Notes: a model not told the origin generated them from the sequence alone. Counted from the stretch's first letter, positions 1 to 55,082 are shown. The stretch is 55,082 bases of DNA from Thermococcus sp. (GCF_015523185.1 NZ_WAKV01000022.1:1-55082), one strand, 5' to 3'. Numbers and translations: made by a program.

Positions 1-33
1 AACGCCCCGGAGGAGATTCTGGAGGAAGTTTAG
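1..33 (+). CDS. C-terminal end of an unidentified protein (partial)
   Basis: The first 33 bases read as an open frame ending in NAPEEILEEV and a TAG stop, which fits the acidic C-terminus of a gene starting outside the window. Nothing more can be said about its function. The tRNA-Val promoter follows directly, so the gene and the tRNA probably have separate transcription units. The frame is too short to be certain. Confidence 0.4.
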   Translation, partial: NAPEEILEEV

Positions 34-36
34 CGA

Positions 37-50
37 AAGCTTTATATTTT
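37..50 (+). promoter_or_regulatory. TATA box of tRNA-Val
   Basis: AAAGCTTTATATTTT has the BRE-plus-TATA form of an archaeal promoter. Its centre is about 28 bases upstream of the tRNA 5' end at 74, the spacing expected for TBP/TFB-dependent initiation. Confidence 0.6.
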
Positions 51-73
51 TGTTTGCCTCCCATACTCCGGGC

Positions 74-151
74 GGGCCCGTGGTCTAGTCTGGTTATGAC
101 GCCGCCCTCACGAGGCGGAGGTCCGGGGTTCGAAGCCCCGCGGGCCCACCA
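74..151 (+). tRNA. tRNA-Val(CAC)
   Basis: A full cloverleaf can be folded: acceptor GGGCCCG pairs with CGGGCCC, the anticodon stem CCGCC/GGCGG encloses the loop CTCACGA (anticodon CAC), and the T arm carries GGTTCGAAGCC. The terminal CCA is encoded. No intron is present. The sequence directly after the CCA begins the tRNA-trailing repeat described at 152. Confidence 0.95.
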
Positions 152-445
152 GTTACAAACTTCGCCTGCGCGAAGTTTGATCAAGGTTCATGATTCTGGT
201 TTAAAATGGCAATCTTGGTGGGATTTCTCGTTAAAGTTGCCTTTTGGGGATGGATTCTTTATCAAGAGCGTTTTTCAGGTGGGTCCGCCTTTTTAGTGCT
301 CCTCCGGAACACGGTAAAAGTTAACCCTCTCTCAATGGGAGCCCATCGAGTGAATCCCTCGTTAATGCCATGAATTCACTTGAAATCCCCCGGAGTAGAG
401 CCTCCATTGGGGATCACGAACTTTGGTGAAGCTAATCTGGGCTGG
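152..445 (+). repeat. tRNA-trailing repeat, copy 1 (forward)
   Basis: No gene is visible here. The segment begins right after the CCA of tRNA-Val with ACAAACTTCGCC and a hairpin (AACTTCGC-ctgc-GCGAAGTT), then GATCAAGGTTCATGATTCT. The reverse complement of 37619-37320 matches it along most of its length, with shared blocks such as GGATTTCTC, TGGATTCTTT and CGTTAATGCC/CGTTAATACT, ending with ATCACGAACTTTG. A third related copy follows tRNA-Arg(CCT). Function is unknown: a MITE-like mobile element, a remnant of integrations at tRNA 3' ends, or a non-coding RNA gene are all possible. Confidence 0.7.
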
Positions 446-690
446 TGATCTAGCTACTGACACTTTTAATTCTGTGGAACCTACAAAAACAAGTCGCTAA
501 GAGTGAGTTCACTTTAAATCGATGCCCGAAGGGCGTCAATGGGCAGGAACTCCTAATAATCTCCCTGTCCGTCGAGTTGAATTCCGTTTTTGGAATGGGC
601 GTTTGAAAAAGGATCACACTCATAGCTCTGAAAGTTCAGCGATGAGCTACTGACCTTAATCAAACTTCGCGAGGGCGAAGTTCCCTTTGC
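446..690 (-). repeat. tRNA-trailing repeat, inverted partial copy at the tRNA-Val locus
   Basis: The far end of the gene-free region carries CCTTAATCAAACTTCGCG followed by AGGGCGAAGTT, which is the reverse complement of the hairpin block at 155-185. The interior is too diverged to align confidently by eye. The locus therefore looks like two copies placed tail to tail, with the hairpin block at both outer ends. No credible coding frame with a ribosome binding site was found in it. Confidence 0.5.
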
Positions 691-734
691 AAAAAAGTTT
701 CATACTTTCCGGATCAAAAATGGGTTGCAGGGTT

Positions 735-752
735 CGAAAGTCTTTTAAATAG
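735..752 (+). promoter_or_regulatory. TATA box upstream of the SPOUT gene and ribosomal superoperon
   Basis: CGAAAGTCTTTTAAATAG resembles a BRE followed by a TATA element. Initiation about 25 bases downstream would leave a leader of roughly 35 bases before the start codon at 807, which is preceded by GGATGAGGG. The next genes are packed with gaps of 0 to 12 bases, so this is a likely promoter for the superoperon. Confidence 0.5.
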
Positions 753-806
753 TCCTCATAAGCTCCCTTCAGCTTAGGGGAGACAGTAGGGACAGGATGA
801 GGGAAA

Positions 807-1574
807 ATGGCTTGGCACGTCTTCATTCCCGATTCCCTGCTTGAAGAAACCGACGACCCAAAAATCCGAACGTACAAAGTTGGGCAGGTTGCAAGGGCCT
901 GTGCAATATTTGGCGTTGAGCACATCTGGATTTACAAAGCTGGCGGAAGGGACGGGAAGTTCATAAAAACCGTCCTCGAGTACATGGAAACCCCGCAGTA
1001 CCTCAGGAAGAGGCTGTTCCCCCTAATGCCCGAGTTGAAGTACATCGGCGTTGTTCCGCCCCTTAGAACGCCCCACCACAAGCTCAAGGGAAAACCGAAG
1101 GTCGGCGAAATACGGGAGGGTTACGCCTTTCGAAGGGGGAAGCTGGTTTACGCGGACATCGGCCTCGACGAGCTGGCAATCGTAGAGGGGGACGTTGAAG
1201 GCAGGACGACGTTCAGAATCGTCTCAACACGACCTTTGAAGGTCGTACCAGCGAAGCCAGTGGAATATTGGGGTTACAGAGTCCACCTGAGCGGCAAGCC
1301 CCTGGCGAAAACACTTAAAAAGGCTCGGCTGGATTTGGCAATCGCGACCTCTCGGAAAGGTCGCGACGTGAGAAAGGTTCGTCTTCCCCCCCTTGAGGGG
1401 GATGTTGGTATCGTCTTCGGTTCGCCGAGGAAGGGAGTTATGGAGCTCCTCGGCGGCGAGTACGAGTTTGATTTCGTGCTCAACACGATTCCAAATCAGA
1501 GAACTAAAACCGTCCGCACCGAGGAAGCTTTGTTAGCCACGCTGGCGGTGTTCAATCTCATGAGGAGGGATTGA
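807..1574 (+). CDS. SPOUT-fold RNA methyltransferase (archaeal DUF171/SPOUT1-like family)
   Basis: The 255-residue protein has the C-terminal trefoil-knot signature of SPOUT methyltransferases: [11 protein letters not shown] near residue 202 and [18 protein letters not shown] near 228, the region that binds S-adenosylmethionine. The middle (about 75-165) contains a beta-rich insert ([12 protein letters not shown]) typical of the archaeal RNA methyltransferase family related to SPOUT1/CENP-32. It is probably an RNA uridine methyltransferase; the target RNA cannot be read from the sequence. It lies one base before the uL3 gene and should be co-transcribed with the ribosomal genes, which fits an rRNA or ribosome-assembly role. 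Confidence 0.8.
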
Positions 1575-1575
1575 G

Positions 1576-2616
1576 ATGGGAAAGGTTCACAGACCAAGGA
1601 GAGGTTCACTCGCCTTCAGCCCGAGGAAGAGGGCTAAAAGTGTAGTTCCGAGAATCAAGAGATGGCCAAAGGACAGTGAAGTTAGGATGCTGGGATTTGC
1701 TGGCTACAAGGCCGGAATGACCCACATCCTCATGATAGACGACAGTCCTGGACTTACCAAGGGCAAGGAGATATTCGTTCCGGTGACAATAGTCGAGGTT
1801 CCGCCGCTCTTCGTTTATGGAATAAGGGCCTACAAGCAGGGCTACCTCGGACTTGAAACTGCCACAGAGGTCTGGTTCCACGAGCTCAACGACAACGTCA
1901 AGAGGCGCATAAAGACCCTGCCGAAGAACTACGACGAGGAAGCTTTCAAGGCCAAGCTTGGTCAGCTTGAGGACCTCGTTAACGACGGCGAGATAGTTGA
2001 TATCAGACTTCTCGTCCACACCCAGCCCTGGCTCATCAAGCTCAAGAAGAAGCCGGAAGTCATGGAGTACGCCATCGGTGGTGACGACGTCAAGGCCAAG
2101 TTCGCCTACGCCAAGGAGAAGATAGGAAAGGAAATAAGGGCAAGCGAAGTTCTTCACGAGGGAGAGCTTCTCGACGTTATAGCCGTAACCAAGGGCAAGG
2201 GAACCCAGGGCCCCGTTAAGAGATGGGGAGTTAAGGTTCAGTTCCATAAGGCCCAGCGTGCTGGAAAGGGCAGACACATCGGTAACCTCGGTCCGTGGCA
2301 CCCCGCTCGTGTTATGTGGACAGTTCCGCAGGCCGGTCAGATGGGTTTCCACCACAGGACCGAGTTCAACAAGAGGCTTATTGCGATAGGCGAGAATGGG
2401 AAGCTTGAGCTTAACGGCAACGAGATTGAGATAACCCCCAAGGGCGGCTTCCCGCACTATGGCATCATAAGAAGCGACTTCCTCATGATTGAGGGTAGCG
2501 TTCCTGGTTCCTTCAAGAGGATAATTAGAGTTAGGCCCGCCATAAGGCCGCCCAAGAAGAAGCCACCCGTTGAGAGGCCGCAGATAACCTACGTCAGTAG
2601 GGAGTCCAAGCAGTGA
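1576..2616 (+). CDS. rpl3: Large-subunit ribosomal protein uL3 (L3)
   Basis: The 346-residue protein begins [20 protein letters not shown], the typical archaeal/eukaryotic uL3 start. It contains the [20 protein letters not shown] loop (around 213-232) and the [20 protein letters not shown] segment (around 243-262) that reach the peptidyl-transferase centre. uL3 is an early assembly protein of the 50S subunit. Its gene opens the ribosomal superoperon and is followed 10 bases later by uL4. Confidence 0.98.
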
Positions 2617-2626
2617 GGTGAGATAA

Positions 2627-3394
2627 ATGAAGGTTAAGGTCTTCAACCTCGAAGGCGAGCCCGTTGAGGAGATAGAGCTTCCCAAGGTATTTAGTACACC
2701 CTTCAGGCCCGACCTCATCAGGAGAGCTGTCATCGCTTCCTGGACCCACAGGATACAGCCCCAGGGAAGGGACCCGCAGGCCGGTAAGAGGCGCGTTACC
2801 GAGAACATCGGAAAGGGCCACGGGATGGCGAGGGTCGAGAGGATAAAGACCCCGCCGAGGTTCGCAGCTTTCGTTCCCTTCGCCGTTGGTGGAAGAAGGA
2901 CCCACCCGCCGAAGGTCGAGAAGATAATCTGGGAGGACATAAACAAGAAGGAGCGCAGGTTAGCTATAATGAGCGCCATTGCTGCCACCGCTAACCCCGA
3001 CCTTGTGAAGGCAAGGGGGCACGTTGTGGACAACGTTCCCGCCTTCCCGCTCGTCGTCGTTGACGACCTCGAGAAGGTCTTCAAGACCGCTCAGACTAGG
3101 GAGATATTCAAGAAGCTCGGCGTCTGGGACGACATTGAGAGGGCCAAGAGGAACACCAAGATTCGCGCTGGAAAGGGTAAGATGCGCGGCAGGAGATATA
3201 AGAAGGCCAAGGGCCCGCTCATCGTCGTGGCCAAGAACGAGGGCATCTTCCAGGGAGCGAGGAACCACCCGGGTGTCGATGTGGTTACCGTTGACAACCT
3301 CGGCGTTGAGCTCCTTGCCCCGGGAACCCACCCCGGAAGGCTTACCATCTGGACGAAAGGTGCTATAGAGAGGCTTAGGGAAATCTACGGGTGA
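2627..3394 (+). CDS. rpl4: Large-subunit ribosomal protein uL4 (L4)
   Basis: The 255-residue protein carries the long internal loop with [15 protein letters not shown] and [14 protein letters not shown] (about 44-80) that lines the constriction of the polypeptide exit tunnel. The C-terminal globular part includes [14 protein letters not shown] and [14 protein letters not shown], both characteristic of archaeal uL4. A GAGGTGAGATAA ribosome binding site precedes the ATG. Confidence 0.98.
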
Positions 3395-3400
3395 TGAGAG

Positions 3401-3661
3401 ATGGACCCCTATAAGGTTATCATAAGGCCACTCGTTACCGAGAAGGCCGTTTCGCTTATCGAGAGGGAGAACAAGCTCACCTTTATAGTTGACAGAAGAG
3501 CCACCAAGGCCGACATCAAGAGGGCCGTGGAAGAGATGTTCAACGTCAAGGTCGAAAAGGTCAACACCCTCATAACCATGAGGGGAGAGAAGAAGGCCTA
3601 CGTCAAGCTCAAGCCCGAATACGATGCGAGTGAAGTGGCCGCGAGGTTGGGATTGTTCTGA
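3401..3661 (+). CDS. rpl23: Large-subunit ribosomal protein uL23 (L23)
   Basis: The 86-residue protein has the conserved [20 protein letters not shown] opening and [20 protein letters not shown]. uL23 sits at the rim of the exit tunnel, where SRP and the SecY translocon dock, and genes for both partners (srp54, secY) are in this window. The short form without an N-terminal extension is usual in archaea. Confidence 0.98.
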
Positions 3662-3672
3662 GGTGATGTGAT

Positions 3673-4392
3673 ATGGGAAAGAGTCTCATCCAGCAGAGAA
3701 GGGGTAAGGGAACCACGACCTTTAGGGCTCCCTCTCACAGGTACAGGGGAGCCGTCAAATACGTTCCTCTTAACGTTGTGAAGGAGAAGACCCTCAGGGG
3801 AGTCGTTGAAGAAATCCTCCATGACCCGGGAAGAACAGCCCCGGTTGCCCGCGTTAAGTTCGAGGACGGAACCAAGAAGCTCATCCTCGCTCCTGAGGGA
3901 GTTCTCGTTGGACAGGAAGTCTACATTGGGCCTGAGGCCCCTATAGCGATAGGCAACACCCTTCCGCTTGCTAAGATACCGGAGGGAACCTACGTCTACA
4001 ACATTGAGGGAATTCCGGGCGACGGTGGAAAGTACGTTCGCGCTGGAGGAACATACGCCCTCGTCGTCAGCAGGGAGAAGGACAAGGTCATCGTCCAGCT
4101 CCCGAGCGGTGAGCTCAAGCAGTTTAAGCCCGAGTGCAGGGCAACAATAGGTGTCGTTGCCGGCGGTGGAAGGCTTGAGAAGCCAATCGTCAAGGCCGGT
4201 AAGGCCTACTACATCGCCAAGGCCAGAAACAGGTTCTGGCCGAAGCCCAGAGGCGTTAAGATGAACGCCGTCAACCACCCCCACGGTGGTAAGGAGCACC
4301 ACATCGGTAGGCCTTCAACCGTTTCGAGGCGCGCTCCGCCCGGAAGGAAAGTCGGTCACATAGCCGCGAGAAGAACCGGTAGGAGGAAGTGA
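3673..4392 (+). CDS. rpl2: Large-subunit ribosomal protein uL2 (L2)
   Basis: The 239-residue protein starts [20 protein letters not shown] and contains the near-invariant [14 protein letters not shown] block (about residues 198-211), whose histidine lies close to the peptidyl-transferase centre. uL2 is needed for subunit joining and catalysis. The stop codon overlaps the ribosome binding region of the following uS19 gene. Confidence 0.98.
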
Positions 4393-4394
4393 AG

Positions 4395-4796
4395 ATGGCG
4401 AGAAAGAAGGAGTTTAGATACAGGGGTTATACTCTTGATGAGTTGCTCAACATGTCCCTTGAAGAGTTCGCCAAGCTTCTCCCGGCCAGACAGAGGAGGA
4501 GCCTTAAGCGTGGTCTTTCCCCGGAGCAGAAGAAGCTCCTTAGAAAGATTCGCCTTGCTAAGAAGGGCAAGTACAACAAGCCCATAAGGACCCACAGCAG
4601 AGATATGGTCATCCTCCCTGAGATGGTCGGCATGACAATTCACGTCTACAACGGCAAGGAGTTCGTCCCAGTTCAGATTAAAGAGGAGATGATAGGTCAC
4701 TACCTCGGTGAGTTCGCTATGACTAGAAAGGTCGTCCAGCACGGCTCACCGGGTGTCGGAGCTACTAGGTCCTCGATGTTCGTGGCAATCAAGTGA
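4395..4796 (+). CDS. rps19: Small-subunit ribosomal protein uS19 (S19)
   Basis: The frame is open from a GTG at 4389, but the ATG at 4395 follows GAGGAAGTGAAG and gives the expected [17 protein letters not shown] start (133 residues). The C-terminal half contains the conserved [14 protein letters not shown] and [20 protein letters not shown], which bind the head of the 30S subunit near the A site. Confidence 0.97.
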
Positions 4797-4806
4797 GGTG
4801 GTTTAG

Positions 4807-5277
4807 ATGAGCAGGGGCAGGTTTTCCTACTCATTCCAAAATTTTGACCCTGAGAGGATGGCTCGTGCCAGCGGTAGAGACCTTAGAATCTCACCCAAGC
4901 ACAGCGTCGAGCTCCTTAGAGAAATAAGGGGTATGATGCTTAACGACGCTCTCCGCTACCTCGACGACGTCATAGCCAAGAAGAGACCGGTTCCGATGAA
5001 GCGCTACAATGACAGCCAGGGCCACAAGCCGGGTAAGGGCTTTGGTCCAGGTAGGTATCCTGTCAAGGTCGCCAAGGCCGTCAAGAAGATACTCCTCAAC
5101 GCCAAGAACAACGCCGAGCAGAAGGGCCTTGACGTTGACAGGCTCAAGATAATCCACGCGGCAGCACACAGGGGACCCGTCCTTAGGGGTTACATTCCGA
5201 GGGCATTTGGAAGGGCAACCCCCTTCAACGAGGAAACGACTCACATAGAGATAGTCGTCGAGGAGATTAGGAGGTGA
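4807..5277 (+). CDS. rpl22: Large-subunit ribosomal protein uL22 (L22)
   Basis: The 156-residue protein shows the archaeal uL22 pattern: [20 protein letters not shown] at the start, the [14 protein letters not shown] helix, and the hairpin region [20 protein letters not shown] (about 119-138) that extends into the exit tunnel. It overlaps the upstream end of the uS3 frame by a few bases. Confidence 0.97.
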
Positions 5278-5282
5278 GACCT

Positions 5283-5912
5283 TTGGCCATCGAGAGGTAC
5301 TTCATCAAGGAAGGAGTTAAGGAAATGCTCATCGACGAGTACCTTGAGAAGGAGCTCAGGCGTGGGGGATACGGTGGTCTTGACATAAAGAAGACCCCCC
5401 TTGGAACCAAGGTCATTATCTTTGCTGCCCACCCCGGCTACGTTATAGGAAGGGGTGGAAGACGCATTAGAGAACTCACAAGAATCCTTGAGAGGCAGTT
5501 TGGCCTCGAGAACCCGCAGATTGAAGTCGAGGAAATCAAGAACCCCTACCTCAACGCCAAGGTCCAAGCGGTAAGGCTTGCCCAGGCTCTTGAGAGGGGA
5601 ATCCACTTCAGGAGGGCCGCTTATTCAGCAATAAGGGCCATCATGAGGAACGGAGCTAGAGGTGTCGAGATTCGTCTGAGCGGAAAGCTCACCGGAGAAA
5701 GGGCGAAAAGCGTCAGGTTTTATCAGGGCTACCTTGCTAAGGTTGGAAACCCGGCAGAAACACTCGTCAGCAAGGGCTACGCCCAGGCCCTACTCAAGCT
5801 CGGTGTCATAGGTGTTAAGGTCGCCATAATGCCGCCCGACGCTAGGTTGCCTGATGAGATTGAGGTCAAGGAGATAGTCGAGGAAGAGGTGAGTGGCAAT
5901 GAAGCCCAGTGA
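5283..5912 (+). CDS. rps3: Small-subunit ribosomal protein uS3 (S3), TTG start
   Basis: The best start is the TTG at 5283, placed correctly behind GGAGGTGAGACC and giving [17 protein letters not shown]; the GTG at 5274 overlaps the uL22 stop and has no separate binding site. The 209-residue protein has a type II KH domain with [12 protein letters not shown] near residue 54 and ends with the acidic [11 protein letters not shown] tail seen in Thermococcales. uS3 forms the mRNA entry site of the 30S subunit. Confidence 0.95.
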
Positions 5913-6099
5913 GATTAGGGAGATGAGCATTGAAGAGATAGACAAGAAGATTAGGGAGCTCCGCCTTGAGCTTGCCAAGGAGCGTGGCGTGCTCACCATG
6001 GGGGCTTCCTTGGAGAACCCCATGGTTATTAGGAACCTCAGGCGCGACATCGCGCGCCTGCTTACAATAAAAAAGGAGAAGCTTAGGGAGAAAAGGTGA
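5899..6099 (+). CDS. rpl29: Large-subunit ribosomal protein uL29 (L29)
   Basis: The 66-residue, two-helix protein starts [20 protein letters not shown] at the ATG at 5899, which follows GAGGTGAGTGGCA; an upstream in-frame GTG at 5893 is less well placed. It overlaps the uS3 gene by 14 bases, indicating translational coupling. uL29 pairs with uL23 at the tunnel exit and takes part in SRP binding. Confidence 0.95.
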
Positions 6100-6105
6100 G
6101 GTTAG

Positions 6106-6402
6106 GTGCCGAGGATTGTTAACCCTCTGGATGAGATGCTCTTTAAAGAAGTGCTAAAGGAACAGCAGAGGATTAGGGTTTACATCGAAAGGGCCCGTTA
6201 CGGAAAGCTCAAGACCATAATCGAGGGCATAGATGAGAAAGAGTTTGACCTTGAGGACATAGCAAAGAAACTGAAGGCGAAGCTGGCATGTGGCGGAACC
6301 GTAAAGAAGGGAAGAATAGAGCTACAGGGCGACCACAGGGATCGTATCAAGAAGTTGCTCGCCGACCTTGGATTTTCAGAGGAGCTCATAGAGGTCGAGT
6401 AA
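6106..6402 (+). CDS. Translation initiation factor aIF1 (SUI1 family)
   Basis: The 98-residue protein, starting at GTG, has the SUI1 fold signature: [20 protein letters not shown] followed by [19 protein letters not shown] and [15 protein letters not shown]. aIF1 binds the 30S P-site region and discriminates correct start codons. The last 115 bases of the gene are also read in another frame as the N-terminus of the RNase P protein Rpp29 (see the finding). Confidence 0.95.
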
Positions 6403-6665
6403 CGCGGAAAAATATAATCTGGCACGAGCTCATAGGGCTGAAAGCAAAGATTATAAGGGCATCTCATCCAGAGCTGGTCGGCATCGAGGGCTACGTCCTT
6501 GACGAGACGAGGAACACCCTCACCATAGGTGGGGAGAGGGTTTGGGTAGTTCCAAAGGACGTGGTCGAGATTGAGTTCGACCTCGGTGATGAGAAAATCC
6601 GAATCAACGGTCGTGATTTGATTGGAAGGCCCGAGATGAGACTGAAGAAGAGGTGGCGGAAATGA
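6288..6665 (+). CDS. rnp1: Ribonuclease P protein component 1 (Rpp29/Rnp1), overlapping aIF1
   Basis: The conserved Sm-like barrel begins [16 protein letters not shown] and continues [20 protein letters not shown] and [14 protein letters not shown], ending [13 protein letters not shown]; this is archaeal Rpp29, which binds RNase P RNA for tRNA 5' maturation. Between the ATG at 6288 and the conserved block there is no other ATG, GTG or TTG in frame, so the start must lie inside the aIF1 gene, giving 125 residues with a basic N-terminal tail of about 42. This length matches Pyrococcus Rpp29 as I remember it. Confidence 0.9.
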
Positions 6666-7006
6666 GAGAGATTGGATTGAGGGTTCAGCCTCCCGCTGAG
6701 GTGTGTAATGACCCCAAGTGCCCCTGGCACGGGAACCTCAAGATACACGGGAGATACTTTGAGGGTGTAGTCGTCAGTGATAAAGGTAAGAAGACGGTGG
6801 TAGTGGAGAGGCAGTACTACCACTACCTCAAGAAATACGAGCGTTACGAGCTCAGGAGGAGCAAGATTCACGCCCACAACCCCGAGTGCATCAACGCTAG
6901 GGTCGGGGACAAGGTTCTTATAGCCGAGACTAGGCCCATAAGCAAGACCAAGAGCTGGGTCGTCGTGGCGGTTCTTGAGAGGGCCGAGAGGAAGGAGGGG
7001 GTGTGA
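6662..7006 (+). CDS. rps17: Small-subunit ribosomal protein uS17 (S17)
   Basis: The ATG at 6662 follows GAGGTGGCGGAA and gives [20 protein letters not shown] (114 residues). [10 protein letters not shown] near the N-terminus and [20 protein letters not shown] are typical of archaeal uS17. The OB-fold protein is a primary 16S rRNA binder. It overlaps the rnp1 stop by four bases. Confidence 0.95.
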
Positions 7007-7010
7007 AGCC

Positions 7011-7436
7011 ATGGCCAAGAAGGGTGCAGGTGCAACCAGAGGAATTAGCCCCGTCAGGCCAACTCGCGCCCTTCCGATTGGTGCCTACCTCAAGGTCGCC
7101 GACAACAGCGGTGCCAAGGTCATTCAGATAATAGGCGTCGTTGGTTACAAGGGAACAAGGAGGAGACTTGCCTCAGCTGGCGTTGGTGATATGGTCGTTG
7201 CCACCGTTAAGAAGGGAAGGCCCGATATGAGGCACCAGGTCGTTAGAGCTGTTGTTGTCAGGCAGAGGAAAGAATACAGGCGCCTCGACGGAATGCGTGT
7301 CAAGTTCGAGGACAACGCGGCAGCAATAGTCACCCCCGAAGGCGTCCCGAGGGGAACCGAAATCAGGGGTGCCATAGCCAGAGAGGCTGCCGAGAGGTGG
7401 GTCAGGCTCGGTAGTATAGCGAGTATAGTGCTGTGA
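7011..7436 (+). CDS. rpl14: Large-subunit ribosomal protein uL14 (L14)
   Basis: The open frame extends upstream, but the ATG at 7011 behind GGAGGGGGTGTGAAGCC gives the family start [20 protein letters not shown] (141 residues). The core has [20 protein letters not shown] and [15 protein letters not shown], diagnostic of uL14. The protein forms an intersubunit bridge and is the binding site of the anti-association factor aIF6. Confidence 0.97.
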
Positions 7437-7446
7437 GGTGAGAGTT

Positions 7447-7812
7447 ATGAAGCTTGATATGAAGCAGCCGAGAAAGCAGAGGAAGTTCCTCTACAACGCT
7501 CCCCTTCACCTCAGGGGCAAGATAATGAGTGCTGCCCTGAGCAAGGAACTCAGGGAGAAGTACGGCGTCAGAAACCTTCCGATTAGGGTCGGTGACAAGG
7601 TTAAGGTCATACGTGGCGACTTCAAGGGTAAGGAAGGAAAGGTCGTCGAGGTTGACCTCAAGAGGTACAGGATTCACGTTGAGGGCGTCACTCAGAAGAG
7701 GACCGATGGAACCGAGGTGTTTTACCCGCTTCACCCGTCGAACGTTATGATTGTCGAACTCAACCTCGACGATGAGAGGAGAGAGAAGATAATTAAGAGG
7801 AGGGCTGAGTGA
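7447..7812 (+). CDS. rpl24: Large-subunit ribosomal protein uL24 (L24)
   Basis: Starting at the ATG at 7447 (after GAGGTGAGAGTT), the 121-residue protein reads [20 protein letters not shown] and contains a KOW motif, [20 protein letters not shown]. uL24 is an assembly initiator of the large subunit near the tunnel exit. It overlaps the eS4 start by one base. Confidence 0.96.
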
Positions 7813-8543
7813 TGGCGAGAAAGGGTCCGAAGAGGCACCTTAAGAGGCTTGCCGCCCCGACCGCCTGGTACATTCACAGGAAATCCTACAAGTGGGCTGT
7901 TCGCCCGAGTCCAGGTCCGCACAGCATGAAGACTTCAATACCCCTGATTTACATAATCAGGGACTACCTCGGCTACGCGAGAACCGCTAGGGAGGCAAGG
8001 AAGATACTCAACGAGGGCAAGGTGCTCGTTGACGGTCGCGTTAGGAAGGACTACAAGTTCCCGGTTGGAATCATGGACGTAATTTCAATACCTGAAACCG
8101 GCGAGCACTACAGGGTTCTGCCCAACAGGATTGGCAAGCTCATCCTCCACCCAATAAGCGAGGAGGAAGCGAAGCTCAAGCCCTTCAGGATTGACAACAA
8201 GAGAATGGTTAAGGGGGCCAAGGTTCAGCTCAACCTTCACGATGGAAGCAACCACCTGGTTAACCTCGCCGAGAAGGACGCCTATAGAACTTCTTATACC
8301 GTCATCATGAAGGTTCCGGAGAGGCAGATAGTTAAGATACTGCCCTTCGAGGTCGGCGCCTACGTCTTCGTCACTCAGGGTAAGAACGTTGCCAGAAAGG
8401 GTAAGATAGTCGAAGTCAGGCACTTCCCGATGGGCTGGCCCGACGTCGTTACAATCGAGGACGAGAACGGCGAGCTCTTTGATACTCTGAAGGAGTACGC
8501 CTTTGTCGTTGGTAAGGACAAGCCGGAGATTTCCCTTCCGTGA
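7812..8543 (+). CDS. rps4e: Small-subunit ribosomal protein eS4 (S4e)
   Basis: The 243-residue protein begins [20 protein letters not shown] and has an S4-type RNA-binding segment ([20 protein letters not shown], about 57-76), a central S4e domain, and a C-terminal KOW-like motif ([17 protein letters not shown]). This protein occurs in archaea and eukaryotes only. Its start codon overlaps the uL24 stop. Confidence 0.97.
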
Positions 8544-8554
8544 GGTGAGAGACG

Positions 8555-9106
8555 ATGCAGATTAACAGGGAGGCTATCCTCGCAGACTGGGAAGCTCACC
8601 CGATGAGGAAGCCGAGGATTGCGAAGGTTACGATAAACATAGGCGTTGGCGAGAGCGGTGAGAGGCTTACCAAAGCCGAGAAGATGCTCCAAGACTTGGT
8701 CGGCCAGAAGCCGATAAGGAGAAGGGCCAAACAGACCAACAAGGACTTTGGAATAAGGCGCGGTGAGCCGATAGCCGTCAAGGTTACCCTCCGTGGGAAG
8801 AAAGCCTACAAGATGCTTGACAGGCTTTTGGAGGCCGTTGACAGGAGGCTCAGCGTCGGCAACTTCGACGAGCATGGAAACTTCTGCTTTGGAATCCAGG
8901 AGCACATTAACATACCGGGTGTTGAATACGACCCCGAGATTGGTATCTTCGGTATGGACGTCTGCGTCACCCTTGAGAGGCCCGGCTTTAGGGTCGCCAA
9001 GAGGAAGAGGCAGAGGAGGAAGATACCGAACAGGCACAAGCTAACGAAGGAGGAAGGTATAGTCTTCGCTATTGAGGAGTTCAAGGTTAACGTGGAGGGA
9101 TTGTGA
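8555..9106 (+). CDS. rpl5: Large-subunit ribosomal protein uL5 (L5)
   Basis: The 183-residue protein contains [40 protein letters not shown] and [20 protein letters not shown], all characteristic of uL5. It binds 5S rRNA and contacts P-site tRNA. A GAGGTGAGAGACG site precedes the ATG. Confidence 0.97.
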
Positions 9107-9107
9107 G

Positions 9108-9278
9108 ATGGCGAAGGCTGATTACAACAAGAGGAAGCCGAGGAAGTTTGGTAAGGGAGCGAGAAGGTGCATGCGCTGCGGTCAGTACGGCCCGATAATC
9201 AGGATACACGGCCTGATGCTCTGCAGGCACTGCTTCCGCGAGGTCGCTCCAAAACTCGGCTTCAAGAAGTATGAGTGA
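9108..9278 (+). CDS. rps14: Small-subunit ribosomal protein uS14 (zinc type)
   Basis: The 56-residue protein starts [20 protein letters not shown] at the ATG two bases after the uL5 stop codon. It has two Cys pairs, CMRC (about 23-26) and CRHC (about 41-44), forming one zinc site, followed by [14 protein letters not shown]. It lies in the 30S head. Confidence 0.96.
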
Positions 9279-9289
9279 GGTGAGAGGCG

Positions 9290-9682
9290 ATGACTCTGCT
9301 TGACCCGCTTGCGAACGCTCTTTCCCACATAACCAACAGCGAGAGGGTTGGAAAGAAAGAAGTTTACATAAAGCCCGCCTCCAAGCTAATCGGCGAAGTG
9401 TTGAGGGTTATGCAAGAGAACGGCTATATCGGCGAGTTTGAGTTCATAGACGATGGCAGGGCTGGTATCTACAGGGTTCAGCTCATAGGTAAGATAAACA
9501 AGGCCGGAGCTATCAAACCGAGGTTCCCGGTTAAGGCCAAGGACTACGAGTACTGGGAGAAGAGGTTCCTCCCGGCTTTCGAGTTCGGTATACTCATAGT
9601 CTCGACCTCCCAGGGCGTTATGACTCACAAAGAGGCCCTTGAGAAGGGCATTGGCGGAAGGCTGATAGCCTACGTCTACTGA
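9290..9682 (+). CDS. rps8: Small-subunit ribosomal protein uS8 (S8)
   Basis: The 130-residue protein opens [20 protein letters not shown] and ends with [20 protein letters not shown], the conserved STS/GGxL region that binds helix 21 of 16S rRNA. It is preceded by GAGGTGAGAGGCG. Confidence 0.97.
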
Positions 9683-9692
9683 GGTGAGAGAA

Positions 9693-10247
9693 ATGCCGAT
9701 AGACGCGTGGGTAAGGGAAGAGGTTGAGATTCCAGAGGGCGTTGAGGTCACCGTTGAGAACAACATCGTCAAGGTCAAGGGGCCGAAGGGGGAACTTGAG
9801 AGAGAGTTCAAGTACCCTGGCGTTCAGATATTCACTGAGGATGGTAAGGTCGTTATCTACAAGGAGTTCCCAAGGAAGAAGGACATCGCCATAGCGAGAA
9901 CCTTCAAGGCTCACATAGCCAACATGATTAAGGGCGTCACTGAGGGCTTCACCTACAAGCTTAAGGTTGTTTACAGCCACTTCCCAATCTCAGTTAAAGT
10001 TCAGGGTGACGAGGTCGTCATTGAGAACTTTCTTGGCGAGAAGGCTCCAAGGAGGGCCAAGATACTGCCCGGTGTGACCGTTAAGGTTCGTGGTCAGGAG
10101 ATAACCGTTGAGGGAATTGACAAGGAAGCCGTTGGTCAGACCGCGGCAAACATCGAGCAGGCCACGAGGATAACAAAGTGGGATAGAAGAGTATTCCAGG
10201 ATGGTATTTACATAGTTGAGAAGGCTGGCAAGCCGATAAAGTTCTGA
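9693..10247 (+). CDS. rpl6: Large-subunit ribosomal protein uL6 (L6)
   Basis: The ATG at 9693 follows GAGGTGAGAGAA and gives [20 protein letters not shown] (184 residues). The two repeated uL6 folds are visible, with [12 protein letters not shown] in the first and [20 protein letters not shown] in the second. uL6 lies at the stalk base near the sarcin-ricin loop. Confidence 0.96.
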
Positions 10248-10257
10248 GGTGTGAGAA

Positions 10258-10641
10258 ATGGACGAGAAGGCGAGACTCCTTAGGGTGAGGGCTAAGCTCA
10301 AGAGGAAGAAGCCGAGGTTCCTCCGCCAGGAGTGGTGGAGGTTTCCGAAGTTCAAGAACGACCCCAAGTGGAGAAGGCCGAAGGGAATTGACAGCAAGAT
10401 GAGGCTCAAGAAGAAGGGCAAGCCACGCTCACCAAGCATAGGCTGGAGCTCACCTAAAGCCGTTCGCGGACTTCACCCGAGCGGTTACGAGGAAGTCCTC
10501 GTTCACAACGTCAAGGAGCTTGAGGCCATAGACCCGACCAGGCAGGCCGCCAGGATAGCGAGAACCGTCGGTGCGAGGAAGAGAGAGGTTATACTTGCCA
10601 GGGCCAAGGAGCTCGGGATTAAGGTCCTCAACGCGAGGTGA
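10258..10641 (+). CDS. rpl32e: Large-subunit ribosomal protein eL32 (L32e)
   Basis: The 127-residue basic protein has the conserved [27 protein letters not shown] and the eL32 signature [20 protein letters not shown]. It is found in archaea and eukaryotes but not in bacteria. It overlaps the extended open frame of eL19. Confidence 0.97.
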
Positions 10642-10646
10642 TGTTC

Positions 10647-11093
10647 ATGCTCAAGATGCAGAGAAGGATTGCCGCCGACATTTTGAAGTGCGGTGAGAAC
10701 AGGGTTTGGATTGACCCCGAGAGGATTGACGATGTTGCCGCCGCGATAACCCGTGAGGACATTAAGAGGCTCATTCACGATGGCGTCATAAAGAAGAAGC
10801 CCATCAAGGGCCAGAGCAGGGCTCGCGCGAGAGCCTTCCACGAGGCCAGGAAGAAGGGGCGCCACAGGGGCCCCGGAAGCAGGAAGGGTAAGAAGACTGC
10901 CAGGATGGGCAAGAAGGAAGTCTGGATGATGACCATAAGGGCTCTCAGGAAGGAACTCAGGAAGCTTAAGGCTGAGGGCAAGATTGACGCCCACACCTAC
11001 AGGAGGCTCTACATAAGGGCCAAGGGTGGCCAGTTCAAGAACAAGAGGCAGCTCTACCTGTTTATGCAGGAGCACGGTATCTTGAAGGAGTGA
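10647..11093 (+). CDS. rpl19e: Large-subunit ribosomal protein eL19 (L19e)
   Basis: The third in-frame ATG, at 10647, is best placed behind GCGAGGTGATGTTC and gives [20 protein letters not shown] (148 residues). The middle is strongly basic ([20 protein letters not shown]), and the end [20 protein letters not shown] is typical. Archaeal and eukaryotic only; it forms part of an intersubunit bridge. Confidence 0.96.
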
Positions 11094-11103
11094 GGTGAGA
11101 TAA

Positions 11104-11709
11104 ATGGCGAGAGGACCAAGGTATAGGGTTCCCTTTAGGAGGAGGAGAGAGGGTAAGACCAACTACCACAAGAGGCTCAAGCTCCTCAAGAGCAAGAAGC
11201 CGAGGCTCGTTGTTAGAAAGAGCCTCAACCATCACATAGCCCAGATTATAGTCTACGACCCCAAGGGCGACAGGACTATAGTTTCCGCCCACACCAGGGA
11301 GCTTATCAGGGACTTCGGCTGGAAGGGTCACACCGGAAACACCCCGAGCGCTTATCTGCTCGGTCTCCTCATAGGTTATAAGGCGAAACAGGCCGGTGTT
11401 GAGGAAGCCATACTCGACATAGGTCTCCACCCGCCGACCAGGGGCTCAAGCGTTTTCGCAGTCCTAAAGGGTGCTGTAGATGCTGGCTTGAACGTCCCGC
11501 ACAGCGAGGAGATATTCCCCGAGGACTACAGGATAAGGGGCGAGCACATAGCGGAGTACGCCAAGGCCCTTAAAGAAGAAGACGAGAGCCTCTACAGGAG
11601 GCAGTTCGGTGGCTACCTTGTCAAGGGCCTTGAGCCCGAGAAGCTCCCCGAGCACTTTGATGAGGTTAAGGCCAAGATAATCGAGAAGTTTGAGGGGGCG
11701 AGAGAATGA
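11104..11709 (+). CDS. rpl18: Large-subunit ribosomal protein uL18 (L18)
   Basis: The 201-residue archaeal-length protein begins [20 protein letters not shown] and contains [20 protein letters not shown] and a 5S rRNA-binding region with [20 protein letters not shown]. It forms the central protuberance with uL5. The end overlaps the start of uS5 by four bases. Confidence 0.97.
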
Positions 11710-12410
11710 GCGACCCGAGAGAGATTGCCCAGAGGGTTCTTGAGGAGTGGGAGCCAAAAACGAAACTCGGAAGGCTCGTTAAGGAAGGCCAGATAACTGA
11801 CATTCACGAGATATTCAGGAAGGGTTACCAGATAAAGGAGCCCGAGATAGTTGACGTCCTCCTTCCCGAGGTTAACCTCAGGGAGAACCAGGAAGTGCTC
11901 GACATTGCTTTGACCGTTAGAATGACCGACAGCGGTAGGAGGATTCGCTTCCGCGTTCTCGCGGCCGTTGGCAACAGGGACGGCTACGTCGGCCTTGGAA
12001 TCGGTCACGGAAGGGAAGTCGGTATAGCCATCAGGAAAGCCATCAGTTACGCCAAGATGAACATCATCGAAATCAAGCGCGGCTGTGGTTCTTGGGAATG
12101 CAGGTGCAGAAGGCCACACTCGATTCCCTTTGCCGTCGAGGGCAAAGAGGGTAGCGTTAGAGTTAAGCTCATGCCCGGACCGCGTGGCCTTGGTCTCGTC
12201 ATAGGTGACGTCGGCAAGAAGATACTGAGCCTCGCTGGTGTACAGGACGTCTGGTCACAGACCCTCGGTGAGACGAGAACAACGGTCAACTTCGCCAAAG
12301 CTGTCTTTAACGCCCTCTACAATACCAACCGCGTAGCTATACAGCCAGGTATGGAGGAGAAGTACGGTATCGTCGTCGGCAGGGCGATGCCCCAGAGCTT
12401 TGAGCTGTGA
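11706..12410 (+). CDS. rps5: Small-subunit ribosomal protein uS5 (S5)
   Basis: The 234-residue protein has the double-stranded RNA-binding-like motif [20 protein letters not shown] and [20 protein letters not shown], and the C-terminal [28 protein letters not shown] (about residues 119-126) is an archaeal/eukaryotic insertion. uS5 shapes the mRNA entry tunnel and decoding accuracy. Confidence 0.97.
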
Positions 12411-12421
12411 GGTGAGAGGAG

Positions 12422-12889
12422 ATGGCTAAGTTAGCGCTCATAAGGCTTAGGAGTGGAATTAGGGCAAGGGGTGAAGTTAGGGATACCCTCGCCATGCTCT
12501 GCCTTCACAGGATTAACCACCTCGTCATAGTCGATGACACCCCCAGCTACCGCGGGATGATACAGAAGGTCAAGGACTACATCACCTGGGGCGAGATTGA
12601 CAAGGAAACCCTCGTCAAGCTCCTCAGAAAGCGCGGAAGACTCGTCGGCAACAAGCCTATCACAGATGAGTACGTTCAAGAGAAACTCGGGATGAGCCTT
12701 GAGGAGTTCGCTGAAAAAGTTATCAACGGCGAGATGAAGCTCAGGGACTTGCCGAATATCAAGCCCGTCTTCAGGCTCCACCCGCCGAGGGGAGGACTCA
12801 AGGGAAGCAAGAAGCGCTCATTCAAGGAGGGTGGGGCCCTCGGCTACAGGGGCGAGAAGATTAACGAGCTCATTGAGAGAATGCTCTGA
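12422..12889 (+). CDS. rpl30: Large-subunit ribosomal protein uL30 (L30)
   Basis: The 155-residue protein starts [20 protein letters not shown], followed by [20 protein letters not shown]. The longer archaeal/eukaryotic form is seen, with the C-terminal [20 protein letters not shown] extension. A GAGGTGAGAGGAG site precedes the start. Confidence 0.97.
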
Positions 12890-12900
12890 GGTGGCGAGAG

Positions 12901-13347
12901 ATGATTAGGAGGAGGAAAAAGGTTAGGAAACTTCGAGGAAGTCACACTCATGGTTGGGGCTGTAAGAAGAAGCACCGCGGCGGTGGAAGCAAGGGCGGCC
13001 GCGGTATGGCTGGTACCGGTAAGAGGAAGGACCAGAAGTTTACCTGGACCATCAAATATGCCCCTGACCACCTTGGGAAGAGGGGCTTCCACAGGCCCAA
13101 GGCGGTAACTTACATCCCCAAGGTCATTAACCTAAGCGACATCGACGAGAACTTCGAGCTCTTCAGGGACATGGGCGTCATCTACGAGGAGGAAGGAAAG
13201 CTCGTCTTCGATGCGACCCAGCTTGGCGTTGACAAAGTTCTCGGCACAGGAAAGCTTACCCGCGCAATCGTTGTCAAGGCATACTACGTTACGCCGAAGG
13301 CCGAGGAGAAGATTAAGGCCGCCGGTGGCGAGGTTATCCTCGCCTGA
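12901..13347 (+). CDS. rpl15: Large-subunit ribosomal protein uL15 (L15)
   Basis: The 148-residue protein carries the glycine- and basic-rich N-terminus [20 protein letters not shown] and [19 protein letters not shown] typical of archaeal uL15, and ends with [20 protein letters not shown]. It is the last ribosomal gene before secY, an order shared with bacteria. Confidence 0.97.
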
Positions 13348-13376
13348 TTTCTTTCAACTTTTGGCGGGTGTCGACT

Positions 13377-14828
13377 ATGGGAAAGGTTAGGGACATTGTT
13401 TACGCCATAGAGCGCTATTTCCCCGAAGTTGAGAGGCCGAAAAGACACGTTCCCCTTAAGGAGAAGTTCATGTGGACGGGCATAGTTTTACTGTTGTACT
13501 TCATCCTCGCTGAAATCCCACTGTATGGAATCCCGCCCAAGGTTCAGGATTACTTCGCAACGCTCCGTTTTGTGCTCGCCGGTAGAAGCGGTTCCCTCTT
13601 AACCCTGGGTATCGGTCCCATCGTTACCGCGAGTATAATCATGCAACTCCTCGTCGGTTCTGAAATAGTTAAACTCGATCTCTCGAATCCAGAGGATAGA
13701 AGGTTTTACCAGGCCACTCAGAAGTTATTCTCAGTGTTCATGAGCTTCTTCGAAGCGGCCATCTACGTCTTCGCCGGTGCCTTTGGTAAAGTTAGCACAT
13801 CAATTGGAGCGTTTCAGACGGTTACAAGTCCAGATGGGTTCATCTATATTGGGCTAGGCCTTGCAATACTGATAATCCTTCAGCTCGGCTTTGCATCAAC
13901 GATGCTCATACTCCTCGACGAGCTCGTGAGCAAGTGGGGAATCGGAAGTGGTATAAGCCTGTTCATTGCCGCTGGAGTCTCGCAGACTGTCATCTATAAG
14001 GCCCTTGCCCCCGTTCCGAGCAAGGAGTACATAGACCCGCTCACAGGCCAGCCGGCAATAGTCGGTGCCATCCCGGCTTTTATACAGCACCTGCTTAAGG
14101 GGGACATAACCGGTGCCATTTACCGCGGTGGAACCCTGCCGGATATGGTCAAGTTAACTGGAACGATTGTGGTGTTTCTAATCGTCGTTTACCTCGAGAG
14201 CATGCGTGTTGAGATTCCACTCAGTTACGGCCGCGTTACCGTCCGCGGTAGGTATCCAATAAGGTTCATGTACGTCAGCAACATTCCAATAATCCTCACC
14301 ATGGCCCTCTACGCTAACATCCAGCTCTGGGCTAGGCTACTTAACAACTATGGCATAACGTGGCTAGGAACCTTCGACCAGAACGGATATCCTGCCAGCG
14401 GTTTCGTCACCTACCTCTACCCGCCTAGGGATATCTTCCATGTTATCGCCGACCCGTGGAGGGCGTTCGTATACGCTATAATGACTATCTTCTGGTCGCT
14501 GATATTCGGTTTCCTGTGGGTTGAGCTTACTGGCCTCGATGCCAAAAGCATAGCTAGGCAGCTCCAGCAGGCAGGACTTCAAATTCCTGGATTCAGGCGC
14601 GACCCGAGAATTCTTGAGAGAGTCCTCCAGCGCTATATACCATACGTTACCTTTTGGGGTTCCTTCACACTAGCATTAGTTGCAGTGCTTGCGGACTTCC
14701 TCGGTGCCTTGGGAACGGGAACTGGAATACTGCTGACCGTTGGTATACTCTACAGGTTCTACGAAGAGATAGCCAGGGAGCAGGCAACGGAGATGTTCCC
14801 AGCTCTTAGAAGGTTCTTTGCCAAGTGA
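13377..14828 (+). CDS. secY: Preprotein translocase subunit SecY (Sec61 alpha)
   Basis: The ATG at 13377, behind GGCGGGTGTCGACT, gives a 483-residue protein. About ten membrane helices are visible, with a short plug-like segment ([20 protein letters not shown]) after the first helix, the cytosolic loops [20 protein letters not shown] and [20 protein letters not shown], and a last helix before MFPALRRFF. It forms the protein-conducting channel. Placement after uL15 couples translocon and ribosome expression. Confidence 0.97.
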
Positions 14829-14842
14829 CTTTCCTTTTTTGC

Positions 14843-14857
14843 AAAACCTTTTAAGGC
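14843..14857 (+). promoter_or_regulatory. Likely promoter of adk
   Basis: The stretch between secY and adk contains an oligo-T run (TTTCCTTTTTT) right after the secY stop, which could terminate transcription, and then AAAACCTTTTAAGGC, a BRE/TATA-like element about 48 bases upstream of the adk start codon. A separate promoter for the adk group is therefore plausible. Confidence 0.5.
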
Positions 14858-14897
14858 CGTTTTTCCTTTACCCATCAGAACCTCCCGGGTGAGAGCT

Positions 14898-15488
14898 ATG
14901 CCGTTTGTGGTCATGATTACTGGCATTCCAGGGGTTGGTAAGAGTACCATCACTAGACTTGCCCTCAAGAGAACCCGGGCCAAGTTCAGGCTCGTTAACT
15001 TTGGAGACCTAATGTTTGAGGAAGCCGTTAAAGCGGGTCTCGTTAAGCACAGAGATGAGATGAGAAAGCTTGACCCGAAAACGCAAAGGGGGCTCCAGCT
15101 CAAAGCGGCGCAGAAGATAGTAGAGATAGCCAAGGAGGAACCTGTTCTACTCGATACCCACGCGACAATAAGGACCCCAGTGGGGTACCTTCTTGGCTTT
15201 CCTAGGGAGGTTATTGAGGTTATAAACCCAAACTTCATAGTTATAATTGAAGCAACGCCTAGCGAGATTCTGGGTAGACGTCTCAGGGACCTCAAGAGGG
15301 ACAGGGACGTTGAAACCGAGGAGCAGATTGAGAGGCATCAGGACCTGAACAGGGCTGCCGCAGTAAGTTATGCTATGCACTCCAACGCCCTAATAAAGAT
15401 AATCGAGAATCACGAAGACAAGGGTTTGGAGGAAGCTGTTAACGAACTCGTTCAAGTGCTTGACCTGGCGGTGAGTGAGTATGATTGA
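14898..15488 (+). CDS. adkA: Archaeal-type adenylate kinase
   Basis: The ATG at 14898 gives 196 residues with a P-loop GIPGVGKST at residues 9-17, [12 protein letters not shown] for nucleotide recognition, and [17 protein letters not shown]. This matches the archaeal AdkA family, distinct from bacterial adenylate kinases, which interconverts ATP+AMP and 2 ADP. The gene lies between secY and an Oxa1-like gene, the standard archaeal order. Confidence 0.93.
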
Positions 15489-16005
15489 GAGTATATATCA
15501 AGCCCTCAACAATGTATTCGGGCCCTTTATAATGAACTATCAGCCCCTCTGGGTAATAACTTTTATGGGGTTCATAATCGGGGGGTTTTACACACTGCTT
15601 TACTACTTCTTCACTGATATCGAGAAGCAGAGAAAACTGCAGAAGCTCGCAAAGGAGGTTCAGAGGGAAATGAGGGAAGCCCAGAAAAGCGGGGATGAGA
15701 AGAAGCTCCGGAAGGCCCAGCAAAAACAGCTCGAGCTCATGAAAATGCAGGGAGAGTTAATGAGACAGCAAATGGTTCCAATGCTTCTCACGATGCCCAT
15801 ATTCTGGATATTCTTTAGCTGGCTTAGAATGTGGTACACGGAGGTTGCCATAGTCAAGGCCCCCTTCAACTTCTTCCTCTTTGACTGGTTCCACAGGATG
15901 TACCACTCAGCCCTCTCGGGAAGTGAACTGGGTTATCTCGGCTGGTACGTCCTTTCGAGCTATGTGATTGGTATGGTCCTAAGAAAGCTCCTTGACATGG
16001 GATAA
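15481..16005 (+). CDS. DUF106 membrane protein of the Oxa1/YidC/EMC3 superfamily
   Basis: Translation is best started at the ATG at 15481 (174 residues), overlapping adk by eight bases. Three hydrophobic segments are visible (about 18-38, 95-115 and 145-165), with a charged helical hairpin between the first and second ([20 protein letters not shown]). This is the archaeal DUF106/Ylp1 family related to YidC and EMC3, thought to insert membrane proteins. Its position beside secY supports that role. Confidence 0.85.
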
Positions 16006-16046
16006 ATTTAAAAACGCTCCGCTGAAAGGGGTTGCGAGGTGAGAGT

Positions 16047-16316
16047 ATGAAGCCGATGTATCGCTCAAGGTCATGGAGGAGGAAGTACGTTAGGACTCCG
16101 GGAGGAAGAACGGTGATACACTTCGAGAGGAGAAAGCCAAAGATAGCCCACTGCGCCCTCTGTGGCAGGCCACTCAACGGAGTTCCTCGTGGAAGGCCGA
16201 GCGAGCTCAGAAAGCTCCCTAAGACCAAAAAGAGGCCCGAGAGACCCTATCCGAACCTCTGCCCGAGCTGTATGAGGAAGGTTATGAAGGCCCAGGTCAG
16301 GGCTTCCCTTGGATGA
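16047..16316 (+). CDS. rpl34e: Large-subunit ribosomal protein eL34 (L34e)
   Basis: The 89-residue protein starts [20 protein letters not shown] behind GAGGTGAGAGT. Two Cys pairs, CALC (about 36-39) and CPSC (about 73-76), form a zinc site. eL34 is confined to archaea and eukaryotes. It is followed nine bases later by cmk. Confidence 0.95.
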
Positions 16317-16325
16317 GGTGCGCCT

Positions 16326-16904
16326 ATGCCCAAGGGCTGCCTCGTTATAACAGTCAGCGGTCTGGCCGGGTCCGGAACAACAACCCTCTGCAGAAACCTG
16401 GCCAAGCACTACGGCTTTAAGCACATCTACGCCGGTTTGATATTCCGGCAGATGGCCAAGGAAAGGGGCATGACCCTCGAGGAGTTTCAGAAGTATGTGG
16501 AGCTTCATCCAGAGATAGACAGGGAAGTTGACAGGAGGCAGGTCGAGGCGGCCAAGGAATGTAACGTCGTCATTGAGGGTCGTTTAGCCGGCTGGATGGT
16601 TAAGGACGCCGACCTTAAGATATGGCTCGACGCTCCCATAATGGAGCGCGCCAGGAGAGTCGCTAAGAGAGAAGGTATCTCAGTTGAGGAGGCCTTTGTT
16701 CAGATTGCTGAGAGGGAGAAGCAGAACAGGAAAAGGTATTTAAACCTCTACGGGATTGACATCGAGGACAAGTCGATTTATGATTTAATCATAAACACTG
16801 CCAAATGGGGTCCCGATGGGGTCTTCGCGATTGTGAAGGCCGCCATCGACCACCTTTACCCCGACGGCGACGCGGGGTCTAACAAAGGTAAGGAGGTGGG
16901 ATGA
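16326..16904 (+). CDS. cmk: Cytidylate kinase
   Basis: The 192-residue protein has the archaeal Cmk P-loop variant GLAGSGTTT (residues 12-20), IEGRLAGWM and KIWLDAPIMERARRVAKREG. It phosphorylates CMP/dCMP. Genomic placement between eL34 and eL14 is conserved in related archaea. The stop codon abuts the next ATG with no gap. Confidence 0.92.
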   Translation: MPKGCLVITVSGLAGSGTTTLCRNLAKHYGFKHIYAGLIFRQMAKERGMTLEEFQKYVELHPEIDREVDRRQVEAAKECNVVIEGRLAGWMVKDADLKIWLDAPIMERARRVAKREGISVEEAFVQIAEREKQNRKRYLNLYGIDIEDKSIYDLIINTAKWGPDGVFAIVKAAIDHLYPDGDAGSNKGKEVG

Positions 16905-17156
16905 ATGCCAGCTATTGAGGTCGGAAGGATTGCCGTCGTTATTGCCGGAAGGAGGGCCGGACAGAAGGTCGTCGTTGCCGACATAATAGACAAAAACTTC
17001 GTCCTTGTTACCGGCGCTGGTCTAAACAAGGTCAAGCGCAGGAGGATGAACGTCAAGCACCTTGAGCCCCTCCCGGAGAAAGTTAACATCGAGCGCGGTG
17101 CTTCCGACGAGGAGATAAAGAAGGCCCTCGAAGAGGCCGGCATAAGCCTCGAGTGA
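16905..17156 (+). CDS. rpl14e: Large-subunit ribosomal protein eL14 (L14e)
   Basis: The short 83-residue protein has the KOW-like fold with [20 protein letters not shown] and [20 protein letters not shown], as in archaeal eL14. Its stop codon lies inside the terminator hairpin that follows. Confidence 0.95.
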
Positions 17157-17180
17157 GGAAACATTCCTCACTCTTTTCCT
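17151..17180 (+). terminator. Hairpin with T-rich tail after eL14
   Basis: GAGTGAGGAA (17151-17160) pairs perfectly with TTCCTCACTC (17164-17173), a 10-bp stem with a three-base loop, followed by TTTTCCT. It overlaps the eL14 stop codon and looks like a bacterial-type intrinsic terminator, although archaea mostly rely on oligo-T alone. Confidence 0.55.
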
Positions 17181-17227
17181 CAATAATTTCTTAACACCTT
17201 ACCATGTTCTTTTTCTTGGTGGTGGGA

Positions 17228-17944
17228 ATGAGAACTGCTCTAGTTACTGGCGCAACGGGGGGTATCGGAAGGCTCCTTGTCAGGGCTCTGGTTGAGAAGG
17301 ACTTTCGCGTTATTGGTGTGGGAAGGAGAAAGGAGAGGCTTGAGGAACTAAAGTCTCTTAGGAACTTCTCCTATATCCTTGCCGATTTGAGCGAGCCCAA
17401 TGTCGCAAGAAAAATTTCCGATTCCCTTGGAGAGTTTGGTGTTAAAAGGCTTGATGTTCTCGTAAACAACGCCGGTTACGCAATCAGGAAGCCCCTTCTA
17501 GAGCATTCTGATGAGGAACTTGAGAACCTTTTCAAGGTAAACACCCTTGCTCCGGTGGAACTTACCCGTGAGCTTCTGCCTTTCCTTGGTGAGGGCTCGA
17601 CAGTTGTTTTTGTGATAAGCGGGGTTGCCTTTGTGAACGTCCCGGAGTTACCGTCATACTGCGCCGCTAAAGGAGCTTTGCACTATCTAGCTGTGAACCT
17701 TGAGAGAGAACTAAGGGAAAGAGGAATCCACGTTATGCGTGTTTATCCCAAGCAGGTTAAAACGGAGTTTTTCACACGGAACAACGTACCCTATCCAAAG
17801 GGTTCAATAGAGCCCGAAGATGTCGTTAATGCGATAATGAAAGGCCTTGAGAAAGGCAAGCGGGAGGTTTTCGTGCCCAGTTATCTGAAGCTTATCAAGT
17901 ACCTCCCCAACTGTCCCGTTTTCACGTATCGTTTCCGGTATTAG
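17228..17944 (+). CDS. Short-chain dehydrogenase/reductase
   Basis: The ATG at 17228 follows GGTGGTGGGA and gives 238 residues. The Rossmann motif TGATGGIG (about 7-14), the NNAG motif, a serine in VISG and the catalytic YCAAK (Y-x3-K) are all intact, so this should be an active NAD(P)-dependent oxidoreductase. The substrate cannot be predicted. The gene separates eL14 and cbf5 and has its own ribosome binding site behind a terminator-like hairpin. Confidence 0.85.
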   Translation: MRTALVTGATGGIGRLLVRALVEKDFRVIGVGRRKERLEELKSLRNFSYILADLSEPNVARKISDSLGEFGVKRLDVLVNNAGYAIRKPLLEHSDEELENLFKVNTLAPVELTRELLPFLGEGSTVVFVISGVAFVNVPELPSYCAAKGALHYLAVNLERELRERGIHVMRVYPKQVKTEFFTRNNVPYPKGSIEPEDVVNAIMKGLEKGKREVFVPSYLKLIKYLPNCPVFTYRFRY

Positions 17945-18002
17945 GTGGGTTTATAAGGCAATATTTTGAGTCTTGGTCGATAACGCTCATCTGGTGATGC
18001 TC

Positions 18003-19013
18003 ATGGCAAGGGATGAAGTTAGGAGAATCCTTCCGGCAGATATAAAGCGGGAAGTTCTAGTTAAGGACGAGAAGGCCGAGACCAACCCGAAGTGGGGCTT
18101 TCCCCCTGAGAATAGACCGATTGAGATGCACATGCAGTTCGGAATTATAAACCTTGATAAGCCCCCCGGCCCGACGAGCCACGAAGTTGTTGCGTGGATT
18201 AAGAAGCTCTTCAACCTGAGCAAGGCTGGTCACGGCGGAACCCTCGACCCGAAGGTCAGTGGCGTTTTGCCGGTTGCTTTAGAGAGGGCCACCAGAGTTG
18301 TTCAGGCACTTCTTCCTGCAGGAAAGGAGTACGTCGCTCTGATGCACCTCCACGGTGACGTCCCTGAGGACAAAATTCTAGCAGTCATGAGGGAATTTCA
18401 GGGGGAGATTATCCAGAGGCCACCGCTTAGGAGCGCGGTGAAGAGAAGGCTGAGGACAAGGAAGGTTTACTACATTGATGTCCTCGAGATAGAGGGTAGG
18501 GACGTTCTCTTCAGGGTGGGCGTCGAGGCTGGAACCTACATCCGTTCGCTCATCCACCACATAGGCTTGGCTCTCGGTGTTGGAGCCCACATGGCCGAGC
18601 TCAGGAGAACTAGGAGTGGACCTTTCAAGGAAGACGAGACGCTAGTGACGCTTCACGACCTCGTTGATTATTACCACTTCTGGAAGGAGGATGGGGTTGA
18701 GAAGTATTTCAGGCAGGCGATACAGCCGATGGAGAAGGCTGTTGAACACCTCCCCAAGGTCTGGATTAGAGACTCCGCCGTTGCGGCAGTTACCCATGGT
18801 GCAGATTTAGCGGTCCCCGGCATAGTAAAGCTCCACAAGGGCATCAAGAAGGGCGACCTCGTTGCCATAATGACCCTCAAGGATGAGCTCGTCGCTCTGG
18901 GAAAGGCCAAGATGAGCAGCGCTGACATGCTGAGGAAGAGCAAGGGCATAGCGGTTGACGTGGACAAGGTCTTCATGCCGAGGGACTGGTATCCGAAACT
19001 TTGGGCCAAGTGA
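18003..19013 (+). CDS. cbf5: tRNA/rRNA pseudouridine synthase Cbf5 (TruB family)
   Basis: The ATG at 18003 gives MARDEVRRILPADIKREVL (336 residues), as in Pyrococcus Cbf5. The catalytic loop GHGGTLDPKVSG carries the aspartate (D82). The middle has RPPLRSAVKRRLRTRKVY and AGTYIRSLIHHIG, and a C-terminal PUA domain spans about 250-330. Cbf5 is the pseudouridine synthase of H/ACA RNPs and can also modify tRNA position 55. Confidence 0.96.
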   Translation: MARDEVRRILPADIKREVLVKDEKAETNPKWGFPPENRPIEMHMQFGIINLDKPPGPTSHEVVAWIKKLFNLSKAGHGGTLDPKVSGVLPVALERATRVVQALLPAGKEYVALMHLHGDVPEDKILAVMREFQGEIIQRPPLRSAVKRRLRTRKVYYIDVLEIEGRDVLFRVGVEAGTYIRSLIHHIGLALGVGAHMAELRRTRSGPFKEDETLVTLHDLVDYYHFWKEDGVEKYFRQAIQPMEKAVEHLPKVWIRDSAVAAVTHGADLAVPGIVKLHKGIKKGDLVAIMTLKDELVALGKAKMSSADMLRKSKGIAVDVDKVFMPRDWYPKLWAK

Positions 19014-19088
19014 GTGCGCTTTTGCCACATCTTTTTACCCGACTCTGTGCAAGCAAAGGTTGATAAACCCCTTCTCTTACCCTCCACT

Positions 19089-19676
19089 ATGACCCACTAC
19101 TACTCAGAAGAGCCGAGCACACCGCTGAGGACGAAGACTATAGAGGTCTGCATCAGGGGACATTGCTTCAAGTTCATTACGGCGAGTGGTGTGTTTTCGT
19201 TCGGCAAGCTCGACAGGGGGACTGAGCTGTTGATAAAGAGCATGGTTCTTGGTGAGAACTGGCGCGTTCTGGATTTAGGCTGCGGCTACGGGGCAATCGG
19301 AATAGTCGCTTCCCGCTTCGTTGACTATGTTATTATGACCGACGTGAACAGGAGGGCGGTTAGTATAGCGAGGAAAAACTTAAAAATCAACGGCGTTAGA
19401 AACGCCGAGGTCAGGTGGGGAAGCCTCTACGAGCCAGTTAAAGGGGAAAAATTCGACTCAATCATCACCAATCCCCCAGTGCACGCGGGAAAGAAAATCC
19501 TGAGGGAAATAGTTATAAACGCTCCCCAGCATCTCAACGATGGTGGCCTCCTGCAACTGGTGATTAAGACGAAGCAGGGGGCAAAGTATATTAAGGCTCT
19601 CATGGAGGAGCACTTTACTGAAGTGAGAGAGCTCGCGAAGGGGAGCGGTTACCGCGTGTACGCCGGGATTGCCTAG
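19089..19676 (+). CDS. Class I SAM-dependent methyltransferase (RsmC/MJ0882-like)
   Basis: The ATG at 19089 gives MTHYYSEEPSTPL (195 residues). The SAM-binding DLGCGYG (62-68) and NPPVHAGK (from 128) motifs are clear; NPP suggests methylation of a ring nitrogen or exocyclic amine in RNA. No ribosome binding site precedes the ATG, and a TATA-like TTGATAAACC lies about 25 bases upstream, so the mRNA may be leaderless. The last five codons overlap the 5' end of tRNA-Ser. Confidence 0.85.
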   Translation: MTHYYSEEPSTPLRTKTIEVCIRGHCFKFITASGVFSFGKLDRGTELLIKSMVLGENWRVLDLGCGYGAIGIVASRFVDYVIMTDVNRRAVSIARKNLKINGVRNAEVRWGSLYEPVKGEKFDSIITNPPVHAGKKILREIVINAPQHLNDGGLLQLVIKTKQGAKYIKALMEEHFTEVRELAKGSGYRVYAGIA

Positions 19677-19748
19677 CCTGGGAAGGCGCGGGCCTTGAGA
19701 GCCCGTGGGCGTTTGCCCGCCGGGGTTCAAATCCCCGTCCCGGCGCCA
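19662..19748 (+). tRNA. tRNA-Ser(TGA)
   Basis: Acceptor GCCGGGA pairs with TCCCGGC, the anticodon loop CTTGAGA gives TGA, and a long variable arm (GGGCG-ttt-GCCC) marks class II. CCA is encoded. The 5' 15 bases also encode the last residues and stop codon of the methyltransferase gene, so the mature tRNA must be cut out of, or transcribed from inside, that gene. Confidence 0.93.
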
Positions 19749-19750
19749 AA

Positions 19751-19774
19751 ATCCCTTTGATTCCCAAGAGGGAT
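19751..19774 (+). promoter_or_regulatory. Small hairpin between tRNA-Ser and uS13
   Basis: ATCCCT (19751-19756) can pair with AGGGAT (19769-19774) two bases after the tRNA CCA and just before the uS13 ribosome binding site. It could guide tRNA 3' processing or affect uS13 translation; six base pairs is weak evidence. Confidence 0.3.
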
Positions 19775-19790
19775 GGGAGGTGTATTCGTA

Positions 19791-20240
19791 ATGACCGAGA
19801 ACTTCAGGCACATAGTCCGTGTTGCGGGCGTTGATTTGGATGGACATAAGCAGTTGAGATGGGCACTGACAGGGATTAGAGGAATAGGAATAAACTTTGC
19901 AACTATGGTGCTCAGGGTTGCAGGGCTTGACCCCTACATGAAGGCCGGTTACCTCACTGACGAGCAGGTCAAGCTCATAGAGAAAATCCTTGAGGACCCA
20001 GTCGCCCACGGAATTCCTGCCTGGGCAGTTAACAGGCCGAAGGACTACGAGACCGGCAAGGACCTGCACCTCATTACGGCCAAGCTCGCCATGGCCTGGC
20101 GTGAGGACATCAACAGGCTGAGGAGGATAAGGGCTTACCGCGGTATAAGGCACGAGCTTGGCCTGCCTCTCCGTGGTCAGAGAACGAGGTCCAACTTCAG
20201 GCACGGAACTACTGTCGGTGTTAGCAGGAGAAAGAAGTGA
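19791..20240 (+). CDS. rps13: Small-subunit ribosomal protein uS13 (S13)
   Basis: The ATG at 19791 follows GGAGGTGTATTCGTA and gives [20 protein letters not shown] (149 residues). [18 protein letters not shown] and [20 protein letters not shown] are diagnostic of archaeal uS13, a head protein that contacts the P-site tRNA. It opens the second ribosomal cluster. Confidence 0.97.
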
Positions 20241-20250
20241 GGTGGTGTAA

Positions 20251-20793
20251 ATGGGAGACCCGAAGAGGCAGAGGAAGAAGTATGAAACTCCATCTCACCC
20301 CTGGATTAAGGAGAGACTCGACCGCGAGAGGGTTCTGAAGAGAAAATACGCCCTCAAGAACAAGAAGGAGCTCTGGAGACATGAGACCCAGCTCAAGGAG
20401 TTTAGGCGTAGGGCAAGAAGACTCCTCGCGGCCCGTGGAAAGCAGGCCGAGATTGAGAGGCAGCAGCTTCTCCAGAGGCTCTACAGGCTCGGTCTTCTCC
20501 CGGCCGATGCCGTTCTCGATGACGTCCTCTCACTGACCGTTGAGGATGTCCTTGAGAGGAGGTTGCAGACCATCGTTTACAAGAAGGGTCTCGCCAGGAC
20601 TATCAAGCAGGCCAGACAGCTTATAGTTCACGGCCACATTGAGGTCAACGGCCAGATAATCCGCTCGCCGGGTTACATCGTCCTCCGCGAGGAGGAAGAT
20701 GCCATAACCTACGCGAAGAACTCTCCCTTCGCCAAGGAATCCCACCCCGAGAGGATGGTTATTGAACAGGCCAAGCAGGGTGGTGAGGCATGA
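20251..20793 (+). CDS. rps4: Small-subunit ribosomal protein uS4 (S4)
   Basis: The 180-residue protein begins [20 protein letters not shown] and has an S4 RNA-binding domain, [20 protein letters not shown] through [16 protein letters not shown] (about 110-150). It is an early 30S assembly protein. It overlaps uS11 by four bases. Confidence 0.97.
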
Positions 20794-21209
20794 GCGAGGA
20801 AACCCAGCAGGTTAACCTTAAGAAGAAGGAGAAGTGGGGAGTTGCGCACATTTACTCCTCCTACAACAACACGATAATACACATCACCGACCTCACCGGG
20901 GCAGAGACTGTCTCTAGGTGGAGCGGTGGTATGGTCGTCAAGGCCGACAGGGATGAGCCCTCACCGTACGCGGCCATGATTGCCGCCAAAAGAGCCGCCG
21001 AAGAAGCCATGGAGAAGGGCTTCGTTGGCGTCCACATCAAGGTTCGCGCTCCTGGAGGAAGCAAGAGCAAGACCCCCGGTCCGGGTGCCCAGGCGGCCAT
21101 TAGAGCTCTCGCTAGGGCAGGCCTTAAGATAGGGCGCGTCGAAGATGTCACACCGATACCTCACGATGGGACCAGACCCAAGGGCGGTAGGCGCGGTAGG
21201 CGCGTCTGA
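20790..21209 (+). CDS. rps11: Small-subunit ribosomal protein uS11 (S11)
   Basis: The 139-residue protein contains [40 protein letters not shown] and the basic end [11 protein letters not shown], all diagnostic. uS11 lies on the platform near the mRNA exit channel. Confidence 0.98.
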
Positions 21210-21238
21210 CCCCTACAACTTCTTTTTTGGTGGTGCAA

Positions 21239-22021
21239 ATGGAGCCGAAGTTTAAGATTCTAGAAAAGAGGGAGGACTCGATAAAGTTCATCGTTGAAGG
21301 CATAGACGTTGCCTTTGCCAACGCCCTCAGGAGGACTATTCTTGCCGAAGTTCCGACCTTTGCCGTTGATGAGGTCGAGTTCTTTGAAAACGACTCGGCT
21401 CTCTTTGACGAGATAATTGCCCACAGGCTTGCTATGATTCCACTCACAACCCCAGTTGAAAGGTTTTCACTCGATTCACTTGAGCTCGACAACTACACTG
21501 TTACACTCTCCCTCGAAGCTGAGGGTCCGGGCGTGGTTTATTCCGGCGACCTCAAGAGTAGCGACGAGGGGATAAAACCCGCCAACCCAGACATTCCGAT
21601 AGTCAAGCTTGCCGAGGGTCAGCGGTTAGTTTTCAACGCCTACGCCAAGCTCGGCCGCGGTAAGGACCACGCAAAGTGGCAACCCGGCTTCGTTTACTAC
21701 AAGTACCTCACGAGAATCCACGTGAGCAAGGAAGTTCCCGATTGGGAGGAGCTTAAGGAGCTTGCCGAGAGGAGAGGACTGCCCGTTGAGGAAAAGGAGG
21801 ACGAGATTGTCATAACCACAACCAAGGCCTTCTACCTCCCGAGGAAGTTCGAGCCATACGAGGGCGAGAAGATTAGGGAAGAAGTAGTGCCCGAAACGTT
21901 CGTCTTTACCGTTGAAACTAACGGAGAGCTCCCCGTTGAGGAAATAGTGAGCATAGCGCTCAAGATACTAATGAGGAAGAGCGATAAATTTATAAACGAA
22001 CTCCATAAATTAGCCGACTGA
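21239..22021 (+). CDS. rpoD: DNA-directed RNA polymerase subunit D (Rpo3)
   Basis: The ATG at 21239, behind GGTGGTGCAA, gives [20 protein letters not shown] (260 residues). The dimerisation region [20 protein letters not shown] matches bacterial alpha and eukaryotic RPB3. I see no cysteines, so the iron-sulfur cluster of some archaeal D subunits is absent, as expected in Thermococcales. Its 3' end also contains the TATA box of the next tRNA. Confidence 0.97.
21986..21997 (+). promoter_or_regulatory. tRNA-Leu(CAG) TATA box inside rpoD
   Basis: AAATTTATAAAC lies in the last coding part of rpoD (encoding KFIN) and is centred about 31 bases upstream of the tRNA 5' end at 22023, the normal distance for an archaeal tRNA promoter. 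The tRNA can therefore be made independently of the operon. Confidence 0.6.
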
Positions 22022-22022
22022 C

Positions 22023-22110
22023 GCGGGGGTAGCCGAGCCTGGCCAAAGGCGCGGGATTCAGGGTCCCGTCCCGTAGGGGTTCCGGGGTTCAAATCCCCGC
22101 CCCCGCACCA
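22023..22110 (+). tRNA. tRNA-Leu(CAG)
   Basis: Acceptor GCGGGGG pairs with CCCCCGC, the anticodon stem CGGGA/TCCCG encloses TTCAGGG (anticodon CAG), and there is a long variable arm, as expected for leucine. CCA is encoded. It begins two bases after the rpoD stop codon. Confidence 0.95.
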
Positions 22111-22111
22111 T

Positions 22112-22154
22112 AACGCTCACCCCGTCCACATGTCGGTTTCCCTGCGAGAGCGTT
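22112..22154 (+). promoter_or_regulatory. Leader hairpin upstream of eL18
   Basis: AACGCTC (22112-22118) can pair with GAGCGTT (22148-22154), closing a 29-base loop right between the tRNA-Leu CCA and the eL18 ribosome binding site (GAGGAGGT). It may take part in tRNA processing or translational control of the eL18-uL13-uS9 group. Confidence 0.35.
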
Positions 22155-22168
22155 GAGGAGGTATGTTC

Positions 22169-22534
22169 ATGGTCAAGAGAACAGGACCCACCGATATTAA
22201 CCTGAGGAGGCTCATTCGGGCACTCAGGAAGAAATCAAACGAGGAAGGAGTTAAGATATGGAAGGACATTGCCTGGCGCCTTGAGAGACCGAGAAGACAG
22301 AGGGCTGAGGTAAACGTCAGCAAGATAAACCGTTACACCAAGGAAGGAGACATCGTTATCGTCCCGGGAAGCGTTCTTGGTGCAGGAAAGCTTGAGCACA
22401 AGGTCACCGTTGCGGCCTGGAAGTTCAGCGAGACTGCTAAGAAGAAGATAGTCGAGGCCGGGGGAGAGGCCATAACCATCGAGGAGCTTATGGGGAGGAA
22501 CCCGAAGGGTAGTGGAGTAATCATAATGGAGTGA
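22169..22534 (+). CDS. rpl18e: Large-subunit ribosomal protein eL18 (L18e)
   Basis: GAGGAGGT lies directly against the ATG at 22163 but is correctly spaced from the ATG at 22169, giving [20 protein letters not shown] (121 residues). [20 protein letters not shown] is typical of archaeal eL18, a homologue of bacterial L15. The uL13 gene follows within six bases. Confidence 0.96.
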
Positions 22535-22540
22535 TGGGCC

Positions 22541-22969
22541 ATGAGGATTATTAACGCTGAGGGACTCATACTCGGAAGGCTCGCCTCGAAGGTTGCCAAG
22601 ATGCTCCTCGAGGGTGAGGAGGTCGTCATAGTCAACGCCGAGAAGGCCATTATCACCGGTAACAGGGAGGACATATTCGCCAAGTACAAGCAGAGAACCG
22701 AGCTCAGAACCAGAACCAACCCGAGAAGAGGACCCTTCTACCCGAAGAGGAGCGACGAGATTGTCAGGAGAACCGTCAGGGGTATGCTCCCCTGGAAGAC
22801 CGATCGCGGAAGGAAGGCCTTCAGAAGGCTCAGGGTCTATGTTGGCGTTCCAAAGGAGTTCGAGGGCAAGGAGCTTGAGACCATAAGCGAGGCTCATATG
22901 TCGAGGCTTTCGACTCCAAAGTATGTCACCGTTGGTGAGGTTGCTAAGTTCCTCGGTGGAAAGTTCTGA
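22541..22969 (+). CDS. rpl13: Large-subunit ribosomal protein uL13 (L13)
   Basis: The 142-residue protein begins [20 protein letters not shown] and contains [20 protein letters not shown] and [20 protein letters not shown], the uL13 signature. It is encoded with uS9 in all domains of life, as here. Confidence 0.97.
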
Positions 22970-22979
22970 GGTGAGAAAG

Positions 22980-23387
22980 ATGAGGGTCATCCAGACTGCC
23001 GGAAAGAGGAAGACGGCCATCGCGAGGGCTACCATAAGGGAAGGAAAGGGTAGGGTGAGAATCAACCACAAGCCCGTCGAGATAATTGAGCCTGAGATAG
23101 CGCGCTTCACCATAATGGAGCCTCTCATCCTTGCCGGCGAGGAGATAGTTAGCAAGGTTGACATTGACGTCAAGGTCGAGGGCGGTGGCTTCATGGGGCA
23201 GGCCGAGGCCGCGCGCGTTGCCATAGCTAGGGCCCTCGTTGAGTGGACCAATGACATGAATCTGAAGGAAAAGTTTATGAAGTACGACAGGACTATGCTC
23301 GTTGGCGACAGCAGAAGGACCGAGCCCCACAAGCCCAACCGCTCAACCAAAGGTCCTAGAGCGAAGAGGCAGAAGTCCTACCGTTGA
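22980..23387 (+). CDS. rps9: Small-subunit ribosomal protein uS9 (S9)
   Basis: The ATG at 22980, behind GAGGTGAGAAAG, gives [20 protein letters not shown] (135 residues). The C-terminal [12 protein letters not shown] is the conserved basic tail that reaches the P-site tRNA. The frame extends upstream into uL13 but that part is spurious. Confidence 0.97.
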
Positions 23388-23419
23388 TGCCTTTCCTTTA
23401 ACAATTTGAGGTGTGGAAA

Positions 23420-23617
23420 ATGATAGTTCCCGTCAGGTGTTTCACCTGCGGAAAGGTGCTGGCCGATAAATACTACGAGTTCAAGAAGAGGGTCGAGGCC
23501 GGGGAAGATCCTGCTAAAGTGCTGGATGACCTCGGTGTCGAGAGGTACTGCTGCAGGAGAACGCTCCTCAGCCACGTGGAGCTCATCGACCAGGTAATGG
23601 TTTATAAGGTCTACTAA
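23420..23617 (+). CDS. rpoN: DNA-directed RNA polymerase subunit N (Rpo10)
   Basis: The 65-residue protein begins [20 protein letters not shown]. The zinc site is formed by CFTC (7-10) and the CC pair (about 44-45) in [19 protein letters not shown], as in RPB10. It anchors the D/L platform of RNA polymerase. Confidence 0.97.
23600..23611 (+). promoter_or_regulatory. tRNA-Pro TATA box inside rpoN
   Basis: GTTTATAAGGTC sits in the last codons of rpoN, about 30 bases before the tRNA-Pro 5' end at 23635, which matches archaeal promoter spacing. Confidence 0.55.
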
Positions 23618-23634
23618 AAACCGCAATTCTGGGC

Positions 23635-23712
23635 GGGGCCGTGGGGTAGCTTGGTCTATCCTCCCGGCTTGGGGTGCCGGAGACCCGGGTTCAAATCCCG
23701 GCGGCCCCACCA
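23635..23712 (+). tRNA. tRNA-Pro(GGG)
   Basis: Acceptor GGGGCCG pairs with CGGCCCC, the anticodon stem CCGGC/GCCGG encloses TTGGGGT (anticodon GGG), and the T loop is GGTTCAAATCC. CCA is encoded. It lies between rpoN and rpoK. Confidence 0.95.
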
Positions 23713-23768
23713 ACATTACGTTCACTGAAAAAACCTCTCTTGAAGGCGTTGGGGAAGGGGTGGTAAGT

Positions 23769-23942
23769 ATGTTTAAGTATACCCGCTTTGAAAAGGCCCG
23801 CATCATCGGTGCGAGAGCGTTACAGATAGCCATGGGTGCTCCCGTACTTATAGACGTCCCTGAGGGAATCACACCTCTCCAGGCGGCCCTCATGGAGTTC
23901 GAGAAGGGAATAATACCCCTAACCGTAATAAGGCCGAGCTGA
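23769..23942 (+). CDS. rpoK: DNA-directed RNA polymerase subunit K (Rpo6)
   Basis: The 57-residue protein starts [20 protein letters not shown] and contains [20 protein letters not shown], matching RPB6/omega. The short form without an acidic N-terminus is the usual archaeal one. It ends six bases before the enolase-like gene. Confidence 0.96.
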
Positions 23943-23948
23943 TGAAAA

Positions 23949-24974
23949 ATGACGGTGATAGAGAACATAGTCGGCAGGGTTGCAGTGCTCAATGGCGGCA
24001 AATATTCTGTTGAGGTAGACGTTATCACGAGCTCGGGCTTCGGTAGGTTCGCATCCCCAATAGACGAGAACCCTACCCTTTACATAGCCGAAGCTCACCG
24101 GGCCGTGAGCGAGGTTGATGAGATAATCGGCCCCGAGCTTATAGGCTTCGATGCAACTGAGCAGGAGCTGATAGATAGCTACCTCTGGGAGATAGACGGT
24201 ACCGAAAACTTTGGACACATCGGAGCCAACACTGCGTTGGCTGTCTCAATAGCCACCGCGAAGGCCGCTGCCAGCGAGAAGAATCTCCCCCTCTACAGCT
24301 ACCTCGGGGGGACCTTTACTACTGAGTTGCCAGTCCCAATCCTTGAGCTCGGTCACGGTGATGATTTTGACTACTATGTGATGGTTCGCGATTTGATGGA
24401 AATAACCGATGTTGTTGATGCGTTCACCAGCGTTCTTGAGAACGTCGATAATAACACCGTTGGGGCATATTCTAAAGCCACGGAAAAAGCAACCAATGAA
24501 CTCGGCCTTGAGGTAGCCCTTGGCTTGGTTCAGAAGAGGGAACTCGATATTGAAACGGTCCTCTCAACGGTTGAGGACAACAACGTCGCCTACATAAAAC
24601 CCTTGGGCGATGAGGAGCTCTTCCTCGAGCTAATAGCCGGAACCCATGGGGTTTTTGTTGATGGCGAGTATCTCTTCCGCGAGAAGGACATACTCGACAG
24701 GCGCTACTATAATGCCCTCTCCATAAAACCCATAAATCTTGGTACTCTCACCGACTTGTACAACCTCATAAATGACGCCAAGTCGGAGAGAATCGCTCCA
24801 ATCCTCTCGGAGGCTCGCTATGAGTCCTCCGATGAGGCTCTTGCCCACCTCGCGGTGGGTTTCCGTTGCCCGGCGATGGTGCTCCGCAAAGACTCCATCG
24901 CCAGGCTGAACGAGCTCATAAGAATAGCTGAGGATTTGGGTGAAAGGGGCAGGATAATAACCTTTGAAGGATGA
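23949..24974 (+). CDS. Enolase-like protein, probably not catalytically active
   Basis: The 341-residue protein aligns with enolase ([37 protein letters not shown], and [19 protein letters not shown] corresponding to SHRSGETEDxxIADLAVAT). It is about 90 residues shorter than normal enolase. The substrate histidine of the SHRSGE loop reads E, the NGGxHA motif is replaced by GHGDDF, and no EDP or GDD metal-binding motif is found. It probably is a degenerate paralogue with a structural or regulatory role in this translation/transcription operon. Confidence 0.8.
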
Positions 24975-24988
24975 GGAGGTGTGAAAAG

Positions 24989-25594
24989 ATGGAGGAATAT
25001 CTAGTTCCACTTGACCAGTACCTAGCGGCTGGTGTCCACATCGGAACCCAGCAGAAGACCCAAGACATGAAGAAGTTTATCTATAGGGTTAGGCAGGACG
25101 GTCTCTACGTCCTCGACGTGAGGAAGACCGACGAGAGGCTTCGTGTAGCGGGTAAGTTCCTGGCCAAGTTTGACCCTGAGAGTATCCTTGCGGTTAGCGT
25201 CAGGCTCTATGGTCAGAAGCCGGTTAAGAAGTTCGGCGAGGTCACCGGTGCGAGGGCAATTCCTGGTCGTTTCCTCCCGGGGACAATGACCAACCCGCAG
25301 GTCAAGAACTTCTTTGAGCCGGACGTTATTATCGTTACCGACCCGAGGGCCGACCACCAGGCCATGAAGGAGGCTGTTGAGATTGGAATTCCGATTGTTG
25401 CCCTCGTTGACACAGAGAACTTCCTCAGCTACGTTGACCTCGCCATCCCGACCAACAACAAGGGAAGGAAAGCACTCGCGCTCATCTACTGGATACTCGC
25501 GAGGGAGATACTCTACAACAGGAAAGAAATCGAGAGCAGGGAGGACTTCAAGATCCCGGTTGAGGACTTTGAGATGAAAATTGTGAGGACCTGA
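24989..25594 (+). CDS. rps2: Small-subunit ribosomal protein uS2 (S2)
   Basis: The ATG at 24989, behind GAGGAGGTGTGAAAAG, gives 201 residues with [33 protein letters not shown] and [20 protein letters not shown], diagnostic of archaeal uS2. Unlike bacterial S2, no long coiled-coil insert is present. Confidence 0.97.
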
Positions 25595-25603
25595 GGGGAA
25601 GGT

Positions 25604-25613
25604 TTTTAACTCC
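25604..25613 (+). promoter_or_regulatory. TATA box of tRNA-Leu(TAA)
   Basis: GGTTTTTAAC lies ten bases after the uS2 stop codon and about 28 bases before the tRNA 5' end, as expected for its promoter. Confidence 0.5.
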
Positions 25614-25635
25614 CCTTCCACTTTAATCTCCTCGC

Positions 25636-25723
25636 GCGGGGGTGCCCGAGCCTGGCCAAAGGGGCCGGACTTAAGATCCGGTGCCGTAGGGCTTCGCGGG
25701 TTCGAATCCCGTCCCCCGCACCA
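25636..25723 (+). tRNA. tRNA-Leu(TAA)
   Basis: Acceptor GCGGGGG pairs with CCCCCGC, the anticodon stem CCGGA/TCCGG encloses CTTAAGA (anticodon TAA), and a long variable arm is present. CCA is encoded. It is very similar to the Leu(CAG) gene at 22023, especially in the D arm and acceptor stem. Confidence 0.95.
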
Positions 25724-25780
25724 AACCTTTAAAAGTCCTTTCGTGAAGGAAACCCGTCAAGGTCATTTGAGGTGGTTGAA

Positions 25781-25936
25781 ATGGCGAGATTTCCCGAGGC
25801 TGAGGCAAGAATCTTTAGAAAGCTTATCTGCATGCGCTGTGGTGCAACAAACCCATGGGGCGCAAAAAAATGCAGGAAGTGTGGCTACAAGGGGCTTCGC
25901 CCCAAGGCCCGAGAACCACGCGGTGGAGGACGCTGA
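25781..25936 (+). CDS. rpl40e: Large-subunit ribosomal protein eL40 (L40e)
   Basis: A 51-residue frame starts [20 protein letters not shown] at an ATG behind GAGGTGGTTGAA. Two Cys pairs (CMRC, CRKC) form a zinc site, followed by [17 protein letters not shown], the archaeal eL40, which lacks the ubiquitin fusion of eukaryotes. The stop codon touches the stop codon of the convergent PadR gene without a gap. Confidence 0.93.
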
Positions 25937-26266
25937 TTAGGTTTTCTTCAACTTTTTCAGCATTTCTTCCAAGAACTCTATTCCCTCTTTTAGCAATTCC
26001 TCTCCTTTGGGCGTGAGCCTATAGTACTTTCTGGCCGGTTTTCCTGTCTCGCTCTCCTGCCATTCAGCTGTTACGTAGCCGTCCTTTTCAAGTTTATAGA
26101 GAACAACGTATGAGCTTACCGTTGCAGGTTCAAAATTAAAGGCTTCTTTTATGCGTTCCTTTAGCTCATAGGCGTACATGGGTCTCTCTTGGAGGAGCCT
26201 CAGGATGTAGAGCCAGAGGACCTCCTTTGTGACTTTATTCCTCAACCTCTCTATCGGCGTCGTCAT
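25937..26266 (-). CDS. PadR-family transcriptional regulator
   Basis: The 109-residue protein has a winged helix: WLYILRLLQERPMYAYELKE, FNFEPATVSSYVVLYKLEKD (recognition helix) and the wing YVTAEWQESETGKPARKYYR, then LTPKGEELLKEG, all typical of PadR. The target is unknown. The nearest divergent gene is the FUN14-like membrane protein, which is a candidate target. Confidence 0.85.
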   Translation of the reverse strand: MTTPIERLRNKVTKEVLWLYILRLLQERPMYAYELKERIKEAFNFEPATVSSYVVLYKLEKDGYVTAEWQESETGKPARKYYRLTPKGEELLKEGIEFLEEMLKKLKKT

Positions 26267-26371
26267 GCTCCCACCTGTTTTATGTCTTGTAAATATTTTG
26301 GAAGCATGTAATTTAAGCGTTTTGGGGAAAGGTTTTATACACAGTCATACTAAGCACCGTTGGGATGGGCC

Positions 26372-26671
26372 ATGGAGTTCAACATAAATGCTATGTTTAG
26401 CGATATTGGCGTGGGTGCTGTTGTGGGTTTCGTGACAGGCTATGCATTTAAAAAACTGATGAAACTGGCTATGGCACTGATTGGGGCCTACATTCTTAGC
26501 CTTTTCTACCTCCAGCAGAAGGGTGTTATAACTATAAACACGGACAAGCTTTTCAACCTGACGAACAACATCGCTCAGCAGGTTGTCAGCGCCGGTCAGA
26601 AGGTTCTTGGAATCCTCCCCGGGACGAGTGCCTTTGTTGCAGGCTTTTATTTGGGTTTTAAAAAAGGATGA
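26372..26671 (+). CDS. FUN14-like membrane protein
   Basis: The 99-residue protein starting at the ATG at 26372 has glycine-rich hydrophobic segments (GVGAVVGFVTGYAFKKLMK; ALIGAYILSLFYLQ; TSAFVAGFYLGFKKG) arranged as in FUN14-domain proteins. A TATA-like GGTTTTATAC lies about 40 bases upstream. The function of archaeal FUN14 proteins is not known. It is divergent from the PadR regulator. Confidence 0.65.
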   Translation: MEFNINAMFSDIGVGAVVGFVTGYAFKKLMKLAMALIGAYILSLFYLQQKGVITINTDKLFNLTNNIAQQVVSAGQKVLGILPGTSAFVAGFYLGFKKG

Positions 26672-26678
26672 AGAAAAA

Positions 26679-27440
26679 TCAAACCTTCCCGCGGTAGAGA
26701 ATCTTGATGAGTTCCTCCGGAAGGCCTTCCCTTTTGATTTTCTCCTCTACTAGCTTCTTCTCCTTTTCGTAGTCCACCTCGATGAACTTTGCGTGAAGTG
26801 TGTCAACGTCAACCAGAGCGAATGTCGCCTTGTGGTTCTTGCTTGGTGGATAACCAATGCTTCCCGGACAGATTACCCTGCCATAACGGGTCATGGCGTT
26901 GACTGGGTACCTCGGTGACGCAACGAACAGTATCTCGTAGTCCTTCACAGGCCTCATTATGGCCTCATAGTAACTTGTCGGCTGGTCCGGGAGAACCTGT
27001 CCCTCGAAGGGGTTCAGTGGGCTCCCGTAGACGCCGAAGATGTCGTTCTTGCCAATCTTGTCCACCAGATAAATCGGCAGGTCCCTTATGAACTCCCTGC
27101 CTTCATGTCCAAGGTTTTCCCAGGTGTACTTGAGGGCCTTCTTGACGTAATCTGGATAGTTGAGCTTGTCAATGTAATCCGGCCCCTCTGCGTGGGGGTC
27201 GCTGGCCGCTATCACTTGGTCAAACTCGCCTCTGATGACCTTGACGGTGTTGTTCCTGATAAGGTCATCAAGAGCATCAAGAACCTCCCGCGGATACGGG
27301 AATAGTCCTACAACGTTTCCAAGAATGTAGTACTTCTCAATCTCGTATCCTTCCTCCTTAAGGGCCTCTATCTTTTCGAGGGCTTTGGCCAAAGCTGGAA
27401 GGTTACCGTTTATGTTAGCTAAAACGGCCACGTATACCAT
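26679..27440 (-). CDS. Metallophosphoesterase-fold protein lacking metal ligands
   Basis: The ATG at 27440 lies behind GGGGGTGATATC and gives 253 residues. The sequence follows the YfcE/calcineurin-like pattern, but ANINGN (8-13) stands where SDIHGN is expected, GNVVG (41-45) where GDVVG is expected, and GEFD (71-74) where GNHD is expected; GSP and PGSIGYP remain. At least four metal-coordinating residues are replaced, so hydrolytic activity is unlikely. A TATA-like GTTTAAATAC (27489-27498, minus strand) suggests its own promoter. Confidence 0.75.
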   Translation of the reverse strand: MVYVAVLANINGNLPALAKALEKIEALKEEGYEIEKYYILGNVVGLFPYPREVLDALDDLIRNNTVKVIRGEFDQVIAASDPHAEGPDYIDKLNYPDYVKKALKYTWENLGHEGREFIRDLPIYLVDKIGKNDIFGVYGSPLNPFEGQVLPDQPTSYYEAIMRPVKDYEILFVASPRYPVNAMTRYGRVICPGSIGYPPSKNHKATFALVDVDTLHAKFIEVDYEKEKKLVEEKIKREGLPEELIKILYRGKV

Positions 27441-27547
27441 GATATCACCCCCATTTTTTCTTACCAAAAGAAACTAAAAAATCCAGAGTATTTAAACGTT
27501 TCGGAGTGCCCATAATCCAAAATATTGGAGTGTCCAAAGGAGAGCGG

Positions 27548-27637
27548 TCAGAAGGGGAGAATCTTTTTCCTTCTTTTTCTGCTCTTATTTTCCCTGTTTA
27601 TGCTCTCTAGGTATAGTAGGAGGGCGTCTTCTATCAT
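27548..27637 (-). CDS. Possible 29-residue microprotein
   Basis: On the minus strand AAAGGAGGTGAAACAG precedes an ATG opening a 29-codon frame: MIEDALLLYLESINRENKSR then KRRKKILPF. The Shine-Dalgarno match (GGAGGTGA) is the strongest in the area. The product would have an amphipathic or hydrophobic first half and a very basic second half. No function is known. It lies in an otherwise gene-free stretch. Confidence 0.45.
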   Translation of the reverse strand: MIEDALLLYLESINRENKSRKRRKKILPF

Positions 27638-27734
27638 CTGTTTCACCTCCTTTTGTTTTACTAATCAAAGGAGCAAATAAAGAGGAAACCTCACTTGAAA
27701 CAAGGACACGCTCAAGAAAGGCACCTAATCTTCC

Positions 27735-28050
27735 GCCAGCGCTGAAACTTTGCAGTGAAAAGTTCCATCAAAGTTTGTGATTCTTTAAGTGTTCTGTTCT
27801 TTTGTGAGTGTTTATATTTTTGAATGGCCTCTTGAAGCTTGAATTTCTTATCAGGAAACATTTGTATTAGGTTTTACGATTTTCCCGCGCTTCGAAGGAG
27901 TGCTTTTTAAGGGGTAAACCTTGCCTGAAGGAGGAGTTTTGGGATAAACTCCTAGTTTAAAGATTTTTTATAGTTCAAACACTCCTAAAATCGCCCTTTG
28001 AAATGGAATTACAAGCCTTAGTCAAACTTCGCGCAGGCAAAGTTTGTAGC
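27735..28050 (-). repeat. tRNA-trailing repeat, copy 2 (behind tRNA-Arg(CCT))
   Basis: Read on the minus strand, GCTACAAACTTTGCCTGCG and a GCGAAGTTT hairpin arm follow the tRNA CCA immediately, exactly as at tRNA-Val. The far end is AGAATCACAAACTTTGATGG, matching the far end of the copy at 37320. The middle shares only parts (AAAAAGCACTCCTTCGAAG). No coding frame is credible. The neighbouring bases 27641-27734 show nothing else. Confidence 0.65.
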
Positions 28051-28128
28051 TGGCGGACCGGCGGGGCTTCGAACCCCGGACCTGCGGCTTAGGAGGCCGC
28101 CGCCCTATCCTGGCTAGGCTACCGGTCC
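28051..28128 (-). tRNA. tRNA-Arg(CCT)
   Basis: On the minus strand, acceptor GGACCGG pairs with CCGGTCC, the anticodon stem GCGGC/GCCGC encloses CTCCTAA (anticodon CCT), and the T loop is GGTTCGAAGCC. CCA is encoded. It is divergent from the Lrp-family gene and shares its upstream AT-rich region. Confidence 0.94.
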
Positions 28129-28154
28129 ACTGCCCGCTAATCCCCTCAAGGATA

Positions 28155-28168
28155 GGATATTTAAAGTT
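28155..28168. promoter_or_regulatory. Shared AT-rich promoter region of tRNA-Arg and the Lrp gene
   Basis: GGATATTTAAAGTT lies between the two divergent genes, about 30 bases from the tRNA 5' end on the minus strand and about 35 bases before the Lrp ATG. It can be read as a TATA box in both directions, so the regulator could influence the tRNA promoter. Confidence 0.45.
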
Positions 28169-28195
28169 TACGGTTTACTTTATGCGGTGAGGGGT

Positions 28196-28645
28196 ATGGT
28201 TGACGAGCTCGACCTCAGGATAATCTCTCTCCTCCAAAAGAACGCGAGGCTCTCCTACAGGGAGATAGCTAGGGAACTGAACGTTGCAGTTGGGACTATC
28301 TACAACAGGATTAGAAAGCTTGAGGAAGAAGGTGTTATTAAGGGTTACGCCCCTGTTCTCGACTACGAGAAGCTCGGTTTCGGCTTGACTGCACTTATAG
28401 GGATTAAAGCACAGGGAAGGAAGATAGCCGAGATAGAGCGCCAGATTGCCGAGAAAACGAGGGCAATGATGGTTTATGACATAACGGGCGAATTCGACAT
28501 CTTCGTCATAGCGAAGTTCCGGGACAGGGCCGATATGAACCGCTTCGTCAAGTGGCTTCTTTCGCTCGATGGTGTTGAGAAGACTAACACGAGCGTTGCC
28601 ATGCAGGTGGTCAAAGAAGAGCCTAGGCTACCCCTTGAGGATTAG
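28196..28645 (+). CDS. Lrp/AsnC-family transcriptional regulator
   Basis: The ATG at 28196 gives 149 residues with the N-terminal helix-turn-helix LDLRIISLLQKNARLSYREI through NVAVGTIYNRIRKLEEEGVI and a C-terminal RAM domain including VYDITGEFDIFVIAKFRD. Members bind amino acids or other small metabolites and form octamers. The 3' end overlaps the convergent gene at 28628 by 18 bases. Confidence 0.92.
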   Translation: MVDELDLRIISLLQKNARLSYREIARELNVAVGTIYNRIRKLEEEGVIKGYAPVLDYEKLGFGLTALIGIKAQGRKIAEIERQIAEKTRAMMVYDITGEFDIFVIAKFRDRADMNRFVKWLLSLDGVEKTNTSVAMQVVKEEPRLPLED

Positions 28646-28957
28646 AACGTCCTCCAAGAAGCGCTTGGCGAAGTCCTCAAAGCTCTCGACCGGGAGCTCT
28701 ACTTCTTTCCCGTTCACCTTTCCCCTGAAGACGTACCTCCTTGAGGTTATCTCTCTTATCTTCCTGAAGTCTGGGTTCTTCCTAATTGTTCTTTCCAAAA
28801 CTTTGGTGAATTCCTCCTCCCCCACCTCCACCACAATACCCTCTATGACAACCGTCTTACCGCACTCCTCCTCACTACACTTAAATTTGAAGGGAACGCC
28901 GGGGGCGAACTCTATCGGCAGGCTCAGCCCCTCGGCGTTGTAGATGAAGCCCTTCAT
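28628..28957 (-). CDS. Conserved-looking hypothetical protein with one Cys pair
   Basis: I do not recognise this 109-residue protein. The N-terminal half is beta-rich with FKCSEEECGKTVVIEGIVVE, two cysteines six residues apart, and the C-terminal half contains YVFRGKVNGKEVELPVESFE. It starts one base after the GfcR-like stop codon, so the two are probably one operon. Confidence 0.6.
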   Translation of the reverse strand: MKGFIYNAEGLSLPIEFAPGVPFKFKCSEEECGKTVVIEGIVVEVGEEEFTKVLERTIRKNPDFRKIREITSRRYVFRGKVNGKEVELPVESFEDFAKRFLEDVLILKG

Positions 28958-28958
28958 T

Positions 28959-29675
28959 TCAATCCAACCTTATGAGGCTTTCAACAGGGAACTCGTATTC
29001 CTCCCGGAGTTTCTCCACGATGTCGCCGACGCTTATGAGAAAGAACATGCCTACCGGCTTTGCACCCGCCTGCCGAGTCATTTCCACAAGGGCCCTCTGG
29101 GTCTCTCCGCTCCTTATGACGTCGTCAACTATGAGGACGTTCTCTCCCTTCTTCAGTGCCCACTGGGGCAGGTAGAGGGTCATGACCGTCCCAGATGCGC
29201 TTGGGACGTAGCTGACCTCGTAGAACCTCTCGACACCGACTTCCTTCTTCTTCTTGGCGTACACGATATCAACGCCGAGTTCCCTCGCTATGTGAACGCC
29301 GAGGGCTATTCCGTCGGTTGCGGCTGTTAGAACCTTGTCAACGTCCTTGTCGAGGTATCTCCCAGCTACTTCCTCAGCTATGAGGCTCATCAATGCCGTA
29401 TCGCTTAGAACAGGCATGTTGTCGAAGAACCCCCGCTCATCGAACTTTATTCTTTTCTTCACTTCCTCCTCTAGGTTTATGTAAGGTAACAGGAGTTCAA
29501 GCAGTTCTCTGGTTCTCTCAGCGCTTGGCAGAACCTTTCCACGAACGTACCTGTTCAGAACGGTTATGGGTAGCCCCGTTATCTTTGACAGCTCGTCGTA
29601 GGTGTAGCTCTTCTTGAGTAGCCTTAAAACCCTGATGAGTCTAAGCTTTTCCTGGACGGACTTTAGCTGACTCAT
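28959..29675 (-). CDS. PRTase-type transcriptional regulator (GfcR/PurR-like)
   Basis: The ATG at 29675 behind GGAGGTGAGAGA gives 238 residues. An N-terminal helix-turn-helix (TYDELSKITGLPITVLNRYV, about 24-43) is followed by a phosphoribosyltransferase domain with the PRPP loop NVLIVDDVIRSGETQRALVE. This is the orotate-PRTase-like regulator family typified by haloarchaeal GfcR. A TATA-like element near 29712-29722 precedes it. Its regulon is unknown. Confidence 0.82.
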   Translation of the reverse strand: MSQLKSVQEKLRLIRVLRLLKKSYTYDELSKITGLPITVLNRYVRGKVLPSAERTRELLELLLPYINLEEEVKKRIKFDERGFFDNMPVLSDTALMSLIAEEVAGRYLDKDVDKVLTAATDGIALGVHIARELGVDIVYAKKKKEVGVERFYEVSYVPSASGTVMTLYLPQWALKKGENVLIVDDVIRSGETQRALVEMTRQAGAKPVGMFFLISVGDIVEKLREEYEFPVESLIRLD

Positions 29676-29731
29676 TCTCTCACCTCCATGTGCCCGTGGT
29701 TTAACAAGAAAATGTATAAATACGTTTCGGT

Positions 29732-30220
29732 TCATCCGAGAACCTTTCGGCGGTAGCTCTCTATGACATCCCCGTATTCCCTCAGGAGAAATTCCTTGGT
29801 TACGGGTGTTCCCGCAGGATGGCTAAGTCCGGGGCAGAAAGAGTCCTCCTTCACGTAGATTTCCATCTTTTTTCCATGTTTAACGAAGATAAATGGATAG
29901 AGTCTGCAGGCGAGGGGCCTGTGGCTATAGATTCTGCACCTTTTCGTTTCGGGGTCGAGGAAGATACACGCCCCGTCGAAGGGTCTCTTTCTTATTGCGT
30001 AGCCTAGGAACTTGTCGCCACGGTAGAAGAGCTTCTCATGGTCAATGAACTCCCAGGCGTTGTAGCCGAGCTCCTCAATTTTGGCTATATCCTCATCCCG
30101 TAGGGGAATTTCAAGCTCATAACAGCATTTGCCACAGTTTTCAACGCATTTAAATTTAAAAGATGGGTCGTAGTCCACTTCAAGTGTTTCTAAATCAATG
30201 GTCGCGACCCATCTTTTCAC
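29732..30220 (-). CDS. YkgJ-family cysteine-cluster protein
   Basis: The 162-residue protein has C25, C29, C32 and C33 in CVENCGKCC, then FDGACIFLDPETKRCRIYSH and RPLACRLYPF, the signature of the YkgJ/UPF0153 zinc- or iron-binding family. The biochemical role is not established. It is the last gene of a probable operon with srp54 and a RAM-domain protein. Confidence 0.85.
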   Translation of the reverse strand: MKRWVATIDLETLEVDYDPSFKFKCVENCGKCCYELEIPLRDEDIAKIEELGYNAWEFIDHEKLFYRGDKFLGYAIRKRPFDGACIFLDPETKRCRIYSHRPLACRLYPFIFVKHGKKMEIYVKEDSFCPGLSHPAGTPVTKEFLLREYGDVIESYRRKVLG

Positions 30221-30224
30221 CAGT

Positions 30225-30464
30225 TCACCCCCGATATGTGCTGGCTATCAGAGTTTCGGTCATCTCGATTTCCTTTATTTTTCTGAGAGTTTCGTCGTGG
30301 AACTTGTCCAAGTCGTCAATGGTCGGGACTTCAACGCGAAGGATTATATCATATTCCCCGTAAACCCTGTACGCCTCCTTGACCCGGGGGTCATCCTTGA
30401 GCTTCTCATAGACTTTCTCTTCGTTTCCAGGATTAACAACTATCAAGACAAAGGCCTCAATCAT
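30225..30464 (-). CDS. Stand-alone RAM-domain (Lrp ligand-binding) protein
   Basis: The 79-residue protein consists of only the alpha/beta RAM domain ([38 protein letters not shown]). It lacks the helix-turn-helix and may bind amino acids by itself or join full Lrp proteins. It overlaps the end of srp54 by four bases, indicating translational coupling. Confidence 0.85.
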
Positions 30465-31807
30465 ATCCCAAACCCCCCAAGGTTGAATTTTTTGGCCATC
30501 TTGGCGAGTTTTCTTTTGTTCATACTCTTGAACATCTTCTTCATTTGGTTATACTGGTTTAAAAGCTCTCTGACTTCAGCGGTGCTGGTTCCGGAACCTC
30601 TGGCTATTCTCTTTATCCTTGAGTAGTTGATTATCTCTGGGTGTTCAAGCTCCTCTTCTGTCATGGAGTCCATAATCACACGGTATCTTTTCAGCTTCTC
30701 CTCACCAATCTTTATTGCGTCATCGGGCAGGGAGTAGCCGAGGCCCGGAATCATCTGGAGTATCTGCTTTAGCGGTCCCATCTTCTGCATCGCTTCAAGC
30801 TGGGCATACATGTCCTTGAGGTTAAACTTACCCTTGAGGAACTTCTCCACGTCCTCTTCCTTGAACTCCTGCTGTTTCTGGAGCTCTTCAATCTTCTCCA
30901 AGAGGCCTTGAATGTCACCGAGGCCGAGGAGCCTTGACACGAAGCGCTTGGGGTCAAAGGGTTCTAAATCGTCTATCCTCTCGCCGACTCCTATGAACTT
31001 AATCGGCGCACCGGTCGCGGCCACCGCCGAGAGGGCACCTCCACCCTTCGCGCTTCCGTCGAGCTTCGTCACTATTATCGAGCCTATAGGGGTTGCCTCC
31101 TTAAATGCCAGTGCCTGGTTGTAGGCCTGCTGGCCAATGGTCCCGTCTATGACAAGGATGACCTCATGGGGCTTTATTGCCTCGCTTATTTGCCTCATCT
31201 CCTCGATTAGTCCTTTTTCTTCCTTGTGCCTCCCCGCTGAGTCCACGATGATAACATCAACGCCCTTCTCGCGGAAGTGCTCAACTCCCTCTCTCGCGAG
31301 CTTAACCGCGTCCTTCTCCTCCGGATTTCCAAAGACCTCAATACCGTAGGGGTCAAGGAGCTGTCTGAGCTGATGGTAGGCTCCGGGACGCCAGGTATCG
31401 GAGCAGACGACGCCGACCTTGTAGCCCCTCTTCTGGAGGTATCTAGCTAGCTTCGCCACACTGGTCGTCTTTCCTGAACCCTGAATACCTACGGTGAGCA
31501 GGACTGTTGGCTTCTTCTTTATCTCGAGGGGCTTCGCCTCGGTTCCGAGGAACTTTGTGAGCTCCTCATAAACTATCTTGATTATGTGCTCCTTCCTGCT
31601 TACACCCGCGGGTGGTTCCTCCTCAAGGGCCCTTTTTTGTATCGTCTTCGTGAGCTGTAGGACCAGTTTAACGTTGACGTCCGCCTGCAGGAGGGCCCTC
31701 TGGATGTCCCTGACCACTTCATTTATCGTTGCCTCATCAACGGTTCCGGAACGGGCGAGTTTTTTAAGTGCATTGTTGAGGGCCTTTCCGAGCTTTTCTA
31801 ACGCCAT
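30461..31807 (-). CDS. srp54: Signal recognition particle protein SRP54
   Basis: The ATG at 31807 gives 448 residues: N domain (1-90), GTPase domain with GIQGSGKTT (107-115), [39 protein letters not shown], and an M domain with [20 protein letters not shown] and the RNA-binding [12 protein letters not shown]. It targets nascent membrane and secreted proteins to SecY. The frame continues upstream to 31942, but that part lacks a ribosome binding site. Confidence 0.96.
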
Positions 31808-32075
31808 CTCACCACCGCTACTATGATTGTTGAGAAGTTTATAAACGGTTGGGTGGGCAATCCCTGTATAAATGCATGCATTTTCTTGAAATGAGGATTT
31901 TATATCCCTGCTTTCTGAACAAATATGAGCATTAAAGTCCAAAAACCGCCCTAAGACATTTTTTGAGCGAGCATAACTCTGAAAATGTCATTCCTGCCAA
32001 AAACAGCGCTGAAAACCTTTTTAAACCGGAAAAAGCCTATAACATTATGGAGAGAATGGGAAGGGGGTGAGAGAC

Positions 32076-32177
32076 ATGATTTGGCCGATGGCCATGTATG
32101 AGTACATGCTCATGCGGGAGAAAAAGAGGAGGAAGCCCATTCCCGAGGAACTCGAGTACGTCGAGATGCTCGGGTGA
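32076..32177 (+). CDS. Possible 33-residue microprotein
   Basis: GGGGGTGAGAGAC precedes an ATG opening MIWPMAMYEYMLMREKKRRK PIPEELEYVEMLG (33 residues). The start region is rich in Met and aromatic residues, followed by EKKRRK and an acidic end. A TATA-like ACCTTTTTAAACCGG lies near 32010-32025. The stop codon runs into the promoter of the DUF89 gene. I do not recognise the product, but the initiation signals are good. Confidence 0.5.
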   Translation: MIWPMAMYEYMLMREKKRRKPIPEELEYVEMLG

Positions 32178-32216
32178 ATTATTTAAAGGCTTTTTCTATT
32201 TCCTTCCGGTGATACT

Positions 32217-33071
32217 ATGAGGATTCATCACGAGTGCATTGCATGTGCTGTAAACCAGTGTCAGAAGATAATCGAGATGAGTCTGACTGATGAAGCCTCC
32301 CGCAGGAGGGCAATGTTGTTCTCGCTGAAGAGTGCCTCGGAGCTTTTCTCTGAGGATTCCATTCCGGCTGTCGTCGGTGGCCTTCTTTTCCTTGACCTCT
32401 ACGGCTTTATCGGGAACGACGACCCCTTTGAGAACTACAAGAGGGTCTCCAATGAGGTTGCAAAAAGGCTCGTTGGTCACTTCAGTGGTGCTGACATGAG
32501 GATAGCGTTAAAGCTGGCAATAGCCGGTAATGTTGTTGACTTCTCGACCGGTTATAACCCCGAGAAGCTTGAGGGGGATATAAAGCAGGTTCTCGAAGGT
32601 GACCTTTACATAGACCACAGCGATGAACTTTTTGAGAGGCTTAAGCATGCGAAAAATCTCCTATACCTTGTGGACAATTGCGGTGAAATATACTTTGACA
32701 GGCTTTTCATTGAGCGACTACTTGAGGAGTTCCCTCATCTCGGAGTTACCGTGGCTGGAAAGGAAGGCCCGATAATAAACGACGCAACCGTTGATGACTT
32801 GGTCAATGCGGGCTTTGAAGAGCTCGCGGAGGTAATCTCGACGGGCTCACGGTTGCCCGGAACGCCTATTGAACACGTTTCGGATGAGTTTCTTAAGGTC
32901 TTTCACTCGGTGGATGTCATAATAGCCAAGGGGCAGGCCAACTTTGAAACCCTCAGCGAGCTTAATGATTCCAGGATTTTCTTCCTGCTGAAGGCTAAGT
33001 GTCCTGCGATAGCGAGGGAAATCGGCGTCCCAATGAGTTCCCTACTGTGCCTCAACCCGTGTCTTCGCTGA
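32217..33071 (+). CDS. DUF89/ARMT1-family damage-control phosphatase
   Basis: The 284-residue protein starts MRIHHECIACAVNQCQKIIE and contains the metal-binding DNCGEIYFDRL (DNxGE), VAGKEGPIINDAT and AKGQANFETL motifs of DUF89. The family dephosphorylates damaged phospho-metabolites in a metal-dependent manner. All key residues appear present. TATA-like AATTATTTAAAGG lies just upstream. Confidence 0.85.
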   Translation: MRIHHECIACAVNQCQKIIEMSLTDEASRRRAMLFSLKSASELFSEDSIPAVVGGLLFLDLYGFIGNDDPFENYKRVSNEVAKRLVGHFSGADMRIALKLAIAGNVVDFSTGYNPEKLEGDIKQVLEGDLYIDHSDELFERLKHAKNLLYLVDNCGEIYFDRLFIERLLEEFPHLGVTVAGKEGPIINDATVDDLVNAGFEELAEVISTGSRLPGTPIEHVSDEFLKVFHSVDVIIAKGQANFETLSELNDSRIFFLLKAKCPAIAREIGVPMSSLLCLNPCLR

Positions 33072-33149
33072 TTGTCGATATTATTTTTAACGAATGTCTA
33101 TCAGAAAGCTTTTTATACTTTGAAGTTGTATATATCTGTGGTGAGTGGT

Positions 33150-33359
33150 ATGTCGACGATTATTAAACGCGACCCCAAGAAGTTTTTGAGAGAGATGAGC
33201 ATCCACTATGGCGACGTGTGGAAAATGCCCTCAAGCAAATACCTTCTCAGGCCGGACTTTGTTGTTGTTGACCCCAAAACCGGAAAGAAAACGAAGGTCA
33301 GCTTCGTGTCACTTGATGACGGCGAGGTTGTCGGTGTCGTTTACGATGAGATGGGCTGA
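33150..33359 (+). CDS. Small hypothetical protein (69 residues)
   Basis: The ATG at 33150 behind GTGGTGAGTGGT gives MSTIIKRDPKKFLREMSIHY. The rest is a beta-rich segment (RPDFVVVDPKTGKKTKVSFV SLDDGEVVGVVYDEMG). A TATA-like GCTTTTTATACTTT is about 40 bases upstream. I do not recognise a family; the frame downstream of 33072 before the ATG is not supported. Confidence 0.6.
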   Translation: MSTIIKRDPKKFLREMSIHYGDVWKMPSSKYLLRPDFVVVDPKTGKKTKVSFVSLDDGEVVGVVYDEMG

Positions 33360-33438
33360 TTTCGTCTTTTGTCTTACAACTTCTGACTCTGGCCGGAAGT
33401 CATAAATAGGATCCTGTTTTATCTGACTCGGTGGAAGC

Positions 33439-34740
33439 ATGCCTGTTGACCTTTCCAATGAGGCACTCTATTTAGCGAGAAGCATCAAAGACCCATACCT
33501 AAGGGCCATAACCTACGCGAGAATCGGATATTATATGCACAGGATGAAAAACCCGCGCTATGGAGAAGCCTTCACAAGAGCCCTTAAAGCTGTGGCATCA
33601 ATTGATAACCCGGTTCTCCTTGTAAAGGCCCTCATTGAGGTCGCCACATTTCTCGGGAAGACCGGCTCCAAGAGCGCGACCAAAACGTTTGTTCAGGCTT
33701 ACGAATCAATTAAAACGTTCCCCCAACCGCTTAGGGATGAGATGCTTGAGGAGCTCGTACACAAACTTCTGGAACTCGGCAGGATTGACGACGCCTTCTT
33801 CTACGCCAAGGAGATTGAGAACAATGTTAAGCGCAACGATGCCCTTCTTAGGGTTCTCCACAATTACATTGGAGCTGGCAACCTCAGGAAGGCTAGGCTT
33901 ATTCTCGAGCTCATTGAGGACGAGCCCTGGCACTCAATAGCTGCTTACGAGGTTCTCAAAGAACACCTCAACAGGGAGGAGTTTGGCAGTGCCATAAGGG
34001 TGCTCTCCGAGTTCAGGAGCGAGTACTGGCTTGGTGAAGCTATGAAGGCGGTGGCCGTTCACCTTAAAAAGGCCAATGTTCCTGAGGGAACCTACGAGAA
34101 GTTCGTTGACGTCGCCCTCAGCATATCGTCCAAGGTTGACTTTGAGGTTTTGATGTCGTTCCTTGTTGGTGTGGCCTCGCAGGGAGAGGTGGACTTCGTA
34201 ATAGGGGTGCTCTCAAAGGTTCCGCGCGAGTTTCGCCCCAGCCTTCTAAGGTCAGTTGTGCAGGCCGTTCTTGACAGGCCTGAGCTCCTTGAGAGACTGA
34301 TTGATAGGCTAATCGGCGACGAGAAAGAGCTCGTTATGAACTCGATACTTGATTCCCTTCTTGAAAGGGAGCCAAGTAGCAATTATCGCGAACTCGTTAA
34401 GAGAATCGGCTCTGAAACCGACAGGGAGAGGATAATCGTCAAGGCGGTCCGCTACCTGTCGAAGCTCCACGCCTATGATGATGCATGGGAGCTCGCTTCG
34501 AAGGTCACCGACCCATACCTTCGCTCGCTGGCCTTCGGGAGCATTGCCGTTGAGAAGCTCAAGGAGAACGACGTTGACGGAGCGATTGATGCGTCCCTTG
34601 AGGTCAAGGACCCCCGCTGGGGTTCCTGGCTTCTCAGCGAAATCCTTGCCAAAGTCCTTGAAGTTCAGGCCGGTGGCGAGCTGAAGGAGGACATCGAGGA
34701 GAGAGCAGAGGCACAGCGCAAACTGTGGGAGACCAGCTAA
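33439..34740 (+). CDS. Alpha-solenoid (TPR/HEAT-like) repeat protein
   Basis: The 433-residue protein is almost entirely helical, made of degenerate 30-40 residue helical repeats. A recurring turn, IKDPYLRAITYARIGYYM (about 16-33), VTDPYLRSLAFGSIAV (about 357) and VKDPRWGSWLLSEILAKV (about 388), is shared with the 354-residue protein at 44769. It probably is a protein-binding scaffold. It precedes the MTA phosphorylase gene by 42 bases. Confidence 0.7.
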   Translation: MPVDLSNEALYLARSIKDPYLRAITYARIGYYMHRMKNPRYGEAFTRALKAVASIDNPVLLVKALIEVATFLGKTGSKSATKTFVQAYESIKTFPQPLRDEMLEELVHKLLELGRIDDAFFYAKEIENNVKRNDALLRVLHNYIGAGNLRKARLILELIEDEPWHSIAAYEVLKEHLNREEFGSAIRVLSEFRSEYWLGEAMKAVAVHLKKANVPEGTYEKFVDVALSISSKVDFEVLMSFLVGVASQGEVDFVIGVLSKVPREFRPSLLRSVVQAVLDRPELLERLIDRLIGDEKELVMNSILDSLLEREPSSNYRELVKRIGSETDRERIIVKAVRYLSKLHAYDDAWELASKVTDPYLRSLAFGSIAVEKLKENDVDGAIDASLEVKDPRWGSWLLSEILAKVLEVQAGGELKEDIEERAEAQRKLWETS

Positions 34741-34782
34741 GGTTTTAAAGTCCTTCCTTCAATTCTCTTTTCAGGTGATACC

Positions 34783-35586
34783 ATGCCGAGGATAGCGATT
34801 ATTGGGGGCTCTGGTGTCTACGACCCGAAACTGCTTGAAAACATAAGGGAAGAGGTAGTTGAAACGCCTTACGGAACCGTTAGGGTCAAGGTTGGAACGT
34901 ACAAGGACGAGGAAATAGCGTTCCTCCCCAGACACGGCGAAAAGCACAGTGTTCCGCCCCACAAGATAAACTACCACGCCAACATCTGGGCTCTCCATGA
35001 GCTCGGCGTTGAGAGGATTCTGGCGACTTCTGCAGTCGGTTCGCTCAATCTCGACATGAAGCCAGGCGACTTCGTAATCCTCGACCAGTTGATGGACTTC
35101 ACAAAAACCCGGCACTACACCTTCTACGACGGTGAGGACAGCCCGCACGACAGGAAGTTCGTTGCCCACGTGGACTTCACCGACCCCTACTGCCCCGAGC
35201 TCAGGAAGGCCCTAATCACCGCCGCAAAGGAGCTTGGCTTCACCTATCACCCCACCGGAACCTACGCCTGTATGGAGGGGCCGAGGTTCGAGACAAGGGC
35301 CGAAATCAGGGCCTTAAAGATACTCGGTGCGGACGTCGTTGGCATGACCCAGTGTCCCGAGGCCGTTCTCGCGAGGGAGCTTGAGATGTGCTACGCGAGC
35401 GTTGCCATCGTGACAAACTACGCCGCAGGAATAAGCAAGGAGAAGCTCACTCACACCGAGGTAGTTGAACTGATGGCCCAGAAGGGCGAGGAGATAAAGC
35501 TCCTCCTCATGAAAGCCGTCGAGCACATTCCGAAGGAACGTCGCTGTCCGTGCAAGGATGCCCTCAAGGGTGCAACGGGCGGGTGA
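34783..35586 (+). CDS. mtnP: 5'-methylthioadenosine phosphorylase / purine nucleoside phosphorylase
   Basis: The 267-residue protein shows IGGSGVYDPKLLENI, LPRHGEKHSVPPHKINYHAN, SAVGSLNLDMKPGDFVILDQ, CMEGPRFETRAEIRAL and GMTQCPEAVLARELEMCYAS, matching the MTAP group of purine phosphorylases. The C-terminal CPC (in RRCPCKDAL) corresponds to the CXC disulfide motif of hyperthermophilic MTAPs. It recycles methylthioadenosine or inosine-type nucleosides; close relatives differ in substrate. Confidence 0.9.
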   Translation: MPRIAIIGGSGVYDPKLLENIREEVVETPYGTVRVKVGTYKDEEIAFLPRHGEKHSVPPHKINYHANIWALHELGVERILATSAVGSLNLDMKPGDFVILDQLMDFTKTRHYTFYDGEDSPHDRKFVAHVDFTDPYCPELRKALITAAKELGFTYHPTGTYACMEGPRFETRAEIRALKILGADVVGMTQCPEAVLARELEMCYASVAIVTNYAAGISKEKLTHTEVVELMAQKGEEIKLLLMKAVEHIPKERRCPCKDALKGATGG

Positions 35587-35691
35587 TGTTCTTTTCTTTT
35601 CATTCTCCCTCTAAAAGGTGCTTACGTTGGAAACTCAAGGTTAAAGAAAGTGTTTAATAGTAGGGCGACCTAATTCTCCCCGGTGATGGGA

Positions 35692-37029
35692 ATGAAGTAC
35701 GATGTCGTGATTATAGGTGCCTCCGCCGGGGGTCTGACGGCAGCGATTTCGGCCAAGAAGTTCTACCCCGATAAGAGCGTCCTGGTCATCAAGAAGGAAG
35801 AGGTCGGCATGATTCCATGTGGAATCCCCTACATCTTTGGGACTCTGGAGAGTGTTGACGATGATGTATTGCCTGTTGAGAGGTTTTTAAAGCCCCTGGG
35901 GGTTGACCTGCTAACCGACGAGGTCACGGACATTGACCCCAAGGGAAAGGTTCTCAGGACGAAGTCCGGGAGGGAGATAGCCTGGGAAAAACTCGTCATA
36001 GCGACGGGTTCCAGACCGGTAAAGCCAGATTTTCCCGGAGTTGAGCTCGATGGGATATACACAGTCCCCAAGGACTATGAGTACCTCAAAAAGCTCCGCG
36101 AGAAAGTTAAGGAAGCTGAGAGAATCGTAATCGTGGGCGGCGGTTTCATTGCCCTTGAGGTGGGCGACGAGATAAGGAAGCTCGGCAAGGACGTCACCCT
36201 CGTTGTCAGGAGCAGACTGCTAAGGAGCTCCTTTGACCCGGAGTTCAGCGAGATGGTCGAGGAGAGGCTTAAGGAAACGGGAATTAAGGTCGTCCACGGT
36301 CAGGTTGAGACGTTTGAAGGGGACGGGGAGGTGGAGAGGGTCAGGCTTCTCGACGGGAGCGAGATTCCGGCGGATTTGGTAATCCTCTCAACGGGCTATC
36401 GCCCCAACGTCGAGCTCGCCGTTAAGGCCGGTCTCAAGGTCACTCGCTATGGTATCTGGACCGACGAGTACATGAGAACCTCTCACCCTGACATCTTCGC
36501 GGTTGGCGACTGCGTTGAGCACAGGGACTTCTTCACCGGAAAGCCATACCCCCTCATGCTTGCCTCGACGGCCACCTTTGAGGCTAGAATTGCCGGTGCA
36601 AACCTCTTCAAGCTCCAGATTGTCAGGGAGAACAGGAGGACGATAGGTGCCTACTCTACCCACGTGGCGGGCCTTACCCTTGCGGCCGCTGGCTTAACCG
36701 AAGAAAAGGCTAGAGAAGAAGGTTTCGAGGTCATAGTTGGCTATGGCAAGGGCCCGGACAGGCACCCGGCGAAGTTCCCGGACACCTCAATGGTGACGGT
36801 AAAGCTTATATTCTCCCGCGACAGGGGAGCCATCCTCGGCGCCCAGATAGCCGGAGGTAAGAGCGTCGGGGAGATGATAAACGTATTGGCATTGGCGATA
36901 CAGAAGAGGCTCACCGCCAGCGAGCTTTACACCCTGCAGATAGCCACTCACCCACTCCTGACGGCTTCACCCGTTGGTTACCAGATTCTTCAGGCGGCGG
37001 AGGACGCCCTGGCGAAGTTGAGGGCTTGA
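35692..37029 (+). CDS. FAD-dependent CoA-disulfide reductase / NAD(P)H oxidase-like protein
   Basis: The ATG at 35692 behind GGTGATGGGA gives 445 residues. An FAD-binding GASAGGLTAA, the single redox cysteine C43 in GMIPCGIPY, an NAD-binding VGGGFIALEVGDEI and FAVGDCVEH mark the CoADR/NADH oxidase group of single-cysteine disulfide reductases. It reduces CoA or other disulfides, or oxygen/sulfur species, with NAD(P)H. A TATA-like GTGTTTAATAG lies about 40 bases upstream. Confidence 0.9.
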   Translation: MKYDVVIIGASAGGLTAAISAKKFYPDKSVLVIKKEEVGMIPCGIPYIFGTLESVDDDVLPVERFLKPLGVDLLTDEVTDIDPKGKVLRTKSGREIAWEKLVIATGSRPVKPDFPGVELDGIYTVPKDYEYLKKLREKVKEAERIVIVGGGFIALEVGDEIRKLGKDVTLVVRSRLLRSSFDPEFSEMVEERLKETGIKVVHGQVETFEGDGEVERVRLLDGSEIPADLVILSTGYRPNVELAVKAGLKVTRYGIWTDEYMRTSHPDIFAVGDCVEHRDFFTGKPYPLMLASTATFEARIAGANLFKLQIVRENRRTIGAYSTHVAGLTLAAAGLTEEKAREEGFEVIVGYGKGPDRHPAKFPDTSMVTVKLIFSRDRGAILGAQIAGGKSVGEMINVLALAIQKRLTASELYTLQIATHPLLTASPVGYQILQAAEDALAKLRA

Positions 37030-37046
37030 AAGCTTCATTTTTGTTC

Positions 37047-37319
37047 TCTTTTTAACAAACTTTGTAAGCAAGCTTTTAGAAAAAAACGTGACCTAAAGAG
37101 ACTCTCTCTTGCAATTTGATGGATTGTACCAGCGTGCCCGTTTCAAATTTCCGTTGAATAAGGGGTTGTTTCCAAAAGAAGCCTTTAAACAGGTTTACAC
37201 TTTTATTCTGGTGACTTTCGGGCACCTTGAGGAGAGCAAACACTGGGAAATGACCCTCGGTAGATAACCCCTGAAAATTCTGCATTTTCAGAAACGCACG
37301 CACTCTTTCCGTTAACGCG
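37047..37319 (+). other. Gene-free stretch, possibly a decayed copy of the tRNA-trailing repeat
   Basis: No supported gene was found. The start (ACAAACTTTGTAAGC) and a middle block (AGAAGCCTTTAAACAGGT) resemble the repeat at 152-300 (AGAGCGTTTTTCAGGT), so it may be a second, inverted-partner copy. The similarity is weak by eye. Confidence 0.3.
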
Positions 37320-37619
37320 AGACTTTGCATTACAAAGTTTCATCAAAGTTCGTGATTCTTCATTAAGGCTCCCGTACCTAAAAGGATTTCACGATAAATT
37401 TGGAGTATTAACGGGCGGATTCTGCTGGAGAGTCCCCTCTTGAGAGGTTCACTCTCGCCGCGCTCCTTCGGAGCGTTAAAAAGCTAGAACCCATCCAAAA
37501 AACACTCTTCAAAAAGAATCCACCCATAAATGACACTTTAAAGAGAAATCCTGCCATAAGAAGCTTTCAGCCAAGAATCACGAACCTTAATTAAACTTCG
37601 CACAGGCAAAAGTTTGTAA
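37320..37619 (-). repeat. tRNA-trailing repeat, copy 3 (behind the tRNA-Gly fragment)
   Basis: On the minus strand the repeat begins immediately after the CCA of the tRNA-Gly 3' half with TTACAAACTTTTGCCTGTG and a GCGAAGTTT arm, then AATTAAGGTTCGTGATTCT. It aligns with 152-445 over nearly its full length and contains the hairpin CGCTCC-GAA-GGAGCG. The original chromosomal tRNA-Gly locus therefore had this repeat before the element integrated. Confidence 0.7.
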
Positions 37620-37663
37620 TGGTGCGGTGGCCGGGATTTGAACCCGGGCCAGCGGCGTGGCAG
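37620..37663 (-). repeat. attL: 44-bp tRNA-Gly 3' half
   Basis: The sequence repeats 44501-44544 exactly and includes the encoded CCA, acceptor 3' strand, T arm and 3' anticodon stem of tRNA-Gly. The match ends at CTGCC, the start of the anticodon loop. It lacks the tRNA 5' half and so is not a functional tRNA. Confidence 0.93.
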
Positions 37664-38504
37664 TTGGAAATCGGAAACAGAGCAAGCAAAGCGTCACAAT
37701 AGTAAAGCGGAGCTGAAAGCAAAACTTTTGAGCGAAATAAAGCGCAAGCAGAGCGAATTTGAAGAGTGGATTTGGACAACAAAGCTACAGCAGAAACAGC
37801 AAAAGCGGTATATAAGAACCATCTCGAGGATTTGGACGGTGGAGGACCTCGAGCGGGCGATGCAAGGAAGCAAAAACGACCGTTTGGCGCTCCGTGCTTT
37901 CATACGGTTTTTGGAGGAAGAAGGATACATAGACGAGTACGAAGCCGGGCGGTTCAGGAAAATCGTTGAGTTGCCACAGACAGGCGTTGACACCCGCATT
38001 TACAGCGACGCGGATATAAGAAAGCTCTTCAGAAAAGCGCAAATAAAGAACGACAAGACAAAAGAGCTTTACCTCAAGCTTGTGGTTTATAGCGGATTGA
38101 GGAAAATCCACGCCCTTGAGGCGTTCAACCGCCTCGCGGCGGGCACGGAGTTCAAAAAGCTTGGAAACATAGCAGTACTCGATTTGAACATACAGCACAA
38201 CACAAAGAAAGCAATCGTGTGCGTGTGTCCCGCCCAGCTCGCCCTGGCGATTCAGAAGCACGGAACAACGCTTTCCGCCAACCAGGTGCACAAACTCAAC
38301 CAAAAAGGCGTACTTTTCAACGCAATCAGGAAGTGGTTCTACACGACCGCCCGTCGCCTTGAAATACCCACTGACGTAGTTGATTACTGGCAGGGGCGCT
38401 CTATTCGCTCAGTTGGAGCAAAACACTACCTTGACATGCTCGAAATGACAAAAATCTACTACTCCCGCGTTGCGAAATACATCAGCGACAACATACCCGT
38501 ATGA
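37638..38504 (+). CDS. Integrase C-terminal part, int(C), of a split SSV-type tyrosine recombinase
   Basis: About 280 residues beyond the att site carry the catalytic half of a tyrosine recombinase: YSGLRKIHAL (first Arg, near residue 155), a Lys in HNTKKAIV, IRKWFYTTAR, QGRSIRS and the tyrosine in KHYLDM (near 264). The frame joins in phase to int(N) at the shared NPGQRRG segment, giving an intact enzyme of about 345 residues upon excision. The TTG start listed here is inside the att core and is probably not used. Confidence 0.9.
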   Translation: MNPGQRRGSWKSETEQAKRHNSKAELKAKLLSEIKRKQSEFEEWIWTTKLQQKQQKRYIRTISRIWTVEDLERAMQGSKNDRLALRAFIRFLEEEGYIDEYEAGRFRKIVELPQTGVDTRIYSDADIRKLFRKAQIKNDKTKELYLKLVVYSGLRKIHALEAFNRLAAGTEFKKLGNIAVLDLNIQHNTKKAIVCVCPAQLALAIQKHGTTLSANQVHKLNQKGVLFNAIRKWFYTTARRLEIPTDVVDYWQGRSIRSVGAKHYLDMLEMTKIYYSRVAKYISDNIPV

Positions 38505-38531
38505 GTATCGATGTGTCCCATGCCTTTCAAA

Positions 38532-38546
38532 AATCCAGTTTTATTA
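38532..38546 (+). promoter_or_regulatory. Element promoter box (copy a)
   Basis: AATCCAGTTTTATTA lies 44 bases before the ATG at 38578. TCCAGTTTTATTA recurs 45 bases before the ATG at 42926, the same distance, which suggests a common promoter or operator of the element. Confidence 0.5.
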
Positions 38547-38577
38547 TATTGTTTACTATACTATATTGGTGGTCGAA

Positions 38578-38862
38578 ATGCAGGGCGCGAAAATACAATA
38601 TCTTGTCCATCCTAAAATTTTATTTCCTTTCCTGAGTAGTAAAATTGGGGTCGGTGGACCCGGCCCCTTTGACTTGCTTTCGGAGTTGAAGAGATACGAG
38701 GTGGGCGACATGGAGAGTAAGAAAGAATATATAAAAGCCTTGCGGCCCGACGAGGAGGAAAGCGTCCTGCGTTGGGCGGCGGCTACGGGTTTCGACGTCG
38801 AGGGCGCCCTCGAAGTGCTCAGAAAGCGCTACTACGACGCTATGGGGGCGTGGGAGCTATGA
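38578..38862 (+). CDS. Element hypothetical protein (94 residues)
   Basis: The frame is open from 38470, but the ATG at 38578 is preceded by TTGGTGGTCGAA and by a promoter box shared with the gene at 42926, so it is the best start (MQGAKIQYLVHPKILFPFLS). A second, well-placed ATG with GAGGTGGGCGAC is at 38710 and would give 50 residues. The C-terminal half is helical (RPDEEESVLRWAAATGFDVE). Function unknown. It overlaps the next gene by four bases. Confidence 0.6.
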   Translation: MQGAKIQYLVHPKILFPFLSSKIGVGGPGPFDLLSELKRYEVGDMESKKEYIKALRPDEEESVLRWAAATGFDVEGALEVLRKRYYDAMGAWEL

Positions 38863-39017
38863 CATACCTCCCGTACGAAATCAAGAAACTCATACAACAG
38901 AAAGAGGACGAGCTGTTCTGGGCGCAGTTCAACCCTGAAAAAGTGGTAAAGGGCGAAACGGACAGGCTGAGGGCGGAGATAAAGACACTGAAGCGCTTGT
39001 ATTGGGAGATGGTCTGA
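38859..39017 (+). CDS. Element small protein (52 residues)
   Basis: The ATG overlaps the previous stop codon (ATGA). The product, MTYLPYEIKKLIQQKEDELF and WAQFNPEKVVKGETDRLRAE, ends in a charged helix, predicted helical throughout. Translation is probably coupled to the upstream gene. Function unknown. Confidence 0.65.
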   Translation: MTYLPYEIKKLIQQKEDELFWAQFNPEKVVKGETDRLRAEIKTLKRLYWEMV

Positions 39018-39218
39018 ATGCGCGTCAGGACGGACGACCTGTTCGCCCTGGCGGACGCGCTGACGGTTTTACGGGATGACGAGGATGTGGACGTCCTGTA
39101 TCGTCAGAAAATAGCTGACAGGCTTGAAGAACTGTATTGGAGGGCGCTGGAAGCATGGCGAAGCGAACGCTTGTCATTGAAAAAAGTATACCCCCCGAAG
39201 CACTTCGACAGGTCGTAG
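39018..39218 (+). CDS. Element small protein (66 residues)
   Basis: It starts directly after the preceding stop codon, with GGGAGATGG nearby as a binding site. The product is a single helical domain (LFALADALTVLRDDEDVDVL; RLEELYWRALEAWRSERLSL). It overlaps the next gene by 64 bases. Function unknown. Confidence 0.6.
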   Translation: MRVRTDDLFALADALTVLRDDEDVDVLYRQKIADRLEELYWRALEAWRSERLSLKKVYPPKHFDRS

Positions 39219-39403
39219 AACTGTTCAAAAACGCGGACTGGCGGGATTTCAGATACGTGGTTGTCGCCTGGCTGGCGTACTGGCACTTCAGAAAGAACAA
39301 GCGACTGCGCTTGATTCCGCTCAGCGTTTCCATAGCCGCCGCCCTTTTCAAAAAGAAGCCGCTCGAAGTGGATTCAGAGGATTTCGAGGCCATTCCCATT
39401 TGA
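39155..39403 (+). CDS. Element protein with two hydrophobic segments (82 residues)
   Basis: The ATG at 39155 gives MAKRTLVIEKSIPPEALRQV. Hydrophobic stretches YVVVAWLAYWHF (about 35-46) and LIPLSVSIAAALF (about 53-65), separated by RKNKR, suggest a small membrane-associated protein. It is the last gene of a four-gene run and is followed by a CTTTTCTTTTTT terminator-like tract. Function unknown. Confidence 0.6.
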   Translation: MAKRTLVIEKSIPPEALRQVVELFKNADWRDFRYVVVAWLAYWHFRKNKRLRLIPLSVSIAAALFKKKPLEVDSEDFEAIPI

Positions 39404-39447
39404 CTTTTCTTTTTTGACACTCCTAATTACTTTTATCTCGCTAAAAC

Positions 39448-39459
39448 ATTTTTATATAT
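39448..39459 (+). promoter_or_regulatory. Element TATA box
   Basis: CATTTTTATATA lies about 30 bases before GGTGACATGG and about 58 bases before the ATG at 39512. It starts a new transcription unit after the four-gene run. Confidence 0.5.
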
Positions 39460-39511
39460 GAACAAATAAGTTTATTACGTCTGGTGACATGGAATTATCG
39501 AGGTGGGCGGC

Positions 39512-39676
39512 ATGTATCTCGATGAAATAATATCTGAAAAGGAACGCGCGATTGAGAAGCGCAGAATGTTCCCGCGCGACGAATATGACGTTATCAAGAA
39601 CATTCGCGAGGAAGAAGAGCTTCAAAAGCTATACCGCGATCGCGCTGAATATTATTACAGAAAATTCTTCCCCTGA
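39512..39676 (+). CDS. Element small charged helical protein (54 residues)
   Basis: GAGGTGGGCGGC precedes the ATG. The product MYLDEIISEKERAIEKRRMF, PRDEYDVIKNIREEEELQKL, then YRDRAEYYYRKFFP is highly charged and helical. A 13-codon frame starting at 39489 (also with a GGTG site) ends inside it and could be a leader peptide. A CATTTTCTTTTCT tract follows. Function unknown. Confidence 0.6.
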   Translation: MYLDEIISEKERAIEKRRMFPRDEYDVIKNIREEEELQKLYRDRAEYYYRKFFP

Positions 39677-39738
39677 CCCATTTTCTTTTCTCCGTGAACA
39701 TTTATTTCATATTTATCATTATTTTACGGTGATGCGGT

Positions 39739-39996
39739 ATGAACGATTGCGAGCAAAAAATACGCGAGCTTGAGCAAAAAGTTATTTACGCGCTCGACGA
39801 GCTTGATGACCTTTACCGCGCCTTTGGAGCGGCAGAGGACGCGGAGGGGCGCCTCGTCCTCGCCCGCCTCGAGAAAATCGAGAAGGACGTAGCTGGAATC
39901 AAGAAGGCAATCGATTACGACGCGCAGAACATGAAGAGCAGACACCTCGCGCGCGTTTATGCGATTGTGAAGAAGCTTGAGCGGAAAGTTGAATAA
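39739..39996 (+). CDS. Element coiled-coil protein (85 residues)
   Basis: The protein has heptad-like coiled coils (KIRELEQKVIYALDELDDLY; VLARLEKIEKDVAGIKKAI). Its C-terminal ARVYAIVKKLERKV resembles KTFAIAKKVERHL at the end of the 142-residue coiled-coil protein of the same element, so they are likely paralogues. TATA-like CATATTTATC and GGTGATGCGGT precede the start. Confidence 0.65.
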   Translation: MNDCEQKIRELEQKVIYALDELDDLYRAFGAAEDAEGRLVLARLEKIEKDVAGIKKAIDYDAQNMKSRHLARVYAIVKKLERKVE

Positions 39997-40022
39997 GTTA
40001 CGATAAGCCTCAAAATAGAAAA

Positions 40023-40190
40023 TCAAGGTAAGAAACCCTTCTTTTCTTCGACTTTGAGGCCCTCACGTAGAACGTCCTTGATTTCCTGCAGCATTTCCTT
40101 TATTTCTTTTATATCCTCTTTCATTTCTCTATTGTGCCTTTCTATCTCTTCAAGTTTCCTCTTCATTTCCTGCAACTCAGAATCTTCCAC
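40023..40190 (-). CDS. Element coiled-coil microprotein (55 residues), coupled to the 501-residue gene
   Basis: On the minus strand a GTG start lies eight bases after the TGA of the 501-residue gene, with GAGGGGGTGAT as the binding site. The product, VEDSELQEMKRKLEEIERHN and REMKEDIKEIKEMLQEIKDV, is a nearly perfect coiled coil followed by LREGLKVEEKKGFLP. Translational coupling suggests that the two proteins function together, but no function is known. Confidence 0.6.
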   Translation of the reverse strand: MEDSELQEMKRKLEEIERHNREMKEDIKEIKEMLQEIKDVLREGLKVEEKKGFLP

Positions 40191-40194
40191 ACCA

Positions 40195-41700
40195 TCACCC
40201 CCTCGAGCTGAAATAATCCGCTATTGTTGCGAGACTGAACTTGAGATAATCCTCAAAGCCCTTTCTGTCAAGGACGATGAATGGGGCCTTCCCTGGGTCA
40301 GTTATCAACCGAGACGTGATGCCACGCTTATTCATGTCTGCGAGTACTTCCGCAACCGCACTTTCATTCAATTCCAGCTTTTGCAGAAGTTCCTCGTATT
40401 CCCTTCTGGCCACGCCCGCATCGTATAAGTTACCGACTGTGAGTATGGTGTAAAGTACACCAAACTTCTGCGCATAATACCCAAGGTTGGCCGGGCGTTT
40501 TGTCTTTGTTGCGAGATACTGAAAGACCTCTATTGGGGCTTTGAAGACGTCATATATTGGCCTGGCACGGGAATCCCATTCGGTATCTTGCATGGCCAGG
40601 CCATATCTTTCAAGTTCACTGAAGAGTCTGAGAGCATCGTCTCTCAATGTTGTTTTCACGAGGAAGTTCGAGAACATCAAGATACTTGGGTTCTCGGGAG
40701 GCTCCATATAGTCCAGATCAAAATAGTCATACCTACCGAGCACTCTCGCACTCTTTGCCGCCTTGAGTATTGGATCCTCCTTTTTGGTATATCCACCGCC
40801 TGTTGTTGGTGTGTACTCGTATTCTTTGAGAACGACCTCAAGTGAGAAGTGATCCGGTCTATACCAAAGCGACCCATAAAGTATTATCCATAGCTTATCG
40901 CCATATTCTCTGGCGAGTTCCTCAAGCTCCGCCTTGTGCTCTCTGATACGTTTGAGAATAAGCTCGTGTCCAGCTTTCAGGCCTCTTTCGCTCGGGCTTG
41001 CAAAGGCTTTCCTGGCGTATCCTGTCCCTTTCCTTGAGATATCAACCAAATTGAGTCGTTGGAGAATAGATAGAACCTGTGGTCTTATATTTACACTCTC
41101 GTACTCATTTGGGGCCGTTGGCCCGGTCATTGGATTGTAATGGACGCGGACTTCCACGGGGAGGTCCCTCGAAATATAAACCATTCCAAGTGCATTCAAG
41201 ACATCGTCAGCAAAGTTCTCAAGACCGTATTCCTCGAGCTCTTCAATTATATGGTTGATTTCTCTCTCCGAGGCACCAACAAAAACTTCCGGGGGTCTTT
41301 CTTTGTTTGCTCTCGAAAAGTATGGATAATCTGGAGGTATTCCAAGATCCCTACGGAGTTCGTGTTCAAAAGACTGGACGCTATCAACAACTTTTATTCT
41401 TTTTCCATTGACAATGATTTCATCAACCTGCTTTGGATATTTTGTTGCTATGATATATCTGTAATCAAATGGGTTCATAGATAATTTCTTCGCATCTCTT
41501 GCCACGTCGCCAGTAACAACAACCTCAACACCGACGGAGATGTTTCCTTTTCTTCCGGCGACATCAACACGGCCCCAACCACCCTCAGGTATTTTTACCG
41601 GGGCTTCTGCTGTTGCAGTAAAACCATAAAAACGAAGTAGATCTACTACTTCCATTTCTATAATATCATTGTAGGGCTTGTGACCACTCCTTTGATCCAT
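40195..41700 (-). CDS. Large element protein with nuclease-like N-terminus and winged helix
   Basis: I do not recognise a named family for this 501-residue protein. Residues 12-115 resemble a PD-(D/E)XK-type fold: a helix with E15/E17, GRVDVAG (D46), VGVEVVV (E59), then FDYRYIIATKYPKQVDEI; the usual lysine is a valine. Residues 200-245 (VLSILQRLNLVDISRKGTGY, ASPSERGLKAG) look like a winged helix. It is the only long gene transcribed against the rest of the element, so it could be cargo: a defence or restriction-like function, or a replication protein. Confidence 0.6.
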   Translation of the reverse strand: MDQRSGHKPYNDIIEMEVVDLLRFYGFTATAEAPVKIPEGGWGRVDVAGRKGNISVGVEVVVTGDVARDAKKLSMNPFDYRYIIATKYPKQVDEIIVNGKRIKVVDSVQSFEHELRRDLGIPPDYPYFSRANKERPPEVFVGASEREINHIIEELEEYGLENFADDVLNALGMVYISRDLPVEVRVHYNPMTGPTAPNEYESVNIRPQVLSILQRLNLVDISRKGTGYARKAFASPSERGLKAGHELILKRIREHKAELEELAREYGDKLWIILYGSLWYRPDHFSLEVVLKEYEYTPTTGGGYTKKEDPILKAAKSARVLGRYDYFDLDYMEPPENPSILMFSNFLVKTTLRDDALRLFSELERYGLAMQDTEWDSRARPIYDVFKAPIEVFQYLATKTKRPANLGYYAQKFGVLYTILTVGNLYDAGVARREYEELLQKLELNESAVAEVLADMNKRGITSRLITDPGKAPFIVLDRKGFEDYLKFSLATIADYFSSRG

Positions 41701-41790
41701 ATGGGATCACCGATGGTATTTTTGTTATCTTTTTGATATAATCTTTTCTGTCACTGGTTTGTATAGATGATTGCTATCGAAATGATTGAT

Positions 41791-41900
41791 TATAGAACGT
41801 TTCTTTCTATATCATTCGAGTTTGTTTTTCTTCAGAAATGTTCGATGAATGACCCGGGTTGTGTCCGACACAGGGGTGATATAGAAAGAACTTTTCTATA
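41791..41900. repeat. 24-bp inverted repeat in the divergent intergenic region
   Basis: Arms at 41791-41814 and 41877-41900 match in 21 of 24 positions when one is reverse-complemented; the core is TTCTTTCTATATCA. Between them lie ACCCGGGTTGTG and the short palindrome TGTGTCCGACACA. The region separates two divergent genes and may be an operator or part of a replication origin. Confidence 0.6.
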
Positions 41901-41955
41901 AGAGTTCCCGGGTTCACTCACCGAGCACAGGGGGTCTATCACGAACATATACCAC

Positions 41956-41966
41956 AATTTTATATC
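41956..41966 (+). promoter_or_regulatory. TATA box of the 42015 gene
   Basis: AATTTTATATC is centred at 41961. Initiation about 26 bases downstream would fall at 41985-41988, leaving a leader of nearly 30 bases with GGGGGTGGA before the GTG at 42015. Confidence 0.5.
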
Positions 41967-42014
41967 AGTAGAAGCAACTATTATATGACGGTTCTCGATG
42001 TGGGGGTGGAACAC

Positions 42015-42527
42015 GTGAAGAAAACATACTACGCAAAACTTCATTTGAGCGAAGACACGAAAAAACACAAACCCGACGACGTCGAGCGCCTCGCAGGATT
42101 ATTCTACCCTGAACATCCAGTACGCCGCTCGATGTTCATTTTTCTGTTGAAAAAGGCGGCGCGGGAAGGTTTTGCGGTCGAGGATTGGTTCTTGACAGTC
42201 TGCGAGTTCGTTGAGGAGTATGAGGGCGTCGATTTGAGCGACGTTCGCGAGTATTACATCGATCAGCGCGGTTATATGAGCACGACGAAGCTCAATAATG
42301 AGTCCCAAGCCCGCGCTGACGAAATCCTCAAAGAACAGCGGCGCGGCGATGGTTACAGTTTCTACAACTACGTAAAAATCTATAATCGCGTCGTAAAAGA
42401 TATGCGCGTCGCGGGACTCTTGTATAAGAAAGACGACGTTTACAAGTACTCCCGTGAGTTCAAGAAGATACTCAAAGCGATGATCGAGGCCCTCGAGGAT
42501 TTTGAAGAGAGCGGGGGCGAAGAATAG
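42015..42527 (+). CDS. Element hypothetical helical protein (170 residues)
   Basis: A GTG at 42015 behind GGGGGTGGAACAC is preferred over the ATG at 41985, which lies at the predicted transcription start. The protein (MKKTYYAKLHLSEDTKKHKP) is helical, with HPVRRSMFIFLLKKAAREGF and a C-terminal part containing SFYNYVKIYNRVVKDMRVAG, LLYKKDDVYKYSREF that looks like a winged-helix wing. It may bind DNA. Function unknown. Confidence 0.6.
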   Translation: MKKTYYAKLHLSEDTKKHKPDDVERLAGLFYPEHPVRRSMFIFLLKKAAREGFAVEDWFLTVCEFVEEYEGVDLSDVREYYIDQRGYMSTTKLNNESQARADEILKEQRRGDGYSFYNYVKIYNRVVKDMRVAGLLYKKDDVYKYSREFKKILKAMIEALEDFEESGGEE

Positions 42528-42571
42528 CGCCAATCACCTTTTTCTCTCTTCTATTATAGAATGCGAGGGTT

Positions 42572-42733
42572 GTCACACAAACTTTTTCGACAGCGAAAGC
42601 TTTATTTCGAAAAATTTTCGAACGAGGTAGGTTCACTCGAACGTCACATGTCACACGTCACACAAAGTTTGTGACTTGAGAAGAAGGGTTGGGGCGCGGC
42701 ATCGATTTTGTTCGTGTGACGTGTGACACTTGA
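42572..42733. other. Origin-like array of GTCACAC heptamers
   Basis: Three tandem heptamers GTCACAT, GTCACAC, GTCACAC (42643-42663, period 7) are followed by AAAGTTTGTGAC, and two heptamers in the opposite orientation, GTGTGAC GTGTGAC (42714-42727), follow 50 bases later. A further GTCACACAAAC is at 42572. The 20-base blocks 42644-42663 and 42714-42733 are inverted repeats matching in 18 of 20 positions. Iteron-like arrays of this kind are typical of plasmid origins or autoregulated promoters. Between 42528 and 42925 there is no gene. Confidence 0.6.
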
Positions 42734-42879
42734 CACCCCACCCCCTTCTATATATGCAAATGTATACATTCGTGCGGTTTCATTTCTTGTGTATTTTTCA
42801 TCGTAGAACGACCTCTTTGATACAAAAATCACGAAAAAAAGTAAGGTTGTCAACACACCCCTCGCATGTTTGTCATTTA

Positions 42880-42895
42880 TTCCAGTTTTATTACT
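42880..42895 (+). promoter_or_regulatory. Element promoter box (copy b)
   Basis: TTCCAGTTTTATTACT lies 45 bases before the ATG at 42926 and matches the box at 38532 over 13 bases at the same distance from the start codon. Confidence 0.5.
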
Positions 42896-42925
42896 ATTTT
42901 TGTCTTATTTTACTGGTGGTGCACG

Positions 42926-43747
42926 ATGCGTAAGTCAGAACGTCAAATCTTCGTTGAAAGCCTGCACGATGCCCGTGTAAAATCAGCTCGTGTAATCGAG
43001 CAGTTCATGAAGTACGCGACGAGGAACCTGAACGCGCGTATTGAGAACGCGAACGTCGATATTGCAGCAGCAATGCGCGACGCTGTGATTTCAACGCTCT
43101 TCAGCTTCTATCAAAACTTCTTTTTCACAGAGAAGTTCAAGCAGGCTGGTATCATGAAAGAGAGCGAGTTCATAAACTTCTCTCAAGTGCACTTCAACTT
43201 CCCCGCCGATGAAATCGAGAAAATTTTTCTGAGCTTTGATTTCTACGCTACAATCTACGATCCAGAGCAAAAAAGAGTAACGGGTCTTGTTTTGGGTGAG
43301 ATAAACACGTATGGCGGCTCCGCCCGGCAAAAATACGTTTCCTTCGGCCTCGACCGCATTCAATTCCTGCGCAGGGGCTTGGCGGAGGCGGGGAGCGAAT
43401 ACAAGAACGTCAAGTTCGTCTACGTAATCATTGCAGACGTTTCAGACTACGACAAGCACGCGCTCGAGAGCTACGCGCGCGAGAAGGGCATTTCCCTCGT
43501 GATTGTCCCATACAGCCCGCTGAAATCGGTTTTCGACGCGGTGGCGGTGCGCGTGTTCTCGACGAATCAGAAGAAGCTCGACGTGTTCAAATTGTTCATA
43601 GAAGAGCTTGCTGCGGTTGTTTTCACTGAAAAGAGCGAGGGGGCGGGCGAGGAGGGCGGTGCAGCTGATTTGAAGCGGCGCGTTGTGACGAGTGACGAGT
43701 TGCTTGACGACTTCATCGACGTCGTCTACGTTGCCCCCGCCCCGTAA
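42926..43747 (+). CDS. Element hypothetical protein (273 residues), possible nuclease fold
   Basis: The ATG at 42926 behind CTGGTGGTGCACG gives MRKSERQIFVESLHDARVKS; the upstream part of the frame is AT-rich and spurious. The first 100 residues are helical. Residues 103-200 alternate strands and helices, with FDFYATIYDP, LVLGEINTYGG (E125) and VKFVYVIIADVSDYDKHALE, a pattern seen in PD-(D/E)XK nucleases, but with N in place of the catalytic K. It directly follows the origin-like array and may act there. Confidence 0.6.
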   Translation: MRKSERQIFVESLHDARVKSARVIEQFMKYATRNLNARIENANVDIAAAMRDAVISTLFSFYQNFFFTEKFKQAGIMKESEFINFSQVHFNFPADEIEKIFLSFDFYATIYDPEQKRVTGLVLGEINTYGGSARQKYVSFGLDRIQFLRRGLAEAGSEYKNVKFVYVIIADVSDYDKHALESYAREKGISLVIVPYSPLKSVFDAVAVRVFSTNQKKLDVFKLFIEELAAVVFTEKSEGAGEEGGAADLKRRVVTSDELLDDFIDVVYVAPAP

Positions 43748-43789
43748 CCCTTTTCTTTTCTCTTCTGATTTTATTATGGTGATTTCATC

Positions 43790-44218
43790 GTGGCGGAGGA
43801 GAAACAACAGCTCGAAAACGACGAGTTTGAAGTACTCTACAAGAAGCTGAGAACAGCATCACGGAGACTCTACGTCGTTGAGGAGGAGATAGACGAGCTT
43901 TATGCCCGAGTTGAACGCCTCGAAAAGGAGCAGAAACGGGAAAAGGACGAGAAGAGGGCAGAAATCGAGGAGTTGAAAAAAGTTGTCGATGGAATTATTG
44001 AAGAAATCAAGACATTGAGAACAGATATCGTAACGCTTGAAGAGAAAGTAGATGACCTCGACCGACGCCTTGTTGATTGTGAAGAGGATATAAAGAAGCT
44101 TTCTGACAAGCTTGATGATCTCAAGAGCTACACAGACAAAACCTTTGCCATTGCGAAGAAAGTAGAGCGTCATTTGGGTCTTGAAGAGGATGAAAAGAGC
44201 AGACGACGCCGCCGTTGA
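43790..44218 (+). CDS. Element coiled-coil protein (142 residues)
   Basis: A GTG start behind GGTGATTTCATC gives an almost wholly coiled-coil protein (EEEIDELYARVERLEKEQKR; KTLRTDIVTLEEKVDDLDRR; EDIKKLSDKLDDLKSYTD) with a basic end (KSRRRRR). Its C-terminal KTFAIAKKVERHL resembles that of the 85-residue protein. Oligo-pyrimidine tracts lie on both sides. It might act as a structural or partition-type factor; this is inference only. Confidence 0.65.
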   Translation: MAEEKQQLENDEFEVLYKKLRTASRRLYVVEEEIDELYARVERLEKEQKREKDEKRAEIEELKKVVDGIIEEIKTLRTDIVTLEEKVDDLDRRLVDCEEDIKKLSDKLDDLKSYTDKTFAIAKKVERHLGLEEDEKSRRRRR

Positions 44219-44294
44219 TTTGCCGTCCATTCCTCCGTTTTTTCTCGTTTCTTTTCTCGCTGATTGTTGATAATCGAATAGTAAAAGATATAGG

Positions 44295-44307
44295 GGGCCA
44301 GCGGCCC
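44295..44307 (+). promoter_or_regulatory. GC hairpin upstream of int(N)
   Basis: GGGCC-AGC-GGCCC lies about 40 bases before the int(N) ATG, just after a TATA-like AAAGATATAG. GTTCGTACTGTGAAC follows. Either element could be an operator controlling integrase expression. Confidence 0.35.
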
Positions 44308-44347
44308 AATATGTTCGTACTGTGAACACACTGTGGAGGTGTGGAGA

Positions 44348-44557
44348 ATGAGTCATCGAGTTGATGTTCACATAAAGATAAGCTCGGCTCTGCTCGCTCA
44401 GATTCGCAAAAGAGGCTATCAGCTCAGCTCTTTTTTCGAGGCTGCTGGCTTGGCTTATTTGGCTTTGCTCGGCTCAGAAAGCTCAGATTTTGAAAAAAGC
44501 TGGTGCGGTGGCCGGGATTTGAACCCGGGCCAGCGGCGTGGCAGGCCGCTGTCCTAG
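44348..44557 (+). CDS. Integrase N-terminal part, int(N), of the split SSV-type recombinase
   Basis: The ATG at 44348 behind GGAGGTGTGGAGA opens MSHRVDVHIKISSALLAQIR. The frame runs through the att core (CGGRDLNPGQRRG, antisense to tRNA-Gly) and stops after four host-encoded residues, RPLS. In the excised circle it would continue into int(C). The first 40 residues look like a ribbon-helix-helix motif (a strand, then two helices with SSFFEAAGLAYLAL). Integration inactivates the gene, as in SSV1-type elements. Confidence 0.85.
   Translation: MSHRVDVHIKISSALLAQIRKRGYQLSSFFEAAGLAYLALLGSESSDFEKSWCGGRDLNPGQRRGRPLS
44501..44544 (-). repeat. attR: 44-bp repeat within tRNA-Gly
   Basis: This is the second copy of the 44-bp direct repeat and forms the 3' half of the intact tRNA-Gly gene, here supplied by the element so that the tRNA is restored after integration. 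Confidence 0.93.
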
Positions 44558-44577
44558 CCAGGCTAGACTACCACCGC
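44501..44577 (-). tRNA. tRNA-Gly(GCC), integration target
   Basis: On the minus strand, acceptor GCGGTGG pairs with CCACCGC, the anticodon stem GCGGC/GCCGC encloses CTGCCAC (anticodon GCC), the T arm is CGGGTTCAAATCCCG, and CCA is encoded. A TATA-like AAATTTATAAAC on the minus strand (near 44609-44620) is at the right distance upstream. The gene is functional and reconstituted by the element's att copy. Confidence 0.95.
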
Positions 44578-44649
44578 ACAGGCCCGATACTAACTCATCA
44601 GGAGAGCGTTTATAAATTTTTCGGTTTGGAGCGACGGGATTAGAAAGGT

Positions 44650-44661
44650 TAAATTTATAAA
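44650..44661 (+). promoter_or_regulatory. TATA box of tRNA-Arg(GCG)
   Basis: TAAATTTATAAA is centred about 34 bases before the tRNA-Arg 5' end, matching the strong tRNA promoters elsewhere in the window. Confidence 0.55.
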
Positions 44662-44689
44662 CACTGTCCCAAAAGGGTTAGAGGGCAGT

Positions 44690-44767
44690 GCCCCGGTGGC
44701 CTAGTCTGGATAGGGCGCGAGGCTGCGGACCTCGAGGTCCGGGGTTCAAATCCCCGCCGGGGCGCCA
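44690..44767 (+). tRNA. tRNA-Arg(GCG)
   Basis: Acceptor GCCCCGG pairs with CCGGGGC, the anticodon stem CGAGG/CCTCG encloses CTGCGGA (anticodon GCG), and the T loop is GGTTCAAATCC. CCA is encoded. Its 3' end is one base from the stop codon of the convergent solenoid gene, so this tRNA has no trailing repeat. Confidence 0.95.
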
Positions 44768-44768
44768 G

Positions 44769-45833
44769 TTAAACCTCGTTTCTCTCAACACTCATACCAA
44801 GTTCAAAGAGCTCCCTTGAGATTCTCCTTAGCCTCTCGTCGCCTCTCCTCTTGGCTTCCTCCAGCATCTCAAAGGCGAGGAACTTGAGAATTCTACCTCT
44901 TTTCCAGCCATCGGTGGCCCAGATGAGGACATTCCTCAGGAAATCCCTATCAATGCCCCTCTCCTTTGTGACCTCGTAGGCTACCATCAGCCTCGTTACT
45001 GGGTTGTGGGTTTTTTCCAGGTATTTCAGAACGAGTTCCGGGTTTTGGACGTTCTCCCTCGCGAGAAGCGAACCAAGGGCCTGGGAGGACTCCAGCTCGT
45101 CAAAAACTTTCTCGGCCTTACTTACGTCACCGCTCTCGAAAAGTTTCACGCCTATTTCCTCAAGGTAAAAGCTCCTGAAGGGTTCTGGTAGGCCTCTGGC
45201 GAGTTTTTCGGCCTCTTCGAGCTCTCCCTCTTCGATTAGTTTTTGGATGTATTCAAAAACGTAGCTCTCGGGCTCCCTTTCTGTCTCAAAAACTGGCTTC
45301 GGTGGTTCCCATTTTGGTGCTTTCTCGGTTCTCTCAACTAACCCGGTCTTTATCTCCCCTTTTATCCTATGAACTACAGAGCCGGGCATTAGTTTGCCGT
45401 CTTTATAGACAATCCCGTATGGGAGGGGTTTTAGGTCTTCTAAATCTCTCTCGTCGAGTTTTAGGTCGCTCAGGCGAATCTCGATGCCCTTCGTTGCTAT
45501 TGCCCTCGCCAGAAAGTTGCTAACCGCCCGGAAGGCCTTCTTCCTGAGAAAGGCGTTCCCAATCCTTCTGGCCGTTTCGAGGGCCTCCTTGAACCTCCCG
45601 TCTCTGGAAAACATATAGGCGAGGGAGCGAAGGGCTTCATCCCTTATGGTTGGCTCCTCTATGGAGGTTGCAACCTCGATGGCTCTCGGGGGATTATCCG
45701 CTATGGCCTCTGAAACCCATTTGAGTGCGTAGGAGCGCCAGTAGGGGTCTTCTATTTTCTGTGCCACTTCCCTGGCTTTTTCAACATCCCCCTCCCCGAG
45801 GAGCTGTCTGACGAGCAAAAGTCTCTCGTCCAT
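44769..45833 (-). CDS. Alpha-solenoid (TPR/HEAT-like) repeat protein, paralogue of 33439
   Basis: The 354-residue protein has helical repeats with IEDPYWRSYALKWVSEAI (about 27-44), IEEPTIRDEALRSLAYMF (about 58-75) and IGNAFLRKKAFRAVSNFL (about 90-107), closely like the turns of the 433-residue protein at 33439. A central non-repeat section (LPYGIVYKDGKLMPGSVVHR) is unique. It begins one base after the uridine phosphorylase gene, in one operon with it. It is probably a protein-interaction scaffold. Confidence 0.7.
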   Translation of the reverse strand: MDERLLLVRQLLGEGDVEKAREVAQKIEDPYWRSYALKWVSEAIADNPPRAIEVATSIEEPTIRDEALRSLAYMFSRDGRFKEALETARRIGNAFLRKKAFRAVSNFLARAIATKGIEIRLSDLKLDERDLEDLKPLPYGIVYKDGKLMPGSVVHRIKGEIKTGLVERTEKAPKWEPPKPVFETEREPESYVFEYIQKLIEEGELEEAEKLARGLPEPFRSFYLEEIGVKLFESGDVSKAEKVFDELESSQALGSLLARENVQNPELVLKYLEKTHNPVTRLMVAYEVTKERGIDRDFLRNVLIWATDGWKRGRILKFLAFEMLEEAKRRGDERLRRISRELFELGMSVERNEV

Positions 45834-45834
45834 C

Positions 45835-46668
45835 TCAACCCCTCAGCCCGGGGAACCATACCCTCTTCCCGGCCTTCTCTTTCTCCTCGTCCCACTCGTG
45901 GAGTATCTTAACCGCTTCACTCGCAACTAAAGCGGCTTCCCTTTCTCCAGCCTTTCCAAACTCGTTGGTAATCCTGTTGGCGAAGACCGCGCAAACGCAA
46001 CCGGCCCTTAGGCCATAGATGTTGGCCAGAGTGTAAAGGGTCGCCGCCTCCATCTCAAAGTTCGTAACCCTCGCCTGTCTCAGGTCGTCGAGTATGTTCC
46101 TGGCAAAGCTCGGGAAGTAGCCGTTTAGACCCGGTCTTCCCTGGCCGAGGTAGAAGCTGTCGGTTGAAGCGGTAATGCCGAGGTGATATCTAACGCCCAG
46201 GCTTTCTGCTGCTTCAATCAAAGCCATCGTTACCTCCAGGTCGGCCACCGCAGGATATTCAACGCGGACGTACTGCTTTGAAGTTCCCTCAAGCCTCACC
46301 GCCGCTCTCGCTATAATCAAATCCCCTATCTCCATTCCCGGCTGTATCGCTCCGGTTGAGCCAACCCTGATGAAAGTATCGGCACCTATCGCGGCAAGCT
46401 CTTCAACAGCTATGGCAGTGGAAGGCCCGCCTATTCCGGTGGAGGTGACGCTTATGGGAACGCCCTTGTATTTGCCCGTGTGAGTCCTGTACTCGCGGTG
46501 GAAGGCTATCTCTTTAGCTTCGTCCCAGAGGGAGCTTATCTTTGGAACCCTCTCGGGGTCTCCTGGAAGGAGGACGTAGCGCGCAACATCACCCGGCTTG
46601 CAGGCTATGTGGTACTGGTAACCTTCCTCGGTCTGTGGCCTTTCAGCGGAGATAAACTTCTCTACCAT
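45835..46668 (-). CDS. udp: Uridine phosphorylase-like nucleoside phosphorylase
   Basis: The ATG at 46668 behind AGGTGGTTGCC gives 277 residues with LLPGDPERVPKISSLWDEAK, STGIGGPSTAIAVEELAAIG, FIRVGSTGAIQPGMEIGDLI and VTNFEMEAATLYTLANI, the NP-I family signature near uridine phosphorylases. It cleaves a pyrimidine nucleoside with phosphate. An in-frame ATG 21 bases upstream (46689) is less well placed. Confidence 0.88.
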   Translation of the reverse strand: MVEKFISAERPQTEEGYQYHIACKPGDVARYVLLPGDPERVPKISSLWDEAKEIAFHREYRTHTGKYKGVPISVTSTGIGGPSTAIAVEELAAIGADTFIRVGSTGAIQPGMEIGDLIIARAAVRLEGTSKQYVRVEYPAVADLEVTMALIEAAESLGVRYHLGITASTDSFYLGQGRPGLNGYFPSFARNILDDLRQARVTNFEMEAATLYTLANIYGLRAGCVCAVFANRITNEFGKAGEREAALVASEAVKILHEWDEEKEKAGKRVWFPGLRG

Positions 46669-46738
46669 GGCAACCACCTTTTTATGCATTCTTGCACTAT
46701 AATCGACGTTAAACTAAAAAGCCTTTGGGGTTGGGAGC

Positions 46739-47803
46739 ATGCTCCGGTGCACCCGCTGTGGGAAGACCTATCCCGAGAGCTTCCGTTTGAAATGCGACTG
46801 TGGAGGAACGTTGCTCGTTGAGAGGGAGCACTACGACTTCTTCGGGAGTCTGTTGAATTACCTGGATATGCGTCGCTACCTCAACTTTCTTCCCATTGGC
46901 GGTAACTACCTCCCTCCGGCTGTTCCTGCAATAACTCCAACTGTTCCACTTGACATCAACGGCGTCTTGGCCATTTTCAAGCTCGACTACCTCCAGCCGA
47001 GCGGTTCCTTCAAGGACAGGGGGACCTTTGTAACCGTGGGAAAGCTCATGGAGGAGGGAATCGGAGAAGTCGTTCTCGACAGTTCTGGAAACGCCGCCCT
47101 GAGCTTTGCACTTTACTCCCTGCCGGCGGGCGTAAAGGCGCATATCTTCGTCTCCTACGATGCAATGCCCGGGAAGGTTTCCCTCCTCCAGAGGCTTGGT
47201 GCCGTTCTTCACTTCGTTGATGGGGACAGGATGACAGTCCACGGCAAAGCCGAGGAGTTTGCTAAAAGAGAGGGCCTAACCTACGTCTCTCACTGGCTCA
47301 ACCCCTACTTCATCGAGGGGACCAAAACGGTTGCATTTGAGGTTTACGAGCAGGTCGGCCTTCCTGACTACGTTCTGGTTCCAACGGGAAGCGGAACGCT
47401 CTTCCTCGGCCTCTGGAAGGGTTTCAAGGAGCTTGAGGAGATGGGCGAGATATCAAAGCTTCCCGTTTTCGTCGCCGTCCAGGCTTCTGGTTATGAGAGC
47501 CTCTGCGAACGCTCCACGGTGAAGAACAACTTGGCTGACGGCATAGCCATTCCAAATCCCCCGCGTCTTGAGGAGATGAGAAGGGTTTTGGAAGAGACCA
47601 ACGGCCTCTGCGTTAGCGTTGATGAAATTGAAACCAAAGGTGCATTGAGCTGGCTGAAGAGGATGGGCCTTCTCGTTGAGCCCACCTCGGCCGTTGTTCT
47701 AAGCGCCCTCTGGAAGCTGATTGAAACCGGTGAAATACCCAATGGCTCCAAGGTCTTGCTCCCCCTCACGGGCTCGGGCCTTAAACTAACCGAAGGTATT
47801 TAA
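46739..47803 (+). CDS. Threonine synthase-like PLP enzyme
   Basis: The 354-residue protein opens with a zinc-ribbon-like CTRCGKTYPESFRLKCDCGG, then SGSFKDRG with the PLP-binding lysine (near residue 90), DSSGNAALSFALYS and VPTGSGTLFLGLWKGFKELE as phosphate-binding loop. This is the fold type II threonine synthase family. Related archaeal proteins include dedicated threonine synthases and paralogues, so the substrate is likely but not certain. Confidence 0.82.
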   Translation: MLRCTRCGKTYPESFRLKCDCGGTLLVEREHYDFFGSLLNYLDMRRYLNFLPIGGNYLPPAVPAITPTVPLDINGVLAIFKLDYLQPSGSFKDRGTFVTVGKLMEEGIGEVVLDSSGNAALSFALYSLPAGVKAHIFVSYDAMPGKVSLLQRLGAVLHFVDGDRMTVHGKAEEFAKREGLTYVSHWLNPYFIEGTKTVAFEVYEQVGLPDYVLVPTGSGTLFLGLWKGFKELEEMGEISKLPVFVAVQASGYESLCERSTVKNNLADGIAIPNPPRLEEMRRVLEETNGLCVSVDEIETKGALSWLKRMGLLVEPTSAVVLSALWKLIETGEIPNGSKVLLPLTGSGLKLTEGI

Positions 47804-47838
47804 AGTCTCGCGACAACTAAAGGGTGGAGGTGAGAGAG

Positions 47839-48714
47839 ATGATTAGGTATCCAGCGGTTGCAGGTAGCTTCTATCCGGCTGACGATACGCTCATAGAGAT
47901 GCTGGAGGAGTTTTTCAGCGACCTTGGCGAAGAAGGTAATGAGCGGAGAATCACAGCTGGAGTTGCGCCCCACGCTGGTTACGTATTCTCGGGCTACACA
48001 GCCAGCAGGACATACAAGGCGATATTCGAGGACGGCCTGCCCGAGACCTTCGTAATCCTCGGGCCGAACCATACTGGCTTGGGCTCGCCCATAGCAGTCT
48101 ATCCTGAAGGCGAGTGGCTTACCCCACTCGGGAGCATAGAAGTCGATTCCGAGATGGCCAAGGCCATAGCGAAGCTATCGGGAATAGCGGATTTGGACGA
48201 CCTCGCCCACAAGTACGAGCATTCCATAGAAGTTCAGGTTCCTTTCATCCAGTATCTCGCTGAGAAGGCCGGAAAGGACGTTCAAATCGTCCCGATAACC
48301 CTTGGCATCCAGGATGAGGAAGTTTCGAGGGCACTTGGAAAGGCAATCTTCGAAGCCTCTAAAGAGCTCGACAGGGACGTTGTTGTCATAGCCAGCACGG
48401 ACTTCATGCATTACGGCCCCGTTTATGGTTACGTGCCGTTTAGGGCTAGGGCCGATGAGCTCCCTCATAGAATCAAGGAGTGGGACTTCAGGCTAATCAG
48501 GAGAATACTTGACTTTGACGTTGACGGTCTCTTCAGGGAGCTTCGCGAGATGAGGCACACGATGTGCGGCCCCGGTGGCGTTGGAACGGCGATAGTCTAC
48601 TCGCGCCTCGCTGGAGCGGTTGAGGCTGAACTTTTGCACTACACGACGAGCTACGAGGTCAGTAGAAGCACCGAGGCGGTGGTTGGCTACGCGAGCATAG
48701 TGATGAGGCGTTGA
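47839..48714 (+). CDS. MEMO1-family protein
   Basis: The ATG at 47839 behind GGTGGAGGTGAGAGAG gives 291 residues with [63 protein letters not shown] and [12 protein letters not shown]. Histidines and cysteine in these motifs match the MEMO metal site. The family resembles extradiol dioxygenases and is often found next to mevalonate genes in archaea, which is also the case here a few genes away. Confidence 0.9.
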
Positions 48715-48774
48715 TTCCTACCTTTCTGATTCTTTTGATATGACTTGGATTAAAAGAAGGAAAAGAAAGAGAAC

Positions 48775-51243
48775 TCAGAAGGCCGCCTTGTGGCGCTGGT
48801 GTTCGACCTCCCAGCTGAAGAATCTGTATGCGGCCCTCTTTGTGATGTCCTCTATGAAGAACCAGACTATGCAGTACACCCATATGAAGGCTGCGTACTT
48901 CCATCCTATCGCGGCCACACCCCAGCCGTAGACTGCTATCAGCGTCGCTAGTATCTTTGTCCCCACAGCACTCCAGAAGAGCCACTTGCCGGGCATTATG
49001 CTCCAGAACGGCCCCCTCGTCCTCGTGACGAATATCGTCAGGTGTCCCGCAACCGCGAGCTTTAGGAATATCATGCTCTGTATTAGTGCGAGTCCAGTGG
49101 CTGTCCTGTAGGAGATGCCAAAGTAGTTTATAAGTATCCACATCAGCAGGAACGTCTCTATGACACCCATGCTTCCTATTATCGTCGAGACGGTGAGTAT
49201 CTCCCGTATGTTCCATTTCTCGGGCCTGCGGTTTATCTTCACGTTGTCGTAAGCTATAGTGATTATCGGCAGGTCGTTGAGCAACGCTAGGAGAATTATC
49301 ATTACAGCGGTTACGGGATAGAAGTTGTAGGCCAGTATGCTGAGGGTTATGAAGAAGAGAACCCTTATGGTCTCTGTTATGCGGTAGATGACATAGCTAT
49401 ACATTCTCTGGAATATCTTCCTAGCCTCGACTATGGCGTTCTTTATAACGCTTATCCCTGATGCTAGGAGCACTATGTCCGCGGCGGCTCTTGCCGCGTC
49501 CGTTGCGCCTGAAACCGCTATCCCAACGTCAGCCTGCTTGAGTGCAGGGGCATCGTTCACGCCGTCGCCTGTCATGGCAACTTTGTGGCCTGCCTCCTGG
49601 AGGGCCTTAACTATCTTGAACTTGTGCTCGGGATAAACCTGCGCGAATCCATCCGCTTCCTCGCAGAGCTTAATGAGCTCATGACCCTTAGCCCTGTCCA
49701 GTTCTTCGGCCGTGTGAATCCTCGTCCCAATACCGAGTATCTTCGCTATCTGCCTTGCTATCGCTATGTGGTCGCCGGTTATCATTTTAACCCTTATCCC
49801 GTTCCTCTGGAGGAACTTGACAGTGCTGGCGGAGTCGTCTCTCGGCGGGTCAAAGAGTGGTATCAGCCCGACGAACTTCCAGCCGTCGCCAAAATCCACT
49901 GCAACACCGAGGGTTCTGTAGCCTTCCCTCGCGAGTTCCTCTACCTTCTTCATAACCTCCTCCCTAAGCTTCTCGTCAGCTTTTACCATGTCGAGGATGA
50001 CCTGTGGTGCACCTTTCGCCGTTCTGAATCTCTTTCCATTGCATTCAACCTCTGCCTCGGTGTGCTTTATTACAGGGTCAAATGGGACGAACTTCACCTG
50101 TTTGCAGGCCTTGAGCTGGTCCTTTTCCTTGACGGCCCTCAGGACGGCTAGGTCTATCGGGTCCTTGTTCTCCTCCTTGCTTGCCAGTGCCGCGTAGAAT
50201 AGCATTTCATCGACGCTGAAGCCGTCCCACGCGATTGGATTGTTAACGGTCAGCTGGTTCTTGGTGAGGGTTCCCGTCTTGTCGGCGCAGAGTGTGTCCA
50301 CGGCCGCGAGCTCTTCGATTGCCACGAGCTTCGTTACTATGGTCTGCCTCTTGGCAAGTTCATAGGCCCCTATGGCCATCGTGATGCTCAGCACAGCTGG
50401 CAACGCCGCGGGAATTGCCGCAACCGTGAGGACGAGGGCGAACCTGAGGAGCTCAATAACTGGTTTGCCCCTGTGCAACTCCACCAGGAACATTATGGAG
50501 ACCATTATGAGGCTCAGGACTATGAGGTAGTTGCCTATGTTTATGACGAGCTTCTGATACTCGCTTGTCGTCTTTGCGGACTGAACGAGCTGAACAGTTC
50601 TTCCAAAGTACGTGTGAAGTCCCGTTGCGACAACGACTCCTGTCATCTCACCCCTCTTAACTATCGAGCCGCTGTAAACCATGTCCCCAACCTTTTTCGT
50701 TACCGGCACGCTTTCGCCTGTCAACACAGATTCATCAACCGTCAGAAAGTCACCCTCAATTAGCTTGACGTCCGCGGGGATTATGTCCCCCATTCTCAGC
50801 CGGATTATGTCCCCAGGGACGAGCTCCCTAGCTGGTATCGTCTTCCACTCCCCATCGCGCAGAACCCTTACCTCTAGGGTCAGTTTCTGTTTGAGGTACT
50901 CCATGATGTTCTCTGCCTTGTGCTCCTGCCAGAAGCCAACAACTGCGTTGATTATAAGAAGGCTGACTATTATCCCGAAGTCCTCCCAGTGGTGGACTAT
51001 AGCCGAGAGAATCGCGGCGATTTCAATCATCCACGGTATGGGGCCCCAGAAGTAGGAGAGAAACTTTACGATTGGGCTCACCTTCTTCTCGGGAATCTCG
51101 TTGGGGCCGACCTCTCTGAGACGGCGCTTGGCCTCCTCCGTTGTCAAACCCCGTTTTGGGTCAACGTTCAGATACTTCAAGACTTCTTCAACGCTCATGT
51201 GCTTTGCCTTCTGGGCTATTCCCTGTAAGTCCCCTAAAGGCAT
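48775..51243 (-). CDS. P-type (type III) plasma-membrane proton ATPase
   Basis: The 822-residue protein has the actuator motif LTGESVPVTKK, the phosphorylation motif ADKTGTLTKNQ (D near 320), MITGDHIAIARQIAKILG and MTGDGVNDAPALKQADVGIA. The helix before the P domain contains VAAIPAALPAVLS, and LLALLNDLPIITIAYDNV is in the C-terminal membrane part, as in P3A proton pumps. About ten membrane helices are visible. A GGAGGTGATACC site precedes the start. It pumps ions outward, most likely protons. Confidence 0.92.
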   Translation of the reverse strand: MPLGDLQGIAQKAKHMSVEEVLKYLNVDPKRGLTTEEAKRRLREVGPNEIPEKKVSPIVKFLSYFWGPIPWMIEIAAILSAIVHHWEDFGIIVSLLIINAVVGFWQEHKAENIMEYLKQKLTLEVRVLRDGEWKTIPARELVPGDIIRLRMGDIIPADVKLIEGDFLTVDESVLTGESVPVTKKVGDMVYSGSIVKRGEMTGVVVATGLHTYFGRTVQLVQSAKTTSEYQKLVINIGNYLIVLSLIMVSIMFLVELHRGKPVIELLRFALVLTVAAIPAALPAVLSITMAIGAYELAKRQTIVTKLVAIEELAAVDTLCADKTGTLTKNQLTVNNPIAWDGFSVDEMLFYAALASKEENKDPIDLAVLRAVKEKDQLKACKQVKFVPFDPVIKHTEAEVECNGKRFRTAKGAPQVILDMVKADEKLREEVMKKVEELAREGYRTLGVAVDFGDGWKFVGLIPLFDPPRDDSASTVKFLQRNGIRVKMITGDHIAIARQIAKILGIGTRIHTAEELDRAKGHELIKLCEEADGFAQVYPEHKFKIVKALQEAGHKVAMTGDGVNDAPALKQADVGIAVSGATDAARAAADIVLLASGISVIKNAIVEARKIFQRMYSYVIYRITETIRVLFFITLSILAYNFYPVTAVMIILLALLNDLPIITIAYDNVKINRRPEKWNIREILTVSTIIGSMGVIETFLLMWILINYFGISYRTATGLALIQSMIFLKLAVAGHLTIFVTRTRGPFWSIMPGKWLFWSAVGTKILATLIAVYGWGVAAIGWKYAAFIWVYCIVWFFIEDITKRAAYRFFSWEVEHQRHKAAF

Positions 51244-51449
51244 GGTATCACCTCCTTTTAGTTTCCTCTGGTAATTATGTTAATATTTGTTACGATATTT
51301 TAAATATATTACTACTTATTTTATCAAAAAACATTACAAAGTGACGATAGTGTTTTATGAGTCGGTGCCAATAATCGATAATGTTTCATCATTTTTGACG
51401 GGAGTTAAGATTTATATCCCGGCCCGTCTAAACCACAGCGGTGGTGATA

Positions 51450-52454
51450 ATGAGGGTTTTGGCTTCGGCCCCGGCTAAAATTATCCTCTTCGGCGAGCAC
51501 AGCGTTGTTTATGGAAAGCCTGCCATCGCTGCCGCGATAAACCTGAGAACCTACGTTAAAGCCGAGTTCAATGACTCCGGAAGGATAAAGATAGAGGCCC
51601 ACGACATAAAGACCCCGGGTTTAATAGTGTCCTTCTCCGAGAACGAGATTTACTTTGAAAGCGACTACGGAAAGGCCGCCGAGGTTCTCAGCTACGTCAG
51701 GCAGGCTATAGAGCTCGTGAAGGAGGAAGCGGACAAAAACGGGAGGGGCATAACGGTCTCGATAACCTCCCAGATACCGGTTGGAGCAGGTCTCGGCTCA
51801 TCGGCGGCCGTTGCGGTTGCAACCATCGGAGCTGTTTCAAAGCTCCTTGGTCTGGAACTTACCAACGAGGAAGTTGGAAAGCTTGGCCACAGGGTTGAAC
51901 TCCTCGTTCAGGGGGCATCGAGCGGTATAGACCCGACGGTTTCTGCTATAGGTGGCTTCATCCACTACGAGAAGGGTAACTTCGAGCACCTACCCTTTAT
52001 GGAACTGCCGATAGTCGTCGGTTACACCGGCTCAAGTGGCTCGACCAAAGAGCTTGTTGCGATGGTCAGGAGGACCTACGAAGAAATTCCTGAAATAGTT
52101 GAGCCGATACTGGTCTCGATGGGCAAGGTGGTGGAGAAAGCTAGAGAAGTTCTCCTCTCGGATTTGGACGATGAAACGCGCTTCAAGACCCTTGGAAAGC
52201 TCATGAACGTAAACCACGGCCTCTTAGATGCCCTCGGGGTCTCGACGAAAAAGCTGAGCGAACTTGTCTATGCCGCAAGAACCGCCGGCGCTTTGGGAGC
52301 AAAAATAACCGGTGCCGGTGGCGGTGGATGTATGTATGCCCTGGCCCCTGAAAAGCAGGGCGAAGTGGCAACGGCAATAACGATAGCCGGCGGAACGCCG
52401 ATGATAACCGAGATAAGCAGGGAAGGGCTTCGCATAGAGGAGGTGATACCGTGA
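51450..52454 (+). CDS. mvk: Mevalonate kinase
   Basis: The ATG at 51450 behind GGTGGTGATA gives 334 residues: [20 protein letters not shown], the GHMP ATP loop [15 protein letters not shown] (about 110-124), [13 protein letters not shown] and [12 protein letters not shown]. It phosphorylates mevalonate. Its stop overlaps the start of the isopentenyl phosphate kinase gene by four bases. Confidence 0.95.
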
Positions 52455-53248
52455 TAATAGTTAAGCTCGGCGGGAGCGTTTTCAGCGACAAGAAAGGAAC
52501 ACCCGAGAACTTCAGGGAGAAGGTTGTCCGCTCGATAGCGCGGGAAATCGGGGAGTTCTACCCCGATGAAGAGTTCATCGTCGTTCACGGCGGGGGAAGC
52601 TTCGGACATCCGGAGGCAAAGAAATACGGCATTAGGGAGGGTCTCCTCGGCCTTTCGGGTGAGTCCCTCTTCTGGCGCAAAAAGGGGTTCTCACTCACTC
52701 ACCACGCAATGCTGAGGGCGAGCATGAAAATAGTGGAGGCCTTCATAGGGGAGGGTTTGCCTGCCGTTTCGGTCTCAAGCTCCTCTGTTTTCCTCATGGA
52801 CTCGAACAAGGTAGCCTACGGTGACGTTGAGCCGGTTAGAAAGTTGATTGAAACGGGCTTTATACCAGTTCTCTTTGGGGACGTTGCAGTTGATTTGGCC
52901 AGGGGCGTTGACATACTCTCCGGTGACCAGATAGTTACCTACCTCACAAAGCTCTTCAGGCCGAGGAAGGTCGTTTTCCTGATGAGCGTTGATGGCATCT
53001 ACGACGGAAAGCCCGGGGAAGGGACACTGCTCTTCGAGATTCCCGCTGAGAAAATCGACGACCTCATAAAGCGCCTCAAAAAGCTTTCTGGCCCAGACGG
53101 CGACGTCACGGGGGGAGTAATCAACAAGCTGAGGGAAGCAAAGGAGATAGCCCGCTTTTCCGAGGTCTGGTTCGTCAACGGCTTGATTCCGGGAAGGCTG
53201 AGCGGGGCCATCAAGGGGGACGGCTTCGGCACGAGGATTGTTCCCTGA
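52451..53248 (+). CDS. ipk: Isopentenyl phosphate kinase
   Basis: The 265-residue amino acid kinase-fold protein starts at GTG with [14 protein letters not shown]. The catalytic histidine H53 lies in HGGGSFGH, followed by [14 protein letters not shown]. In the archaeal mevalonate pathway it makes isopentenyl diphosphate from isopentenyl phosphate. Coupled translation with mevalonate kinase is indicated by the overlap. Confidence 0.95.
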
Positions 53249-53294
53249 CTCGAAAACTTTTTATTTCTATTCAACATCCGTAATCCTGATAACC

Positions 53295-54032
53295 ATGTCC
53301 CATAAAACCATTGCGCTCGCCCTACTCATCATGGTGACACTATGGGGCTTCCTGAAGGCATCTTCCAGCGGTTACCTCAGCGGTTTTGATGCGCATCCAA
53401 GCGACCTTAACCTGAGCGTAAGGGCCGAAAACAACACGCTCACCGTTGAGTGGACCCTTGAGGGCGGTGAAATAATCAGGGCAATCTCCAAGGGAAGGGA
53501 CGCCGTGATTCTCGTCTATCCCGGCTGGGTGGAGACGGAAGACGGAGTGTGGTCGGTCATTGGGGATGCCTCCAACGTCTCGGTGGTTTTAAACGGGAGG
53601 AGAGTTAATTTTGCCGCTATTTATTACCCCTATGGGCTCATCGTCTCGAACGGGAGCAAAAACGCAACGATCAGAATCTTCGACGTCCCCTTCGACTTTT
53701 CCTCGGCGGTGGCATCCGGAAGGATTGTGCTTCGCTTTAGCACCTACTACACCTGCAACAACTTTACAGTTAATGTCATCTACTTCCACAGCACCGGGAG
53801 AGGGGAATACCATTCTCTCGTGCTCCCCCTATCGGTAAGCCTCGGCGAGGGATTTCCCAAGTTCTCCGACTTCAGGTCTGAGTTCAACTTTACCATTGGC
53901 TCCTCTGAGATGGGGAGATTCCTGGGCTCGGCCGTAAATGCCCACAACCTCGGCGACTGGGTTGAAGAGCCCGGGGGCTGGCTGGTCGTTAAACGGGTGA
54001 ACGTCACGGTCTGTCCACCCAAAACCTCTTAA
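53295..54032 (+). CDS. Putative secreted or membrane-anchored glycoprotein
   Basis: The ATG at 53295 gives 245 residues with an N-terminal hydrophobic segment, [20 protein letters not shown], as a signal peptide or anchor. The rest is beta-rich with at least seven N-x-S/T sequons (NLS, NVS, NGS, NAT, NFT twice, NVT), typical of an outside-facing glycoprotein. A TATA-like ACTTTTTATTT lies about 35 bases upstream and no clear ribosome binding site is present. I do not recognise a family. Confidence 0.65.
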
Positions 54033-54064
54033 CTTTTCATGCCTTCCCTTTCCCGGTGGTGTGG

Positions 54065-55082
54065 ATGGAGGCCTTTGACAGGGAGGAACTCACCATCATC
54101 AGGAAGTTCGAGCACATAGAACACTGCCTTAAGAGGAACGTTCAAGCCCATGTGAGCAACGGTTTTGAGGACGTTCACTTCGTCCACATGAGCCTTCCAG
54201 AGATAGACAAGGATGAAATAGACCTGAGCGTCGAGTTTCTGGGCAGGCGCTTCGATTACCCAATCTTCATAGCCGGCATGACCGGTGGAACCAAGGGTTC
54301 CCAGCTGGCCGGAAGGATAAACAAAACCCTTGCCAAAGCCGCGCAAGAGCTTAACATACCGATGGGCGTTGGAAGTCAGAGGGCGATGATAAGGAAGCCG
54401 GAAACCTGGGAGAGTTACTACGTTAGGGACGTCGCTCCTGATGTGTTCCTCGTCGGCAACTTAGGTGCCCCCCAGTTCTCGGAAACGATACCGGAGCGCT
54501 ACGGTATCGAGGAGGCCCTGAAGGCCGTCGAAACCATTCAGGCCGATGCTCTGGCGATACACATGAACCCTCTTCAGGAGAGCGTCCAGCCCGAGGGGGA
54601 CACTCAATACAAGGGCGTTCTCAAAGCGTTGGCAGAGCTCAAGGCCGAGTTTCCATACCCAATAATAGCGAAGGAAACCGGTGCCGGAGTTTCCAAGGAA
54701 GTGGCGGTAAGGCTTGAGAGCATAGGGATTGATGCCATCGACGTTGGTGGTCTCGGTGGGACAAGCTGGAGCGCCGTGGAATACTACAGAGCAAAGGACG
54801 AGATTGGGAAGGACCTCGCCTTACGCTTCTGGGACTGGGGAATTAAAACGGCCATAAGCGTTGCTGAAGTTCGCTACTCGACGGAGTTGCCCATTATAGC
54901 CACCGGTGGAATGAGGGATGGAATAACCATGGCGAAGGCTTTAGCTATGGGTGCCACCTTCGCCGGAGTGGCGTTGCCTCTCTTAAAGCCTGCCGTGAAA
55001 GGCGACGTTGAAGGCGTCATAAAAATCCTCAGGAGGTACATTGAGGAGATAAGGAATGCGATGTTCCTCGTTGGGGCCAGGA
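54065..55082 (+). CDS. fni: Type 2 isopentenyl-diphosphate delta-isomerase (partial, runs off the window)
   Basis: An ATG behind GGTGGTGTGG opens a frame that stays open to the end (339 residues visible). Motifs of the FMN- and NADPH-dependent isomerase are present: [84 protein letters not shown] and [19 protein letters not shown]. It interconverts isopentenyl and dimethylallyl diphosphate, completing the pathway encoded just upstream. Confidence 0.94.

Follow-up and report, generated by a model that had tools for sequence, protein, structure and literature searches.

Location, split integrase and gene content of the element

The window, which is the whole stretch of DNA analyzed here, comprised 55,082 nt of a Thermococcus sp. 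genome (GCF_015523185.1 NZ_WAKV01000022.1:1-55082), and all coordinates are counted from its start. It contained an integrated element of 6,881 bp, a length given by the spacing of two identical 44-bp direct repeats at 37620-37663 and 44501-44544 (Table 1). The att core was found in two copies in the whole assembly, both at the ends of the integrated element, with no third. No circular form was seen, and there was no attP copy among the att-core occurrences in the assembly. The att sequence spans the 3' half of a tRNA-Gly(GCC) gene, from its 3' end as far as the anticodon. The same tRNA-Gly site was empty in two other genomes, G037 (L117) and G057 (L116), the latter being the closest relative (93% identity to the window on the left, at 30000-35587, and 90% on the right). 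Because the site is unoccupied in both genomes, the insertion is real, and chance is ruled out since an exact 44-bp repeat bounds both parts of a single integrase in a tRNA that a related element also uses.

The halves of the integrase gene (44348-44544 and 37664-38501) could be joined in phase across att into a stop-free reading frame of 345 aa. Its C-terminal part matched PF16795 (Phage_integr_3) with an E-value of 3.6e-21, exceeding the curated cut-off, and the PHROG integrase family 5127 with an E-value of 3.9e-32. The residues that are invariant across 25 archaeal integrases, including R212, K247, R288, and Y332, were kept in the window integrase. The rejoined gene is thus predicted to encode an intact SSV-type integrase. 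The att site lying inside int, the in-phase split upon integration, and the location of att within a tRNA gene that is left intact are the features of archaeal type I (SSV-type, suicidal) integrative elements. These results bear out the first-pass annotation of this DNA, which had read the 44-bp att repeats and the in-phase integrase split across the tRNA-Gly att as marking a circular element that had integrated and whose SSV-type integrase was split.

Table 1. Features of the integrated element and its target site, in window coordinates.
Feature	Position	Strand	Basis or remark
Left att core, 44 bp	37620..37663	.	exact repeat of 44501-44544; two assembly copies only
int(C), catalytic part of SSV-type integrase, stop included	37664..38504	+	PF16795, phrog_5127; open frame starts upstream, in att
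orf50, small protein	38710..38862	+	open frame, GAGGTGGG upstream; no convincing family
orf52, lineage marker after int(C)	38859..39017	+	homologues at the same place in relatives
orf66, lineage marker	39018..39218	+	54-63% homologues in G042, G019, G023, G037, G059, G067
orf82, lineage marker	39155..39403	+	57-68% identity to homologues
orf54, small protein	39512..39676	+	open frame behind GAGGTGGG
orf85, coiled-coil protein	39739..39996	+	resembles resolvase partner of larger elements
orf55, short coiled coil	40023..40190	-	open frame
orf501m, putative PD-(D/E)XK nuclease with winged-helix regions; candidate cargo	40195..41700	-	homologues, AlphaFold/Foldseek
Inverted repeat, 25-nt arms, 88% complementary	41790..41901	.	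between orf501m and orf180
orf180, winged-helix protein, pRT1/pP12-1 family	42015..42527	+	170 aa from likely GTG start
Palindrome containing TGACGTGTGAC repeats, candidate origin/operator	42643..42734	.	upstream of orf276; 24-nt arms, 88%
orf276, ORFan	42926..43747	+	273 aa from likely ATG
orf142, coiled-coil protein adjoining int(N)	43790..44218	+	54% homologue, same place in G042 element
int(N), N-terminal integrase part, ends in att	44348..44544	+	GGAGGTG ribosome-binding site before ATG 44348; in-phase join
Right att core, 44 bp	44501..44544	.	inside intact tRNA; exact repeat
tRNA-Gly(GCC), integration target, intact	44501..44577	-	ARAGORN and Rfam

The open frames of the element were intact. 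Of these, orf501m had homologues in 15 of the 94 Thermococcales genomes (its own counted), mostly as solo chromosomal genes at varied places. Its AlphaFold model (pLDDT 62.7) gave high Foldseek match probabilities to the nucleases Bax1, McrC, and Can2, with no E-value below 0.001, and combined an N-terminal alpha-beta arrangement with conserved G-R-x-D-V ... G-V-E residues, which are typical of PD-(D/E)XK nucleases. The dN/dS ratio was about 0.09 against the nearest homologue, in G056, indicating that orf501m is under purifying selection; synonymous sites were saturated for orf82 and orf142. Given that these homologues stand mostly alone at scattered chromosomal loci, orf501m is most easily seen as a passenger and may be a one-gene defense.

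The orf180 product was 29.5% and 30.1% identical to proteins of the plasmids pRT1 and pP12-1, respectively (E about 1e-7; z about 22 for both), and the family was also found in several Thermococcales genomes. A low-confidence single-sequence model placed a winged-helix-like H-E-E-H arrangement in its C-terminal region. Sequence searches of the PDB gave no usable match for orf501m or orf180. A role of orf180 in replication is suggested by plasmid association only, and pRT1 and pP12-1 have separate proteins thought to be initiators. No homologue of orf276 was found in the 94 Thermococcales genomes, GTDB contigs, IMG/VR, plasmids, or the PDB; it is read as coding from its open frame and ribosome-binding site. 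Between the two genes, DNA folding of 42540-42800 gave a z-score of -3.05, and TGACGTGTGAC (at most one mismatch) was matched four times in the window (0.4 expected), with three of the matches at the 42643-42734 palindrome. This layout of orf180, palindrome, and orf276 would suit a candidate regulator or initiator gene lying beside its target site.

Relationship to Hma-bearing elements of Thermococcales

The rejoined integrase was searched against 94 Thermococcales genomes, in which seven strong relatives were identified with E-values of 1e-40 or better, the next matches falling to about 1e-29. It was about 56-57% identical to the integrase of G042 and 36-41% identical to those of G001, G019, G023, G037, G059, and G067. 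In a maximum-likelihood tree, the window and G042 integrases formed a pair (support 100/99) within a clade of eight elements, the window element included (support 99/98). The integrases of pT26-2, pGE2, pTN3, and Sulfolobus pXZ1, as well as other Thermococcales integrases, fell outside this clade, in a tree whose root serves for drawing only and whose branches beyond the clade are partly unresolved.

The 17,570-bp element of G042 (L058) occupies the same tRNA-Gly(GCC), and its 44-bp att is identical. The other relatives measured were those of G023 (18,877 bp, tRNA-Arg), G037 (19,334 bp, tRNA-Arg), and G067 (18,337 bp, tRNA-Ile), so the size range of 17.6-19.3 kb refers to the four relatives with both att copies measured. 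The contig of G059 begins within int(C), leaving its left att out of view, and the int halves of G001 lie about 21 kb apart. The unusual compactness that the first-pass annotation had claimed for the 6,881-bp element holds.

HmaABC genes lay between the int halves in all seven relatives, identified by PADLOC in G042 (HmaA 2.8e-187, HmaB 8.4e-151, and HmaC 4.3e-133) and as homologous genes in the six others. Hma is a candidate helicase-methylase-ATPase defense system (PMC8565338). Additionally, a serine resolvase and its small coiled-coil partner were found in six of the seven relatives, and five, G042 not among them, had an operon whose last gene encodes a UvrD-like helicase. The window element contained neither HmaABC, nor the serine resolvase, nor the UvrD-like helicase operon. 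Its orf85 resembled the coiled-coil resolvase partner in L075 (56% over 27 aa, E 2.2e-6; shuffled-score z 14.6, and 9.3 against G042), a type of score that coiled-coil composition can inflate.

The genes at the ends of the element were shared. The order orf52-orf66-orf82 adjoining int(C) was found in six of the seven relatives and was not found in G001, with orf52 homologues at 62-68% identity in G042, G019, G023, and G037 and at 53% in G059 and G067. Seven of the 94 Thermococcales genomes (its own counted) contained orf82, every one harboring this element lineage. Among the seven relatives, orf142 and orf501m (59% identity) were common only to the window and G042 elements, whose terminal genes follow the same order, intC-orf52-orf66-orf82 at the left end and orf142-intN at the right end, with int(N) 74% identical over 42 aa. 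The six other elements resemble the window element in integrase clade, split int, and, G001 excepted, orf52-orf66-orf82, but they are larger (about 18-21 kb), carry HmaABC, in five cases also have the UvrD-like helicase operon, and, where identified, occupy different tRNAs (Arg, Ile).

The window and G042 elements differ in two interior intervals. The interval with HmaABC in G042 corresponds to three very short frames in the window element, and that with the resolvase, coiled coil, and putative membrane protein corresponds to orf180 and orf276, which are absent from the G042 element and had no counterpart in the other larger elements. A 284-aa protein of G042 at the same place was tried as a counterpart of orf276 and rejected (z -0.4). 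These comparisons indicate that the end genes and some interior genes were inherited, and that the two interior intervals differ. By its integrase and end module, the window element classifies as a compact Hma-less variant of an Hma-bearing lineage. It is regarded as an Hma-less relative rather than an Hma carrier because it shares the integrase clade and the end module and lacks HmaABC.

Comparison with viruses and other archaeal plasmids

Among the element proteins, no capsid, packaging, or known replication family was matched (Pfam and PHROG included), in agreement with the first-pass annotation, which had recognized no such gene. IMG/VR yielded no relative of orf276, orf180, orf501m, or the integrase in scans with exact peptide patterns, by which distant relatives would be missed. 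With no capsid or packaging family and no IMG/VR relative at this pattern-scan sensitivity, a virus or a satellite of a known virus was rejected. The viral ('Yamaviridae') elements pTN3/TKV4 likewise have a split integrase in Thermococcus, but differ in size (18.3 kb) and in carrying a capsid protein, a packaging ATPase, and MCM. Their hallmark double jelly-roll capsid and packaging ATPase had no family match in the window element, and the best match to a pTN3 ORF was that of the short orf82 (z 6.2). In a check for CRISPR spacers against the element, short matches (24-37 nt, plus one of 120 nt to an orf501m homologue) occurred in seven genomes, none within a repeat array, as judged by a first-look filter that may miss spacers.

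The plasmids of the pT26-2 family measure 17-38 kb, have seven core genes, and integrate with att lying within a tRNA 3' half (PMC6972569). The window element shares with it the split SSV-type integrase and this att position, but its integrase is only 26% identical and belongs to a separate clade, and none of the seven core genes was recognized. In Sulfolobus, the small integrative plasmid pXZ1 (6,970 bp) has an SSV-type integrase with 27% identity; it differs in coding for a protein of about 1,077 aa, and no further shared gene was detected. The plasmids pRT1 and pP12-1 have an orf180 homologue (about 30% identity), but the window element lacks their putative replication proteins, and neither plasmid appeared in the integrase search. 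No element protein was similar to the initiator of pRT1-type rolling-circle plasmids (Rep-Arvir/DUF7845; z at most 2.6 against pRT1 Rep), so that orf276 and orf501m were rejected as such proteins, remote homology of orf276 being possible.

Origin, maintenance and significance of the element

Taken together, the window element is probably a small plasmid-like integrative element of a Thermococcales lineage that integrates by an SSV-type ('suicidal') tyrosine recombinase. In its circular form, int would have been uninterrupted, and attP would have lain within it. Recombination by the integrase between this attP and the 3' portion of tRNA-Gly(GCC) rebuilt the tRNA and cut int into int(N) and int(C); integration into tRNA-Gly by an intact integrase is apparent from the sequence. 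Excision would now require a related integrase in trans, and the element would be trapped until then. Such trapping is suggested by experiments in which the pTN3 integrase excised TKV4 both in vitro and in vivo (PMC5495485) and in which SSV2 was excised upon supply of intact integrase (PMC8371274). The G042 integrase, with its identical att, would be a natural candidate helper for excision.

The lineage appears to combine a conserved module at its ends (intC-orf52-orf66-orf82 at the left, intN at the right) with an exchangeable interior, which holds HmaABC in the seven other known members and orf501m, the putative nuclease, with orf180 and orf276 here. If the element is self-replicating, orf180 and orf276 with the intervening palindrome would be the likeliest replication module. 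A more far-reaching proposal, which we put forward as speculative, is that the lineage consists of suicidal-integrase vehicles for exchangeable defense cargo, of which the 6.9-kb copy would be near-minimal, with orf276 as a new initiator aided by the winged-helix protein orf180 at the TGACGTGTGAC palindrome.

Alternatively, the element might have arisen by deletion from a larger Hma-bearing element, as a non-replicating remnant that lost the Hma operon and resolvase before or after integration. We regard this as rather unlikely. It would account for the site, att, and gene order at both ends being as in the 17.6-kb G042 element, and for the resemblance of orf85 to the coiled-coil partner of the missing resolvase, but the open frames are intact, int is free of stops, and orf180 and orf276 lack counterparts in the seven larger elements. 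A recent deletion of the G042 element is contradicted by the shared proteins, which are just 54-74% identical to those of G042. Nor is plain deletion sufficient, because it removes genes and does not add orf180 and orf276; their presence therefore implies at least one acquisition or replacement, unless the ancestor held both genes. Thus, the alignment with a larger element that the first-pass annotation named as its refuting test gave a divided answer: the ends are shared, but each interior interval of the window element has genes that the relatives lack. That the element originated by loss from a member of the pT26-2 family is highly improbable, since its integrase, despite the same Pfam domain and a tRNA 3'-half att as in pT26-2 (PMC6972569), lies outside the pT26-2/pGE2 group, and no element protein convincingly matched a pT26-2 ORF (best z 5.1).

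The first-pass annotation had offered a minimal integrative plasmid or a satellite, and the plasmid is the most likely of the two. As a satellite, the element would need a larger element or a virus in order to replicate, excise, or be transferred, much as in Sulfolobus, where pSSVi responds to SSV2. Its small size, the lack of a capsid or known replicase, an att identical to that of a larger relative, and the existence of small SSV-integrase plasmids in Sulfolobus, such as pXZ1, are consistent with this. Nevertheless, no co-resident helper was identified in its own genome, no packaging, structural, or other virus gene is shared, and IMG/VR gave no match at pattern-scan sensitivity, so we consider a satellite improbable.

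SSV-type split integrases in Thermococcales are already well known (PMC8371274, PMC6972569). In the literature searched, neither the Hma-bearing lineage nor so small a member was described, although Badel et al. 2020 (10.1093/molbev/msaa041) may list the lineage. On the present comparisons, the window element is not isolated, since the larger elements of its lineage are known and all of them are HmaABC carriers. An orphan-looking compact element is thereby linked to an integrative lineage that moves a candidate Hma defense system around Thermococcales. The 6.9-kb and 17.6-kb members, with the same tRNA and att, allow tests of the needs of a minimal vehicle, of cargo swapping, and of whether split-integrase elements are excised in trans by relatives. 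Additionally, a small vector for site-specific integration in Thermococcus might be developed from the element.

tRNA-Gly(GCC) as an insertion site

The tRNA-Gly(GCC) gene occupied by the window element also holds a different element in genome G045, which carries genes for an MCM helicase, a C5 DNA methylase, and a more distant SSV-type integrase. Therefore, tRNA-Gly(GCC) is a shared insertion site. Immediately outside the left att of the window element, an inverted repeat was identified, and the intergenic stretch holding it spans 590 bp, compared with about 140 bp at the unoccupied site of genome G037.

Coordinates of the G045 element and the inverted repeat
Feature	Location	Positions	Description
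G045 element	L080	968-11694	10,676 bp
Inverted repeat	window	37335-37360 and 37573-37598	26-nt, 88%

Cargo and arrangement of the HmaABC elements

The candidate defence operon HmaABC was present in seven elements of the window integrase clade (L058, L074-L079, and L145). An additional operon, encoding 152-aa, 669-aa, and UvrD-like helicase proteins, was found in five of the seven, and its first two proteins had no Pfam match. With int(C) and the Hma genes taken as the reference, the resolvase and partner genes differed in orientation between elements (L076, L077, L078, and L079 versus L058 and L075), as if segments had been inverted. One element filled the entire G067 contig (L078, 18,546 bases), with att copies 82 bases from each end, and the contig alone fits an integrated or a free form.

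Chromosomal homologues of the putative nuclease gene

Chromosomal homologues of orf501m, the putative PD-(D/E)XK nuclease gene of the window element, were single genes at differing locations (L052-L064). In four genomes, the homologue had the same two neighbours: one nucleotidyltransferase-like gene and another that, by eye, resembled seryl-tRNA synthetase. A frame change disrupted the G060 homologue, and an in-frame stop was present in the match from G040.
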